Of a DNA stretch of 64,000 nucleotides, positions 1 through 64,000 are shown piece by piece. The stretch comes from Agelas oroides. Lineage: Eukaryota; Porifera; Demospongiae; Agelasida; Agelasidae. The translations under genes and the position numbers were made by a program. The stretch covers positions 19,037,353-19,101,352 of the forward strand of contig OX422185.1 of NCBI GenBank assembly GCA_949130485.1, written 5' to 3'. Under the pieces are notes generated by a model that ran no database searches, was not told the origin of the DNA, and saw only the letters and a program-made list of their open reading frames with translations. Each line of letters begins with the position of its first letter. The stretch's first letter is position 1.

Positions 1-75
1 TGTTCAAGCAAGGAAGTGGCTTCCAGCAATTAAAACCCTGCCCAAGCAAGGAAGCCATGCAGCCAGAAAAAAGGT

Positions 76-94
76 GGGGGGGGGGGGGGGGGGG
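76..94. repeat. Poly-G tract
   Basis: A run of 19 uninterrupted G. Homopolymer length here may be an assembly artefact. Confidence 0.8.
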
Positions 95-1229
95 AAGTCT
101 GTCCTTGGTAACCACTTGAGATCAAAGGTTTCACCATCAGCTGGTTGTCTTTGGCTTTATCAAGACTAACTTGATTGTTGGTTGTAAGTTCATGTTCTTC
201 TCAGTGCAGTTGAGACAGGCTCAACTTTTATTTTCTAGCCCAAGAAGTGTGCATGCATGGTGTTTTGAAACCATTCTGATTACTAACAGCTGCATCTTTG
301 GGTCTAGTGAAGGTCTTATTTGTGTCCTATCTACCCCAAACATTAACCACAAACACTCCATTTTTATGGCAATGACACCGCCAATTCAAAGAGCGTTGTG
401 GCAAAATTTATTTTGATTCAAGTACAATTAAATGAAGTAGCAATGACAATTCAATGCCAGCTGCAGTTTGATTCAATGGAGCTGTAGCTAGTACAGTTCA
501 ATGAAGTAGCAAAACAATTCGATGATAGCTGAAGTCAATTCAATGATACATCAATGAAGCTTGCTATAAAATTCACTCCATGTGAGCCAATGGATTCACG
601 CATGATCAATGTTCTTAAGAACTTGTACACTCTAGAATTGATCACTGACTGTTTTGCTTGTAATCAGCCCTTGTTGTGACATACACTCAGCGCTAACTAC
701 ACAATGTTATTCATAAGTACAACCACATATCAAAGAAATGGGGTACATTTACGTAAAACTTCATGGAATTCAACCACTCCAGACAACCAACACTGACATC
801 AGCCTAGCTGTCACTACCTTGTACCTATGCCGACCTATTGTAATGTAAACTTGTTGTGTCTTACCAACCACCGACCAACTCATTCATGCGTGTGCTCCAC
901 TGTTAATATTCATGCTTTTGTAGTAAGTCACCGGAAGATGTTCTATACCTGCCGATGTACCACTACAACATACTTCTACAAGTTATGAAATCACTGACAT
1001 GCAAAATAATCAACAAATAGGCAAATATGGAATCTATCCTTGAAAAGTCATATAAATGTTGTTCAGGTAGTCAATTACATTCTGTGATAATGATATGAGC
1101 ATGGTCATGACGTCACAGCCAAATTTAGATGTAGGGATGGGGCTTTGCCAATATGTTGACCTTTGCATCCCTACCTTGTTTGCATACTTTTTGGCCACCC
1201 TACATTTTTAATGTTGTTTTATTTTGTAT
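95..1229. other. No gene seen
   Basis: AT-rich unique-looking sequence. Around 420-560 there are degenerate short repeats of the kind caattcaatga. No open frame with coding character, no splice-bounded exon and no RNA gene was found. Confidence 0.5.
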
Positions 1230-1370
1230 ATACTAGAAAATATAGAACATTGTGGGGGCGAGCCTGAGCAAGCTGGTACAGGGATATTATGTCACTGGTG
1301 AGTGATGTAACACATTAAGTCAAGCATCCTCCTACATGCACATCCATTCACCATTCACAGGGGTTTTTGA
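1230..1370 (-). mobile_element. Isolated end of a GAGCCTGAGC-family element
   Basis: The sequence from TACTAG through GGGGGCGAGCCTGAGC and on to the run before the poly-T of ACAGGGGTTT is the reverse complement of the right end of the element at 25.6-26.45 kb (about 26,320-26,450), including 100 bp of subterminal sequence. No matching second end was found nearby, so this is a truncated copy or a solo end. Confidence 0.6.
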
Positions 1371-2236
1371 AAGACATGCTATGCATATATACACAATTAT
1401 GATGCGTAACAGTGCCAGGAGCCGAGATAAAGGTTTGCTTTAGGTTCATGTCAGCTCTACATGGACCAAGGGAAAAAATCCAAAGCAAGAACCCTGTTGT
1501 CAGGGAAAAAGCTCATGAAAACTGACACATTTTTATACTGTACTAAAGAGAGTCTGTTCTGTTCTTAATTTTGGTAAGGAACAATACATATGTTGGGGTG
1601 GTAGGACATTAGTTCAAGCAGACTTATACATGTACCTCCCAACTGGTGAAGGTGACTGCTTGGTGACTATTGAGCTTTCCTTATCTGCCTAACACAACCA
1701 GGAAATATCTACAGCTCAGTCCAACTAAGAAGCCACTCACTATTATATCATCCCTACCTTGTTTGCATACTTTTTGGTGTGCCATCCCTACATCTTTACA
1801 TTTCTAATGTTATTTCTTGTTTCTGTACTTTTTTGATGCTAATCGCAGTTATAGTTAGACCTAATGTTTCAAGTGTAACCAGAACCCTAGAACTTGAAAC
1901 AGCATTGACAGCTTAGCAGTGGTTCCAAGCATGTAATATGCCTGCTGGAATCCGATGGAGTGCTAACCACTCTCCGTACCAGATTTCGAGCCCTTTGCAA
2001 AACCGATTTCCTGATTTACGATCACATGACAACTGACCAGCACAGAAAACTGTACCGACAGAGCATAAAAACTGACCATCCCGGCTTACATAAAGCTGGG
2101 TTTTTTTGTGTAGCTATAAGTAAGCCACTGAATGCAGCTCCTTACCTATGTGGTGTCCATGAGCCTTTCCCACAACCACGGAAATAGACCGTGCCAGCAC
2201 ATGGTCAACGCTCTATGTTGGAAATGCTTCCCTAGC
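1371..2236. other. No gene seen; short internal duplication
   Basis: No supported gene. A phrase starting CCCTACCTTGTTTGCATAC occurs at about 1,168 and again at about 1,750, followed both times by TTTTTGG and a similar T-rich stretch. It may be the end of a small dispersed element whose other motif is TGTAGGGATGG (also seen at 24.1-24.5 kb and 61.15 kb). Confidence 0.4.
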
Positions 2237-2237
2237 C

Positions 2238-2470
2238 CACTATTAATTACCTTGGAGAGATTGACTTTACACAAGCTAAATATGCAGATGCTGTCAGACA
2301 CTACGCACAGTACTTCTCTACCAAGACAGTAGCCTGGCAGTTTCGTGTGATACCCCCTCTCGGTCCACAATTCACACCAGACGAGCAGGAAGCATGTTGG
2401 CTGTTGTCTGTGCCATGGCACACGTGTACAACCAGCTAGGGATTCACTCCACTGTAGCCCCTTTTTGCTG
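2238..2470 (+). pseudogene. TPR-like coding remnant, frameshifted
   Basis: One frame reads NYLGEIDFTQAKYADAVRHY and carries on through about 30 further codons to a GPQFTPDEQEAC stretch. The neighbouring frame then continues as AMAHVYNQLGIHSTV before a stop. Both pieces have the helix-turn-helix look of tetratricopeptide repeats (YxxLGxx...A...Y; YNQLGI). An upstream stop and the frame switch near position 2,395 mean that it is broken here. It lies just upstream of a cleaner TPR exon at 2,607-3,012 on the same strand and is probably part of the same TTC28-like gene or pseudogene. The alternative is two exons with a missed tiny intron. Confidence 0.5.
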
Positions 2471-2606
2471 ACTTATCTCAAAAGTGGTGGATTGCAGCAT
2501 AAGAGTAGGCTAGACATGCTGTCTCCCAGAGTCAGCTGGTAGCGTGCACTTAAGAAGTTAATAAAATTATAACCTCTTGAAACCGGTATGAATAACTCTG
2601 TACTTC

Positions 2607-3012
2607 AGATATTCACGACTTGATATTTGATGCTGGGTTTCCTGGCAACCCAAAAGGAGCCCTGAGGAACAACTCGAAGATTATGGATGCAGTGCAGGCT
2701 TACAGGCAAGCCATAGCTACAGCCGACTCCAAGAAAGGCAAGCTCTCGGCTCACACAAGTCTGGGGAACCTCTTTCGGAGTGTAGGAGAGAATGCAAGTG
2801 TCCTGGCAGAATATGAACACTCAATCAAGCTGTCAGAAGAGTTGCGAGATTATGTCTCCCTTGACTGGGCACATGGGAACATGGGCAATGCCTACCTTGG
2901 CCTCTATCACTTGGAGAAGGCATTAGACCTGACAATTGAGCATGAACCAACGCCACAAGATATTGGCAGAGCCTACAATAACCTTGGTACCGCATATCAG
3001 GCCTTGAACGAG
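2607..3012 (+). CDS. TPR-repeat protein exon (TTC28-like)
   Basis: This is an open stretch of about 135 codons bounded by an acceptor (CTTCAG before 2,607) and a donor (GTGAGA at 3,013). It reads three or more TPR units: a MDAVQAYRQAIATAD helix, then AHTSLGNLFRSVGENASVL, then AHGNMGNAYLGLYHLEKAL, then IGRAYNNLGTAYQALNEL. The GNxxxxxGxxxxA consensus spacing of about 40 residues is visible. Such repeats are protein-protein interaction scaffolds, and long TTC28-like arrays are common in sponge and cnidarian genomes (established knowledge). No start codon or complete gene is present, and the upstream TPR piece is frameshifted, so this may be one surviving exon of a decaying copy. The frame is open past the donor to 3,090, but the TPR pattern ends at the donor, which favours splicing. 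Confidence 0.65.
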
Positions 3013-3392
3013 CTAGTGAGACAAAGCTCAAGACAATTAGGTTTCCACCCACAAGTGACAATGTACACAAATGTACCACTATATTGTTAACCACGATCTA
3101 ACCACCATCAAGCCTATCAAAACATGCTACTAGTGATTTCATACAAGGCATACTATAAACAGTACCCAATCAGATGCCAGCTTTGCTCTGAGTAAAGTAA
3201 GAGGAAAGCAAGCAAAGTACTCATATAGTAGTTACCATGGAAACCTCCAAATCTCTAGTTCTTACCATTCATGGCTATTATAATTGTCTAAAAGGTGGCA
3301 GATGGTGAATTCTTGGTTAGAGGGTGTGTGGGTAACATGTGAAAACTGCAATTTTTTTTTTTTTTACCTGAAGGACTACATGGACCAAAACT

Positions 3393-3555
3393 GCTGGCAA
3401 ACTGTGAACTTTCACTGGTCAATTGAGTGACTATACAGTCACTGTAAACTCTCAGACATAATGGTTATTTAAATCTAGGGCAACCAAACCCAGCATAGTT
3501 TGCAGTGACTGTATAGCCACTCAATTTGACCAGTGAAAGTTCACAGTTTGCCAGC
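3393..3555. repeat. Foldback (inverted-repeat) element
   Basis: Arms beginning GCTGGCAAACTGTGAAC (3,393) and ending with its reverse complement (3,555) pair over about 55 bp with a few mismatches, around a loop of about 50 bp. It has no coding capacity. It directly precedes a dispersed repeat that recurs at 27.6 kb. Confidence 0.75.
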
Positions 3556-5110
3556 ATAAATATCACCTGGTCACATAGAACTATTTACAATGGACCAAAA
3601 CGTTTGCATTTAGCATGAATTTTGTTTCGGCTGAATTTTGTTTTCAGTCAACAACTTTTAACATGACTAGTTTGTACATAACTATGCTGTATGTGTAGCA
3701 TAGCAACAACTACCAGTCACATTCCTTCAAGCCAGTTATGTGATAGCCTCGTTCCCAGGCTCTTCTGCGGGGGAGGAGGAAAGGGAGCCTGGTACACACT
3801 GTTCGCGCATGTGCCAAGTTCCCTTGGTAACCTGCATACTACTCCGCTACACTAAAATTATGGGTCAATTTCTGTTTACCTGCTGAAAGGCCGCACTGCA
3901 TGGTTATACTCCCTGTGGGACACATACGGGCGGTTTTGAAGTCAAAAACATTATCGCTTTGACGGTAACGGTCTGCATTGCTTCGTTCGAGGTGATCGGT
4001 GAACTTCAAAGGAAAAGATTGCATCATTCACGTGCCGCAGCATTTAGCTGGAATGGACGAACGCGTGGACAATTCCTGCAAGCGAAGAGCTGAGTACGTT
4101 CGTTGCTCCCTCGTCATTGTCTACACGGAGCGTGGTCGGTGGCAGGTGTTTTTTATATGGGAGAAGTCAGCGTGCCTCGCAGAGGTTAGTGTAACGGAGC
4201 ATATTTACGGAAATTTCCAAATTCCCAGAAATCCTGGGAAAACTGAGCATGCGCAAACAGTGTGTACCAGGCTCTTTTTTCTCCGCCCACGCACGAGATC
4301 CTGGGAACGAGGCTAGTTATGTGAGTACCCACTAAACCACATAAGGAGTTCTACTTGGCTTCCCTCCTTATGTTTCTCCTTAAGTACATGTATTGAAGAA
4401 AAACAGCTCAGCACATGAATTAGATCCATGTTGATAAACAGTATACATGTATATCTCCACAACACGTGAGCAAAAAATGTCATTTCTTAGTAACTAAACA
4501 GTATAATAATTGACTTACACATAGTGTGGGGCTCACTCAGGCTTGTCCCAATGACTGCATTGTGTTGTATGCTGCTGTGCTCCGTTAATTACAGAGACTG
4601 GACAAGCAACCTATTACCCCGACAAGAACATGAACATTTATACCAAATCTCTAGAAATAGATCAAATAAACCAGAGACAAAGGCCTACATTTCTGCATCC
4701 CTGTTGACTCACGACTTTGATCCTATTTCAACCGTCTTGCTGGCATTTCATTCAGTAATGTAACAACCATTAATAAAATGAACATTCAGTATTGGGCTTG
4801 TAAGACTATTGGATTGTCTGGTAAGAATGTATAAGCTGTATTAATATACTGGGTTGATGCTACTCTGCTTTCTTCTCCCTCTCTCTCTCCTCAAGAGGTG
4901 GATTCCGTGGGACTATGGGGAGTAACCTGGACTCGAATAGACCATTTTCTCCTCAAGGAATTCTTTCCCAACATTTCACCTCCTCTTCCCATACAATCAA
5001 CTGATGGAACAAGGTGAACCTCCTACACTTCAGTTTATGTATGGAACAAGGTGACTCCATCCTGAGGCAAAGTACCTATTGAAGTTTCCTCTTCTGTTGA
5101 GCTTACCTCA
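3556..5110 (+). repeat. Dispersed repeat, copy 1 (partner 27,610-28,620)
   Basis: Blocks at 3,560-3,735 and 4,325-5,100 match 27,620-27,805 and 27,900-28,600 in the same order and orientation, with point differences and small indels. The MITE at 3,744-4,315 sits in this copy only, so it inserted after the two copies separated. A frame containing NYRDWTSNLL and HEHLYQISRN is kept in both copies, but with length changes and no clear start. Another frame there looks weakly TPR-like. I do not call a gene. Confidence 0.7.
3744..4315. mobile_element. MULE-like MITE with 9-bp TSD (TAGCCTCG family)
   Basis: A 572-bp element starts TAGCCTCGTTCCCAGGC and ends with the inverted form. It is flanked by perfect 9-bp direct repeats GTTATGTGA (3,735-3,743 and 4,316-4,324). 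The inverted termini extend inward through ACACTGTTYGCGCATG. It has no transposase. A 9-bp duplication is typical of Mutator-like elements (established knowledge). The empty site is effectively seen in the paralogous repeat near 27.8 kb. Confidence 0.9.
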
Positions 5111-5218
5111 AACAGGTGTTAATGCAAAATGCAGAAAATTATAATATTCACTATTCACTAAATACACAAACATTGCACACCTTGGGATTGTCTAATTGCA
5201 ATGAATACCAGAAAATAA

Positions 5219-6146
5219 TTGGGCGAGCGTGAGCGAGCCCCACACTAGTGAGTTGAATCAAGATTTTTCATATCTGTTGTACGTCGTTCCGTAAATGCGT
5301 GCCGCTGTAATTTAACGCGATAGCCGCGGGCCGCGTGCGGCTACAGTACCGGAGTGCGTTTCAAAGCTCTAATCTGATTGGTTGGGTTAGGGTTTATTAG
5401 GGTTGGGTTAGGGTTAATTTAGGGTGTTGTCAGGGCAATGGCGCATACGCGTATAGTTATTGACCAATAGGATTGGAGTTTTGAAAAGGTACCCCGGGAT
5501 GGCTCGCGTGCGGACCTTAAGTAAGATTTTCGTACAACTTGGCAGCCAGCTAGCTCCAAGGTGACTTCGAAAGATGACGCTTATGAAAGACAGCCAGGAA
5601 TTGCAGCCGGAGCGTGTGCACTTATTGAACAAAGGATAGCCTATAGAAGTTGTGTTTGCAGTGACACCCAGGATAGGTAGCTGGATCGAGCATGAGTATC
5701 TACTGTATGTAAACAGTTGTGTAGAGAGGTTTAAAGCAGAAAGCGGCAGAGACCCTCCTTCTATCCATGGCTGATGGATGGCGAACCCTATCTGCTATAT
5801 CTCTAAGATGCCTCAACTTGAGGCACCTTAGCATAGTCCTTACTTGAGGACAATGCGCGACAAGCCAGGCTGGTTTAGACTTAGCCTACAGTTAGCCAGA
5901 GTAGATGCTTAGGTTGCACTAATGGCTGCATTGTATGGTACCACCCCACGACAAGCTAGTCTCTGCAACCATCTTCTCTAAGCTGTTAAGCACTTTGTAG
6001 AGAGTAGAGTGATAAGCCTTGTTCAGCTACATGCCACGCCACCTGTGTGCTGTGATCTGACACTTCACTGAAAAGCCTTTGATATAAGTTAAAGCTGTGT
6101 ATTGCTTGCTCACGCTCGCCCAACAATGTTCTACATTCTCCTAGTA
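5219..6146. mobile_element. GAGCGTGAGC-ended non-autonomous DNA element
   Basis: The left end is TTGGGCGAGCGTGAGCGAGC and the right end is GCTTGCTCACGCTCGCCCAA followed by the conserved trailer CAATGTTCTACATT. This gives short terminal inverted repeats with an asymmetric right-end extension that is shared by all family members. The element is about 0.9 kb with no long ORF. It lies immediately beside a second member (6,156-6,760), whose ends read GAGCCTGAGC. Confidence 0.7.
5383..5425 (+). repeat. Interstitial telomere-like TTAGGG stretch
   Basis: Several GGGTTAGGG units, some degenerate (TTTATTAGGG, TTGGGTTAGGG). They lie inside the 5.2-6.1 kb element and are too short and irregular to be a real telomere. 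Confidence 0.6.
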
Positions 6147-6155
6147 ATTATTATT

Positions 6156-6760
6156 ATTGGGGCGAGCCTGAGCGAGCCCCACACTAGCGTGACTGCATTG
6201 CACGCGCGTGTGTGTATGCTTGTACGGACCGACCACTTACCGGAAATTTTAAATGAGCGCGTTTAAATTTTAATATTACAAAGATCGAGCTCGTGCACTC
6301 AGTAGGTGATGAGCCAATGAGATCGACAGTGAAGGACTACTGCCATATCGCAGCGTCGGCGTGAAAGAAACTCAGAGCGAAGAGTACTCAAGTTAACGCA
6401 CGCATGGCAACTGCGGTCCGTGACAGACAAGGGCAGGCTGTTTACAGACAGTGCAAATTTACATACAGTTGTTAAGGTCGCTTCAGGTAAGGGCCAAGCA
6501 TAATCAACACTCATAAGCGCCAGAGATTCAGCTCATGACTTCAGTGTGAAGTTTAGTCCAAGCATGTGTGTAGCCGTAATAGACCAGAGAAATGGCTGCA
6601 ATTTGTCAGCATCTAGGACCATCTACATGTATATCTGGTGAGAACTGTACTGCTTGGCTACACGAAGTTTTGCTTACCACGCTCATGGAACAGCAGACAG
6701 TGGTATTCCTGTATCAGCTTGCTCAGGCTCGCCCCCACAATGTTCTACATTTTCTAGTAT
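6156..6760. mobile_element. GAGCCTGAGC-ended non-autonomous DNA element
   Basis: It runs from ATTGGGGCGAGCCTGAGC to GCTCAGGCTCGCCCCC plus the trailer ACAATGTTCTACATT. The left subterminal part (CACACTAGCGTGACTGCATT, then a CGGACCGACCAC block) matches the copies at 25.6 kb and, reversed, at 45.9 kb. It is about 600 bp and has no credible ORF. Confidence 0.75.
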
Positions 6761-7218
6761 GGCTGCACACCTTGGGATTGCAATGAATACCATTATATTC
6801 ATGTATGGCATTGTTTATATCGTCATACAGTTCCTGAAGGGGAGGCATTTCCTGATCCCACTGTCCTCTCTCATGCACTCACAAGACCCCCCAGCTAAAC
6901 TTCCATATCAGCAATCAGTCCAACTGAGCTAGTCACTAGCCAGAGTGGTGTAGAACTCTCTTCATCCCTCTTCATCCATCATCCCCGACACTCAGTGGTC
7001 CTCCTCCTCGGTTTCTTCAGCCCATACCACTGAGTAAAGACTGAGAGTCTACTGCTAAGTCTTCAACTCTGTGTTCAGCACTGACCTGATAGAATATTTC
7101 TGTAAGCTGCATTACCACCTGCATACTGCATGCGCTATAATAAATGTTTAACTAAAAATGGTTTGCAAGAAAAAGATTTTTTTCAAAGGAGGTTTTAAGT
7201 ACAACAGATAGACAAACC

Positions 7219-7244
7219 TTTTTTTTTTTTTTTTTTTTTTTTTT
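7219..7244. repeat. Poly-T tract
   Basis: 26 consecutive T, downstream of the minus-strand coiled-coil gene. It may be the reverse complement of a poly-A tail left by a retrotransposon, but no such body was recognised. Confidence 0.6.
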
Positions 7245-7616
7245 CAAAAAGAGTACAAAAATGGGTAAATATTCATTAGCACCAAAATGGGTCCGTCTAC
7301 CTACAAGATAAAAAGGGGATGAAACATCTTTTCAAAACGAGTAAAAATCAATAGTGCAACTGTTACAGTATCTATTTGTAGAATTAGCTTACTTATGAGT
7401 AAGTGCACAAAAGTCGATGCACCTTTGATGTTACATACTACCACAAAATGACAATGCATTAAAAAAAAATTAAAAGCAAAGAAAATAAAAACTAACCAAA
7501 AAATATATATATATATATAAAATAGCAAGAAAAAAATGCAACAAAGTGGTCCAGGATAGTGATGTGTATGTGCATGGATATTTATGGTCATGCCACTAAC
7601 GACACAGTGCTGGTTG

Positions 7617-8788
7617 TATTTATTTGTGTGGGGAGACATCTTGATGAACAGGGCACGCACTTGTACTTGGAAACGCGTACACCAGTGACCCATGTACAAA
7701 CACAGATGGGGCACAACAGTTCTCCACAGGTTTCGGGTATGAAGGTGGGGCTGGTATCAGTGACTCAGGCTGGGCATGTTCCAGTTTCACTTCCAACTCT
7801 CTCATGCGATCATTCAGCTGCTCAATGTGTTCTTCAAGTGCTGACATTCTTTGGGCAAGTGATTCACAATCAAGTGTCCACTGGTTGTTAATGAGGCACA
7901 GAGAAGAAGATACAATAACTCTTACAGTGGAATACTGTGTAATACATGACTAATGCAGTGCTATGAACTCAGAAACAAATCCATAAGCTGGAGCTTGCAT
8001 GATGCGTGGTGATAGCAAAACTATTCACCATGCTAAAGTTAAAGGTTTGGAGCCATTGAGACGTTGAGGGATGCACACCCAAGGTGACCTCCAGGGGAAA
8101 CTAGGGGTGAGGCAGTTGAGCATCGTGATGAATTTTTGCACAATTTCCACAAACTGATGATATATGCTATGCAGGTCAGAGGCTGACTACAAAGCAGTTG
8201 GTCCTTATATAAGTGATACCAATGCTCAAGTTTTGGAGCAAATGTTATTATTGCCGCAGTTTCACACTAGTGTATTATGAAGTTTTTGCCGTGGTCCATG
8301 CGTAAATGATATGCTATGTATTAGGACTATGTAATCTGCTATAGGAGCTAGATATCATTGAAGAGAAACACTGAAAAGGAATGCACCACGCTCGCGCGAG
8401 GCTAATGGGCAGGTGCCCGGCCAATACCAATGACCTGGCTACGCCACTGGTTAGAACAACCTACCTGAAACTGCTGTGCACGTTTTTCATTCTCCAATCG
8501 TGCAAGTTGTTCATCTCTCTGGTGTAGAGTACGCTGAAGCTGCTTCATCTCCGCCATTACTTGGTGGGTCTCGGCTCGACTCCCGTACAGCCTTTTCTCC
8601 AACTCTGCCACGCGACTCTTCAATCGCTCGATATGTGTTTGCGTTGAAGCAGCAATCTCCAGAATTCCCGAAGTAGTCGTCTGAACTACCTCGCTGCGCA
8701 TTTGCTGTAGCTCCTGACCGCTGGGTAGCTGCGGACCGGGAGAGTTTGGAGAGTGCCGAGTGGCTGCACTATACTCGCGTGCCATCAT
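7617..8788 (-). CDS. Coiled-coil plus Cys/His mini-domain protein, paralogue 1
   Basis: A two-exon gene. Exon 1 is 8,465-8,788 (start MMAREYSAATRHSPNS, ends ...QQFQ at a GTAGGT donor). Exon 2 is 7,617-7,880 (acceptor AACCAG, then WTLDCESLAQRMSALEEH..., TAA stop). Both boundaries are phase 0, giving a protein of about 195 residues. Residues ~45-105 and ~118-150 form heptad-rich coiled coils (HIERLKSRVAELEKRL; RMSALEEHIEQLNDRM). The C-terminus carries PVENCCAPSVFVHG...CPVHQD, a short Cys/His motif shared with four other loci in this window. There is no signal peptide or membrane segment. A closely related paralogue lies at 33,046-34,452 and a third at 59,767. The name and function are unknown. 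A structural or zinc-binding adaptor role is inference only. Confidence 0.7.
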
Positions 8789-9373
8789 TACTTCAGCTGC
8801 TTATATTACTGCCGTACCTTAGTTTATAGCTACTGCAACCACTTCGTGATGATACTTTTGACATGCGGACATCACCTTCACTTCTATAAGGGAACTCCGC
8901 CCACAAACTGACTGAGCCGTGGCGCGCGCAATAAGTCTTCCAATCGCTGAGCACTTCCGTCCGCGCTCATATCACACGGCCAGCTGTTGACCAGCTGATT
9001 TGTCATGTAAACGCTACTGACTAGACTGGCTTCACCTGCCGGGTTTATCGGGCGGTGCGATATCCATGATTTTTTTTTCTTTCACTTTAGTAATTTTGGT
9101 TATTAAATGTTCTTCAAGTATATTGCTAGTTGAGAACTCAAGCGTGTTTGTGCTTGCTATTGCTGATTGTGCGTTGTGCATATAGATCTATACGGTAAAC
9201 CAAGTTCTCCGACTGTTTCCAGTGAAATGCCTGGAAGCCTGGATTGCACCTCGAATCGTCAGCCGGGTGGCACTTGCCAGGGACAAATGTGTACCCTCAT
9301 CTCTCAACACCATCATAAGTTTCTGGGTCTGCACAGGTATGAATGTCCACCTCTGAGCATCAGGTTACCTGAT

Positions 9374-9415
9374 TAGCCTTGTTCCCAGGCTCTCCTCTCG
9401 CCCCGAACGTGGCTA
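9374..9415 (+). mobile_element. Isolated TAGCCTTG-type MITE end
   Basis: TAGCCTTGTTCCCAGGCTCT followed by CTCGCCCCG is the outer terminus of the 9-bp-TSD MITE family. No partner end was found downstream, so this is a broken copy. Confidence 0.5.
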
Positions 9416-9879
9416 TCCGAGATCCATGCACGCTTTACACAGCCAAAATGTTTTGTGACCCCATAGCCATAGGCTTCGCTGCAATCTCTCCCCGGTTAAT
9501 GAGTTGAGGAATGTTATCAACTCTATTATTCTTCCTCTCCTTGGGGTGGGAAAGCTTTCAAGAGGAATGAAAATCCGCTGAATGCGGGGTCTGTCTACTG
9601 CTAGGAAACCGGCTCTGGCATCTGCATATTGTGCCAGGCTGATTCGTCTGTTTCGTTCCATTGCACCAGACTGTAATGGAACAATTTGGTACTGCTTCAG
9701 TACATTTGTAGGCGACATTGTAAGTCGACATCGATGGCAAGAATGCGAGCAACGTTTCTGCCAGGAGGACTGTTGCAATGGTGTTGGGTCCTGTAAATGT
9801 CCCGTTGATCGCTGCCTTCAGAGGTTGAATAAGCTCATTGAAAATCTTCTGTGTGTATGTTTTCACATCGTCACGAGAC
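9413..9879 (-). pseudogene. Unrecognised coding exon with a frame switch
   Basis: On the minus strand an acceptor (CTTTCCACAG) precedes an exon starting GTCTCGTGACG. It first reads VKTYTQKIFNELIQPLKAAI and continues open through TVLLAETLLAFLPSM. Near 9,660-9,720 the protein-like reading moves to another frame (YQIVPLQSGAMERNRRISLA, then ARAGFLAVDRPRIQRIFIPL). Two such good frames in series suggest a single coding sequence with an indel. The phase also does not join cleanly to the upstream exon. I cannot assign a family. Confidence 0.45.
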
Positions 9880-9927
9880 CTGTGGAAAGAGAAATGAAGA
9901 GTGGAAAAATAAATAACAAGTTCTTAC

Positions 9928-10329
9928 CTTGATCAGCAAGTTGTTGGTGCAGACTCGGTGGCTGACTGTCATGGAGCTCAAAGAGAATAGTGCCTCAATC
10001 CTGGGTGCACTCATTACAAATTCGAGCCAAGCTTCACTTCTGCAAATTATTGCCTATCGGATCTTGAAGTACTCCAGCAACTTGGTCGTACTGTTGTGGA
10101 TGTGCTTGAAATCAGTATTGTCTCTCACATAGTCCTTCCCCAGCAGAAGAGTTAACCGGAAGGGTCTGTCATGAAATGGAGAGCTGTCCAGGGCTTTAGT
10201 CACTGGTGTATAAGCCTGGACATAAGTAAACCTCGTGACAGCATGATCTCTCTCTCCTAGGGATGGCTTGGTAGAGGTGTGTGCCTGTCGGGAATGTTGA
10301 TGTGATGTTCGACACTTCATGTAATCCAA
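9928..10329 (-). pseudogene. Unrecognised coding exon with an internal stop
   Basis: The minus strand reads VTRFTYVQAYTPVTKALDSS, then FHDRPFRLTLLLGKDYVRDN and TTKLLEYFKIR, a TAG stop, and in the same frame AIICRSEAWLEFVMSAPRIE up to LLIK. It ends at a strong donor (AAG|GTAAGAAC). The intron to the next exon would be only 48 bp (9,880-9,927). The sequence looks like real protein on both sides of the stop, so a single nonsense change in a former gene is the simplest reading. I recognise no family. Confidence 0.45.
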
Positions 10330-10462
10330 GGAATGGGTATTCCCTTGTATTGCAGTGCTGTCGGTGTTCCAGAAAAGTGAGTATCTGCAACCATTGTGGC
10401 AGAAGCTGAGTGCAATGTGGATACTTGAAAGTGGAAGTAAATCTTCCCAACTTACTACACAC

Positions 10463-11242
10463 TTAGTGATTTATTTAATTTCCTTGCTACCATAAGAAGC
10501 TAGGGAGTGAATGTGTTCAATGCAAGAATGCTTTCAGTATGTTAGAGAGACTAATTGATGCTTGGACACTTAAGAAACGTTGCACTCTTGTTGTGCGCGC
10601 AGAGGTCCAGCAGACATAAGAATTGTAGGATAGGTGGGCTAATGTTTGATAATCAACATACTTGAAATTCAACTCCAAACAGTCTTCTACCCAGGATTTA
10701 GCAATATTACATCTGTTCAAGCACCTATCCTTGGAAAAAAAATTCTACTAGCGGACAAGTATGATAATCATGTATTATATCACACCGCTAGCCAATTTGG
10801 CAACTGCTGCAGCATGGTATGGGCTCGTAGGCAAGGCCAATGGAAGGGCAAGAACTTTAGTCTTTCCTTTTCGGAGGAGGCGGCAAAAAAGTTATGCGTT
10901 GTTTTACAATGTATTTTCGGACGTGGTTTTCTGTCCCCGCATACTACAATAGTTTCGGGTATCGAATACTATCCCAGCGCCAGCATGTCTTGTGTATATC
11001 AGTCCAAAGATAAATTTTTGCCTCTACTATCAGACTCTCAGACCCCTTCTTTAAATAGTTAAACCATGAGTCTACTTTTTAAGGGTAAAATTCCTCATCG
11101 GGTTTCTACTTGCTGAGGGGAGTTTTCAACATTGGTTTTGCTGCAGTGCAATTTTCTGGGAGCAACAATCCCCATGTGATTTACATTTCTTACTACCATA
11201 AGGAACCTGGGCGTAGGTTCAGTTTACTGTCTTGTTACTGTT
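10463..11242. other. No gene seen
   Basis: No supported gene, element or RNA. The open frame at 10,646-11,062 (+) has no homology I can recognise and no splice context. Confidence 0.4.
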
Positions 11243-11342
11243 TCACTCTTTGATTGGTTAGGTCAGTCTCAGTCTCTTCGTCTCACTCTTTGATTGGTTG
11301 GGTCAGTCTCAGTCTCTTCGTCTCGCTCTTTGATTGGTTGGA
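11243..11342 (+). repeat. 40-bp tandem repeat, 2.5 copies
   Basis: The unit begins CACTCTTTGATTGGTT and continues with GGTCAGTCTCAGTCTCTTCG. Copies differ at one or two positions. Downstream, 11,430-11,525 holds a looser series of CTGGATTTGTAA phrases. From there to 12,710 no gene is seen. Confidence 0.75.
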
Positions 11343-12710
11343 CCAGAATAACACGGCTCATTTGGGGATGTTATCATAACTTCAGTTTTGCAAACGCTTG
11401 TGCTAAAGTTACGTGAAAACCATGCCTGGGTTTGTAAATTATGTAAGCAACTTCTGGATTTTGTAAAATATTTTCTGGATTTGTAACGCTACTCCTGGAT
11501 TTGTAAATTATATGACAACTTCTCAAAGAATTTTGAAAGTGCATGCACCTAATGAGGCCCAATTAAGCCAAACCACAGTCATGTATTTGGTTAATGAAAA
11601 GTTTGAGTGTGTAATGGCAATGAAGACTGCTTTGGGGAACCCGCAAAAGCGGTCTAAAATCTTGTAACAAATTATCAAGTTGGTTTGTGATGTGTACTCT
11701 TTACCTGGGTATGCTTAACCGCTGACTTCTTTGATCTGCATTTTCCCTTCTGTTGGGAGCTAGCACTGGAAATAAAGCTTCTTTCGTACAATCTGTGTAG
11801 GTTCACAACCTTGACCACACCAACCCATCAATCAGTGCTCTTGAAAACGCTCTTCTTGCATAATCATCAGGCTGCTCGCTCACCAAGGTCATAAGTTGCT
11901 GTACTCTGGAGGTTTCGGAAGTTTCAGAGACTGTGCATGTTGTGATGTTGACCCACCACACACCACCTGCGAGGGGAGAGGGGTGGTTTCCGACCAAGGC
12001 TTTTCTATATACAGCCAACCAAGACAGCTGCCATGTGCATGGCACCCCACATCTAAACCCGCCCATCTCCCCTGTTCAACCAGCACTAAACCTATTTTCA
12101 AGAACGGATTGCACCAACTGATAACAATGCGGTTGTATGACAGATTTTCAAGCCATCAGTCATTAAAGGGTTTTGCCCTCTGCAATAAAAGTGACGTCAT
12201 CATGCGCTCTTGAGGTTACTAAAAGAGGTTTCCATTGAACTTAAACAACACTTATCTTCTGCTGTGCCTTCAAGTGTGGGTCATCAGGCAGGCTATAACT
12301 AGAAATTGGCAGAAGCTGCCAAAGTGGTTCATAATTGTTGTGCCTGTGTATGTTTGTGTTCAACAATGCCTGCACTATTCATGTCAGTACGCATCATATT
12401 ACAGATTCTCCTGTGTTCATATGAACCATGAGTTGAGTCTTCCTGGACGTGGCTGTTGAGAAATTAGCAGAAGCTAAAGTAGATGCCAATTGTAACTCAA
12501 CTCTTGTTAGATCAAGTGATGCAGTCATCGTACTATGTAGGAGGCCTTAGCAATTGGCGGAAGCTACAAAATGGTTTTTAATTTCATTAGAGAATGCAGG
12601 ATAGCACACTGATGTATATTGTGTAAGTGCAAAGTCGCTGACTGTTGAGCAACAGCCGAAAAGAATTGTGTGCTATGAATACTATATGGAATTATATTTG
12701 TTACATACAT

Positions 12711-12919
12711 GTGCTATACATGTGCTGTACATGTGCTGTACATGTGCTGTACATGTGCTGTACGTGTGCTGTACATGTGCTGTACGTGTGCTGTACATGT
12801 GCTGTACGTGTGCTGTACATGTGCTGTACGTGTGCTGTACGTTTGCTGTACATGTGCTGTACGTGTGCTGTACATGTGCTGTACGTGTGCTGTACATGTG
12901 CTGTACATGTGCTGTACAT
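12711..12919 (+). repeat. 11-bp minisatellite, 19 copies
   Basis: The unit is GTGCTGTACAT with a frequent variant GTGCTGTACGT. The two alternate for much of the array, giving a 22-bp higher-order pattern. Because 11 is not a multiple of 3 and no unit contains a stop in either direction, all frames read as spurious Cys/Tyr-rich proteins. Not coding. Confidence 0.92.
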
Positions 12920-12970
12920 CCCCTGACATGTGCCTGTAAATACATAGTTACATCCTTCCCTGGGGGTTTG

Positions 12971-13073
12971 GTGAGTGTCCCAGTTCCATATCATACACTT
13001 GTTAAGTGTCCTGGTTGTATGGTATGAAACTGGGATACTTACCAAGTGTATGGTATGGAACTGGGACACTCAC
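12971..13073. repeat. Foldback element
   Basis: GTGAGTGTCCCAGTTCCATA near 12,971 pairs with its reverse complement ending at 13,073. A direct partial copy of the right arm follows at 13,074-13,100. Confidence 0.7.
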
Positions 13074-13332
13074 CAAGTGTATGGTATGGAACGGGGGCAA
13101 TGTGGTCAGTTTCAGATTGGTAGACCAAGCTTTTAACTAACCTGTTATCTAGGCAGACCCAAGCATTGGGCAACACCACTGTAGAAGAGAGATATGAGCA
13201 GCATTCTTATATGTTGCCATGGTGATTATAATATACCATGATATTGATGTTGATATATGATGTGTCACCACATAAATTAAAACTCATAACAAGTACTTAC
13301 GAGTATGTACATTTTATTTCTGTGTTTTGCAG

Positions 13333-14477
13333 GGATCGGATTGGTCTGTTCTGGTCTGAATTGTCCAATCACCTCTCCCGAATCGTTGTCACTTCTCACA
13401 AACACAGGTAACAGACTTAGTGACTGTCCAGTTTGTATTGACTCGCTGTCCCCAGGCCTTCCCATTGTCCTCCAGTTTTTTGATTGCTTGCAGTATGCAA
13501 AAAACGGGGGGGGAGGATGGGGGGGGCTGGTATATTTTATCACATGAATGACACCAGTGTCTACCTGCCAAGAGAGTCTGGGAATGAGGCCAGCCAGCCA
13601 TGTGATAGTCTTGTTCCCAGACCCTCAGCAAGACTAGTACATCAAATGGTCCAGCAAATATTTCCACTTTGACACTAAAATGCTAACACTACTAGCCAGC
13701 CATGGTGTTGGGGACTGGTGCAGGGACTGCCCTCTTTCTGTGACAGTCTCCCTCCTTTGTGATATGTTAGTACCTGATGTACCTACAGGAAGTATGAAAA
13801 ACCACAAGAGGATGAGGTACTCTGAACCAAAAGCTTGTCGCCCAGATGTTGTCCCTCAAACATGGACAACAAATGATATTGTTAGGATGCATGTTTACAT
13901 ATTCAAGTGCCAACCAAGACACTTGATGATTATGCACTATCGGAATACCTCCTTCGTAATACATTTGGCACTCCCCCGTCTCCAAGGTAATGATTATTCT
14001 GTCACGTGTTTTGATTACGTCACTTCATTCATAGAACTGTAGATAATGCCGAACGTTTACATGTTATGAAGTGAAATTAGAGGAAAGTGAAGAGGCCAGA
14101 GTTGCCGGGAACCAAATCCAGAACACCTGTCTTGACCTGTCATGAGAGAACACCCGGTCATGTGCTTAGCAACAACGGCTAATATACGTCTACACAACAT
14201 GTGCAGTACTATTTTCAGTACTGGCGGTAAATTCTACCCAGTTTCAAATTTCATAGAGTTGCATGCTCTTACTCTAGTCGCCTGTTCTTATGCGCTCTTG
14301 TGTCCTGTTATTACTTCTTGAGTTTATCAGAAAAATAGACATTGTTTTTTTTTGTTTTGTTTTTTTACATGCCGGGTTACATTTCACTCTGCATTTACTT
14401 GTTGCTAGGTTTCTACTGGAGCGTGCAGTGGTGGGAATACTGCGACTAGCCATCAGACTCATGAGCGGGTCTCAATG
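13333..14477 (+). CDS. GBF1-like: GBF1-like Sec7 ARF-GEF, two exons (fragment)
   Basis: Exon a is 13,333-13,407 (acceptor TTTTGCAG, donor GTAACA) and reads DRIGLFWSELSNHL...VVTSHKH. Exon b is 14,409-14,477 (acceptor TTGCTAG) and reads FLLERAVVGILRLAIRLM. The exons join in phase through an AG|G codon. The pair resembles the region C-terminal to the Sec7 domain of GBF1, a Golgi ARF1 exchange factor, where DRV..W..V..HL is followed by FLxERAVVGLLRLAIRLL. Exon b is duplicated at 52,155-52,233. Here its 3' part is shorter by about 10 bp, so this copy may be degenerate. The rest of the gene is not visible. The intron holds decayed MITE sequence at about 13,490-13,640. Confidence 0.65.
13487..13636. 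mobile_element. Decayed MITE of the 9-bp-TSD family
   Basis: It contains degenerate family pieces: a G-rich tract, TTTATCACATGAATGAC (family subterminal motif TATCACGTGAATGACG), AGTCTGGGAATGAGGCC, and a 31-bp palindromic piece 13,606-13,636 that runs from TAGTCTTGTTCCCAGAC to AAGACTA. No clean target duplication. Confidence 0.45.
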
Positions 14478-14910
14478 GTGAGTGTGTCTGTGATTATTAA
14501 CTGATCAGATGATTCGTCATCGTGGGGGCAAGCCTGAGCAAGCAGCACACAGCTGATGTTCGTGGCACACAGCCGGATTATCGCTGCATACTGTTTGCGG
14601 TTATACGCCAAACTTGATAATGCATAATAACTAAGTCCTCACCAAAGGTAGGTATCACAAATTGCATGCAGTGACATTTTTCCTGCCAAGGCAGTTACTA
14701 TGGCTACACATGAATAGATGAAGCTTTTGAGCTTAGGATTTGTGGCTGATATCAAAACAAACAAGTGTAGCTGATGTTGTAAAAGAGGTATATGCCAAAG
14801 AAAAGTTTTGATTTGATTTTAGAACTTCTTGTGTCACTTTGGAGCCTGTTTAATGTCATTGCCTTCTGTCAAGAACAAGGCTAGAAGTGGTATATACACA
14901 CGCTATAAGT
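14390..14910 (+). repeat. Segmental duplicate, copy 1 (partner 52,130-52,655)
   Basis: Shared order: the GBF1-like exon, its donor, AAGTCCTCACCAAAGGTAGG, TACTATGGCTACACATGAAT, then TTAATGTCATT and CAAGAACAAGGCTAGAAGTG. Around 14,522 this copy carries a GGGGGCAAGCCTGAGCAAGC end of the 6.1-kb element family, which the partner lacks. Confidence 0.7.
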
Positions 14911-14939
14911 GAAGAGGAAGGTTATCTGTTACCAACTTG

Positions 14940-15335
14940 AGCTCAGAAAATAACTTTGCCGACGTTTCGACTGAATGCTCCAGTCGTCATCAGGGTGAAA
15001 GTGAAGAGGTGTGAACAAGCACTAGCCATGCACTACTGAGGATACATGTCATTGGAGGTCAAAGGTCGGTGAAGATTACTCCTCCCTGCCTCCTCATCAC
15101 AGTGGTCCAGCAACCAACTTCCAGTCCTCCATCTCGGTTGAAGTGCTCCACTCAAGGGTGTCATCAGGATCTGCAAGGCCTCTTTCACCAGCAGCTCCTG
15201 TCCTCTGCCATGGTCCAGCACTGGTCTCCTCCCAGTGGATCGGGTGGTGGTTCTCCCACACATGCTCCACTACAGCCGACTTCTCTGTCATCCCCCTCTC
15301 GCAGGTATGCTCTGCTAAAAGGCCTCCTCCCACTG
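14940..15335 (-). pseudogene. 3' remnant of a Penelope-like retroelement
   Basis: On the minus strand two frames share pieces of one C-terminal protein: EKSAVVEHVWENHHPIHWEE in one frame, then VLDHGRGQELLVKEALQI in another, then RWRTGSWLLDHCDEEAGRSN. This is the C-terminal (GIY-YIG-linked) signature commonly seen in Penelope-like elements. It is followed by a 3' stretch with GATGACGACTGGAGCATTCA and CGAAACGTCGGCAAAG, which typically follows these ORFs. Frameshifts show that it is dead. It lies between the GBF1-like and ABCF3-like exons. Family assignment is from memory of the motif and should be tested. Confidence 0.5.
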
Positions 15336-15440
15336 CTCTAAGTTACAAACGTGTATCGTCTGCTATGGAACATTGTACTGTAATTGCACTACAAACAGAG
15401 TGAGTACCAGCAATGTAGCCAGGATATTGAACTGATCCAG

Positions 15441-15727
15441 TTCTTTGGTTTGAAAAGTATCTACAGACTTGGCTGTCAACCATTCTGGCAGTATCCCATG
15501 ACCGGGCGTTCCTCACCGCAATCTGTACTGACCTTATACATGTGCACTCTCAGCAACTAAACTGTTACCATGGAAACTATTTTCTAAAGACCAAGAAGGA
15601 GAGATTGAAGAACCAGTAGAGGGAGTACAAAGCACTGCTGCAGTACAGGCAGCACTTCCAGGACTATGTTGACAGGTGGCACTACAACGCCAAGAGAGCT
15701 CCCAGGCATGAAGTTGTTGTGAAGCAG
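15441..15727 (+). pseudogene. ABCF3-like: ABCF3-like ATPase exon with an in-frame TAG
   Basis: The frame reads LWFEKYLQTW, STILAVSHDRAFLTAI, DLIHVHSQQLNCYHGNYF, KTKKERLKNQ, a TAG at 15,617-15,619, then REYKALLQYRQHFQDYVDRW and HYNAKRAP. It ends at a GTACAT donor. This follows the ABCF3 (GCN20-like) segment after the first ATP-binding cassette: the H-loop motif VSHDR, then the Y-loop, then the charged linker with YRQH...DRxxYNA. ABCF proteins are soluble ribosome-associated ATPases without membrane domains. The TAG sits where the family has a second Gln in NQQRE, so a single CAG-to-TAG change is likely. Only one exon is seen, so it is either a duplicated fragment or a broken gene. Confidence 0.7.
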
Positions 15728-15874
15728 GTACATGCACAAATAGTATGAGAATGCATTTTCCATTGTACGTGTATACTAGTACACAAACATAACAGTGAAT
15801 TTCATTGAGTATACTTATATTAATGTTTCAAAGTGCAAAGGTCAGATGCTTGTGGCCTCAAATGAACTAGTACA

Positions 15875-16074
15875 GTGTCATTGTGACATCATGTGTGTCA
15901 TTGTGACATCATGTGTGTCATTGTGACATCATGTGTGTCATTGTGACATCATGTGTGTCATTGTGACATCTTGTGTGTCATTGTGACATCTTGTGTGTCA
16001 TTATGACATCTTGCGTGTCATTGTGACATCTTGCGTGTCATTGTGACATCTTGCGTGTCATTATGACATCTTGT
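15875..16074 (+). repeat. 20-bp minisatellite, 10 copies
   Basis: The unit is GTGTCATTGTGACATCATGT, with later units changing CAT to CTT and TGTG to TGCG. Each unit holds the near-palindrome TGTCATTGTGACA. Confidence 0.92.
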
Positions 16075-16735
16075 GGTATATTTAGTCAACTTTATTGCAG
16101 GTGGGTAAAACACTGACAGTCTAGCACAAAGAGGTGAGGCGAGGCTCATCGGTAGCTATATGAACAAAAGCCAAATATGGATTCTGGTATAATGGGCAGG
16201 TTTCAGCACTTGCTACAAAACTATGCAAACTATAAAAAACTAAGCAATGGTCAGTCATCAGCAAGCACAGCTATAAACAACCTTTAAGTTCTTTATTACT
16301 TGCAATTACCCTAATGTATTGGGACTGTTTAGTCTAACAGTGATTGAAGGTATACATAGCTATGGTGTGCTTTACTGTGGTTTGTTGACTGCTCATAAAT
16401 GGCCTGTCCGGTTGCTCCCAAGCCCTGGTGGTGGATTAGAGGAAGGGATATACACATGTATATACTTCAGACTGTGTACACACATCAGCTATGCACTTGA
16501 GGAACAGACCCTGGACATAATACTGTTATTTATGATTGTTGATATCATCGTACAAAAAGGATGCAAAAACAGCAGCTACGAAACAAATGGATAGGACATT
16601 TCAACTATGAAAGTCCTCATCAGCTATATAACCGTGAAATGAGGCTCCTTTACAAAATTACAAAGATAATGTAATACAATTACAGTAGGATCACTCGTGC
16701 ATGCAACAAATACAATATGTTGTAACTGTTTCAAG
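16075..16735. other. No gene seen
   Basis: No supported gene. The 91-codon open frame at 16,319-16,594 (+) has no coding context. The stretch ends at the stop codon of the minus-strand Cys/His exon. Confidence 0.4.
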
Positions 16736-16914
16736 TCATCTGCCTCTGCCCATTACAGTATTTCTTCTCGTACAGTTATGTTCTTCAGTGTCATTATGAA
16801 CTGGACATCTGTTGTAGTGTTTGTGTACCGTGTTTCCCTGCATGTGTAGCGTAGAGCAGACGCAAGCATCTTTGGCTGACTGTGGCGTACAGATTGTTTC
16901 ATCAGTTTCCAGAC
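16736..16914 (-). CDS. Cys/His mini-domain protein, single-domain exon
   Basis: A minus-strand terminal exon with acceptor TTCTGAATACAG and a TGA stop. It reads LETDETICTPQSAKDACVCS, then TLHMQGNTVHKHYNRCPVHN and DTEEHNCTRRNTVMGRGR. The core CxCSTLHxQG...RCPVHNDTEEHN is shared with the two domains of the gene at 47,767-48,149, including the C-terminal TRRNTVM followed by the stop. It also matches, more loosely, the C-termini of the coiled-coil genes at 7.6, 33.0 and 59.8 kb. Two CxC/CPxH pairs suggest metal binding, but that is inference. Upstream exons were not identified. CpG-rich sequence at 17.0-17.35 kb may hold the promoter. Confidence 0.6.
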
Positions 16915-17400
16915 CTGTATTCAGAAATCAGACAACACAGTGCAAATGAAAATCCATATTGTAACTTCTAGCTGCAAAACTACAGCAGTGCGGAGTGCAC
17001 AATCACGTCAACATCAGCCTGATGGGCCCGGATGGGGCTTTGCGATCAGTCTCCAAGTCGCCCCACGCCAGCAGGTACCATGCAATCAGTCTGCATGTTT
17101 ATTTGTGGTTCAATATCCTGCCGTTGAGCTGAGTGCATATGCGATCGTCTTCGTTACAGCACGTGTCGCCACTGCAGGTCGTATCGACGCCATATCCGAT
17201 GGAGAAGATGGATAGCGAGGGGCATGCAGCAGAGCCAGCCGCAGCCACCGCAGGCATACAGCGGTTGCGAAAGTAGTTTCCAGAGAGAGAGGAAGGCTCG
17301 TGCCGACTGCGGAAGAGTGCTTTTTCGTCCTCTGGCCTCTGCTGTTGCTCAATTGAGATGGCTCGAGCGCTTATTGAGTTTATTCTACAACCTGGATATA

Positions 17401-17902
17401 TACCGTATAGCGGGTATTTTTCGCGGGGCAAAATTTTCGCGGAACCACGATCTATTGTATTACAGAAAATTTCGCGGGTTAAATTTTCGCGGAAGCGAAT
17501 TTTCGAAATCATTTATTGACATTCACCAAGCGCGAAGCTAGCTATAGTTTGTACCAGAGATGCTCAGAACGGCGATCCTCGTCAAGTTGTGCAGTATTAT
17601 GGTTATGGACGCACTCGTTAGCGGCATGCTGACTAGTATCGCTAGCGGAAGTGGGCTGGCTCGAGCAAGACTAGGCACGGACAGCAGCAGGCTAAACCAA
17701 GAAAGAGAGTGGGCCCTTGGAGTTTGGTAACTGTTTTCGTGGGATGGCTATTGTAGCAGTGACGTGTTTCATGGACAGAACTGTTTGTAGAACTACACGC
17801 ACGTGAATACTAGTCATAGCGGGTGAATTTTTCGCGGATCCCACTCGACCGCGAAAAACGCGAAAATTACACCCCCGCGAAAAATACCCGCTATATACGG
17901 TA
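17401..17902. mobile_element. TIR element with TACCGTATAGCGGGTA ends
   Basis: Terminal inverted repeats of about 30 bp begin TACCGTATAGCGGGTATTTT and continue TCGCGGGG. The inner sequence is rich in TTCGCGG motifs. It is about 500 bp with no transposase. A truncated reverse copy lies at 23,412-23,645. No unambiguous target duplication was seen beyond a possible TA. Confidence 0.75.
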
Positions 17903-18124
17903 CCTGCAACGAAGACTTTAGGGCGCCACCGACTAAGTGGAGATTTAGATAAGGTGCTCAGACTCGCTCCAATCATGGATAATATAGTACTATCATCCAT
18001 GCTCCAATTAAGATACCAACTATACCATCCTAACGTGAATTGTACCATAGATAATAGAGCTACGAACAGTTTCAGTGCTTTATTATCTATGATTGTACAT
18101 TTTTTTCCCCCAAGTAAGTTCTGG

Positions 18125-18420
18125 CTACCCTATTCCAAGCCATCGGAAGTGGTGTTTTTGGCCACCCCACTTTTTATGCTGTTTCTGTAGAACTTTGAAC
18201 TTTGAACACATTTTGAGTGTCAGTTCTGTTGAGTCAGCGCAATGACCGATCAGCTGCCTAAGCCTGCGATAGGCAACAAGCAGCTTTTCTTGGCGTGAAC
18301 TTGGAAGGCTGACATCAATGGTGAGAGGCCTTCCAACGGCCCTGCCTATGTACAAGACTTGGATACCATCTTGACATGAATTGTACACATTTTTGTTCCA
18401 AAGTTCTGGCCAATCGTAGA
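18125..18420 (-). CDS. Possible coding fragment, unrecognised
   Basis: The minus strand has an open run including DWPELWNKNVYNSCQDG, then VLYIGRAVGRPLTIDVSLPS and QEKLLVAYRRLRQLIGHC. The composition is protein-like and the frame extends upstream of its first ATG. The distal part reads into a repeat-like GTGGGGTGGCCAAAAACAC sequence. No family recognised. It may be part of a transposon-encoded protein. Confidence 0.3.
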
Positions 18421-19530
18421 CATGTCAGAGTTCAATCTAGTTGGAGGGGGGGGGGGGGAGCTTCCTCCCCCAAAACTCCAGCTCCCCCCCAAAAAAAAGA
18501 TTTTAAAGACTACCTAAAAAATTTGTAAAAATACAGTTCAAGGCCATGATTTTACATACCTCTCAGAATCAACAGCTTCCCCCCAAACTCAAAATACTAG
18601 ATATAGAACCCTGCATGTGCTAGCTTATTATGGGTGTATGTTCCACACATATCAGCAAATACAGTTTGGGTGCTCATGCGCTTTGTGATCAGTGTTGCTG
18701 CTTGGATGAGCTCATCGAAAGAACAGTCACAAAAACCTGCTTTGTCATCTTTCGGTCATGCAAGAAGGGTTAAAATTTACGGAGTGGGGGGTGGGGGAGC
18801 GAGGGTTGTTATTAAACGAGGGTTCTATTCCCGTGGTGAGAGGCTTTAACAAATATGCATTCAGATTCGATGTCTGTCTGCCTGGAAATTACATTACTTC
18901 TTTCATTAAACAAATCCTTTTTCTGGGCATTTGGGGGTATAATATATTTGGTGCTTCTGTGGGACAATAGCAATATCATTTTACCTTGCAACTGGACACA
19001 CACACACATGCACACAGAGGTAGGTAGCCATCTGGCAGCTAATAAGATAATGGATAGCACACAATATTATTGCTGAAAATCATTTTCCAGGGCAATGAGA
19101 CCTGTCTAATTATGAGTTGTATTTGCAGGGCTCAGTATAATCACCTTATAGACTTTCCAATTTTGAGATGTGCAGGTGCACAATTTATAGATTCTATGAT
19201 AGATGTCTTGTAGAAGCCAATTTGGCATTAATTTTGCCTTTTTGATGGTCAATTAACAAGAACCTTCCTTGAAATTTTATAGAGTAAAATCTGATGTGAC
19301 TTTATGTGTGTGCAAACATAGAATTGTCCAATAGACACTATTTAATTTGCAACATGCAGTAGAACACGGCAAAAAAAAATGTTTTTTTTTTTAGTATTTT
19401 TGCACACATGCACACATCGCAAGTCACTAAACGGCAATGCATTTACCTATCCTACTCCAACTTCAGTACGCATGCATGTAAATCAATTACAGTTGTCCAA
19501 TGTTCCACTGGCTATAGCTACATCGCTTAC
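18421..19530. other. No gene seen; homopolymer and CA-rich patches
   Basis: A G-run followed by C-rich sequence at 18,445-18,490 and a CACACACA patch near 18,995. No supported gene. Confidence 0.4.
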
Positions 19531-19599
19531 TTGGTCTAGCAGCATGAGCGTGCACTCTCCCTCCACGCAGTCCTGCAACAGATTGGCCAGGTTCTTCCG
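19531..19599 (-). CDS. Candidate 23-codon internal exon, unrecognised
   Basis: The minus strand has acceptor GACTTTTAG, then RKNLANLLQDCVEGECTLML and LDQ, then donor GTAAGCGA. It is exactly 69 bp, phase 0 at both ends. The sequence looks coding and the splice sites are good. No neighbouring exons could be linked to it, so it may be a relic. Confidence 0.35.
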
Positions 19600-20028
19600 C
19601 TAAAAGTCGTAGTTGCAGCGGACCAGTGGCTGCCGCTTCCAGTGTGCATCTTGCGCCACAGGGGATGGCTATCACAAGTATGGTCTTGGACATTGCAGCA
19701 GACAATCTCTATACTGTATACTTGCATGTGCGCAGGTGTTATCACAGCGAGTCTAGTCAGACGGTTTTATACGCGCTGCTTCACTTTTATAATGCGTCAC
19801 CGAGTCACTTCCGTCCTAGACCAACCCAGTCGGCTCAATTTACCGGAAGTACTTACGTAGACATGCGCAAGCTTATTATGGGTGTATGTTTGCACACACT
19901 ACACTGTATTAATACTCATTCTGAGGCTCCAAAAGTGTTCAGTGTTTTTTACATACGCGTGCCGCACACGCCAGAAATTACATCATCAGTAATATATTGA
20001 CCGCAAATATTACAGGTTTCTCGCATCC

Positions 20029-20110
20029 GTGGATGCTCGTTCCCAGGCCCGAAGAGGAGGAGGAGAAAGGGCCTGGTTTCAGCCATTCGCGCATGCGCTT
20101 AATTTAAGCA
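20029..20110 (+). mobile_element. Broken MITE end, same subfamily as 3,744
   Basis: CTCGTTCCCAGGCCCG, then GGAGGAGAAAGGGCCTGGT and a TTCGCGCATGCGC block, resemble the left end of the 3.7-kb MITE. No right end is present before the next element begins at 20,176. Confidence 0.5.
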
Positions 20111-20352
20111 CGTGTTGATCAGTACAGTGGGAGGGTGCTAATGACGCCTTCAAAGTCACATGGTCAACTGAGCCTTAGCCTCGTTCCCAGGCTCTCCCCT
20201 TGCCCCGACGAAAAATAAAAATGGAGGGGGAGAGCCTGGGACCGATTCGCACGTGATATCGCGGCTCTGGCACTAACCATTAAATAACCTGAAACGTCAC
20301 TCACGTGAAGACCGCGAAGGAGCCGCGAAGTACTCTAAGCTTAGGAGTTTGT

Positions 20353-20659
20353 TAGTCTCGCGGAGCCAGACTCTCACACGAAAAGCGGGAGAGAGTCTGG
20401 TGACACTCGCATATTGAGTTGGTGTAATAGGTCCAGGAATTTCTGGGACCGATAATTGACCATAATTGGGTTAGTGCAGCTGCGTGTTTGAAGGTGGTCT
20501 GGCTTCAATGTCACTTCCATGACTTCCTTGTCAATCGAACACTTGTCCGCACCTACTTAATTACCTACTGACTTGCTGACAGTGCAACACCAACTCAATA
20601 TGCGAGTGTCACCAGACTCTCTCCCGCTTTTCGTGTGAGAGTCTGGCTCCGCGAGACTA
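20353..20659. mobile_element. Nested MITE, TAGTCTCG ends, perfect 9-bp TSD
   Basis: A 307-bp element starts TAGTCTCGCGGAGCCAGACT and has inverted termini of about 73 bp that include GGGAGAGAGTCTGGTGACAC. Direct repeats GGAGTTTGT flank it at 20,344-20,352 and 20,660-20,668. Non-coding. Confidence 0.92.
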
Positions 20660-20931
20660 GGAGTTTGTTACTACAACTCGTTTATTGTTGTGTAGCTATG
20701 TTGGAGCTTTAAAATGTGGTTGTGAGTTTATTTTGTACGCCAGAGTGTAGCGCTAGCCAACTAAAGTCTTTCTTCATAGCCTCGTAGCAATTTTTTTAAA
20801 GCGGAACATGGTAACAGTAAATAGGCAAAGTCTTACCTACGTACTGGGTACTTCTCCGCCGTCGCTGGTGTTTGACCCGTGCCGAGGTCTCACCGACGCA
20901 CTTGTTTCAGTAGTATATCCAGGTGTATATC

Positions 20932-21254
20932 TAGTCTCGTGCCCCGCCCGCGCGCGCCTCCCGGCGAGAAACGGTCTGGTGAACGAAGTCGAATTTCTTG
21001 GGCTTATTACCCAAAACGGGTAATGACCGATGAGATCGCGAGATCGGTAATTATTACGTAGCACTTCCCTTACAACAGTAAAATTTGTTCATATCTATTC
21101 GAGTATCCGTACCTTTTTTGAGCGGGTTGGCCGCAAAATGTTTTGATCGTTGCTAGGTTACAATGTCGCAAAAGCTTGCGCTAGCCCAAGAAATTCGACT
21201 TGGTTCACCAGACCGTTTCTCCTCGTGAGAGGGTGGGGTCTGGGGACGAGACTA
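20932..21254. mobile_element. Nested MITE, TAGTCTCG ends, perfect 9-bp TSD
   Basis: A 323-bp element with inverted termini that run through GAGAAACGGTCTGGTGAAC and AATTTCTTGGGC. Direct repeats GTGTATATC flank it at 20,923-20,931 and 21,255-21,263. Open frames across it are by-products of the inverted repeat. Confidence 0.92.
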
Positions 21255-21441
21255 GTGTATATCTGTTCGAGTCAGCCAATCACGTGGCTGCATAATTGCG
21301 TCACGACTTTTGTAATTATTGCTGTGACGTCTACGTGCTGCGATATCACGTGCGAATCGGTCCCAGGCTCTCCCCCTCCGTTTTTATTTTTCGTCGGGGC
21401 GAGGGGAGAGCCTGGGAACGAGGCTACCTGAGCCTAGCTAG

Positions 21442-22113
21442 TAGCCTCGTTCCCATGCAGGCCCCGCCCAGCTTTCCGTCGCTTGCAGTACGGAAAAGCG
21501 GTAGAGGGCCTGGAATAATTTATCACGTGAGTGACGTAGGGGTAGAGAGAAGGGTAGAGAGGACTTAATTGAGTGTAGGCGGATTGTCGATGAATGAATG
21601 AATAATGTGCCCACGCACGTAATTGCGGATCGATCGATAATCGACAGTACGCATAGCCGCGTTTTTAATAGTAGGAGCCCGTTCTGGCAGTTTTTTTCGA
21701 ACAATAACAGCAGAGAAGACTTGAGCAAAGCCTAGGAAAGGGCTGCCTTGGGGTTTAATAGCGCCTTGAAAGCCATTCTCCGGAGTATACAGCGGTCAGT
21801 TTGCCTAGGTAAGCGAGTAAGTTAGCGTGATTTTCGAATGTACGCTCTGAATACGCTCACCATAGCTTGCCGTACTGCCAGGTATAAATGTAGCGTAGTG
21901 CTGCCTAGTCCCGTTCTGTCAACCATAAAGCTTTCGCAACGGAACGAGTAGATCTATATTCTGTCCATAAAGCGTGGGTGAGTTCATTCGTTCACCCACT
22001 TGTAATTAAGTTCTCTCTACCTATGACGTTTCTCACGTGATAAATTTTACCAGGCTCTCCCCTTTCCTTTCGATTTTTCGTTCGCGCGCGGGGAGAGCCT
22101 GGGAATGAGGCTA
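21442..22113. mobile_element. TAGCCTCG-family MITE (same subfamily as 53,911)
   Basis: The ends are TAGCCTCGTTCCCATGC and GCCTGGGAATGAGGCTA. The interior matches 53,911-54,537 in reverse orientation, including GTACGGAAAAGCGGTAGAGG and the TATCACGTGA motif. The left flank is CCTAGCTAG. The right flank reads CCTA, five extra bases, then GCTAG, so the target duplication appears disturbed. It abuts the 20.2-21.4 kb element. Confidence 0.85.
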
Positions 22114-22124
22114 CCTATACTAGC

Positions 22125-22260
22125 TAGCCTGAGTAAGCTTTTTATCTCAGCGCTTTGGTCAACAGCCTTGCGCTGTTTATCAATGAAGATCTCTAGCAGA
22201 AAGGGCAGACGGAAGTGCAATGGAAGCCCAAGTTGCCTCTTAAGCTCCTGCTGGTAGGTA
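22125..22260 (-). CDS. Candidate exon, unrecognised
   Basis: The minus strand reads ATYQQELKRQLGLPLHFRLP, then FLLEIFIDKQRKAVDQSAEI and KSLLR, with no stop and protein-like composition. Other frames are closed. The 3' end runs into the MITE boundary at 22,113, and a stop lies just upstream in frame, so splice sites are unclear. No family assigned. Confidence 0.35.
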
Positions 22261-22574
22261 GCCTCTTCTTCTCGTCAGCCGACTCCACGGAAGCCCGTAC
22301 TTTCTGTTTATAGCTTCAAATCAGCCGCTGGATGAGTACAATCGAGTGAGTTTCTTTGCATGCCATATGCTGCTATGATAAATCTACGGACAGTTTAATA
22401 GTATCAATGTAGGCGTCACGAGCGTACGAAAGTATATCAATAGTATGCGGAGGCGGTGGAATTCCAAATAGTATTTGCGGAAGTCAGAAACAAGATAAAT
22501 CGGAAATGAACCTGGGGCTGAATGGATGCATGCAGCCGAATCGCCAGGGTATTTACTTTGGTATTTACTTTGTT

Positions 22575-22921
22575 CACCGCGCTTCATGCCCGATGACGTC
22601 ATGCTGACGTCTGTCGTCTGCCCTGTACATGTAGCGCTATATAGCTGTAGCATAGGAAGTAATAATATTGGTAGGTGCATTAGCGCGGTACAATTAGGCG
22701 GAGGTGCAGTGCAGGGATTCGTCAGCAGTGCTTCGTAGCCGAATGGTTAGGGCTTAGTGTTACAGTTAGGGTTGGGGTTAGGGCTAGGGCCAGGGAATGG
22801 AATCCTTTCCTTCTTTTTTTCTTCTTTGTAAATGTGGTGGACATCATTTGTTCTCTTGGCGCATGGCCTGCATTGTCGATGTCACACGTCAGTATGACGT
22901 CATCGGGCATGAAGCGCGGTG
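22575..22921. mobile_element. Non-autonomous TIR element (CACCGCGCTTCATGCCC ends)
   Basis: Inverted termini of about 37 bp start CACCGCGCTTCATGCCCGAT and continue GACGTCAT. The interior includes AGCCGAATGGTTAGGG, which resembles a tRNA A-box, and degenerate TTAGGG. It lacks a B-box or cloverleaf. Non-coding. Confidence 0.7.
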
Positions 22922-22944
22922 GATCCCAATCGCGATATCGCCAG

Positions 22945-23070
22945 CGTGCGTAAAATTAAAACAGGGACGTAATGACGTAATCCAAGAGGCACGGGAAATG
23001 CAGGAGCAGGTCAGCTGTGTCTGGAACGGAAGGCTGGCGTTGGAAATGTACGCAGAAATCCTGACAAGAG
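22945..23070 (+). CDS. Candidate exon, unrecognised
   Basis: Bounded by an acceptor (ATCGCCAG) and a strong donor (GAG|GTAAGCTC). It reads VKLKQGRNDVIQEAREMQEQ, then VSCVWNGRLALEMYAEILTR. It abuts the TIR element ending at 22,921. The composition is convincing, but no partner exon or family is recognised. Confidence 0.35.
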
Positions 23071-23411
23071 GTAAGCTCAGCTGCTAGTACTAAGATAATA
23101 GAATGTAGGAATGAGTACTGAAAGCAAGTTGAAAGTCAAACAGGGTCCAGGAAACCGTGGTGATTGTGGGGCATGTGGGCACGGGTAAGAACGTTTTATG
23201 CTCGCTTTCCATACTAGGGTAGTGGACACAAACGATCTAAGAACTACAGCGACTGTAGGTAACAGATGAATTTTGGAGGTTGTAGGTGCTGGCTACAGCA
23301 AATGTGACACTGAAAATGAAATATGGTCTAACCTTTTGATTATGTGGACTCTTCACTCCATCATTCATTACTAGACTTACTGCCATCCTGCGAAGACAGT
23401 TACACTTTCTT

Positions 23412-23645
23412 GGTTTAGCCTGCTGCTGTCAGTGTGCCTAGTCTTGCGCAAGCCAGCCCACTTCTGCTTGCGATACCAGTCCACATGCCACTAATGAGTT
23501 CGTCCATATAACCATAATACTGCACAGCTTGACAAAGGCCTCTGTTGCGAGCATTTCTGGTATAAACTATAGCTAGCTTACTTCGCACTTGGTGAATGGA
23601 TCGTGGTTCCGCAAAATTTTGCCCTGTGAAAAATACCCGCTATAC
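23412..23645 (-). mobile_element. Truncated copy of the 17.4-kb TACCGTATAGCGGG element
   Basis: Reverse-complement similarity to 17,435-17,700 across TAGCCTGCTGCTGTC, TAACCATAATACTGCACA and the GAAAAATACCCGCTATA terminus. An internal stretch present in the longer copy is missing here. Confidence 0.7.
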
Positions 23646-23787
23646 AATAATTTATTTAGGCCACTTAAGTTTGTGTCACATGTCTTCATTGTTTGTTTAA
23701 TTATTATTTACAGAAGCCAAGTCAAATCCACATCCAATACTTCAGACCTCTGTTCAATGTTTACTTGACACAATTGCCTTAAAAGGT

Positions 23788-23942
23788 CATACCCCTGACA
23801 TGTCTTCAATGTCTTTTTTGTTGTGTGTATGATCTTGGTCTTCATACCCCTGACATGTCTTCAATGTCTTTTTTGTTGTGTGTATGGTCTTGGTCTTCAT
23901 ACCCCTGACATGTCTTCAATGTCTTTTTTGTTGTGTGTATAG
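23788..23942 (+). repeat. 55-bp tandem repeat, 2.8 copies
   Basis: The unit includes CCCCTGACATGTCTTCAATG and TTTTTTGTTGTGTGTATG. Copies are almost identical, so the expansion is recent. Confidence 0.88.
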
Positions 23943-24202
23943 TAGCTAGGTACTAACTATCAGACTCATGCCGAGGGAAACTATTGAACACTGAGCAGGT
24001 GTCTGCAACTCAGGGTTGTCCATTAACAAGTTCCACTGTATAATAGCTATCATGGCATATGGTAGTACGCCATATGTAGGGATGACCCCGAAAAAAAATG
24101 GCGGCCACATTAAAAGTGCACAGATGACATGCTCGAAATGTCTGCGTTAGATCAGTCAACGGCCTCCATGAGCCATACAAGCAAATTCTTCTTAGGCTTA
24201 GG

Positions 24203-24602
24203 ATGTAGGGATGGCGCCGACGCGCAATATATGCAATACTTAAGCAAAAGCCGTATAACTTCACCACAAACACGCTGAAAGCTTATTTAAGTGCGCAGGC
24301 CTCCTCTTTAAGTGCCTTTGTGATCAGCAGTGGGCAGACAATACAAATATTTACTGAGACATGCAGTTGTATACCAAAACAATCTAGGAGACACTTGGTT
24401 TCCCCATGGGAGTACCTGTTCTCTTCATTGCAATTGAATTAGTCAGCTTATCAGAGAGTCGGTAGACTCTCTATGTAGGGATGGTGCCGACGCGCAATAT
24501 ATGCAATACTTAAGCAAAAGCCGTATAACTTCACCACAAACACGCTGAAAGCTTATTTAAGCGCCCAGACATCCTCTTTGAGTGCCTTTGTGATCAGCAA
24601 GA
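24203..24602 (+). repeat. Duplicated TGTAGGGATGG repeat block
   Basis: 24,203-24,330 recurs at 24,473-24,600 (GCCGACGCGCAATATATGC through GAAAGCTTATTTAAG). Between them, 24,335-24,449 recurs at 26,877-26,991 nearly base for base. The hairpin AGAGAGTCGGTAGACTCTCT with following ATGTAGGGATG (24,450-24,485) recurs at 61,131-61,162. So three different dispersed sequences are interleaved here. Confidence 0.8.
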
Positions 24603-24977
24603 CTCATATAAGTGGCCAAAAGCCACGCGGAAGACAGCTAAACGCAAAAGTGTGCGGTCATGAAAGTGCCATTTTTCGTATTCTTCTTTCTTTCTTTCTT
24701 TCTTGTTAAGACCACTATGTTCAACAACGATATCTCGCAAACGGTTTAAGTACTCACCGTCATTTTAGCACGAAACTGATGCTTATCCCAGCGCAGAGCT
24801 CTACGACCACTCAGCGTCTTCATAGCTGCAAATTCACCCTGGTCAACAAAAGCCATTCACAACACTCTGAGGCTGCTGTCCGTTGCTTAGGACGCCATTT
24901 TCTAAGTTCATTCACAGGTTTGTGGACTTACCGTACACAAATCATGTCTATATAAGTATACATATACTGTAGAAGTA

Positions 24978-25416
24978 CAGTGGAATCCCTCTATAGCGGA
25001 CACCATTGGGAACCAACATTTTGTCCCTTATAGTGAGGTGTCCCTAACTCAGTATATTTCCGGTAGACGTGGTATGCGTAATCGGGCTGTTGAGCACAAC
25101 GTGGCTACGTTTTCAGAGCTTTCCCTTGCTGTATACTGGCAGAGGAGGCTAAGCAGAGGCTAGTATTATGAGTAACAGCACTAATCTAATGTCAAGTTGT
25201 TGACTTAGCAGCGATGGCAGGCAATCTTCTGAAAAGATCGACGAGTGTCTGCTAATCTGGGTCGTTAAGTATTGCAATTTGGGGCCGCGAAAACTGTCCG
25301 TTATACGGAGTAGCGGGGTGTCCGCTATTCAGGGTTTTTTAATGTATTGACGTCTGTGGAGAAACGGTTGGGACTTTCATGGGTGTCAGCTGTTGAGGGG
25401 TGTCAGGGCTCCACTA
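24978..25416. mobile_element. Pogo/Tc1-like MITE with TA duplication
   Basis: It starts CAGTGGAATCCCTCTATAGC and ends GGTGTCAGGGCTCCACTA, flanked on both sides by TA (24,976-24,977 and 25,417-25,418). The wording GGAATCCCTCTATAGCGGACA is typical of pogo/Tigger-type termini in animals. 439 bp, no ORF. Confidence 0.7.
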
Positions 25417-25635
25417 TACACCATGAATTTCTGTTTGGTCAATGGTCCTATAGAAATTTCAAGTAGTACTATTATTCAAACTTGACCACATACCTGTGAA
25501 TATGCTGTTGCTATGGTGATACACCAGTTTATACCATAGCTTGTGATTGGTAAACATACTGTATTGTTCATCTGCATGCCGAGATCTCAAGAATTTTATG
25601 TAAATAAAGAAATACTTAGCCATTACGGTCACATA

Positions 25636-26450
25636 ATTGGGGCGAGCCTGAGCGAGCCCCACACTAGCGTGACTGCATTGCGCACGCGTGTGTGTATCTA
25701 TGCTTGTACGGACCGACCACTTTCCGTAAATTTTAAATGAGCGCATTCAAATACTTCACGAAGATTGAGCATGTGAAGGCCAGTGGAGGGCTACTGTCGG
25801 AGTGCAGCGTCAGGGACCCGGAGCGAAGACGACTGAAGTTGAAGCACGCGTGGCACTGGTTTGTGCTTCTACCGTCAACGGCTGGCCTCTCACAGCTGGT
25901 ACAAATTTAATATGGACGGTGGTTGACTGTGTCGCTTCAGGTGAGTGGGCCATGGATAAACGGCACTCAGAAATGCCAGAAATTTAGCTCATGATTTCGG
26001 TATAAAGCTTAGTCCATGCATGTGTAGCCACGTTAGCTGCCCTGCCAGGTCGGTTTCAGGTCAGGGCCATGCATATTAAAACGGCACTCATGAACGCCAT
26101 GAAATCCAGCTCATGATTTCAGTGTAAAGCTTAGTCCACGCATGTGTAGCCCAGGCTGGAGAAATTGCTGCAACTTGTTGGCATATGTGATACCTAGCTA
26201 TAGGGCTTATCACATACTTATCAGGTCTGGCTTATTACGCTCATGTAGCAGTAAACAGTGACAAATCTTGCTGTGTGGCATGACAAGTTAACATTTGACA
26301 TTTAAAGCAAAGCAAAAACACTTTTAAAGCCCCCTGTGAATGGTAGATGGATGTGCATGCAGGAGGATAGTTGATGTGTTATATCACTCATCAGTGACAT
26401 AATATCCTGTATCAGCTTGTTCAGGCTCGCCCCCACAATGTTCTAGTATA
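25636..26450. mobile_element. GAGCCTGAGC-ended element, third copy
   Basis: The left end ATTGGGGCGAGCCTGAGC, with the CACACTAGCGTGACTGCATT subterminus, matches the 6.16-kb copy. The right end is TTCAGGCTCGCCCCCACAAT. Internally two paralogous phrases CTCATGATTTCRGTRTAAAG recur about 120 bp apart. Confidence 0.75.
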
Positions 26451-26876
26451 GATCATACTGCAAGTCACCCTGTGTCACATTCATGAACCTCATTTGTTCG
26501 TTAACATTTTGGGGACTTGGAGCAATGGCTAATCAAGTTATGCTTGACCCAGGATAAACATGAATGGCCTACCTTGAAATCATTTCTCCAATAGAGACCA
26601 GACAGGGGACAATTTGCTCTTTGATTTACAATACACTGCAACATAGTACAAGCTTAAAAGAGGTGCATTGGAATTTGCCAACTTTTGCTGTAATTAGCTA
26701 CTGTAACAATGCAGCTTGACTCAGTCAAAAGGTTTGAATATAAGTCTTGCACAGCCAGATTACAGACTCAAAACTCAGTTACAGAAAGAACTGAAAGAAA
26801 TATTTTGAGCTTGGGTGGGGCTCAATTATTTTTTGTAGCATGCAGTGATCAAGAATGTGAATTAGCCAGACAATAC

Positions 26877-26991
26877 AAATATTTACTGAGACATGCAGTT
26901 GTATACCAAAACAATCTAGGAGACACTTGGTTTCCCCATGGGAGTACCTGTTCTCTTCATTGTAATTGAATTAGTCAGCTTGTATATATCT
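26877..26991 (+). repeat. 115-bp dispersed repeat (partner 24,335-24,449)
   Basis: About 115 bp starting CAGACAATACAAATATTTAC match 24,335-24,449 with perhaps one difference. Upstream, 26,709-26,968 is an open frame of 86 codons, but only the repeat part recurs. No gene claimed. Confidence 0.75.
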
Positions 26992-27609
26992 ATATACCAG
27001 TTTGTGACTCTTTTGGAGCAATGCACAGGTATCCAGCTCATCAATAAAGATAATTGCAGCAACATTTTTTTCGCTCTTCAAAGTTGACTTCCAATATTAA
27101 TTATGCAAGTAACGACCTTCTCTATGGTCTAAGTACCTGGATGAAAGAGGACCTTAGTTTCCACAAATGACAATGTACACAAATGTGCATGCTGAATATT
27201 TACAGAACCAACTGAAGAACTTCATAACTTACAACCAATTTCTGCATTGGAAATTTAAACACTCATCCCATCACAAAAGTCACAAACCTGCACAGAATGG
27301 CTGCAATTGCTCTTGTGTGAAAGCAAAAAGTGACTAAAGACCAGCAAATTAGGGTTTGAAGATCTGGCAAATACTGGCCTTTCACTTTTCTCTATTTTAC
27401 CTTATACCATCAAGCTTGTGTTCATTTACAGTTGAGGCACAGTGTTTATTAAGCAGTTGCCATTTGGTGTGTGGGTGTGTGCTAGATTTACTGCATTTTA
27501 CGGTGGTTTCTTGTGGTTGTCCTTTGCACACCTCACTAAACCTGTTCTCTAAACAATTAGCATGCAGTCGAACTTGTTTAGCTGAAGCAAAATTCACAAG
27601 TGTTTTGGT
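26992..27609. other. No gene seen
   Basis: No supported gene. A 124-codon open frame at 27,356-27,730 has no recognisable motif and overlaps the dispersed repeat. Confidence 0.35.
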
Positions 27610-28620
27610 TCATGAACATACATACCACCTGGTCACAGACAACTATTTACAATGGTTTGCATTTACTATGAATTTTGTTCCGGCTAAACAAAATTTTCAG
27701 TCAACAACTATTAACATCGGCTACACATGACCAGTTTGTACATAACATTGCTGTATGTGTAGCATAGCAACAACTAATTGTTAACCTACTAGTCACATTC
27801 CCTCAAGTAGAACTTCCGGTAATGTTGGTATAGCTTAGAGTCCCCATGAAACCACTTGGAATTTCCTGGTATGAATATGATAAAAATAGCTCACTCACAA
27901 CTTTGACTGGCACTGCACTTGAATTAGTTCCATGTTGATAAACAGTATACATGTATATCTCCACAGTGCAAGTAATCATTATACTGTTTAGTTAATAAGA
28001 AATGACATTTTTTGCTCACGCGTTGTTTGCACTGTGGAGATATACATACAGGAAAACTCCATGTGAGTGAGCCCCACGCGTGAGCAAAAACTGTCATTTC
28101 TTATTAACTAAACAGTATAATGATTTACTTAAACCTAGTGTGGGGCTCACTCAGGCTTGTCCCAATGACTGCATGTTTATGTATGCTGTTGTGCTCCGTT
28201 ATAATTACAGAGACTGGACAAGTAACCTATTACTCCAACAAGAACATGAGCATTTATACCAAATCTCTAGAAATAAACAAGAGACAAGGGCCTACATTCC
28301 TGCATCCCTGTTGACCCACGACTTTGATCCTGGGTATTACAGTATTTCAACTGTCTTGCTGACATTTCATTCAGTGATGTAACAACCATTGATAAAATGA
28401 ACACTCAGTATTGGACTTGTAAGACTATTTGGATTGTCTATGTTGATGCTACTCTGCTTTCTCCTCTCTCTATCCTCAAGAGGTGGATTCCGTGGGACTA
28501 TGGGGAGTAACCTGGATATGGATTTCTCCTCAAGGAATTTTATCCCATACAATCACCCCCCACTGATGGAACAAGGTGACTCCGCCAGACATTATTCCCT
28601 CCTATTTCACCTATGATCAA
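27610..28620 (+). repeat. Dispersed repeat, copy 2 (partner 3,556-5,110)
   Basis: Colinear with the 3.56-5.1 kb copy but without the MITE. Near 27,960-28,095 it also holds an inverted pair built on CTCCACAGTGCAAGTAATCA and GAGCAAAAA(C/A)TGTCATTTCTT, which forms a small hairpin. It ends just before the 33-bp satellite. Confidence 0.7.
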
Positions 28621-28687
28621 TTCACAGAAGGCTCATCGAAAAGTGGGTAGGTGATTTCATAGTCATACCCACATAATAATAACACGC

Positions 28688-29248
28688 ACCTCCTTCAAAA
28701 AAGCTACAAATGTAGTGAATACCTCCTTCAAAAAAGCTACAAATGTAGTGAATACCTCCTTCAAAAAAGCTACAAATGTAGTGAATACCTCCTTCAAAAA
28801 AGCTACAAATGTAGTGAATACCTCCTTCAAAAAAGCTACAAATGTAGTGAATACCTCCTTCAAAAAAGCTACAAATGTAGTGAATACCTCCTTCAAAAAA
28901 GCTACAAATGTAGTGAATACCTCCTTCAAAAAAGCTACAAATGTAGTGAATACCTCCTTCAAAAAAGCTACAAATGTAGTGAATACCTCCTTCAAAAAAG
29001 CTACAAATGTAGTGAATACCTCCTTCAAAAAAGCTACAAATGTAGTGAATACCTCCTTCAAAAAAGCTACAAATGTAGTGAATACCTCCTTCAAAAAAGC
29101 TACAAATGTAGTGAATACCTCCTTCAAAAAAGCTACAAATGTAGTGAATACCTCCTTCAAAAAAGCTACAAATGTAGTGAATACCTCCTTCAAAAAAGCT
29201 ACAAATGTAGTGAATACCTCCTTCAAAAAAGCTACAAATGTAGTGAAT
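28688..29248 (+). repeat. 33-bp satellite, 17 identical or nearly identical copies
   Basis: Exactly 17 units of 33 bp starting ACCTCCTTCAAAAAAGCTAC and ending AAATGTAGTGAAT. Because 33 is a multiple of 3 and several frames lack stops, both strands show long repetitive ORFs; these have no independent support. A lone partial unit in inverted orientation lies at about 32,833-32,853, on the far side of the 29.3-32.8 kb element. Confidence 0.95.
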
Positions 29249-29265
29249 ACTATTTCTGCATTGCA

Positions 29266-32200
29266 CACTGTTAAAAATGAGGTGTTACATTAACACTTAA
29301 AAGAGGTGTTACTTGAGTGTCCACTCAGTGACTCTACCTTTGGGTGCTCGGATAGCACCTCTAAAATGGTGCTAATGCTACACTCGAGTGGTGTAGAACT
29401 ACACCAGCTTCCTGGGCTTGTTTAGCACCAGAGGATTTAGAATAGCACCGTATTGTGGAGTTCTTCAAAGGCCAAATATTGGTGACACCAGCTGAGAGTG
29501 CTCAATTGGCACCTCTAAATGGCGTAATTGTGTAGGGGTACACCAGTTTTTGGGTAAATTTAGCACTGGAGGATTCAAAGTTCAAACATGTTGAACGTAT
29601 ACTTCAAAAACGAACAAGTACAATTAAATGGATGAATAGCAGTCCATAAACAAGTTGCACAAATGCAATAACCTAACATGTGATAAAATAAGTAGTTTCA
29701 GTTTGTCCATGCACACAACACACTTTAACATTATGGAATTCAAAGTTTGACTTGCTTTCTCTGAGAGCAGAATCCGGATCATCCTTGTCCTACATCGAGA
29801 GAAACATTGTGTAGACACATGCATTTATAATATTTACATGTATTTGTATTTGTCTTTTAAACATGCAGGTCCATGAAGGACCTAGTACATGCATGTCATT
29901 TCACAATAAAAGTGAGAACGCAACTGCCTTCTGTGCATCACTGCTAGCTATGCCCATGGATTTCCCTTAATTGACCAGACCATTCACTCATGTTTTCACT
30001 GGGCCTAGTAATACATTTGCCAAAATGCCCTCTTCCCTTTTTCTATACCGTAGTCTCGCAAAAAAGGGCCAACTTACGAAAGAGCATCGACCCCTTACTT
30101 TTCGCCCAATTTCCTGTACAGGGTCAAAGTTTACTCGAATGAGCGCCCACCCTGGAGCAAGCTTCGCGTGGAGTTTGAGAAGCACAGTATGCGTATCTGA
30201 GGTAAGAAACTTTGTGTAATACTTCACTGAAGTTGCTACAAGGCGTGCATCTTTGCGTAGACGGACGTAGCTAATGCAGTGTGCACTGCGAGCTACATCA
30301 TGCTCACAGTGATGTGGTGCCGTTCAGAGTGTTGTGTGCCGTTAGGACTCGACTTCGAAGCCGCTGGTGGTTCTGTTGTACGTTACTGTTTGTCCAATTA
30401 TTTGCTTCGAGGGCATCGAGTCGCTGTAAACAAGACATGGGCGCTCTTTCGTGGTTAAATGCGGAAACACCCGAAAGAGCGCCCACCCCCCTCTTTGGCA
30501 GACTTGTAAGGTGCTCCGCCCATGGGCCCTTTTTCGCGAGACTACGGTACTACATTTTAGTCTAAAGTGAGGAGGAGGCATTTACTCAAATGTAAACCTC
30601 ACCTCCAACAACTGAAGCCGACTCCAGTTTTGTACCTCGTCAACATAAGGAGCAGAGCTACTGCACTCTCATGCTCTACATGGAGAAGATTGACACAACA
30701 TGCTGTTAGAATCTTGTAAATTGGAAAAACTTTGGTGTTAACATATTTTGTAGACCTAGACAGCAACAAGAATTAAACTGCTGAAAATTATTCAATAGCT
30801 AAGTATTAAAACAATGCTACATGAAAATATAGCTCAAGCTAGTGACATGCCTGTGGGATAAATCTGCTAGCGACAAACTTGAGCGCTAGGCATAGAAGTC
30901 TTGGGTAAGATCAACTGACTCAGATTCCAATGCAGTGCGTTGGTTTCACAATTTCACCTTTGAAGAGTCTGCCCAAGGAGTCGTTTTTTATTCATCTGCC
31001 TTCACAAGTGATTGTAGCCAAGGTACATAATGGTAGGCACAAATACAGCTATGTCTTTGGCCAGTGGTAGCTCATCAGCAGCTGAATCTCTCAAGTCCAC
31101 CCTTGCCTTGCTAAAAAATTTCGACGTTAACAATTTTTGTGTAAAAATGATGGCCTATGAAAATACTTTGACATGAAAAATTTATCTTAATTGAATCACG
31201 CATGTGGCTTCCTGTTGAATGTTGTCTTACCATGATATCCGCCACCTGTAGTAGAGAAGTCGTCATTGGGCTTAGTCCACACAGCTTTGCCACTCCAAAC
31301 GTTTCCCCTCATTTTCTCTCAGTTGATACTCCCTGTTAGCACATCCTCAGCTTTGAGCTTCTTGAGCAGCTACAAATATAGATATGTATAATGGCATTCC
31401 GTACAGTGAAATCAACTGCATGTTGGTATAAAAAATAAGCCTATAGATACAGTTATACAGGTTGTGTACTGCATGCATGCTCTGGCAATCTCCTAGTCTT
31501 GTTCACACTACAGTTTATTGATTGCAACTCACTATGATAGCTGATTCCACTGTCTTGTTGCTGTCTCTCGTGGTAGAAGGACTCCAACAATACAGAATTG
31601 TTTGTTCTGTTGGAATCTGGGGGAGTGAAGTCCTTTCCCGCACATAAACAGGCTTGCTCAGCCCTCACAGGACCTCCACAGTGGTGAAAACGGCTTTCTC
31701 GATCTTCCCTGGCACTTAAACAGGCCTGCACATGCTTCACAGCACATCATCGGAGGTTAAAACTGCTTTTTCAGGATTTCCCGCACATAAACAGGCTTGC
31801 ACCAACCTCACACGGGTTCCACAGCGGTGAATACTGCTTTGTCGATCTTCTCAGGTACTTAAACAGGCCTGCATGCCGCACAGCACCTCCTCCCAACCCA
31901 GTGCGTGCTGACTATGGCATTCATCTTCCAGCTGTCCTTGATGCGACAGTCACCGATTCGACGATCAGTGATACGCCGACTCGGATGCGCGGGATGCGCA
32001 CACATTTTAAACGTCGAAAGCGACTACTTTAAAACAGTAGGAGGTTGCTAGAATCACAAAAGTTAGAAGTTACAACCCAGGGAAAGGTTCAAATCGCGCA
32101 CAAGAGAAATCGGCAGCTGCTGCGCTGCCCGCGCGCCGAAAATCACGCGATTGTACAAAGTGCAAAGTACGAAGTTCAGTATGCGCATGCGTAGCACGAA

Positions 32201-32812
32201 ATACTTACCCAGTGAGACACAGCAGGCTAGAAACTGCATCTCTGCACGGATTCCCACCGCAGCAAGCGTCTGGAGTTTTACTACTATACATGTATGTTTA
32301 ACTCCAAATTTTAGCAAGTCCATGATGTATAGCGCCTTCAAATCGATGTCAGCAATTGTTTCAAGGTGGTTCAAATTAACCGAGGAAGCGTGTAATAAAG
32401 TAGGTATCTGTATGTTTTATGAAAAAAATACTCAGGAAATTCTTGTCTGATGTGCACTAGAGTATGAACCTTATAAACCCTACTCTTGGTGCTGTTTCTA
32501 CACTAGAGTTTTAAATTAAACCATGTTAGGGCTACAGTAAAACATGTAGTGCTACACTGCACCTACTGGGTTAACTTTAACACTACATAAATAGCACTCC
32601 TGGTGTTGGTATAACACCTCCCTTTCTTGCGTGTATCATGTGAACCTCACATTGGTGTCAATGCTACTCCATGGTGGTTTACACTAAGCCGTGCTGGTGC
32701 TGGACTAAACAACCAAGTGTTATACTACACCTCATGGGTTGATACTTGCACTGCAGATATATGCTTACTTTAACACTACCGGTGTTAATTTCACACCTCT
32801 ATTTTAACAGTG
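29266..32812. mobile_element. 3.5-kb CACTG-ended DNA element (CMC-like), no transposase
   Basis: The termini are CACTGTTAAAAATGAGGTGT and the matching inverted end (32,812), flanked by CA on both sides (29,264-29,265 and 32,813-32,814). The subterminal 300-400 bp at both ends are crowded with GGTGTTA/TAACACC and GTGCTA motifs in both directions, as in CACTA/EnSpm-type elements. The interior has no recognisable transposase. It holds a nested TIR element (30,051-30,544) and otherwise unremarkable sequence. Outside the CACTG ends the inverted homology continues through TAGTGAATACTATTT, so the true boundary could be wider. Confidence 0.6.
30051..30544. mobile_element. Nested TAGTCTCG-ended element
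   Basis: It starts TAGTCTCGCAAAAAAGGGCC and ends with its inverted form. The inverted repeat extends five bases outward (TACCG/CGGTA). The interior has CGAAAGAGC phrases in both orientations. The flanking 9-mers do not match, unlike other members with these ends. Confidence 0.7.
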
Positions 32813-33045
32813 CATTTGTAGTGCAAAATAGTATTCACTACATTTGTAGCTTTTGTTGCAAATGAATAACTATTGTTGCTACAGTCCACAAAAATGACAA
32901 GTTGAGAATGCATTGAAAAAAAAGTGCGTAAAATGTTCCACACTAGCAAGAAAAAAAATGTAACGAAGTGGTCCAGGATGTGTATGTGCATGGATCATTA
33001 TTATTTTCAATTTTCGTTGCAGTTTAACGACAGTGCTGGTTGTGT

Positions 33046-34452
33046 TTACGTGTGTGGGGAGACATCTTGATGAACAGGGCATGCACTTGCACTTGGAAAC
33101 TCGTACACCAGTGACCCATGTACAAACACAGATGGGGCACAACAGTTCTCCACAGGTTGCGGGTATGAAAGTGGGGCTGGTATCAGTGACTCAGGCTGGG
33201 TATCCTCCAGTTTCATTTCCAGCTCTCTCATGCGATCATTCAGCTGCTCAATGTGTTCTTCAAGTGCTGACATTCTTTGGGCAAGTGATGCACAATTGAG
33301 TGTCCACTGGTTGTTAATGTGGCACAGAGAAGAAGATACAATAATTGTCAGAGTGGAATATTTACTTGAAAATATTATTGTGATGACTAATGCATTGAGT
33401 TTTTTTTTTGCCACAGTTTCACGCTAGTGTATAAAGTTTTTGCTGTCGCCCATGCATAAATGAATTAGAACTCTACTATGTAACCTGCTATAGGAACATC
33501 ATTCGTGAGGCCTCTACCAGAGTATGCTGTTCCCGTATGGGATCCCATCTTGTGAAGGACATTGCAGCCCTGGAGTCTGTTCAAAGATTTGCTACAAAAG
33601 TGTGTACAGAGGCCTGGGAAGATGCATGTGGACTATGATGAACAGCCCTGTATATTCAACTTGCCAACTCTGAAAGCTAGGCGGTACTTCTTGAAACTTT
33701 GCTTCTTACATACACTCCTGAATGGTCTGGCCTTCATGCCTAACTCTCCTGTTGACTACAGACGTAACCTCCCATATTCTACAAGGTCTCACAGTTACAC
33801 CCTTCAAGTTCCATTTGCCCGTACCACAAGCTATTTCAACTCTTCTTTTGTGAAGCCCCCCGGCTATGGAATGAACTACCGATTGAGGTCGTCTCATGTA
33901 CATCTTTTACCTCTTTTAAGAGAGCATGTATGTTTCTTTACCCTGAATAATACATACACCTCCTTGTTATGTTTCTCTTCTTGTTTTTTTTTGGGTGGGG
34001 GGGGGTACATGATCTGTATTAGCACACCTGCTACCCATGTATCCTATGTCCTGTAAATGAATTATTATATATAAAAAACTAGACAGATAAAAGAGACTGA
34101 AAAGGAATGCACCACACTCAGAACAACCTACCTGAATCTGCACTGCACGTTTTTCATTCTCCAATCGTTCAAGTTGTTGATCTCTCTGGTGTATAGTACA
34201 CTGTAGCTGCTTCATCTCTGCCATTACTTGGTGGACCTCGGCTCGACTCCCGTACAGTCTTTTCTCCAACTCTGCCACGCGACTCTTCAATCGCTCGATA
34301 TGTGTTTGCGTTGAAGCAGCAATCTCCAGGATTCCCGAAGTAGTCGTCTGAGATACCTCGCTGCGCATTTGCTGTAGCTCCTGACCGCTGGGTAGCTGCG
34401 GGCTGGGAGAGTTCGGAGAGTGCCGAGCTGCACTATACTCGCGTGCCATCAT
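33046..34452 (-). CDS. Coiled-coil plus Cys/His mini-domain protein, paralogue 2
   Basis: Exon 1 is 34,132-34,452 (MMAREYSAARHSPNS..., ends ...AVQIQ at a GTAGGT donor). Exon 2 is 33,046-33,306 (acceptor AACCAG, then WTLNCASLAQRMSALEEH..., stop TAA). Both junctions are phase 0. The protein is about 90% identical by eye to the 7.6-8.8 kb gene in exon 1, with the same coiled coils and C-terminal PVENCCAPSVFVHG...CPVHQD. The frame is intact, so both copies could be functional. The 825-bp intron holds a LINE 3' fragment that paralogue 1 lacks. The duplicated block covers roughly 7.52-8.82 kb versus 32.94-34.5 kb. Confidence 0.7.
33505..34080 (+). pseudogene. 5'-truncated LINE 3' end (CR1/Jockey-like RT C-terminus)
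   Basis: The plus strand reads RPLPEYAVPVWDPHL, then DIAALESVQRFATKVC, a frame break, FNLPTLKARRYFLKLCFLH, then SRSHSYTLQVPFARTTSYFN and a WN-type end. This is the conserved tail after the reverse transcriptase domain and matches the same region of the LINE at 61.4-64 kb (RPILEYCCHVWDPFL...). The 3' end is a TTATTATATATAAAA-like tail. It sits inside the intron of coiled-coil paralogue 2 on the opposite strand. Confidence 0.75.
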
Positions 34453-35330
34453 TACTTCAGCCGCTTATATTACTGCAGTTCTTTAGTTTATAGCTACTGT
34501 AGCTATATACCAACCACCTAGAAGCAGCAGATAATATCATCTGCGGTAAAAACCATCTCACATGTAGCAGTGCAGTGCAGATGGCACTCATTTCGCGATT
34601 CGCCAACGGAATAGTCACGTGAATTTATTTGCACGATTACGTCATTGCAGGGCTTCTTCGTCAGCCGTTTCTTGATACACAGCCGGGTGAGAAGTGAGGG
34701 CGCTACACGGCCAGCCATGAGCCTTGCTGAGAACTTAAGTGGAGCAATACAGAAAGCAAGTGTTGTGTTGTCGAACAGGACTCCCTAGGACGGAAATAAG
34801 TCAACTGCCTTAGTGTCTTTCGAGTTTTTTTGCGGCAACTACGATGACGACGGCGGTTACCTGACAAATGTTTGCAACTGTAACTCAGTCAAACAAGGTG
34901 AGAACAAGTAGATATCGGTATATGTTATCCATTATTTATTGAAGTAAGTATAGTGTGAGTTTCGTTTGAAGATCATGTGCAGAAAAAATTTCCGCGTCAG
35001 TTTATACATGATGTGTTAACTTATTCATAGTTACTCAGTTCTTCAATTTGTACTTTAGTCAAAATATTCACTGTTATCTTCTACTTCACTGCTATCATCA
35101 TGTTCTTCATAGAATGGGTACTCACCAAAGACAATTTGGGCCTGGTTAGTCTACTGCTGTTTCGTCTACTTGAGGTTTGTCTAAACCTGTTTCTTCTACC
35201 AATAAATATAATTTTGGATTTTAAGGTCAGTCATCCATCATCGACTATCTAACAGCTCTTAGTTTTTGGGTAGGCAAGTAAATGTATTATTTTTGTATTT
35301 TTGCATAGAATCAAAAAACTTAATGGTAAA

Positions 35331-35765
35331 CGATTAGACGAACCTAAAGTAGACGAAACAGGAGTAGACGAACCTAAAGTAGACGAAACAGCAGTAGACG
35401 AACCTAAAGTAGACGAACCTAAAGTAGACGAACCTAAAGTAGACGAAACAGCAGTAGACGAACCTAAAGTAGACGAACCTAAAGTAGACGAACCAGGAGT
35501 AGACGAAACAGCAGTAGACGAACCTAAAGTAGACGAACCTAAAGTAGACGAACCTAAAGTAGACGAACCTAAAGTAGACGAACCTAAAGTAGACGAACCT
35601 AAAGTAGACGAAACAGCAGTAGACGAACCTAAAGTAGACGAACCTAAAGTAGACGAAACAGCAGTAGACGAACCTAAAGTAGACGAAACAGCAGTAGACG
35701 AACCTAAAGTAGACGAACCTAAAGTAGATGAAACAGCAGTTGACGAAATAGCAGTAGACGAACCA
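35331..35765 (+). repeat. 15-bp minisatellite, about 29 units (VDEPK/VDETA)
   Basis: Two unit types, GTAGACGAACCTAAA and GTAGACGAAACAGCA, are mixed irregularly. On the plus strand they read as the acidic pentapeptides VDEPK and VDETA. On the minus strand they also read open. A short inverted piece with GTCTACTGCTGTTTCGTCT lies at 35,140-35,200. Whether any frame is translated is unclear. Confidence 0.9.
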
Positions 35766-35929
35766 GGACCACACCCCAAAGACATAGTCCATAATTTCGT
35801 CAACCTCATCATCCAGAAATTGCTCCCTGTTTTCCGTAAAGTTCTCTTCAAGACTCAGCTCCATTAAAGTATCTTCACTATTGTGTGTTTGACTGTGTGT
35901 TGGTACACTCACATCCTTCTGAACACTTT

Positions 35930-36890
35930 ATTCTTCTTCCTGCAGCCACATCGTGAAGTTGTGCAACACACTTGCAGCCTTTCAGAAGCTGGATGACTTG
36001 TTGCCTGACTGCTTCCATATTGCTTTCACAAAGGTGAGGGACTCATCGGTAACTTTCCATCCAAAGTTAGCAAGGGGGTGGAGAACCATGATTGTGGTTG
36101 TTATTGGCCTTCCTCCACATGTCTAGCACCCAACATATTCGTCTCCGGTGACAATATAGTGCCTCAGTGCTAGGAATCATCTCACTCTCAAATTGTATCC
36201 TATTCCAAATAGTTTCATCAAGCCAACTACAATACTGTTGTAATGGATTGGGATCAGTGAATTGTCTACTCCAAAAAACATTCTTCAGGCTTTTCTACTA
36301 CTCCAGAGTAGTGGAAAAGTTTTGGAGTAGACAGTTCCAACAAGTCGTAAGAATGCTAAGAACCTAGAATTGGCTTCTATATCAACATCAGCTAGTGTGC
36401 CTGGTAGATTGTATTTGCCACTGGAAATAAACTCAGCATGCTGATAGAAATATCTCAGGAAGGTGGCTTTACCAATTCCGCTAAAAAACGAAATGTAATC
36501 ACAGCCGGTAGCCACAAAGATGGTTTGGATTGTGTAAATGAGGGAGCATCACATCCTGGCATGCAGCACTTCACACCACATTTTCCTCCCATCTTGGTAT
36601 GTGACTGTGGTTTTTAACTAGCCTGGTTATGTCGTCTTCACATAGATGACAAATACGTTTATCAGGACAAATACGGAGGAATTTTGCTATCTGCTGTGCT
36701 TGTTCATTCCTCCATGCCTGAGGCTCATATAGCAATGTCTAACAGCCTGAACAAAGTGCACAGTTACTTAGCCCATCCTCTGTTTGCTCCTGTACAGGTG
36801 GGAATGAGAGCCTCCGGCGACTTCTTCTGCCAGTATTTGTATCGGCTGCTGCTCCTGAAGCCTCCGGAGTACAGTCATATTTTCTTTGTT
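35930..36890 (-). pseudogene. Dead transposon protein: Cys-rich finger plus GCD-type nuclease-like domain
   Basis: Reading the minus strand: an arginine-rich TGRRSRRRLSFPPVQEQ, NCALC, a stop, then QIAKFLRICPDKRICHLCED, RLVKNHSHIPRWEE, a frameshift, KCGVKCCMPGCDAPSFTQ, then ATGCDYISFFSGIGKATFLR, NSRFLAFLRLVGTVYSK, LRHYIVTGDEYVGC, a stop, and LANFGWKVTDESLTFVKAIW. The C..C pairs suggest zinc binding. GCDYxSFFSGIGK resembles the helix-hairpin-helix motif of XPG/FEN-type nucleases and a GCD motif that I recall from uncharacterised repeat-borne proteins in marine invertebrates. Several stops and shifts mean that it is inactive. Its place within the TIRs at 34.5 and 37.5 kb suggests that it was the element's own protein. 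Confidence 0.5.
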
Positions 36891-37492
36891 ATTTGTATAC
36901 TCTTTAAATTATGCATAATTGTTTTGTTCATGTTATTATTGATTTGCTACATTATTTGGACTTCCAAGGGCTGGACTCTTCTTACTCACAGCTGCCATGT
37001 ACACGCAGGGGAGCTCCGCGTGGTATGATTAAATTATGACTGCAAAAATTAGTTGTATCTTCCGTACCGCATGTCAGAACAACTTCGAATTTTCAGGGCA
37101 ACTGGGCCAAATACTTATTTTTGTGTTGCCCAGCTCCTAAATTGGACGGGCGTGCAGAAAAAATTTCCGCGTTGGGTTTGTGGGGGTGGTCCATTTGGAC
37201 ACAGGCGGACATTTGCCGCTCTGGAGCTTCGCCCAGGTAAGATGACGAGCTATAAGTCGGATTTTACACAGTTTATGCGCTGATCTACTTACATTGCAAA
37301 AAACATTTGTATAGCTAAAGTACAGAAAGAAATATGAGTGGATGAATATATAATGAGAATTGTTGTACTAGCCGTTTTAAACAGGAAGCTTAACTTCCGG
37401 TGAAAATAAAATTGTATGGACGTATATTGACTTCCGTTCCGTTGGCGATTCGACTGATGGTTTTTACCGCAGATGATATTATCTGCTGCTTC

Positions 37493-37592
37493 TAGCCTCG
37501 TTCCCAGGCCTGCACGCTTGGAGTACGAAAATCTCGCAAGCCCGACCCACTTCCCTTCTTTTGCGGAAGTGGGTCGGGCTTGCGAGACTAGT
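37493..37592. mobile_element. Small chimeric MITE beside the 3-kb transposon
   Basis: It starts TAGCCTCGTTCCCAGGCC and ends in TTGCGAGACTA. The last 60 bp form a hairpin (TCTCGCAAGCCCGACCCACT with its inverse). The left end belongs to the TAGCCTCG type and the right to the TAGTCTCG type, and the flanking 9-mers differ. Confidence 0.6.
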
Positions 37593-37639
37593 ATTAGTGC
37601 TTGTTATTTGCAGCCACCTCTGTGAACAGAACGGTGAGT

Positions 37640-37880
37640 ATGTTTAGGGGTGGGTTATAATATAGCTAGGTAAATACAGAAACGACCGCGCAATTAGGGT
37701 AGCTACTGACTTAGGCCTTTTTAGAACCAATTAGATTAAAGTCCCCGGTTCAAATCCCACCTGTTGTTTCCAGGTAAAGTGTTTCATAATACCCGGCCTC
37801 CTGCCCTTAAGACTATAGCTGTGAATGGGCTGGGTCCTGGGAGATATAAAGGCAACTTTTACCCTTTTTTATTATACTCA
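37640..37880 (+). repeat. Possible tRNA-derived SINE fragment
   Basis: GGTTCAAATCC at 37,747 fits the RNA polymerase III B-box consensus, and a weak A-box-like TAGCTACTGACTTAGG lies upstream. No acceptor stem pairing. Support is weak. Confidence 0.25.
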
Positions 37881-38247
37881 CTGGGTTACCAGGGCTGCAA
37901 AGCACCGTAAACAAGAGCAGTAGAACCACGGTGGCTAAGAAGGCTATAGCTGTTTAGCCCCACTTTCAACCATGATTTTACATCATGACATGAATGCCAG
38001 TGCTAGCTTGTGTGTGCTCACTTCAGCCCCCCTACCAAGAAGTGTTTTCCACCATCACTGACAGTAAATTTCATAATGTTCAGGAAACTTTCTCGATGCT
38101 TTTCCACTTTCTAGGAGTACTCATACCCAGTCCTAGCAAAGACACTGGGGATTCTACTGAAGCTTGTGTATACACTCAGCCTACGTACAATGCCATCTTT
38201 TCACACATTTTATGACATCATATAATAACCTCGCTGATGGCCACATC

Positions 38248-38627
38248 TAGCCTCGTTCCCAGGCCTCCCCCGTTTTCGTTCTTCAGTTTGCGTTCAGTTA
38301 ATACATGGAAGCGGAAGAGCGGTGAAAAACGGGGAAGGCCTGGGAACACCTATCACGTGAATGACGTTCGGTGGATGTGAGGTGGACGTATGGGGGGCGG
38401 TGCCCATCTTACAAATTTTTGTGCAATAAACCATAGAGCGAGTTTCTTACCAGTGGAGTCGAGTACTGCCGATCTCATGAACGTCTGGGGTCCTAGCTAT
38501 CGTTGGAGCACTCAATGATGAAGTCTAGTACATTATTTGAACGTGGACCCCTTCCCCCATATGTCCACCTTGCATCCACCAAATGTCATTCACGTGATAG
38601 GTTTTCCCAGGCCTGGGAACGAGGCTA
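38248..38627. mobile_element. TAGCCTCG-family MITE, subfamily with GGTGGAYGYRAGGTGG interior
   Basis: Each end is a hairpin (TTCCCAGGCCT...AGGCCTGGGAA) followed by TATCACGTGAATGACGTTC. The interior matches 50,658-50,999, including CATCATTGAG in reverse and the AATAAACC.AGAGCGAG phrase. The right terminal hairpin is shortened. The flanking 9-mers do not match. Confidence 0.8.
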
Positions 38628-38639
38628 GTCAGTTACCGT

Positions 38640-39080
38640 ATGGCGCTTGAATTTCACAGGTCTAAATTTTTGCAACCAGTCATTTACGACAGTTTCGTTG
38701 AAATAGTTTTGCAAATTTGCTGTCAAAAATGTCAAGCCAACTTTTGGGGGTATAGTTTACAACTGGTCACACACATTTGTCAGCTAGTTGTCGTCATGGG
38801 ATACTGTTTCGGCTTCTTGACAGTCATTTACAAGTACATTGTGCCCTCTGCCTTTACAATGGCAGAATGCTGCAATGCAACGACTTCCAATTTCACTATC
38901 TCCTACAGATGGCTATCACAGGTTTATTTCCCATGAGGGTAATTCTTGGGAGAGCACTTCTTGTCTACCCACCAGGCAGCTTAGACACCAGATGGTCTCC
39001 ACATTTGCAGTATTGAAATGGAGCCATCGTGCAGCCATCACATGCAAGTATGTCAATGGTTTACACCCACAACAGTTTGT
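38640..39080. other. No gene called
   Basis: Overlapping open frames of 80-98 codons in different phases occur here, without a recognisable motif or splice boundaries. I do not support a gene. Confidence 0.3.
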
Positions 39081-41400
39081 GTACTAGTTATTGACCACTT
39101 CAAGTGCCACAAGCTTGTGGCGCGAGAATGTGGTTAATAACTAGTTTGTTGCATGATGTTATGTGCTTTTATTAAAGTAATAAAATAAATGGCTTGATTA
39201 TAAAGACAGTGAAAATGTAGTGCTATGCGGTATTAGTGTAATCATTGTGTTCCTTTACTCTCCACTTTGGTTAGTGGGAGAAACACAGCTCCTGACCCAG
39301 GTGGAGGGTCAAGTGGGAAAAGGTGATTTATTGAGAATGTGCCACAGACATCCATAATTTAGACTGCACATCACAAAGCTTCCCTGCTTCTGATACTGAC
39401 AAACCAGTGGAGTAGTCTGGGCACGAGACTACCAGTGGAGTAGTCTGGGCACGAGACTACCAGTGGAGTAGTCTGGGCACGAGACTACCAGTGGAGTAGT
39501 CTGGGCACGAGACTACCAGTGGAGTAGTCTGGGCACGAGACTACCAGTGGAGTAGTCTGGGCACGAGACTACCAGTGGAGTAGTCTGGGCACGAGACTAC
39601 CAGTGGAGTAGTCTGGGCACGAGACTACCAGTGGAGTAGTCTGGGCACGAGACTACCAGTGGAGTAGTCTGGACACGAGACTACCAGTGGAGTAGTCTGG
39701 GCACGAGACTACCAGTGGAGTAGTCTGGGCACGAGACTACCAGTGGAGTAGTCTGGGCACGAGACTACCAGTGGAGTAGTCTGGGCACGAGACTACCAGT
39801 GGAGTAGTCTGGGCACGAGACTACCAGTGGAGTAGTCTGGGCACGAGACTACCAGTGGAGTAGTCTGGGCACGAGACTACCAGTGGAGTAGTCTGGGCAC
39901 GAGACTACCAGTGGAGTAGTCTGGGCACGAGACTACCAGCGGAGTAGTCTGGGCACGAGACTACCATTGGAGTAGTCTGGGCACGAGACTACCAGTGGAG
40001 TTATGCTTGTGTATGAGGTTAGCTCAGATGACTAGCTAGCTAGCTAGTATGTCTTGCATTGATTTGCTGTCTGGATAATTATTTCTTGATCTCTAACTTT
40101 TCAATTTTTTCACGACCCAATTGGAGATGTCTGTCATTATGGCCTCTACCTCCCCTCAGATCCAGCATAACGATAAATCCAACCATAGTGTGAATTGAAT
40201 CATCGAGGTAAGCAGTGTGGGATTTACCTGCACAATGAATGTGTAGTTGAATTGTATGCCATTCATCGAGAAAAGAACTTCTCAGATATGATAGCAGTTC
40301 TCAGGAAGTTGTTTCATTCATGAGCATAGCTGTAAGTATATGAGTAATTGTTTCCTTATAGTTTGCCTTCTTCATTACAGCCCATTTACTTATTAGAGAT
40401 CTGCTTATTAATGGATACTGCTGCATTATACCAGCATACCATTACATGGCCGTGGCAAGCGGTCGGGCTGGTCGGGTTTTGGCCCGACCACTTTTTCGCA
40501 GACTAAATGTGCACGTACGCACTTTCAATACAAGTGAAGTCATACGTATAAGAACCAGTAAGCTGAGCCATCTCTGAAAACAGCCACCCATCATTGTGCA
40601 AATTTCACTGACAGAAAGGTGACGTTGCGTTCGGATATATAGCCATTTTGGTTTACTCGATGGCCATTTTTTACTGCGACGAAGCCCGTGCTGCCCGTGG
40701 TAGGTGTGCGCAACTAAGTTTATATGCGGAATCTGAAATCACTATTCTCGTTCCCCAGGTCCCGTCCAGCTTGCCCTCGTTTGCCGTGCCAGTGATGGAA
40801 AGCTGGGCGGGAGCCATGTACAGCTAAGAAGCGATCTCCGAGCAAATTTTTTGCTGCAGGGGCATGGCTTCCATATGTAGCTACTTCGTGCACTAAGTTA
40901 CACGCAATCTGTGATCACTACGTCACAGAGAGTACGTGTAGCAACTATTGAAATTCTGTTTGCTTAGAATTGCAGAACATATCAGATTTGGGGCCTAAAA
41001 ATGGCCTCAGAAACAATCTCCTATCGTCTAATGCAGCAAAATTTTTCTGGGGGGCATGCAGCCACGATGGACTTGGAAATACAAAATTGTATCAAGCGTA
41101 GATCGTCGTTGAAAAGTCATTGGGTAGGATGAAACCTTCTTCCATCACGCACGTAGAACTCTCACAGCTTGGTGCAACTCACAGGTCAGTCTAGCAGCGT
41201 TGCAATGGCCGACCTACCAACGAATTTTGAATTTCGAATTTCAAAAATAAATTTGACGGCAATGCGTTAGTTGCCATAGGAATAAATTACCAGTGACGTA
41301 AATGAGAATATATCTTACATAACATCATGCAACAAACTAGTTATTAACCGCATTCTCGCGCCACACAGCTTGTGGCACTCAAGCGGTCAATAACTAGTAC
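39081..41400. mobile_element. 2.3-kb TIR element containing the 28-bp array
   Basis: Inverted termini of about 85 bp begin GTACTAGTTATTGACC and include GCGAGAATGYGGTTAATAAC and TTTGTTGCATGATGTTATGT. GTAC is palindromic, so a target duplication cannot be separated from the terminus. The interior holds the 21-copy array (39,404-40,000), a GGTCGGGCTGGTCGGGTTTT patch near 40,460 and a decayed MITE-like palindrome at 40,745-40,815. No transposase ORF was found. Confidence 0.7.
39404..40000 (+). repeat. 28-bp minisatellite, 21 copies, built as 9-bp TSD + 19-bp element
   Basis: The array reads CCAGTGGAG, then TAGTCTGGGCACGAGACTA, repeated 21 times, and closes with one more CCAGTGGAG (39,992-40,000). 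The 19-bp part is an inverted repeat with TAGTCT/AGACTA ends like those of the TAGTCTCG MITEs. The 9-bp part has the exact length of that family's target duplication. Variants are few (one GGACACG, one AGCGGAG, one ATTGGAG). Confidence 0.95.
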
Positions 41401-42232
41401 AAGAGGAAGCTAAGTGTTGCTATGCTTTGACTGTTTTGAGTGTAACTCAATTATACACAGGCTCCTTCAAGTAGCTGCTGAGGTAGCAGTTTACATGGTC
41501 GATCACACTGCCAAATTGTATACATCTTTTGCTGTGCTAAGAATTCTCCACACTTTAGTACACATCATTCCCTCTGATACTTTTCTATATTGGCTACTGC
41601 ACAACAAGCCCACTCATGCCACTGTGGTTCTCCCCGGATGAAACATATTTTTGCTGAACTTCACCATGTTTTCTAGTCACAGTATATGAATTTCAAGTAG
41701 TATCCAAACACTCCATAGACTTAAGTACCATGATTAAATAGGCTTAAGACATTGAATAACTTGACTTGTGTGCTAATAACCAACCACTTGTGTCCACTTC
41801 ATCTATCCCACTTATTTAGCCTGGCAAGCTAAACTCCAGACAAATAGAATTGTGGCTGGCAGTACACTTCTCCTATGTCCACTTATTTAGCCTAGAGTCT
41901 ACCTAGCCAAACTAGAAGAGTCATTGCTAATGACTGTAATGATGAGTCTATTTTCTACTTGAGTTTGTGCAGGCACTGAACTTTGATTAACAATGTGTGA
42001 AGGTGATAATGGGGTGTGGTAATGGGTTGCAAGTAAGTTGCATCCTCAAAACTAAACAGCATTCACGTTCAGGCTCATGCTGCTCGACAGCTCGACAGCT
42101 TGACAATTTTATTTGTTGAATATTGCTTAACAACCAAATCTTTGAACTTTAATAGCACAAAATAGAATGGGTGGAGGTGATAATGGATGTGACAGTGGGT
42201 TGCTGGGGGTAACGTCCACCAAATAAGTTATA
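41401..42232. other. No gene seen
   Basis: A 75-codon open frame at 41,414-41,641 (+) begins right after the TIR element, but no motif or splice context supports it. Confidence 0.35.
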
Positions 42233-42287
42233 TTCCCCAGACAGAACAGCATGAGCCCGAAGGGCGAATGCTGTTCTGTCTGGGGAA
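42233..42287. repeat. Short perfect hairpin
   Basis: TTCCCCAGACAGAACAGCAT pairs perfectly with its inverse around a 15-bp loop that is itself self-complementary (GCCCGAAGGGC). Confidence 0.85.
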
Positions 42288-42893
42288 GGTAACTGTATTT
42301 TATCTACATGTTTTGGTTGGTGCTTTATACCTGTTCACAAACCTGGTACATGCATGCACTGGTACAAGCACACTAATTATCTAAGATCTTTCAAGTGGCT
42401 GTTGAGGAGAAGTCATGTTTTGAATTCTTTGGAATAGAATACAGCTAAACACACTGAGCAACTGTACTATATTGTTCATCAGGAAGTGTTGCAATACAAG
42501 GCATGTTCTTACTCCTTTGTATGGAAATTGTTGTGAAGCACTGGTGGGCACATGAATCTAATGGCATATTGAGGGTAGAGTGTAGCTACTGCATTCCATT
42601 GTTTAGCAGAATGTTCCTACACTTTGTATGGAAATAAACAATATGTGGACTCATCTCTCCAATGAGGTAACCACCAACCAATCAGATTTGGTAGCTGGTA
42701 CTTTGCTATGTATATACAGCTACTACATACATCAGACAGTGCAGTGTATAGACCAAATCCGATAATTACATTGATGGTCATTGGTCTATATCACCATACA
42801 AATTGTTGAGCAAATACAGCAGTAATGGAACAAATGATTCAACATCGGCTATAACAGGTTACAAAAACTAGTCAAACTACGTGTTCATGTATA

Positions 42894-42993
42894 GGTTATA
42901 CAACGAGGTGGAGGTCTCTACGGGATATACACTACTGAGGGCCGCAGGCCCGAGGTTGTGTATACCGTAGAGACCGAACCGAGTTGTATAACC
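42894..42993. repeat. Hairpin just upstream of the recombinase gene
   Basis: GGTTATACAAC and GGTCTCTACGG...TATACAC pair with inverse copies ending at 42,993. The loop has GGGCCGCAGGCCC. It may be a short palindromic repeat or a regulatory/terminal structure of the Crypton-type element. Confidence 0.7.
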
Positions 42994-43005
42994 AACTTGT
43001 ACCAT

Positions 43006-43089
43006 GGCCTCGAGCTTTTAGTAAACACGCGTACCGAACACCTGCACGGCCTCGAGCTTTTAGTAAACACGCGTACCGAACACCTGCAC
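43006..43089 (+). repeat. 42-bp direct duplication in the 5' region of the recombinase gene
   Basis: Two perfect copies of a unit that starts GGCCTCGAGCTTTTAGTAAA and ends ACACCTGCAC. Confidence 0.9.
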
Positions 43090-43160
43090 TGCCAACGGTC
43101 CGTTTAAATAGCCGGCACTGTTCGGTTGATTTTCACATCGCCGAAAGAAAGAACAAAGCA

Positions 43161-44598
43161 ATGGAAGACGAACTAGACTCCCTTCTCTCGCAACTTGACC
43201 CTCAAGAACTGTCATCGCACTTCGACTTGTACAATGACCCCACCCACTCACGTGAATCACAGCCACGCCTCGGTCTCGGGCCGTCATCCACTAATGAGCC
43301 CCTCCCCTCTCCGTGCACAAGCGACAACCATTTTCATACGCTGAAGACAGACAGACCGCGAGGTCAAAGAAGCCAGGAAGAAAGCTGTTCCTAAGAATAC
43401 CGACAAGAACACCAGCTGGGCTGTGAACATTTGGAAAGAATGGAGTGCTCACCGCCGCAAAGTGTGCACTTCTTTCACCGAGTGGCCGACTCATCTCCTG
43501 ATAACGGAACCATCACAGCTGGACTACTGGCTAAGCAAGTTTGTGCTGGAGACCAGGAAGGGCAATGGTGACCATTATCCACCTGACACTCTGTACAGCA
43601 TTTGCAGTGGATTGCTGAGGTACATCCGAGAGACAAGGCCACAGATGAATATTTTTAAAGATCCTGTATTTGCCGGATTCCAGAGAACCTTGGACAGCGA
43701 AATGAAACGGTTACGTGCACTTGGTCTTGGAGTCAAAAAGAAGCAGGCAGAACCAATCACCATTGAAGAAGAAGACCTGCTTTGGGAGAAGGGCTTCTTG
43801 GGAGACGCAAACCCTCAACAACTCCTAGACACAATGCTTTTCCTCTGTGGAGTCCACTTTGCTCTTCGGAGTGGTGAAGAGCATCGCAGTCTCCAGCTGT
43901 CACAGTTGGAGTTGGTGTGCCCAAAAGATGGACGTGCTCACCTCATTTACACCGAAAACTACTCCAAAAACAACCAGGGAGGCTTGCTACATCGCAAGGT
44001 CAAACCTAAAGCTGTGACTTGTTATGCAAATGAGTCAAATCCCAATCGGTGTCTTGTTCACTATTTTCAAAACTATCTGAAGCACCGTCCAGCAGATTGT
44101 TCTACCTTCTACTTGACTCCACTGAGAAAGATCAAGGGTGACATATGGTACAGCAAAATGCCTGTTGGTCATAACACACTGTCAGGAACTGTTGCTCGTG
44201 TATGCAAACAAGCAGGCATTCCTGGCTTCAAAACTAACCATTCACTTCGAGTGACTAGTGCTACTCGCCTCTTCCAGAGTGGAGTTGACGAGCAACTGAT
44301 TATGTCCCACACTGGACACAGGAGTGTTGATGGTGTTCGCTCCTACAAGCGAGTTTGTGAAGACCAGAAAAAATCTGTGTCTGACGTCCTAAACTCCGCA
44401 AGTAATGGACATTCAGAAGCCTACTGTGTGCAAGAAAAGCCAGGAAGTCCCAAGAAGATGAGACTCAATGAACTCCCTGTTACAAGTTATCATCACGCTG
44501 CTTTGTCACAAGAAACCATGAATGCATCATCATTCTTTAAGCCTACTTTTAATTTTGCTGGCTGTTCATCTGTAACTATCAACTACAACATATCCTAG
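43161..44598 (+). CDS. Crypton-type (DUF3504-like) tyrosine recombinase, one frameshift
   Basis: The start is probably ATG 43,161 (MEDELDSLLSQLDPQELS). Its frame stops at 43,394. The main frame, open from 43,345, gives EVKEARKKAVPKNTDKNTSW and runs to the stop at 44,598, so one 1-2 nt shift lies at about 43,345-43,394. Numbered from the GTG codon at 43,423, the catalytic set looks complete: R149 (ALRSGEEHRSL), K182, H273 and R276 (NHSLRVTSATRLF), H299 (HTGHRSVDG) and Y308 (RSYKR). The family resembles Crypton recombinases and the related KCTD1/ZMYM-type domains of animals. It catalyses DNA strand exchange through the tyrosine. No introns. Codon use looks normal. Apart from the shift, which could be a sequencing error, the protein seems intact. 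Confidence 0.85.
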
Positions 44599-44638
44599 TG
44601 TCACTGTTGTACACCTGCATTCTTCACATTGTTTACTA

Positions 44639-44715
44639 TATACTTTTATTAGCTTCTGTATACAATCTTAGTTTACTGTAAACTAAGATTGTATACAGAA
44701 GCTGATAAAAGTATA
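44639..44715. repeat. Near-perfect 77-bp palindrome without loop
   Basis: Arms of 38 bp centred on the T at 44,677 pair with one mismatch. Half of it (CTGTATACAATCTTAG, then TTACTGTATA) recurs near 58,903-58,930. It lies 40 bp after the recombinase stop codon. Confidence 0.9.
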
Positions 44716-45347
44716 CAGTGGGTACAAATATAGTTATATCACTCATGCACAATCAAGTGGTATGACTGTCCCTCCTTCCAAGTGTCCACCCACCCTCGAT
44801 GCTAGAGATATTCATCCATACACACTTCATGTCAAGAATCCAACACACTACTTTTGCTTACGCTATGAATTTGTACATGTAGGGCAACACTCCATGTTGC
44901 CATGGAAACTGTGAGGTGTTTAAGTGACTGGGAGATTGTGAGGTATATAGCAAAGTAGACGGTTAACTGACAGACAGTACACCTTGCAACTTTTATGTAG
45001 AATGAATATTGGGTCATTCTTTCTCTGTTTTCTATATGTTACCTCTGTAAATGGTACTCGAAATAGAATGATAAAAACTTGCTGTCTTACCAAAGTTCCT
45101 TGAAACAACAGGAGGGGATATCCCCAAAATTGCTTCAAGTCACCCTTCGCACGGTATTTTTGCGTAGTTTCACTATCTTTGCTAGTTGTAAATTAGTCTT
45201 CATGACTTTATTTTTGGTTACAATTGTGACCCCAGTTGCTAGCTGTCAATACTGCACTAATGGAGTGACCACCCCTTGTACTTGTAGTTGTATCCATGCT
45301 TCTTGACCTTGAGATGTCAGTTAATTAATTTATTGTTGTTATCATGG

Positions 45348-45425
45348 TAGCCTCGTTCCCAGGCCACTCCTGAGTTTCTCCACAGCTGTGAGATAACATC
45401 TGGGAGTGGCCTGGGAACGAGGCTA
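45348..45425. mobile_element. 78-bp hairpin-only MITE, TAGCCTCG ends
   Basis: TAGCCTCGTTCCCAGGCCAC and its inverse form the ends, with a short spacer between. The flanking 9-mers TTATCATGG and CTATCACGG match at 7 of 9. Confidence 0.85.
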
Positions 45426-45527
45426 CTATCACGGCACATGACCACATCCTTTCTCCTCTACTGTGTGGGCCTGGGGACGGGCTATGCAAAGTATATGTAC
45501 TTTGACTAACATTGCACCAAATTATTT

Positions 45528-45974
45528 TACTAGAAAATGTAGAACATTGTGGGGGCGAACCTGAGCAAGCAGCTACTATGGCTACATGTGCATGAATAGA
45601 CTAAGCTTCATGCTGAAATGATGAGCTGTATCGCTAGCGTTTATGAGTGTCATTTATGCATGACCCTTACCTGAAGCGATCTCAACCCGGCGTGTATGAT
45701 GGTCGGTCCGTAGCTGCTGTGACAAACAAGAAGTAAGGTGCCGTGCATGCTTAACCTTGAGCCGTCTCCACTACGGTTGCCAACGCTGCACTCTGGCAGT
45801 AGCCCAGCATTACCTACTAAGTGCACGAGGACGTTCAATTTTCGGGAAATATTTAAACGCGCATTTAAAATTTACGGTATATGGCCGCAAGCAAGCACGT
45901 ACGTACGTACGTATACACACACACTTCCGCAATGCAGTCCCGCTAGTGTGGGGCTCGCTCAGGCTCGCCCCAAT
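45528..45974 (-). mobile_element. GAGCCTGAGC-ended element, fourth copy (reversed)
   Basis: From TACTAGAAAATGTAGAACAT and GGGGGCGAACCTGAGC to GCTCAGGCTCGCCCCAAT. The CTAGTGTGGGGCTCG subterminus matches the 6.16- and 25.6-kb copies in reverse. A short ACGTACGTACGT run lies inside. Confidence 0.75.
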
Positions 45975-46075
45975 AAAGCCATTTGATAAGTTTAGGCAAG
46001 TTTCTGGCATGAACTACAGCAGAAAAATAGCATTTTATTCATATGCATGTAGTCATACTGCAAGCAACAAAATTC

Positions 46076-46147
46076 TAGCCTCATTCCCAGGTCCCCACCC
46101 AGCTTTCCATCCAGAAGAGCAATGGCGGGGACCTGGGAACAAGGCTT
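46076..46147. mobile_element. 72-bp hairpin-only MITE
   Basis: It runs from TAGCCTCATTCCCAGGTC to the inverted end ACCTGGGAACAAGGCTT. The flanks ACAAAATTC and ACAAAATCC match at 8 of 9. Confidence 0.85.
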
Positions 46148-46636
46148 ACAAAATCCATGACCTGGACACGGCTAAGTTTGTGCATTGTTGATCACTGTAC
46201 ATTTTGTTGCCACACCTACCAAAACTAGTCTACAAGGGTATATGGGTTAAAATGCCACTTTGATGTGGGAGCTACAGCTATACTTGACTTCTTGTGGTAG
46301 GTAGCTAACTAGAGCTAACTTGATCCCTCTACATCCATCACACTATTACCTCGTATATCCCCCTCCCTCCTCCCCCCCCCAGGATATTATTCCTTATTTG
46401 TTGATATACTTTAATGTCTGTCTGAAAGGCTTAGGGCTTTAAACTGTTGGTTAATTTAGGTATCTTGTTGACAGTTTAACAACTGTTGGTTAATTTAGGT
46501 ATATATACATCGTTCCATATGTATTTATGTAAAACTTGTTTCAGTGTGAATGAAGATGGTTATGTGAAACAATCAGGAGTGAGACTGGAACATGAGCACC
46601 TACTGTACAGTGACTAGCAGATCATAATTGAGCTAT

Positions 46637-46709
46637 GACCACATACTACAAAAAACAAACAACTACCTCCACTGTCCAGGTAGTGGTTTGTTTTTTGTAG
46701 TATGTGGTC
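46637..46709. repeat. Foldback element
   Basis: GACCACATACTACAAAAAAC pairs with its inverse at 46,690-46,709. The arms are about 32 bp with a short loop. Confidence 0.85.
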
Positions 46710-47474
46710 TGACTTATATTCATAGCTCAATTGCAATGATTACACATTTTGTACTGACATTCACACTCAATATACACTGACATTCATACTGTGATTTAAG
46801 ACTGGTACTAGGGACATCCTGTCCTTCTATTTATATGAAACTTGAACCATACAAGGTTTGGATTTCCTTGAAGCTCCTCAGTTACAGCTTCCAGAAGCAG
46901 CTACACTCCCACAAGTCATAATAGCAGATGAGATTTGGTGTTAATGTACACAATACCCAGCCAGCCATTCACTGTTATTGTTATAATAATACATTCCCCT
47001 CCCCTAAAATAACCCTCCCTTTCCTCCCTCCAGCCCTTTCTTCCCTCCCTTCCCCATCCACTGAGTATACAAAGCCAATTACGTACATTCTTACTGAAAC
47101 CATTCCTCTGCACTTTACAAGGCCCAAGGGCATTCTACTTCCAAGGAGAGACCAGGATGCGACATCTTTCTCCATGACTTCTGATATCACTAGGTTGTTA
47201 TTTTTACTCCAAATATATTTTACAAGACCTTTTCTAATTGTATGACGTTATAACTCAATCCATCGTTTCACTATCACAATGTGGACTTCTCTGGAGTATT
47301 AACATGTGTGCAATTTGTAAGCTTGTGCACACACACACTACAACAGCTACTGGAAAACATTATTTGTAAGAGTTCTGTTTGTTGCAGTAAGATTGGTGGC
47401 CATGAGCTGCATTTATCAATATAAATCTGAGTTGTGATCCCAGCTATGCTCTTGTTGGATATTCATTTTGCTAA

Positions 47475-47600
47475 CATGCAAAAATGTGCAAGAAACAGAC
47501 AAAGGTAATCACTCATCACATTGGTTATCATGCAAAAATTTACAAGAAACAGACGAAGGTAATCATTCATCACATTGGTTATCATGCAAAAATGACACAA
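47475..47600 (+). repeat. 53-bp tandem repeat, about 2.3 copies
   Basis: The unit includes CAAGAAACAGACRAAGGTAA and TCACATTGGTTATCATGCAA. Open frames here repeat with it and are not supported. Confidence 0.8.
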
Positions 47601-47766
47601 TATGCGGTATGTGCATCTCACAGGAAGATTACAAAAACAAACTTAGTTCACACCCATTTTAAAATATTTTCACACAAGTTATCATAATTATAAACAAATG
47701 ACGTGTATGTGCATTTCACAAGTATAAGCAAAAAGTTCACACAATGTTCTTATTATTTCGCGTAAG

Positions 47767-48149
47767 TCATCTGCACATTACAGTGTTTCTTCTCGTACGG
47801 TTATGTTCTTCTGTGTCATTATGAACTGGACATCTGTACTGATATTTGTATGCTGAACTTCCCTGAATGTGTAGCGTAGAACAGATGCAAGCATCTTCAA
47901 CTGGCTGGGGCACACCAATTGTTTCTGGCAGTTCACCAAATCGTACAAAGTTAGATTGTCCAGTGACAATATTATTATGTGTGCAGTCGTGTTCCATTGT
48001 ATCATTATGGAGTGGACAGCGATGGTAGTAATGCACATTCACTCTGTTTCCTTGAATGTGCAGTGAAGAGCAGATACAAGTGTCTTCTACTATCTTTGCA
48101 GTATGAATGGTCTCTGGTTGTTCAGCAGCTTGCAGACCCATTGTAATTT
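47767..48149 (-). CDS. Protein with two tandem Cys/His mini-domains
   Basis: A minus-strand exon (acceptor CCCAAATCCAG; stop TGA at 47,767) encodes about 124 residues from MGLQAAEQPETIHTAK. Domain 1 is VEDTCICSSLHIQGNRVNVH...RCPLHNDTMEH. Domain 2 is VEDACICSTLHIQGSSAYKY...RCPVHNDTEEHN, about 55 residues apart. Each has a CxC pair, an IQG turn and CPxHND. The exon at 16,736-16,914 is a single-domain relative with the same C-terminus. The ATG lies just after the acceptor, so it may not be the true start. Related C-termini occur in the coiled-coil genes at 7.6, 33.0 and 59.8 kb. No signal peptide or membrane helix. The domain name is unknown to me. Confidence 0.65.
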
Positions 48150-48731
48150 CTGGATTTGGGAGAAATCAGTAAATAAAACATGCAGCGAACGTTCGCTAAG
48201 CTAACTACGGTGAACGCAAGAATGTACACAATAAAGAACTGTGAAGTATGCATTATTTTTCCGGATCTTTTTCATACAAGTCCGAGAAGGTGTGGCTAGC
48301 TGCGATGCACGAGCTGTGAACATGCAGATAACTAGACATCGTATGGATGCGTCCATAGTGTGTGCGTACTCAAAGGTAGCACCCACCGGGCTGACAAAAC
48401 GACCCATAAATGCAAACTTGAAGATTCGTAGCCCACCCGTTGGAGACGGAGGGTCGGCCGAAAGATTCGTCGTCCAGTTTGCAAATATACAAGGACCCCG
48501 AATCACTATATACCTAGCTTTACCAGGATGAATCTCCGTACCTACGGGGGGTACCTACCATGAAGCTACTGCTCATACCTGCAGCGATCGCTTCTGGCTG
48601 CCATCGACCGCTACTGCGCTGGTTGAAAACAGCCCGACCCTGCACCGCGAAGGTTAGCGCGAACGGTTCCGAGCTTCGTGCGATCTGCGGCCGGCTTGTT
48701 GTCATCACTGCTCGCATCAAATGTATGGATC

Positions 48732-48906
48732 CGCAACGCATATTTATAGGGAGTCGAAAGTGGCGGAAGCTATAGGGAAATACCCCCCTTCACATGTGCA
48801 TGCGAAGGAGGGAAATAAAGGAGGGAAATACCCCCCTTCGCATGCGCACGCGAAGGGGGGTATTTCCCCTTCCGCCACTTTCGACTCCCTATAAATATGC
48901 GTTGCG
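48732..48906. mobile_element. Palindromic element, CGCAACGCATATTTATAG ends
   Basis: Arms of about 75 bp run through GGAGTCGAAAGTGGCGGAAG and AAATACCCCCCTTCRCATG. The centre is AGGAGGGAAATAAAGGAGGG. Non-coding. Confidence 0.85.
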
Positions 48907-48935
48907 GGCTATTGGCCCACATTTGTACTGTACTC

Positions 48936-49294
48936 TTAGGCCATACCAAATTGATTTCATGTTTCACGGATCCGGCCGGGTCTTTTTTTTTGAAAATTGA
49001 AAAAAAAATAATGCAATTAATATGTACACGTAATCCAGTACTCACTAGCTTCGTTCTCAGGCCTTCGCGCGTTCGTCGCTGAACGCGACGAACGCGCGAA
49101 GGCCTGGAAACGAGGCTAAGTACTCACAACGTGGCAAGGATGGAGGATGGCAAGCAGTTTTGTGTGGCTGAGCGTATCTAATTAAATTCATGAAAAGTTT
49201 CGTCATTTTTATTTTTATTTTTTTGCCTGCCTACCGGGTCATGTTTCTGACCTAAGCGATCCTTGAAACATAAAATCAATTTGGTATGGCCTTA
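48936..49294. mobile_element. TIR element with TTAGGCCATACCAAATTGAT ends
   Basis: Inverted termini of about 36 bp continue TTYATGTTTCAMGGATC. The interior holds the 73-bp MITE at 49,046-49,118. No coding capacity. Confidence 0.75.
49046..49118. mobile_element. 73-bp hairpin-only MITE, perfect 9-bp TSD
   Basis: It starts TAGCTTCGTTCTCAGGCC and is a near-complete palindrome through TTCGCGCGTTCGTC. Direct repeats AGTACTCAC flank it at 49,037-49,045 and 49,119-49,127. Confidence 0.92.
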
Positions 49295-49656
49295 CTATAT
49301 CTGCCAACAAAATTCGCTGCGAAGTTGTTTGAACCACTTCAATACTGTATATTGAGAAATTGGAATTTGCCCACTCAAAACTTCCCACAAAGTAAATAAA
49401 CAGAGTTAACGGATTTCTAAAGAACCACACAGACACATCTACAACTCCAAGAATGCAAAGCAATACTATTTATTGAGGCTACGAGTGTTTGCGATTACCG
49501 TTTAGAATGCAAATGCTTAGTTCTGATTTGTATAGTATTGTTGAGACTGTTCCGTTCTCCCTCCTCGCAATTCTACGGTGCATTCAGGGTTAGAGTGACT
49601 TGTTCCAGCCAATGGGCTTTGTAGAGTATTACAAACTTAAATTAGCAACCTTCCAT

Positions 49657-50092
49657 AGATTAACCAGGCATATGAGAAATTGTACTGATAGAATCAGGCA
49701 TATGAGAAATGGTACTGATAGAATTAGGCATATGAGAAATTGTACTGATAGAATTAGATTAACCAGGCATATGAGAAATTGTACTGATAGAATCAGGCAT
49801 ATGAGAAATGGTACTGATAGAATCAGGCATATGAGAAATTGTACTGATAGAATTAGATTAACCAGGCATATGAGAAATTGTACTGATAGAATTAGATTAA
49901 CCAGGCATATGAGAAATTGTACTGATAGAATTAGATTAACCAGGCATATGAGAAATTGTACTGATAGAATTAGATTAACCAGGCATATGAGAAATTGTAC
50001 TGATAGAATTAGATTAACCAGGCATATGAGAAATTGTACTGCATGAAAGAATTATATCAACCAGGCATATGAGAAATTGTACTGATAGAATT
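49657..50092 (+). repeat. 30/39-bp composite minisatellite, 12 units
   Basis: The core 30-bp unit is AGGCATATGAGAAATTGTAC then TGATAGAATY. Some units carry an extra 9 bp, AGATTAACC. A three-unit block repeats twice at the start, followed by single 39-bp units. The ORF across it repeats RHMRNCTDRI and has no other support. Confidence 0.9.
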
Positions 50093-50288
50093 TGCCAACT
50101 TCCCACAAAGTAAACCACCCAAACCAAGTTTGACGGGATAAAGTAAACAACCTTTCAGGGACGGGGTGGTGCTCTGTTATTCTATGGTAATAATTTACAT
50201 TGTTAGAGTGGCTTATTCCAGTCAATTGGCTTTGTAGTATGTTGACCTTGTGGTATGTTTACATGTACATTTGTGTTAAGACCAGGCA

Positions 50289-50360
50289 TAGCCTCATACC
50301 CAGGTCACATGGAAGAATGAAAAACTTCTCCGCTCCTTATATAGACTGGGTGCAAGGCTA
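50289..50360. mobile_element. 72-bp hairpin MITE, degenerate
   Basis: TAGCCTCATACCCAGGT to ACTGGGTGCAAGGCTA. The flanks GACCAGGCA and GGCAAGGCA match at 7 of 9. Confidence 0.7.
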
Positions 50361-50657
50361 GGCAAGGCAATAACCTGCTTTATCATATGTCTAACTGATG
50401 CAAATGTATGGAAGTCAATGGGGAAGCTGCATGCAGTTTATAAAAAGCTGTATTTTTACTACAAGTCTTGTGAGAACCCATAGCAGTACTACAAATCACG
50501 CGAGAGTCCATATCAGGTACTGCAAGTCACATGCGCATATGATAAATTTATTATCACCATAGTACCAAGCTATACCAGAAAAATGTCACTATAGTTTGTT
50601 GCCGTTGGCATTGTTACTCGTGCTGTGCACTCGTAACAATACAAATGCCAACACATT

Positions 50658-50999
50658 CAGGTGGACGCGAGGTGGACGTAGGGGGGGAGGGGTCCGCATT
50701 CAAATTCATGAAATAATGTACTAGACTTCATCATTGAGCGCTCCGACACTAGGCAAGACCCCAGACGTTCACAAGATCACAAGTACTCCGCTTGACCGCT
50801 AAGAAACCCGCTCTCAGGTTTATTGTGCACGTACTTGTAGTCGGGCAACACCCCCCCTACGTCCACCTCGCGTCCACCTGACGTCATTCACGTGACAGGT
50901 GTTCCCAGGCCTTCCCCGTTTTTCACGCTCTTCGCCCCCGTGTATTATATTGAACGCAAACCGAAGAACGAAAATGGGGGAGGCCTGGGAACGAGGCTA
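50658..50999. mobile_element. TAGCCTCG-family MITE missing its left hairpin
   Basis: It begins at CAGGTGGACGCGAGGTGGAC and ends in the complete right hairpin AGGCCTGGGAACGAGGCTA. The interior matches 38,248-38,627 in reverse. The left terminal TAGCCTCG hairpin is absent. Confidence 0.8.
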
Positions 51000-51212
51000 G
51001 TGATGGTCATTGAAACACCTGCACTGCTCATCAGTCAAGTATTCATCTGTCCCCTTGCAGTTATGACTACCATAGTAACCACTTCCGCAATGGCTTAGCT
51101 TAGTCTGTGTACATAAGTCACCATGGTGATAAAGAGGTGATAGTCATAACAATACCTGGAAGAGGAGGTGGTATATAGAAACTGTTAACATTCACTGGGT
51201 ACATCTCCTCAC

Positions 51213-51325
51213 CTGGTAGTTCTTGGAGAGGAGGCCGATAATCTTGGTCATGGTGATGAAATCGTGCTCTAGTCTCTTGTGCTGAGCTTTCAAACTGTGG
51301 TAGGTGACAGCCTCTTCTGAATCAT
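51213..51325 (-). CDS. Candidate coiled-coil exon, unrecognised
   Basis: The minus strand has acceptor ATGCAAACAG, then DSEEAVTYHSLKAQHKRLEH, DFITMTKIIGLLSKNYQ, then donor GTGAGG. 113 bp, amphipathic and charged, with no stop. It may belong to the same minus-strand gene as the exon at 55,689-55,750, which also begins phase 2 with an acidic Ser/Glu stretch; that link is inference. Confidence 0.5.
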
Positions 51326-52129
51326 CTGTTTGCATTTATATATGTATGTATGTAATGTGAGCAAATTTCAGTTAATTAGTTAAGTATGTATATGTTTATC
51401 TTTTATTTTATAGATCAAGTGACATAAATGTAATAAATGATTACTGGTTCTAATAGCTGCAATAATGTCCTTTGCTAGCTCAAGAGCATATAAGATGATA
51501 TTAACTCTTAAGTTGGTGTGTGCAACCACTTTGTTCGATGTCACACCATTCTAGTGTCAATTGATGAGTTGAACAGGAGCAGTATGACTGTAAAGATAAT
51601 GGACAAAATTTTGCAAATCACATGCAATCCTTGTGGGTCACAAGTATACATCTTTTCAGTCACTTCAATTAAAATGTGCCAAATTACGAGGATTTCTCTA
51701 TCTGAGTTTCTACTTCCTGCTCACTTTAATCAAAGCCAAAATTGCTGCATGTCAACAGATTAATGTCAAACTGAACTCGTAGCAATTGTCAATAGATTGG
51801 ATTTTGTTTACAGTAAACTATAACATCACATCACATCCATACAGCTGAGAGTGAGCGTTATGTAAAATTTGACAAGCAACAATTCAGTTCTTGGATACTA
51901 ACAGTCACTGGCAATAACACCAACTGGGACAAGCATACTAAAATAACATCACTTTCATTGGACAAACAGCAGATTATAAGGAGTCTTAATCATACTGCAT
52001 TTTAGGAATGTAGATGTTGCTTCTTGCTCATGAGTAATGTGCTCATCATGCTTATTTTTACCGCTAAAATTTAACAACTTCATAGACTGGCAACGTTATT
52101 ACCATTTATTGTCTGGTTTGCTTTTTTCT
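51326..52129. other. No gene seen
   Basis: AT-rich, with no supported element or gene. An 81-codon frame at 51,518-51,763 lacks context. Confidence 0.35.
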
Positions 52130-52154
52130 CTGTTTCCTATCATTGTGTTGCTAG

Positions 52155-52233
52155 TTTTCTTCTGGAGCGTGCGGTGGTGGGAATACTGTGGTTAGCTATC
52201 AGACTCATGAGCAGAGAGACTCGGGCCTCTCAG
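52155..52233 (+). CDS. GBF1-like: GBF1-like exon, second copy
   Basis: Acceptor GTGTTGCTAG, then FLLERAVVGILWLAIRLM and SRETRASQ, then donor GTGAGTG. It is the longer form of the exon at 14,409-14,477 and keeps the RRE-like extension expected for GBF1. No partner of the 13.3-kb exon was found upstream, so this may be an isolated duplicate carried by the 0.5-kb segment 52,130-52,655. Confidence 0.55.
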
Positions 52234-53007
52234 GTGAGTGTCCGTGGTTGTGATTGTTAACTAGTCAGATGACGTGGGGCGTGAAAATTTCCCAATCTAC
52301 GGTATACTGTGTGCAGTTATAAGCCAAACTTGATAATGCATCATAGTAAGTCCTCACCAAAGGTAGGTATCACAAATTGCATGCAGTAACCCGGCTTTCT
52401 CCAGCCAAGGCAGCTACTATGGCTACACATGAATAGTTGTTTTTTTTATGAGCTAAGGGATTAGGATTCAACTATGTGGCTGATTGTTATCAAAAACAAA
52501 CATTGTCAAGTGTAGCTGTTGTGAATACAGATTAGAGATGCATACCTCGTATATGCCAAAGAAAGGTTATTTGGTTTCTTGTGTCACTTTGGAGCCAGTT
52601 TAATGTCATTACCTTCTGTCAAGAACAAGGCTAGAAGTGGTATACAGTCACACTATGACATACCACTTCATGACATATGGCTTGCAAATACAGCTTCTTT
52701 GTTTGGTGTTGCAAGTAATTTAGGAACATTAACATTAGCTAGGGAACATTACCATTAGCCATAGTGTGGGATGTATACATTAGTTACAAAAATACTTTGT
52801 TTTTTCTGCAAAACTTTTGCATTAATGCAAGGTACACAAATAGCTGGTACGCTAATACGGGTGTGTGCCCAGTTATGATTACAAAAACAGAGGTGCAACA
52901 AGTGAATGGATGGTGTGTGCTGTAAGTGCTTTGTGAGGTAAACAGAACCAGAGCTAGGTACAAAAGATGACCAACATTGATGTTGACCATGCACATAGTA
53001 TAGCCTA

Positions 53008-53306
53008 GATTGACCTCATACCCGGGCCATGAAGTGGTTTGGGAACGAGGCTAAGATTGACCTCATACCCGGGCCATGAAGTGGTTTGGGAACGAGGCTA
53101 AGATTGGCCTCATACCTGGGCCATGAAGTGGTTTGGGAACGAGGCTAAGATTGGCCTCATACCTGGGCCATGAAATGGTTTGGGAACGAGGCTAAGATTG
53201 ACCTCATACCCGGGCCATGAAGTGGTTTGGGAACGAGGCTAAGATTGGCCTCATACCTGGGCCATGAAGTGGTTTGGGAACGAGGCTAAGATTGGCCTCA
53301 TACCTG
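53008..53306 (+). repeat. 47-bp array of a mini-MITE, six full copies
   Basis: The unit is RCCTCATACCYGGGCCATGA, then AGTGGTTTGGGAACGAGGCT and AAGATTG. It holds the two ends of a TAGCCTCG-type element facing each other (CCTCATACCYGGG and GGGAACGAGGCTA). A seventh copy is cut after the first 12 bp. Units of two types (ACCTCATACCC and GCCTCATACCT) alternate irregularly. Confidence 0.93.
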
Positions 53307-53696
53307 ATGTCTACTGTTTGCACATACCATGAAGTTACGACCAATTTAGTAGGCCACAGTGCAGGGGTTTATCTCACGTTGAGACACTTTTGGGGGGTTT
53401 TGAAGTCAGAACTGCCAAGTCGTTTGATGTATGCTTATTTATGTTATAATAATTACTGACTCCAAACTAGCTACAAACTACGGTATCACAGTGGTGTTAA
53501 TTTCTGGATCTTGACCTGAATTTCAGTGCTGATGCAGGGGTCCATGCATTCTGGTTATATTTACACCCTACCACCAGCCCCCTTCCCACAGGATACAGGA
53601 AAACACATTGTGGACACTCTTGAAGTTAGTTAGTGCATAATGTCTACCATTCCTAGTATACCGTACCCCTCCCAACTAATGGAGCATGATGTGTGG

Positions 53697-53711
53697 CTGG
53701 GAATGAGGCTA
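53697..53711. mobile_element. 15-bp MITE end between 9-bp direct repeats
   Basis: CTGGGAATGAGGCTA lies exactly between two copies of GATGTGTGG (53,688-53,696 and 53,712-53,720). It matches the right terminus of the TAGCCTCG family. It is either an extreme deletion remnant or a chance repeat beside a decayed end. Confidence 0.4.
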
Positions 53712-53910
53712 GATGTGTGGTATAAAGTCCCTCTGCTATGTGCATTTTAGAGAGAATACTCTATAGAACAGCTGTGAAATGGCTTCTCAGAGAGGCCGAG
53801 GAGCAGTTGAGTTGCTATCTATGATCAAGATCACTGAATTTGATAATTAGAGCTAACTAACGCAATTAAAGCTTTTGTGGTGTTCAAAACGAATCTCAGT
53901 TCCCACATCT

Positions 53911-54537
53911 TAGCCTCGTTCCCAGGCTCTCCCCACGCGCGAACGAAAAATCGAAAGGAATCGAAAGGGGAGAGCCTGGTAAAATTTATCACGTGAGAAA
54001 CGTCATAGGTAGAGAGAACTTAATTACATGTGGGCGAACGAATGAACTCGCCCACGCTGTATGGACAGAATACAGTTGCGATAGCTTTATGGCCGACAGA
54101 ATGGGACTGGACGGCACTATGCTACATTACCTGGCAGTACGGAAAGCTATGGTGAGCTTACACAGACCCGTACATTCGAAAATCACGCTAACCTACTCGC
54201 TTACCTGGCAAACTGACCGCTGTACACCCCGGAGAATGGCTTTCAAGGCGCTATTAAACGCCAAGGCGGCCCCGGCTTTGCTCAAGTTTTCTCTGCGCTT
54301 ATTGTTCAGAAAAAAAAACTGCCAGAACGGGCTCCTACTAAAAAACAGCTACGTGTACTGTCGATTATCGATCAACTACGTGCGTGGGCACATTGACGAT
54401 CCGCCTACGCTCAATTAAGTCCTCTCTACCCTTCTCTCTACTCCTACGTCACTCACGTGATGAATTATTCCAGGCCCTCTACCGCTTTTCCGTACTGCAA
54501 GCGACGGAAAGCTGGGTGGGGCCTGGGAACGAGGCTA
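53911..54537. mobile_element. 627-bp TAGCCTCG-family MITE, perfect 9-bp TSD
   Basis: Ends TAGCCTCGTTCCCAGGCTCT and GGCCTGGGAACGAGGCTA. The direct repeats CCCACATCT lie at 53,902-53,910 and 54,538-54,546. The interior matches 21,442-22,113 in reverse. The 141-codon open frame across it is not conserved as a protein in the other copy and is rejected. Confidence 0.92.
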
Positions 54538-54901
54538 CCCACATCTAAGGAGTTGTATTTGAGTTATACCCATGCTGCTCTAATTAGCTTATCATACAGC
54601 ACATGACTGATGGGCTTTATAGCCTGAAGGGGAAGTATAGTAAAGCTGGTGGGGACAACACTGAGTGGCAAGTGTCTCAGGTAGTGTGTAGTGGAGTGGT
54701 TTAGGGAGGCAGCACCTGTCTTGGAAATAGCAACCAAGGATATTGTGATAAGTAGCTTGTGAAAACTATGACAGCACTTGTACTACAGTATGAATACCAC
54801 TTGCTGCCCTAATGAATATCTCCTTTGGTTAAGTGTTTGCTAAACACTGGCCATTAAAATAGTTGTCTTAACTGCTATAAATATTGCTTTCATTCATCTG
54901 T
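54472..54901 (+). repeat. 430-bp segmental duplicate, copy 1 (partner 56,418-56,847)
   Basis: Includes the last 66 bp of the MITE, its right TSD and 355 bp of flank. I found one difference from the partner (C to T at about 54,891). Confidence 0.95.
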
Positions 54902-55009
54902 GCTTCAATACCCAAGAGACCCACATACCATGGTGATAGTTATGTGGTTGATGGGGTGTACTAGTATGAATAATGGTGGCACATGGAAACCTATTCAGTG
55001 ATTACATTT

Positions 55010-55439
55010 CAGGCCCGTAGGAAGCAAATTTGAAATGGTCCGGCGATATTACGGCGCGAAGCGCGCGCATAATACACACGCCCCGCCCCCAGCAAATTAC
55101 TATGCTCTCAAATTACTTTTTACACCGTTTTGAAGCTGTCAGTGTCGCTGAATCCTCAAAGATTTGGCTGCACGCGGCAGTTACACCTTTGAACGAGGTA
55201 TTATTGTCTGCGAACTTTCTTGTCTTCGTCGCCGTAACGGTAACAGTAAATTCGATCGCTCGAAAATTTTATCACAGCGCTAATATTTCCGCCAAGCCGA
55301 GGTCCCTAGTACGGTAATCTTGGAGCAAGAATTGGACAAAACGCCCGGCGAAACTTATACGGCATTTTCTGCGCGGGTTGGTTGGCCGAACATTGGTCCG
55401 GCGGCCGCCGGACCTGCCGGACCTGCTCCTACGGCCCTG
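55010..55439. mobile_element. MITE with CAGGCCCGTAGGA ends
   Basis: CAGGCCCGTAGGAAGCA at the left and TGCTCCTACGGCCCTG at the right. Direct repeats CATTT (5 bp) at 55,005-55,009 and 55,440-55,444. CpG-rich, 430 bp. The 95-codon frame inside is not supported. Confidence 0.75.
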
Positions 55440-55688
55440 CATTTTAGTATGGCGAGTGCCTAATTGGCAATTTTGTACATCATAGCCCTGGGTCATTCTT
55501 ACTTCAACAAATTGTGGTAATGGACACACAAATCAATTGGTACATAACTATGCATTATGTATGAGGGATCACCAGCATCATCACACTGCTATATGTCTCA
55601 AGCTACTGGCTGCAGCATACAGTTTCCAGATCGCATTCATAGCAAATTACTACTGACATAGCTATGGATATCTTTTCATAGCTCACAC

Positions 55689-56072
55689 CTCAATAAGTCC
55701 AGCGTCCACTTCATCCTCACCACCTGACACCTCCTCAGAACTGCTGCTATCTGAATAGCATTACACACTTCTGCTGTACCAATTTGTGAACATCTGTGTT
55801 ATGTAGTGTTTTTTTTAAGTATTTCTGTGTAATGGTTTGATAGTACATAAACTATGTTACGCTCATTAACACTTGTACTGGTCAAGAATCATGATATGTA
55901 TACAATACACAATATGGTGTAGGCTGATTGTGCTCAAAAATCCGACTGTATGGGGGCTCGAAGTTTGCTTAGTAAGGACATTGGAGAAGAAGCGGTGACT
56001 TGTGAGCTGCTGCCAGCCGCTCGGACTCTTGTTAACGGGGCTAGTCATTGCCATCACAAAATTTAGAATCAC
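55689..56072 (-). CDS. Unrecognised gene fragment, older duplicate copy 1
   Basis: The minus-strand upstream exon region (about 55,910-56,070) reads VMAMTSPVNKSPSGWQQLT, then HRFFSNVLTKQTSSPHTVG. A second exon at 55,689-55,750 (acceptor CTATTCAG, donor GTGTGAGC) reads SSSSEEVSGGEDEVDAGLIE. A diverged copy lies at 57,480-57,873. In the compared stretch most differences are at third codon positions (six silent against three replacing), which supports this frame as coding. The protein family is unknown. Confidence 0.5.
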
Positions 56073-56351
56073 CGCATGACCAACCAGCCAGTCCCTAATG
56101 CAAACTAATAATACACAGTATCAGGAAAAGAAGTGAATGTCATTTGAAGCTCAGCCTGGCAAATGTTTATACCCAAGTTGCTCAAATTGTTGTGAGTTTT
56201 GGAATTCCAAATTAAGTAGTTAAAGACAGTAATCATCAATTTCAGCTGTTGCTGACAACATAGGATGCAGTCTAATTAGTCTCTTAGTCATCTGGTTCTT
56301 GATCAATATATTGCTATAGCTATACTGTCCTCCAAGATGGCAATGTGTAGC

Positions 56352-56375
56352 ATAATTGGGGCGAGCCTGAGCGAG
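56352..56375 (+). mobile_element. Isolated GAGCCTGAGC element end
   Basis: ATTGGGGCGAGCCTGAGCGA matches the left terminus of the family at 6.16 and 25.6 kb, then diverges. Just after it the duplicate 56,418-56,847 begins. Confidence 0.5.
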
Positions 56376-56417
56376 CAAGGTTGCTGGTGAATGAGACTCC
56401 CACAATGAGACTGCTTT

Positions 56418-56847
56418 AGGCCCTCTACCGCTTTTCCGTACTGCAAGCGACGGAAAGCTGGGTGGGGCCTGGGAACGAGGCTACCCACATCTAAGGAGTT
56501 GTATTTGAGTTATACCCATGCTGCTCTAATTAGCTTATCATACAGCACATGACTGATGGGCTTTATAGCCTGAAGGGGAAGTATAGTAAAGCTGGTGGGG
56601 ACAACACTGAGTGGCAAGTGTCTCAGGTAGTGTGTAGTGGAGTGGTTTAGGGAGGCAGCACCTGTCTTGGAAATAGCAACCAAGGATATTGTGATAAGTA
56701 GCTTGTGAAAACTATGACAGCACTTGTACTACAGTATGAATACCACTTGCTGCCCTAATGAATATCTCCTTTGGTTAAGTGTTTGCTAAACACTGGCCAT
56801 TAAAATAGTTGTCTTAACTGCTATAAATATTGCTTTTATTCATCTGT
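56418..56847 (+). repeat. 430-bp segmental duplicate, copy 2
   Basis: It starts in the middle of a MITE right end (AGGCCCTCTACCGC) and continues through the same CCCACATCT flank as copy 1, so the duplication happened after MITE insertion. The offset is a constant 1,946 bp. Confidence 0.95.
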
Positions 56848-57479
56848 ATGTATGGGCAGTGTGGGCAAACTAATGCTGATACGTGTGTGCTTCCCTGACC
56901 AAAACATGGAGGAGAGGAAAGGTATCCTAAGAATGAGGCCAGGTTTAAAAATTCCCTTTACTGAGCCTAATTCAGTTTGTTCACTGCGCTTATTTGGAAG
57001 TTGGGTACTAAAACAATAAAGAGTATTTTGTGCTGGTAAGGAATGACACTGTGTGCTTTGGTACTGATGTGTTAATTGTCTCTAATGAATCAAATTGGCC
57101 TTTTTATTAACTGTGTAAATTCTAAATTCTTTTGTCTACAGCGTGCTTAAAAAGGTAAGAAGTTGTCGGAATGTCAACTGTGGGGGTGCCTATGTACCTA
57201 AAAGAAAAAACATTTGCTTTCTCTATGATGTCATTTCCTGTCCACTTGGTTGACAGTGGGTTTCCAATCTCCACTATGTTTCTGTTATCTATGATTCATA
57301 CGCTACGGTAAAGATGAGAATCATGAATATAGGACAACATCGTGACAAGATACTACTGCAGCTGCTTTGCACCAATTAGCACTCAAGTTGTGTGTGCAGT
57401 TGCCTGGCAACCAGAAACCTCACTTGGCAATCAAAATTATGGTATATGGTAATACATATAGCCTCGTACCCAGGCTCCT

Positions 57480-58325
57480 CCCAGCATCCACTTCATCCTC
57501 ACCACCTGACACCTCCTCAGAATGCTGCTATCTGAATAGCATTACACACTTCATACCACTTCTGCTGTACCAATTTGTGAATCTCTGTGTAATGTATCTT
57601 TTTTATAAGTATTTCTGTGTAATGGTTTGATAGTACATAAACTATGTTATGCTCATTAACACTTGTACTGGTCATACCAAGAATCATGATGTGTATAATA
57701 CAATACCACCAGTGGTGTAAGCTGATTGTGCTCAAAAATCCGACTGTGTGGGGGCTCGAAGTTTGCTTAGTAAGGACGTTGGAGAAGAAGCGGTGACCTG
57801 TGAGTTGCTGCCAGTCGCTTGGACTCTCATTAACGGGGCTAGTCATTGCCATCACGAAATTTAGAATCACCACATGGCCAACTAGCCAGGCCCTAATGTG
57901 AGCATAATACGCAGAATCTGTGTATTATGCTAGCATTATGTTCGTTGCTTTTGCATACCTACTATGCTCATTTTAATGCCGGCATAATCGACGCACCCCT
58001 AACAATACCACTGTTAGTGAAAGCTCATGAACTACAGAAGTAATCACTAGTAATGTACACATGTACTTGTTCAGCAATGGTTTGTGGCATGTGGGTGTGT
58101 CCATTAAATAAAGTGCATTCACAGTTTTAATAAATAGCATAGTTTACTCTAGTGTGCACAATTTGAGTCCATATCTGGTCATTTGATTACTTGATCACTG
58201 GAAAGAAGTGAATGTCATTTGAAGCTCAGCCTGGCAAATGTTTACCCAAGTTGCTCAGTACAGTCTAAATTGTTGCGAGTTTGGAATTCCAAATTAAGTA
58301 GTTGGGTGTAAAGAATGACAGTCCA
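57480..58325 (-). pseudogene. Older duplicate copy 2 of the 55.69-56.23 kb gene segment
   Basis: The 57,720-57,860 part keeps the frame MAMTSPVNESPSDWQQL, then HRFFSNVLTKQTSSPHTVG. The second exon at about 57,485-57,535 has lost two bases in its serine run and is cut by a TAGCCTCGTACCCAGGC MITE end at 57,461. About 300 bp of extra sequence (57,900-58,195) separates it from the last matching block (58,200-58,325). Confidence 0.55.
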
Positions 58326-58762
58326 GATGTACACCCAACACGCATACCAGAAATTTAAGGACAATCTACGGTCAATGGAATATTTGTAGCACTGGCAAGC
58401 CTAGTCCAGACAACCTGTTGTTGGTGAAACACTTGTAAGATTAAAAACTACTGCCCAAGTAATTTTGTGAATGCATCAAGTAGAATTCATCACCTTTCCA
58501 GCAAAACGTATTTTTAGTAATAAAATAAATTGAGAAAAATGGAGCATACCATAATTCGCTTTTTTTTTCGTCTAGTAAATTTTTCGTCAAAAAATATTCG
58601 TGTAAAATAATTTTCGCACAGACTAAATTGAACGAAAATAATTTTACAAGTCGCGTGTGGTGGGCATTAATTGAGGAGATCACACCGTGTCCGAAGAGAT
58701 GGCTTGTTGTGTTAGAGGCTACCAAGTATACAAGGATATATGGGCAGCAGCAATTGGGGAAG

Positions 58763-58878
58763 TGTTTACACCATTGTTGCACTGTGTAAATACAAAACTT
58801 CTGTTGCTATTCTACCAACAAGCAACAGAAGTTAGCAACAGAAGTTTATATTTTCACAGTGCAACAATGGTGTAAACA
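58763..58878. repeat. Foldback element
   Basis: TGTTTACACCATTGTTGCAC and ACTTCTGTTGCT pair with inverse copies on the right. A further short direct repeat CAACAGAAGT lies in the loop. A half copy of the 44.64-kb palindrome follows at about 58,903. Confidence 0.8.
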
Positions 58879-59478
58879 TCTCAGTTGTGTATAATTTACT
58901 TCTGTATACAATCTTAGCTTACTGTATACTTACGTTTGCTCACTGTGTCCATGCTTGTATTTATTGGCATTGCTTTGAACACTTTGCAGACGAGGTTGGT
59001 ATGAGATTTATTAACCTGATATAAAGCAATCTGATTGGTCAGAATTACCAACCATGTTACAAATTATGTAGACCCCTCAGTTTCATTGTATAACATATCT
59101 GTAATTGGAGTACCTTAGAGATACTAGTAGAAAATGATTTACTGTTTCACTAGTGTTCTCTATTTCTGTGCAGTTCTTGAGATGTAGGCTGAGGTGGGAC
59201 CACTCATCTTCCATTCCCCTCCTTCATGCACCCACAAGACATCCCAGCTGAACCACGCCAGCAACCAGGTCAAACTGAGACTGGCTTCTTTGTTCACCAT
59301 CATTTATATACTAGTATGTTGCATTACTGCATGCACTATAATTGAAAAAAGTGTACAACAAATTGTTTGCACAATTCGTTTCAAAAGAAATACAGATTAT
59401 ACAAACTATTAATTATAAAACAAGTCTGCCTGCAAACACGCAATATCTCACATTTGGACAAAGAAGCACGAAAAGGAT

Positions 59479-59510
59479 TAGCCTCGTTCCCAGGCTCGTG
59501 AACGAGGCTA
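59479..59510. mobile_element. 32-bp nano-MITE, perfect 9-bp TSD
   Basis: TAGCCTCGTTCCCAGGC followed by TCGTG and AACGAGGCTA. Direct repeats GAAAAGGAT flank it exactly (59,470-59,478 and 59,511-59,519). It consists of little more than the two terminal recognition sequences. Confidence 0.92.
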
Positions 59511-59766
59511 GAAAAGGATATGAAACACAACAAAAAATACAACTTCAACAGTGTCCTTTTAATTTGTAGAACTTACAATTAGTGTTACGTACCAGCAAGA
59601 AAATAGCTAGTGGTTAGAAATTAACAAAATCTTAAAAACATTAAAAAGGGTTAGACAATGATAATATGTTCCTGTCTTGCAACACCAAGTAGCTTCCAAA
59701 AAATTGAAAGAAGAAAAGTTCCCATTGGCAAGATAAAAATAAGTTGGTTGTGATGTGCATGTGCAT

Positions 59767-60900
59767 TTACTTATTTGTCTTGCCACTGACGACAGAGTGC
59801 CAGTCATGCGTGTGTGGAGACACATCTTGGTGGACTGGGCATGCACTCACATGTGGAAGCTCATACTCCAACTCTCCGTGCACAAACACAGATGAAGCAC
59901 AACAGTTTTCCACCAGTTGGGGGTATGGAGGAATGGCTGGTATCACCAAATCAGGCTGGGCATTTTCCAGTTTCACTTCCAACTCTCTCATGCGACCATT
60001 TAACTGCTCAACTTGTTCTTCAAGTGCTGAAATCCTTTGAGCAAGTGATTCACAATCAAGGTTGTTCATGTTACGTACACAGCTGAAGAGGAGGGAAAAA
60101 TCAATCATTGATGCTATTTCACAGAAATACTAGCTGCTGAAATACTCTATGGACATTACAAGTGTGATACTACTCACTGTACTATTAACTTAAACTGAAC
60201 CTTCTTACACAATATGTAAAGGTGTAGTTGGCCTTGCCCAATGTATTCCACATTGGCAATGTAGCTAGATGTTGCTTGTCTTATTTATCGTTACTTGATC
60301 ATAAATAGGACCTTCATAAATCACTATAGTATACATACAGATTCCAGTATGACAGTGCATGTATAAAGTTATGCAGTAAAATAGCTACAACCAGTTTACC
60401 AGACTGCAAACCTAATCTGTAGTGACTAGGACCTTCACTGGCTTCACTACACTTTCTACACTAAAATTCGGGAGTAGTACAAAAAATGTCAGTCCACCAG
60501 TCCAGTCCATCGGTGCAGTCCACTAGTCCAGTGATTGTAGTCATTGTAGACGGGCAAAACTTATCGAAGGAACAACACATGCAACTCTCACACATATACA
60601 TACGTATATTACCACATGGCCTACTTGCATAAACTTATTGAGCTGTCTAGCTACTTACCCACAGGGTTAAACACAGCTCGGTTGTTTTGTTTCCAAGTAT
60701 TCGTTGCTTTACTAGTACCCGCTTCTGCAGCCACAGCAACGATTCAAATTTGCCACCGACACGGTACGGTGTTCTGTACAGAATGATCGAGCCCCTCAGT
60801 TTCCAGCTATAAAACCAATTTCCGGTCTTGTGGAGACTAGACGTAACCGAACTTGCGTGTGACGTCACGGCGTTATACGCGATTTTATATAGGGGAGGCT
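59767..60900 (-). CDS. Coiled-coil plus Cys/His mini-domain protein, paralogue 3
   Basis: The terminal exon 59,767-60,082 (acceptor CCTCTTCAG) reads CESLAQRISALEEQVEQLNG, then RMRELEVKLENAQPDL, then LVENCCASSVFVHG...CPVHQDVSPHTHDWH and ends SGKTNK. It matches exon 2 of the 7.6- and 33.0-kb genes but extends 13 residues further. A minus-strand donor (CTGTGG|GTAAGTAG) at 60,657 marks an upstream exon (from 60,658 to about 60,900) that is not similar to exon 1 of the paralogues and may be 5' UTR. No coiled-coil exon 1 was seen, so the N-terminus is unresolved. Confidence 0.5.
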
Positions 60901-60929
60901 GTCTTTTCACCCAATCCCATGCGGATCAC

Positions 60930-61029
60930 GTGATAGGCCTGTAGGACGAAAGGTCATTGATGAATTCTGCAAAATTATGTGTTGACATTGCGCTTGCGAA
61001 AGGCAGAAGGTGCGTGTTCCCCTTGACAG
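60930..61029 (+). promoter_or_regulatory. First exon end and divergent promoter region
   Basis: CCCTTGACAG|GTAAGTAA at 61,029 is a strong plus-strand donor about 370 bp from the opposite-facing donor at 60,657. The CpG-containing sequence between them, with TATATAGG near 60,887 and CACGTGA at 60,928, fits a bidirectional promoter. The plus-strand transcript could lead to the THAP exon 200 bp further on. Inference. Confidence 0.3.
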
Positions 61030-61130
61030 GTAAGTAATAGCTTTATACTATAGACCCATTGCACGTGACGTCTTAATAATAATTAATAACCCGGTAGCCA
61101 TCTTGGAGGACAGGTGGAGCTAGCGTATTA

Positions 61131-61162
61131 TCAGAGAGTCGGTAGACTCTCTATGTAGGGAT
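61131..61162 (+). repeat. Hairpin repeat AGAGAGTCGGTAGACTCTCT
   Basis: The same hairpin with the same trailing ATGTAGGGATG occurs at 24,450-24,485. It is probably the end of a dispersed element that may be associated with the THAP gene behind it. Confidence 0.7.
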
Positions 61163-61227
61163 GTTATTCATAACAGCTGGAGCAAGGTGGAGCTGGAGTA
61201 GTCCGAGAGTATGACTACGTTCATATA

Positions 61228-61430
61228 ATGGTGAATTCTGCGCAGTAGTTGGCTGCGGTAATAAGTCAGACGGGGAGAAAGAGATAAGCTTTTATCGCTT
61301 ACCAGCGGTGATTTTCCATCAAGGTGAAAAAAACCGTGAACTAAGTAAAAAAAGGCGTGATCTTTGGCTCACAAGAATTCACAGGGAAGACCTCGGACCC
61401 GAGAAGTATCCCTATGCTTGTGTCTGCTCT
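61228..61430 (+). pseudogene. THAP zinc-finger exon, frameshifted and cut by a LINE
   Basis: It reads CAVVGCGNKSDGEKEISFYR, LPAVIFHQGEKNRELSKKRR and DLWLTRIHREDLGPEKYPYA, then CVCS. This is the THAP C2CH finger (CxxxxC...W...C with a following H that is missing here). The family start MVNSC appears as ATG GTG AAT TCT GCG, so one base seems lost between the ATG and the first Cys. Directly after CVCS the sequence turns into the poly-T tail of an inverted LINE, so the remainder of the finger lies beyond the insertion. THAP domains bind DNA in animal transcription factors and P-element-like transposases. Which applies is unknown. Confidence 0.75.
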
Positions 61431-64000
61431 TTTTTTATTTTTATTTTTTTTTTTTTTTATACGAATTTGTAATATATATATATATTAGATATATACACAC
61501 AGGATGAACAAATAGCGTAAGCTAGTGCAAAGTTCACCCTATAAAAAGAAGAAAAAAGAAGTTATATCAAACAACATTATCGATAAGGGATTTAAAAGAA
61601 GGAAGGGAGAGACAGTGGTGAAAGTTCTCAGGCAATTGGTTCCATAAGGACACAGAACTTGGGACACAGGAATGAAAATAACTATTTGTATGTGCAAATG
61701 GCTGATACAGAAATATGCTTCCATGTGATCTCAGATTCCAACTTGAACGGCTCACTGGGAAAAAAATGTTTGAGGGCATGACCATGAGACCATTCAGACA
61801 TTTGTAGACCACAGTGAGCTTTAGCTTCTTTCTCCTATCCTTTAGAAGTGGTAGTTTCAGGAGGTTTCTTAAGTGGTTGTGAGGCTCTCTCCAGCGTTTT
61901 GTGCATACTCTGAAGGCAAACTTTTGCACTGACTCAAGTAGTTCAATATCTTTGTGCAAGAACGGGTCCCAGACATGACAACAGTACTCTAGAATTGGTC
62001 GAACAAGAGTCAAATATAGTTTTCTGAGAGTGCTTGTGTTGCACCAACGGTAGAATTTCCTATAAATAAGTCCAATCACTCTTTTTGCTCTTGCCACAAT
62101 GTCCGAAATATGTTCAGACCAGCAGAGATTATAGGAAATTGTGATACCAAGGTACTTGAAAAGATAGACTCGATCAAGTGACTCTGAGTAAAGAGTAATG
62201 CAAAACTGATTTGAGATTGAACACTGTTTCTTTCTAGTTATCAACATAGTCTTACATTTGCTGCTGTTTAGAGTAAGAAAGTTGTCCCGAGTCCATTGAC
62301 CAATTTTGTCGGTGTCTGATTGCAGGTCAACTAGGTCTTGTGTGCACCTGATAGGCTTGTAGAGAAGCATATCATCAGCATAAACAATCAATCGGGTATC
62401 TGGGGATAGATCTGCCAGAAACACTGAGTCAACATAGATAATGAAGAGTAGGGGCCCCAGAATAGATCCTTGCGGGACACCTGAGAGTACTGGTAAAGAA
62501 TCTGAAGCTTCTCCATTTACAATCACTCTCTGTTGTCTGTTGTAAAGGTAGTCCCCCAGCCACTGTAGAATATGGGAGTCAAGACCCATACTGGCTAGCT
62601 TGTTTAGGAGAGGTCTATGGGGTACTGAATCAAACGCTTTCTTCAGGTCGAAGAAGACTGTGCCCACCTCTGCATTCTGCTCCAAGATCTGGTGCCACTC
62701 ATCAGTCACTGTGAGCAAGGCAGAACCGGCTGATCTACCAGGCAGAAATCCCCATTGGTTTGGGGATAGAGGACAGAATAAGTCAACATGTGTGAAGATT
62801 AGATTGTAAAAGTGCTTCTCAAGTATCTTGCTCAGAATAGAGAGAAGAGAGATCGGCCGGTAGTTGGAAGCTTGTGCTCTGTTGGAAGACTTAGGTATAG
62901 GTACTATATTAGAGTTTTTCCATTCATCTGGGACTACTCCATTCATTACAGAGTAATTGAAAAGAGTTTTGAGAGAGGGTGCAATGACAGATGCAGTAGA
63001 TTTCAGCATTCTAGCCGCTATACCATCTGGTCCTGATGCCTTATTAGTATCCAAGGCTTGCAGCAATTCCAGTATCTCTTCCTCTGAGCAGAGAAGTTCA
63101 GGAGGGCATAGGTCAGGATGTACTCGCATCTGTTCAATATCTGAGGTATCAAGTGGGGGTTCAGATCGATTGAAGCAATTGGAGAAGAACTGGTTTAACA
63201 TTGACGCCTTTTCTTTATCGGATGAGGCTGTAGAGTTGTTATGTAGGAGAGTTGGTATTGAAGAGGATGAGTTATTTAATTTCTTCATAGCACTCCAAAA
63301 TGTTTTGGCATTTGAGGATAGATTACATAACTTTTCCATGTACTCCTTTTTTGCTCCGCGAAGGTTTGAAACTAGTTTGTTGCGCTGAATTTTATACTTT
63401 AGCCAGGATGTGGAGGTTCTCAGTTGCTTCGCCCTCTTGAAGAGAACATTCCGTCTCCTCATGCCATTTACGAGCTTTCTGTTCAACCATGGTGCGGCAC
63501 TCCCTGCGGTGGAGGTTGTCTGAGGGATGCATTCATACATGATCTCATAAAACCTATTTTTCCAGTTTATCCAAGAGACGTTAATATCATCATTTTCAAG
63601 TAGTGTGTTCCAGTCAGTATCTCTAATTCTCTCCCGAGCTTTATCAAAATCAGCGAGATCATACCTCCAATAACGCCTGCGAGTTGCTTTGGCTTTTTCC
63701 TTACTCCCTTTCATTTTTACTTGCAAAAAGACAGAATTGTGGTCTGAGTTTGCAAGGGGTGGCATAACGGTGCACTCACTAACATTCTGCAAGTTAGACA
63801 CAAGTGCGAGGTCAATAATTGAGCTGTGTCCTGATTGGCTATAATGAGTTGGGTCCTTTACTACCTGAGTAAGAGAAAAAACATGAATAAGGTTAGACAG
63901 CTTACAAAAAAGATGATGAGATGTATTACAGAAATCAATGTTGAAGTCACCAAGGAGGATGAAGTTTGTGAAACAGGTGATGTCCAAGTTTTCCAAACAT
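61431..64000 (-). mobile_element. CR1/Jockey-like LINE, ORF2 3' part, open to the window edge
   Basis: The minus-strand frame runs from 63,996 (and probably beyond) to its stop at 61,567: 809 residues shown. Residues 10-90 are the end of an APE endonuclease (LLGDFNIDF, SSIIDLALVSNL, SDHNSVF). The reverse transcriptase spans about 310-600, with KASGPDGIAARM, DEWKNSNIVPIPKS, FFDLKKAFDSVPH (D450), SGVPQGSILGPLLF and YADD (539-542). The conserved C-terminal tail (RPILEYCCHVWDPFL, ..SVSLWNQLP) follows. No stops or frameshifts, so it looks young. The 3' end has TATATATATA and an A-rich tail (61,431-61,500 on the plus strand) inside the THAP exon. The endonuclease start is outside the window. Confidence 0.93.

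Follow-up and report, generated by a model that had tools for sequence, protein, structure and literature searches.

A 28-bp minisatellite in the genome of the sponge Agelas oroides appears to have grown out of a DNA transposon remnant together with the target-site duplication (TSD) that flanks it. In the reading we favor, to which we give a probability of about 75%, a MITE shrank to a single terminal inverted repeat (a solo TIR), and the two 9-mers of its TSD seeded tandem duplication, yielding a TSD-phased solo-TIR minisatellite. A preliminary description of this DNA had proposed that one tiny insertion flanked by its TSD expanded between the two 9-mers. The outline of that proposal is supported, but the core of the unit turns out to be one TIR and not a MITE.

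The array occupies 597 bp of the window, by which we mean the whole 64,000-nucleotide stretch of DNA that was analyzed. Its length equals 21 × 28 + 9, and it divides into 22 nine-mers and 21 cores, the closing 9-mer being the twenty-second; we refer to this as the N+1 rule. Each 28-bp unit consists of the 9-bp CCAGTGGAG followed by the 19-bp TAGTCTGGGCACGAGACTA, and this holds for all units except for three single-base variants: GGG to GGA in unit 10, CCAGCGGAG in unit 20, and CCATTGGAG in unit 21. The division into 9 + 19, the 21 repeats and the presence of the 9-mer at both ends of the array had been noted from the start, and all were confirmed. TRF reports a period of 28, 21.4 copies, and 98% matches. 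The 20 internal junctions of the array are 9 bp long, which is the size of the TSD. As for the core, the 19-mer had been called an inverted repeat; it is indeed palindromic, but imperfectly, with 6-bp arms around a 7-base loop in the centroid structure. Folded as DNA, it forms a weak hairpin of -2.2 kcal/mol, and the 37-mer reaches -7.2 kcal/mol. Coordinates of the array, its parts and related elements of the window are collected in Table 1.

Table 1. Features of the array and of related elements, in positions of the window
Feature	Position	Strand	Basis
28-bp minisatellite, 21 units and a 22nd 9-mer	39404..40000	+	TRF, unit-by-unit division
Opening 9-mer, taken as the left target-site duplication	39404..39412	+	Family TSD length of 9
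First 19-bp core, a complete terminal inverted repeat (solo TIR)	39413..39431	+	Genome matches, flanks
Unit 10, G>A in the core	39656..39683	+	Unit division
Units 20 and 21, one 9-mer change each, diverged 3' edge	39936..39991	+	Unit division
Closing 9-mer, taken as the right target-site duplication	39992..40000	+	Unit division
Related 307-bp MITE (20353-20659), exact 9-bp TSD GGAGTTTGT twice	20344..20668	.	TIR-pair scan
Related 323-bp MITE (20932-21254), exact 9-bp TSD GTGTATATC twice	20923..21263	.	TIR-pair scan
32-bp miniature element (59479-59510), exact 9-bp TSD GAAAAGGAT, sister TAGCCT family	59470..59519	.	TIR-pair scan

The core of the unit is the TIR of a family of DNA transposons and MITEs with 9-bp TSDs. 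The 259-Mb assembly contains 371 exact matches to TAGTCTGGGCACGAGACTA, 20 of them in the array, where one unit is mutated; a reversed-pattern control had no genome matches. The 19-mer forms the terminal inverted repeats of MITEs, with inverted pairs that span 36 to 586 bp, and the larger copies (330 to 586 bp) have 9-bp direct repeats outside. In a sister group, TAGCCT replaces TAGTCT. We then scanned 276,528 bases, with the window array and L008 (which overlaps L007) left out, for TIR pairs, defined as TAGYCT with at most one mismatch and 12 to 700 bp apart. Exact flanking duplications of 9 bp were found at 48 pairs, while lengths of 6, 7, 8, 10, 11, 12, and 13 bp gave 4, 2, 2, 0, 0, 1, and 0. 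Since the loci outside the window were chosen through matches to the 19-mer, densities taken from them are biased; the window itself was chosen independently, and it holds six TIR pairs with an exact flanking duplication. Two of these are the TAGTCTCG-ended MITEs in Table 1, and the 9-bp duplications that the preliminary description had attributed to such MITEs of the window are exact in both.

TSDs of Mutator-like (MULE) transposons are 8 to 11 bp long, and the 9-bp TSD of this family fits that superfamily. The MULE transposase profile PF10551 has at least 119 matches in the genome. Together, the TSD length and these matches suggest Mutator-like parents for the MITE family. None of the 12 PF10551 loci inspected, with flanks of only about 1.5 kb, had a transposase enclosed by a TIR pair and TSD; at one (L163), a 62-bp MITE lies beside the transposase and not around it. 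Nor did the other loci inspected in this analysis yield an autonomous element.

Members of the family form a graded series of sizes. There are 55 distinct elements with an exact 9-bp TSD, counted with L008, L122, the window array and identical pairs of element and TSD left out, and their lengths descend to 19 bp, including 586, 408, 330, 111, 75, 64, 56, 54, 48, 45, 40, 36, 33, 32, 29, and 19 bp. A 38-bp entry (L083) is a locally duplicated site overlapping a 19-bp solo. The 19-bp class corresponds to one complete TIR. Very short TIR elements were seen at L010:2393-2413 (21 bp), at L010:7511-7539 (29 bp), in the window at 59479-59510 (32 bp), and at L012:4759-4794 and L118:51-86 (36 bp each). 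Their 9-bp TSDs are exact in all five apart from the 21-bp element, which has one mismatch. To our knowledge, these elements of 21 to 36 bp are among the shortest flanked by TSDs. The 32-bp element of the window belongs to the sister TAGCCT family and shows how far shrinkage has gone there.

The single-copy state, a lone 19-mer between two copies of a 9-mer, also exists. The sister 19-mer TAGCCTGGGVACGAGGCTA has 134 matches in the genome, and among 86 occurrences inspected (78 distinct contexts), nine have the form 9+19+9 when up to two mismatches are allowed in the 9-mer pair: three with exact 9-mers, four with one mismatch, and two with two. About 0.1 such sites are expected by chance with random 9-mers. 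This count omits the array loci L117, L122, L127, L130, L139, and L140. When the spacing was offset as a control in the same 78 contexts, the nine sites appeared at 0, L185 at -4, L079 and the C7 family at -3, and L147 at -1, with nothing at -2 or at +1 to +4; L147 has an exact 8-bp duplication in place of 9 bp. For the array's own 19-mer, no solo was found among 95 occurrences inspected outside the window, one site being counted twice (L053 and L163), and the longest exact duplication adjacent to them is 5 bp. Sites with less than 14 bp of flank were omitted from the scan for adjacent duplications, as were L117, L122, L127, L130, and L139 where the sister 19-mer was concerned and L008 in the case of the array's own. 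In all, one TIR stands between target duplications at the nine sister sites, at a dimer (L005), and in the window array. The single-copy form anticipated by the preliminary description is therefore represented at other loci, in the sister 19-mer, but not at the array locus.

Copies of one site both with and without the insert were found in the C7 family. Four copies (L148-L151) carry the 19-mer between GGTACAAAT and ACAAAT, and a search with joined flanks found a single GGTACAAAT with no insert at L173, L174, and L176. At L175, a 7-bp remnant lies between GGTATAAAT and GGTACAAAT. Because the remnant in L175 is still flanked by GGTATAAAT and GGTACAAAT, a 9-bp duplication was most likely made at first, and L148-L151, which are three bases short in the right 9-mer, would have lost these bases. 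In principle, L173, L174, and L176 might also have lost their insert by clean deletion and not be ancestral empty sites. This solo site is slightly decayed and is distinct from the nine described above.

An empty site had been anticipated as well, and it is at this other locus that insert-free copies occur; the assembly holds no empty or single-copy paralogous version of the array locus, whose joined flanks match only the locus itself. A copy of CCAGTGGAG at 38450, about 950 bp upstream, was considered as the true left TSD of a larger element and rejected, as no TAGTCT follows it. We likewise rejected a dispersed 28-mer family carrying CCAGTGGAG: at up to three mismatches, the genome has 25 matches, and 21 of them are within the array. 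In three of the matches outside, the first 9 bases resemble the inner flank of MITEs. Another, L141 (C2:690105), has the exact 9-mer and a diverged core, without a second 9-mer.

The two-copy state is found at L005, which reads GGCCAGTTG-19-GGCCAGTTG-19-GGCCAGTTC. Its two cores are identical, and its 9-mer is unrelated to that of the array. The third 9-mer, GGCCAGTTC, has one mismatch, and the N+1 rule is kept. Other copy numbers had been looked for by the preliminary description, and this dimer supplies one, with a different 9-mer and at another locus. A decayed 28-bp array (L139/L122) has 9-mers like CATGTGGAG. Because CATGTGGAG, taken from L139, is within two mismatches of CCAGTGGAG, the L139 array and the window array may, judging by these letters, share an origin. 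A 28-mer satellite lacking the 9-mer boundary rule would have spoken against the earlier proposal, and none was seen; apart from the window array, only L139 has more than two 28-bp units in tandem, and its decay is too advanced for the rule to be read there.

Searching the genome with AGRCTA-N9-TAGYCTGGG gave 30 matches, of which 19 belong to the window array, 1 to L005, and 10 to eight other places. All eight were inspected, and repeated 9-mers occur at L122/L139 only. With N10, the same pattern gave 11 matches at nine places, four of which have identical letters. Outside the window array there are thus nine places with 9-bp junctions and nine with 10-bp junctions, or six if identical copies are merged, and this lack of an excess at 9 bp speaks against the favored reading. 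By the N9 pattern, which overlooks other decayed arrays, the clean 9-bp arrays number two, or three if the decayed L139 is counted. A looser TAGTCT search had 284 matches, and among the matches listed, which are mostly inner MITE sequence, only the window array and L005 have a 9-bp spacing.

Tandem TIR cores also occur with other spacers. L127 (C10:1320000-1321800) has 34-bp units made of the TIR core and a 15-bp spacer, and in contrast to the window array it opens without that spacer. L185 (C12:401485-401585) has 24-bp units with the 5-bp spacer GGTGG, and at L140 neighboring cores share TA, giving a 17-bp period. In the TAGCCT families, GAGGCTA-N(0-25)-TAGCCTGGG has 49 matches at 32 places by hand count. 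Spacers of 3 to 5 bp are the commonest class of junction there (17 of 32 places), with letters that mostly differ between places, and a 9-bp spacer occurs at 1 of 32 (L126), where there is no array. Since tandem cores come with such varied spacers, the TIR core seems to favor tandem growth regardless of the spacer. The N+1 rule and the 9-bp length set the window array and L005 apart as probably TSD-seeded. The preliminary description saw a direct route from transposon to satellite; such a route is supported, but because periods of 17, 24, and 34 bp and spacers of 3 to 5 bp also occur, it is one among several here, and TSD seeding as such had already been published. Elsewhere in the window, at 53007-53306, a 47-bp unit that opens with a TIR-like stretch and closes with a TIR (GGGAACGAGGCTA) is repeated in tandem; this array was considered as another case of the 9-bp rule and set aside, as its letters seem not to follow the rule.

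We infer the following order of events at the array locus, with the mechanisms of deletion and expansion. A transposon with TIRs of the TAGTCTCG family would have inserted itself at CCAGTGGAG, leaving a copy of this 9-mer on either side. The element would then have shrunk to a single 19-bp TIR. Because the TIR is internally palindromic, the left outer and right inner TAGTCT are direct repeats, and a deletion between them would leave exactly TAGTCTGGGCACGAGACTA within intact TSDs; judged from its letters, the solo-TIR core is most simply a deletion remnant of this kind. Next, the 9+19 segment would have been doubled as replication slipped from one 9-mer to the other, or through end-joining at these 9-mers, possibly aided by the weak hairpin acting as a weak pause site. 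Unequal exchange or slippage among the tandem units may later have brought the array to 21 copies and kept its interior homogeneous. We take the array to be a neutral by-product and propose no function for it.

Three other explanations have to be weighed against this one. Successive elements might have inserted into the same 9-bp target, followed by unequal exchange. A published double-insertion model predicts TSD-sized junctions, as set out in the available portions of two papers (PMC12628747, PMC9659126), and at L028 the 9-bp TSD of a 56-bp element abuts the end of another element. However, the L028 9-mer is absent from the far side of the neighbor, and for the array the model requires either that both elements were reduced to an identical 19 bp or that an element this short transposed. 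Nor do the units look like whole elements inserted independently: they are 19-bp cores, with three single-base variants among 21. Since L005 is a dimer of identical 19-mers and 19-bp solos exist singly, one duplication suffices, and we regard repeated insertion as unlikely. It is also conceivable that the array is an ordinary minisatellite, begun by chance end-joining of a 28-bp segment that comprised a TIR and 9 flanking bases, the 9-mer being no TSD. The tandem spacers of 15 bp (L127) and 5 bp (L185), the shared TA at L140, the spacers of 3 to 5 bp in the sister family, and the opening of L127 without its spacer are in keeping with such an origin. Yet chance duplication gives as many spacers as cores, whereas the window array and L005 have N+1, and the length of their spacer equals a TSD length that was measured independently. 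These two points make a chance origin distinctly improbable in our view.

A more radical possibility is that the 19-bp palindromic core is itself mobile, a micro-transposon that makes 9-bp TSDs, and that the array is one of its insertions, expanded. The 19-mer type does lie between differing 9-bp duplications at 9 loci, and one further site has insert-free copies. Against this, element sizes grade upward from 19 bp, and a deletion that joins the TAGYCT repeats of paired palindromic TIRs yields the same 19-mer. It is also difficult to see how 19 bp could accommodate a paired-end complex. We consider self-mobility of the core very improbable; a milder idea, that the formation of solo TIRs and their TSD-seeded growth make up a standing pathway by which this genome goes on producing minisatellites, is likelier.

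McGurk and Barbash reportedly described tandem transposons that share target duplications as precursors of satellites. Such precursors resemble the array in their TSD-sized junctions and later unequal exchange, but as presented in the available parts of PMC12628747 and PMC9659126 they consist of whole elements joined by double or multiple insertion, whereas the array is built on a 19-bp TIR for which a single duplication is enough. The same portions of these reviews cover several models of the passage from transposon to satellite, including TSDs as seeds of tandem arrays. In Paramecium, solo TIRs of Thon were speculated to arise by recombination between internal repeats, in the manner of solo LTRs, and its TIRs, like those of our family, are palindromic with short internal direct repeats; Thon differs in being a ciliate Tc1/mariner element, with no tandem expansion described in the available text (PMC3464196). 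Tetris of Drosophila virilis, assigned to Mutator by its authors, has TIR-derived tandem repeats (TIR-220) and TSDs of 8 to 10 bp, but its 220-bp repeat grows inside the TIR, and in the accessible sections the TSD is not in the unit (PMC4079207). Xstir and miDNA4 of Xenopus are likewise MITEs turned into tandem repeats; they differ in that their repeats are attributed to sequence inside the MITE or to a repeat that was captured, and the excerpts available mention no TSD in the unit (PMC12628747, PMC9659126), while a table gives a TIR for the Xstir repeat (PMC9659126). Each of the three ingredients, the seeding of arrays by TSDs, satellites that derive from TIRs, and the solo TIR, has already been published, as far as the accessible portions of these sources go. 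In open-licence literature, partly available, we recognized no minisatellite whose unit is a TSD plus a solo TIR. What the sponge genome adds is the likely steps from transposon to satellite side by side in one assembly, as insert-free, single, two-copy and 21-copy states at different loci, with the TSD of each stage serving as its own ruler for where the unit starts. Because these stages coexist within one genome, it makes a good test case, and because each has its own TSD, the first duplication step, which is usually erased, becomes testable in relatives and populations.

The window holds further repeats. Tandem elements suspected at 53911/56483 turned out to be a duplicated segment (54490-54620 and 56430-56520), in which a 627-bp MITE is represented by its right end together with its TSD. 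At 28688-29250, a 33-bp unit is repeated 17 times, with 100% matches in TRF and more than 200 amino acids open in several frames. Finally, an ORF at 43345-44595 (+) matches DUF3504, QRICH1, and phage-integrase and is presumably Crypton-like.
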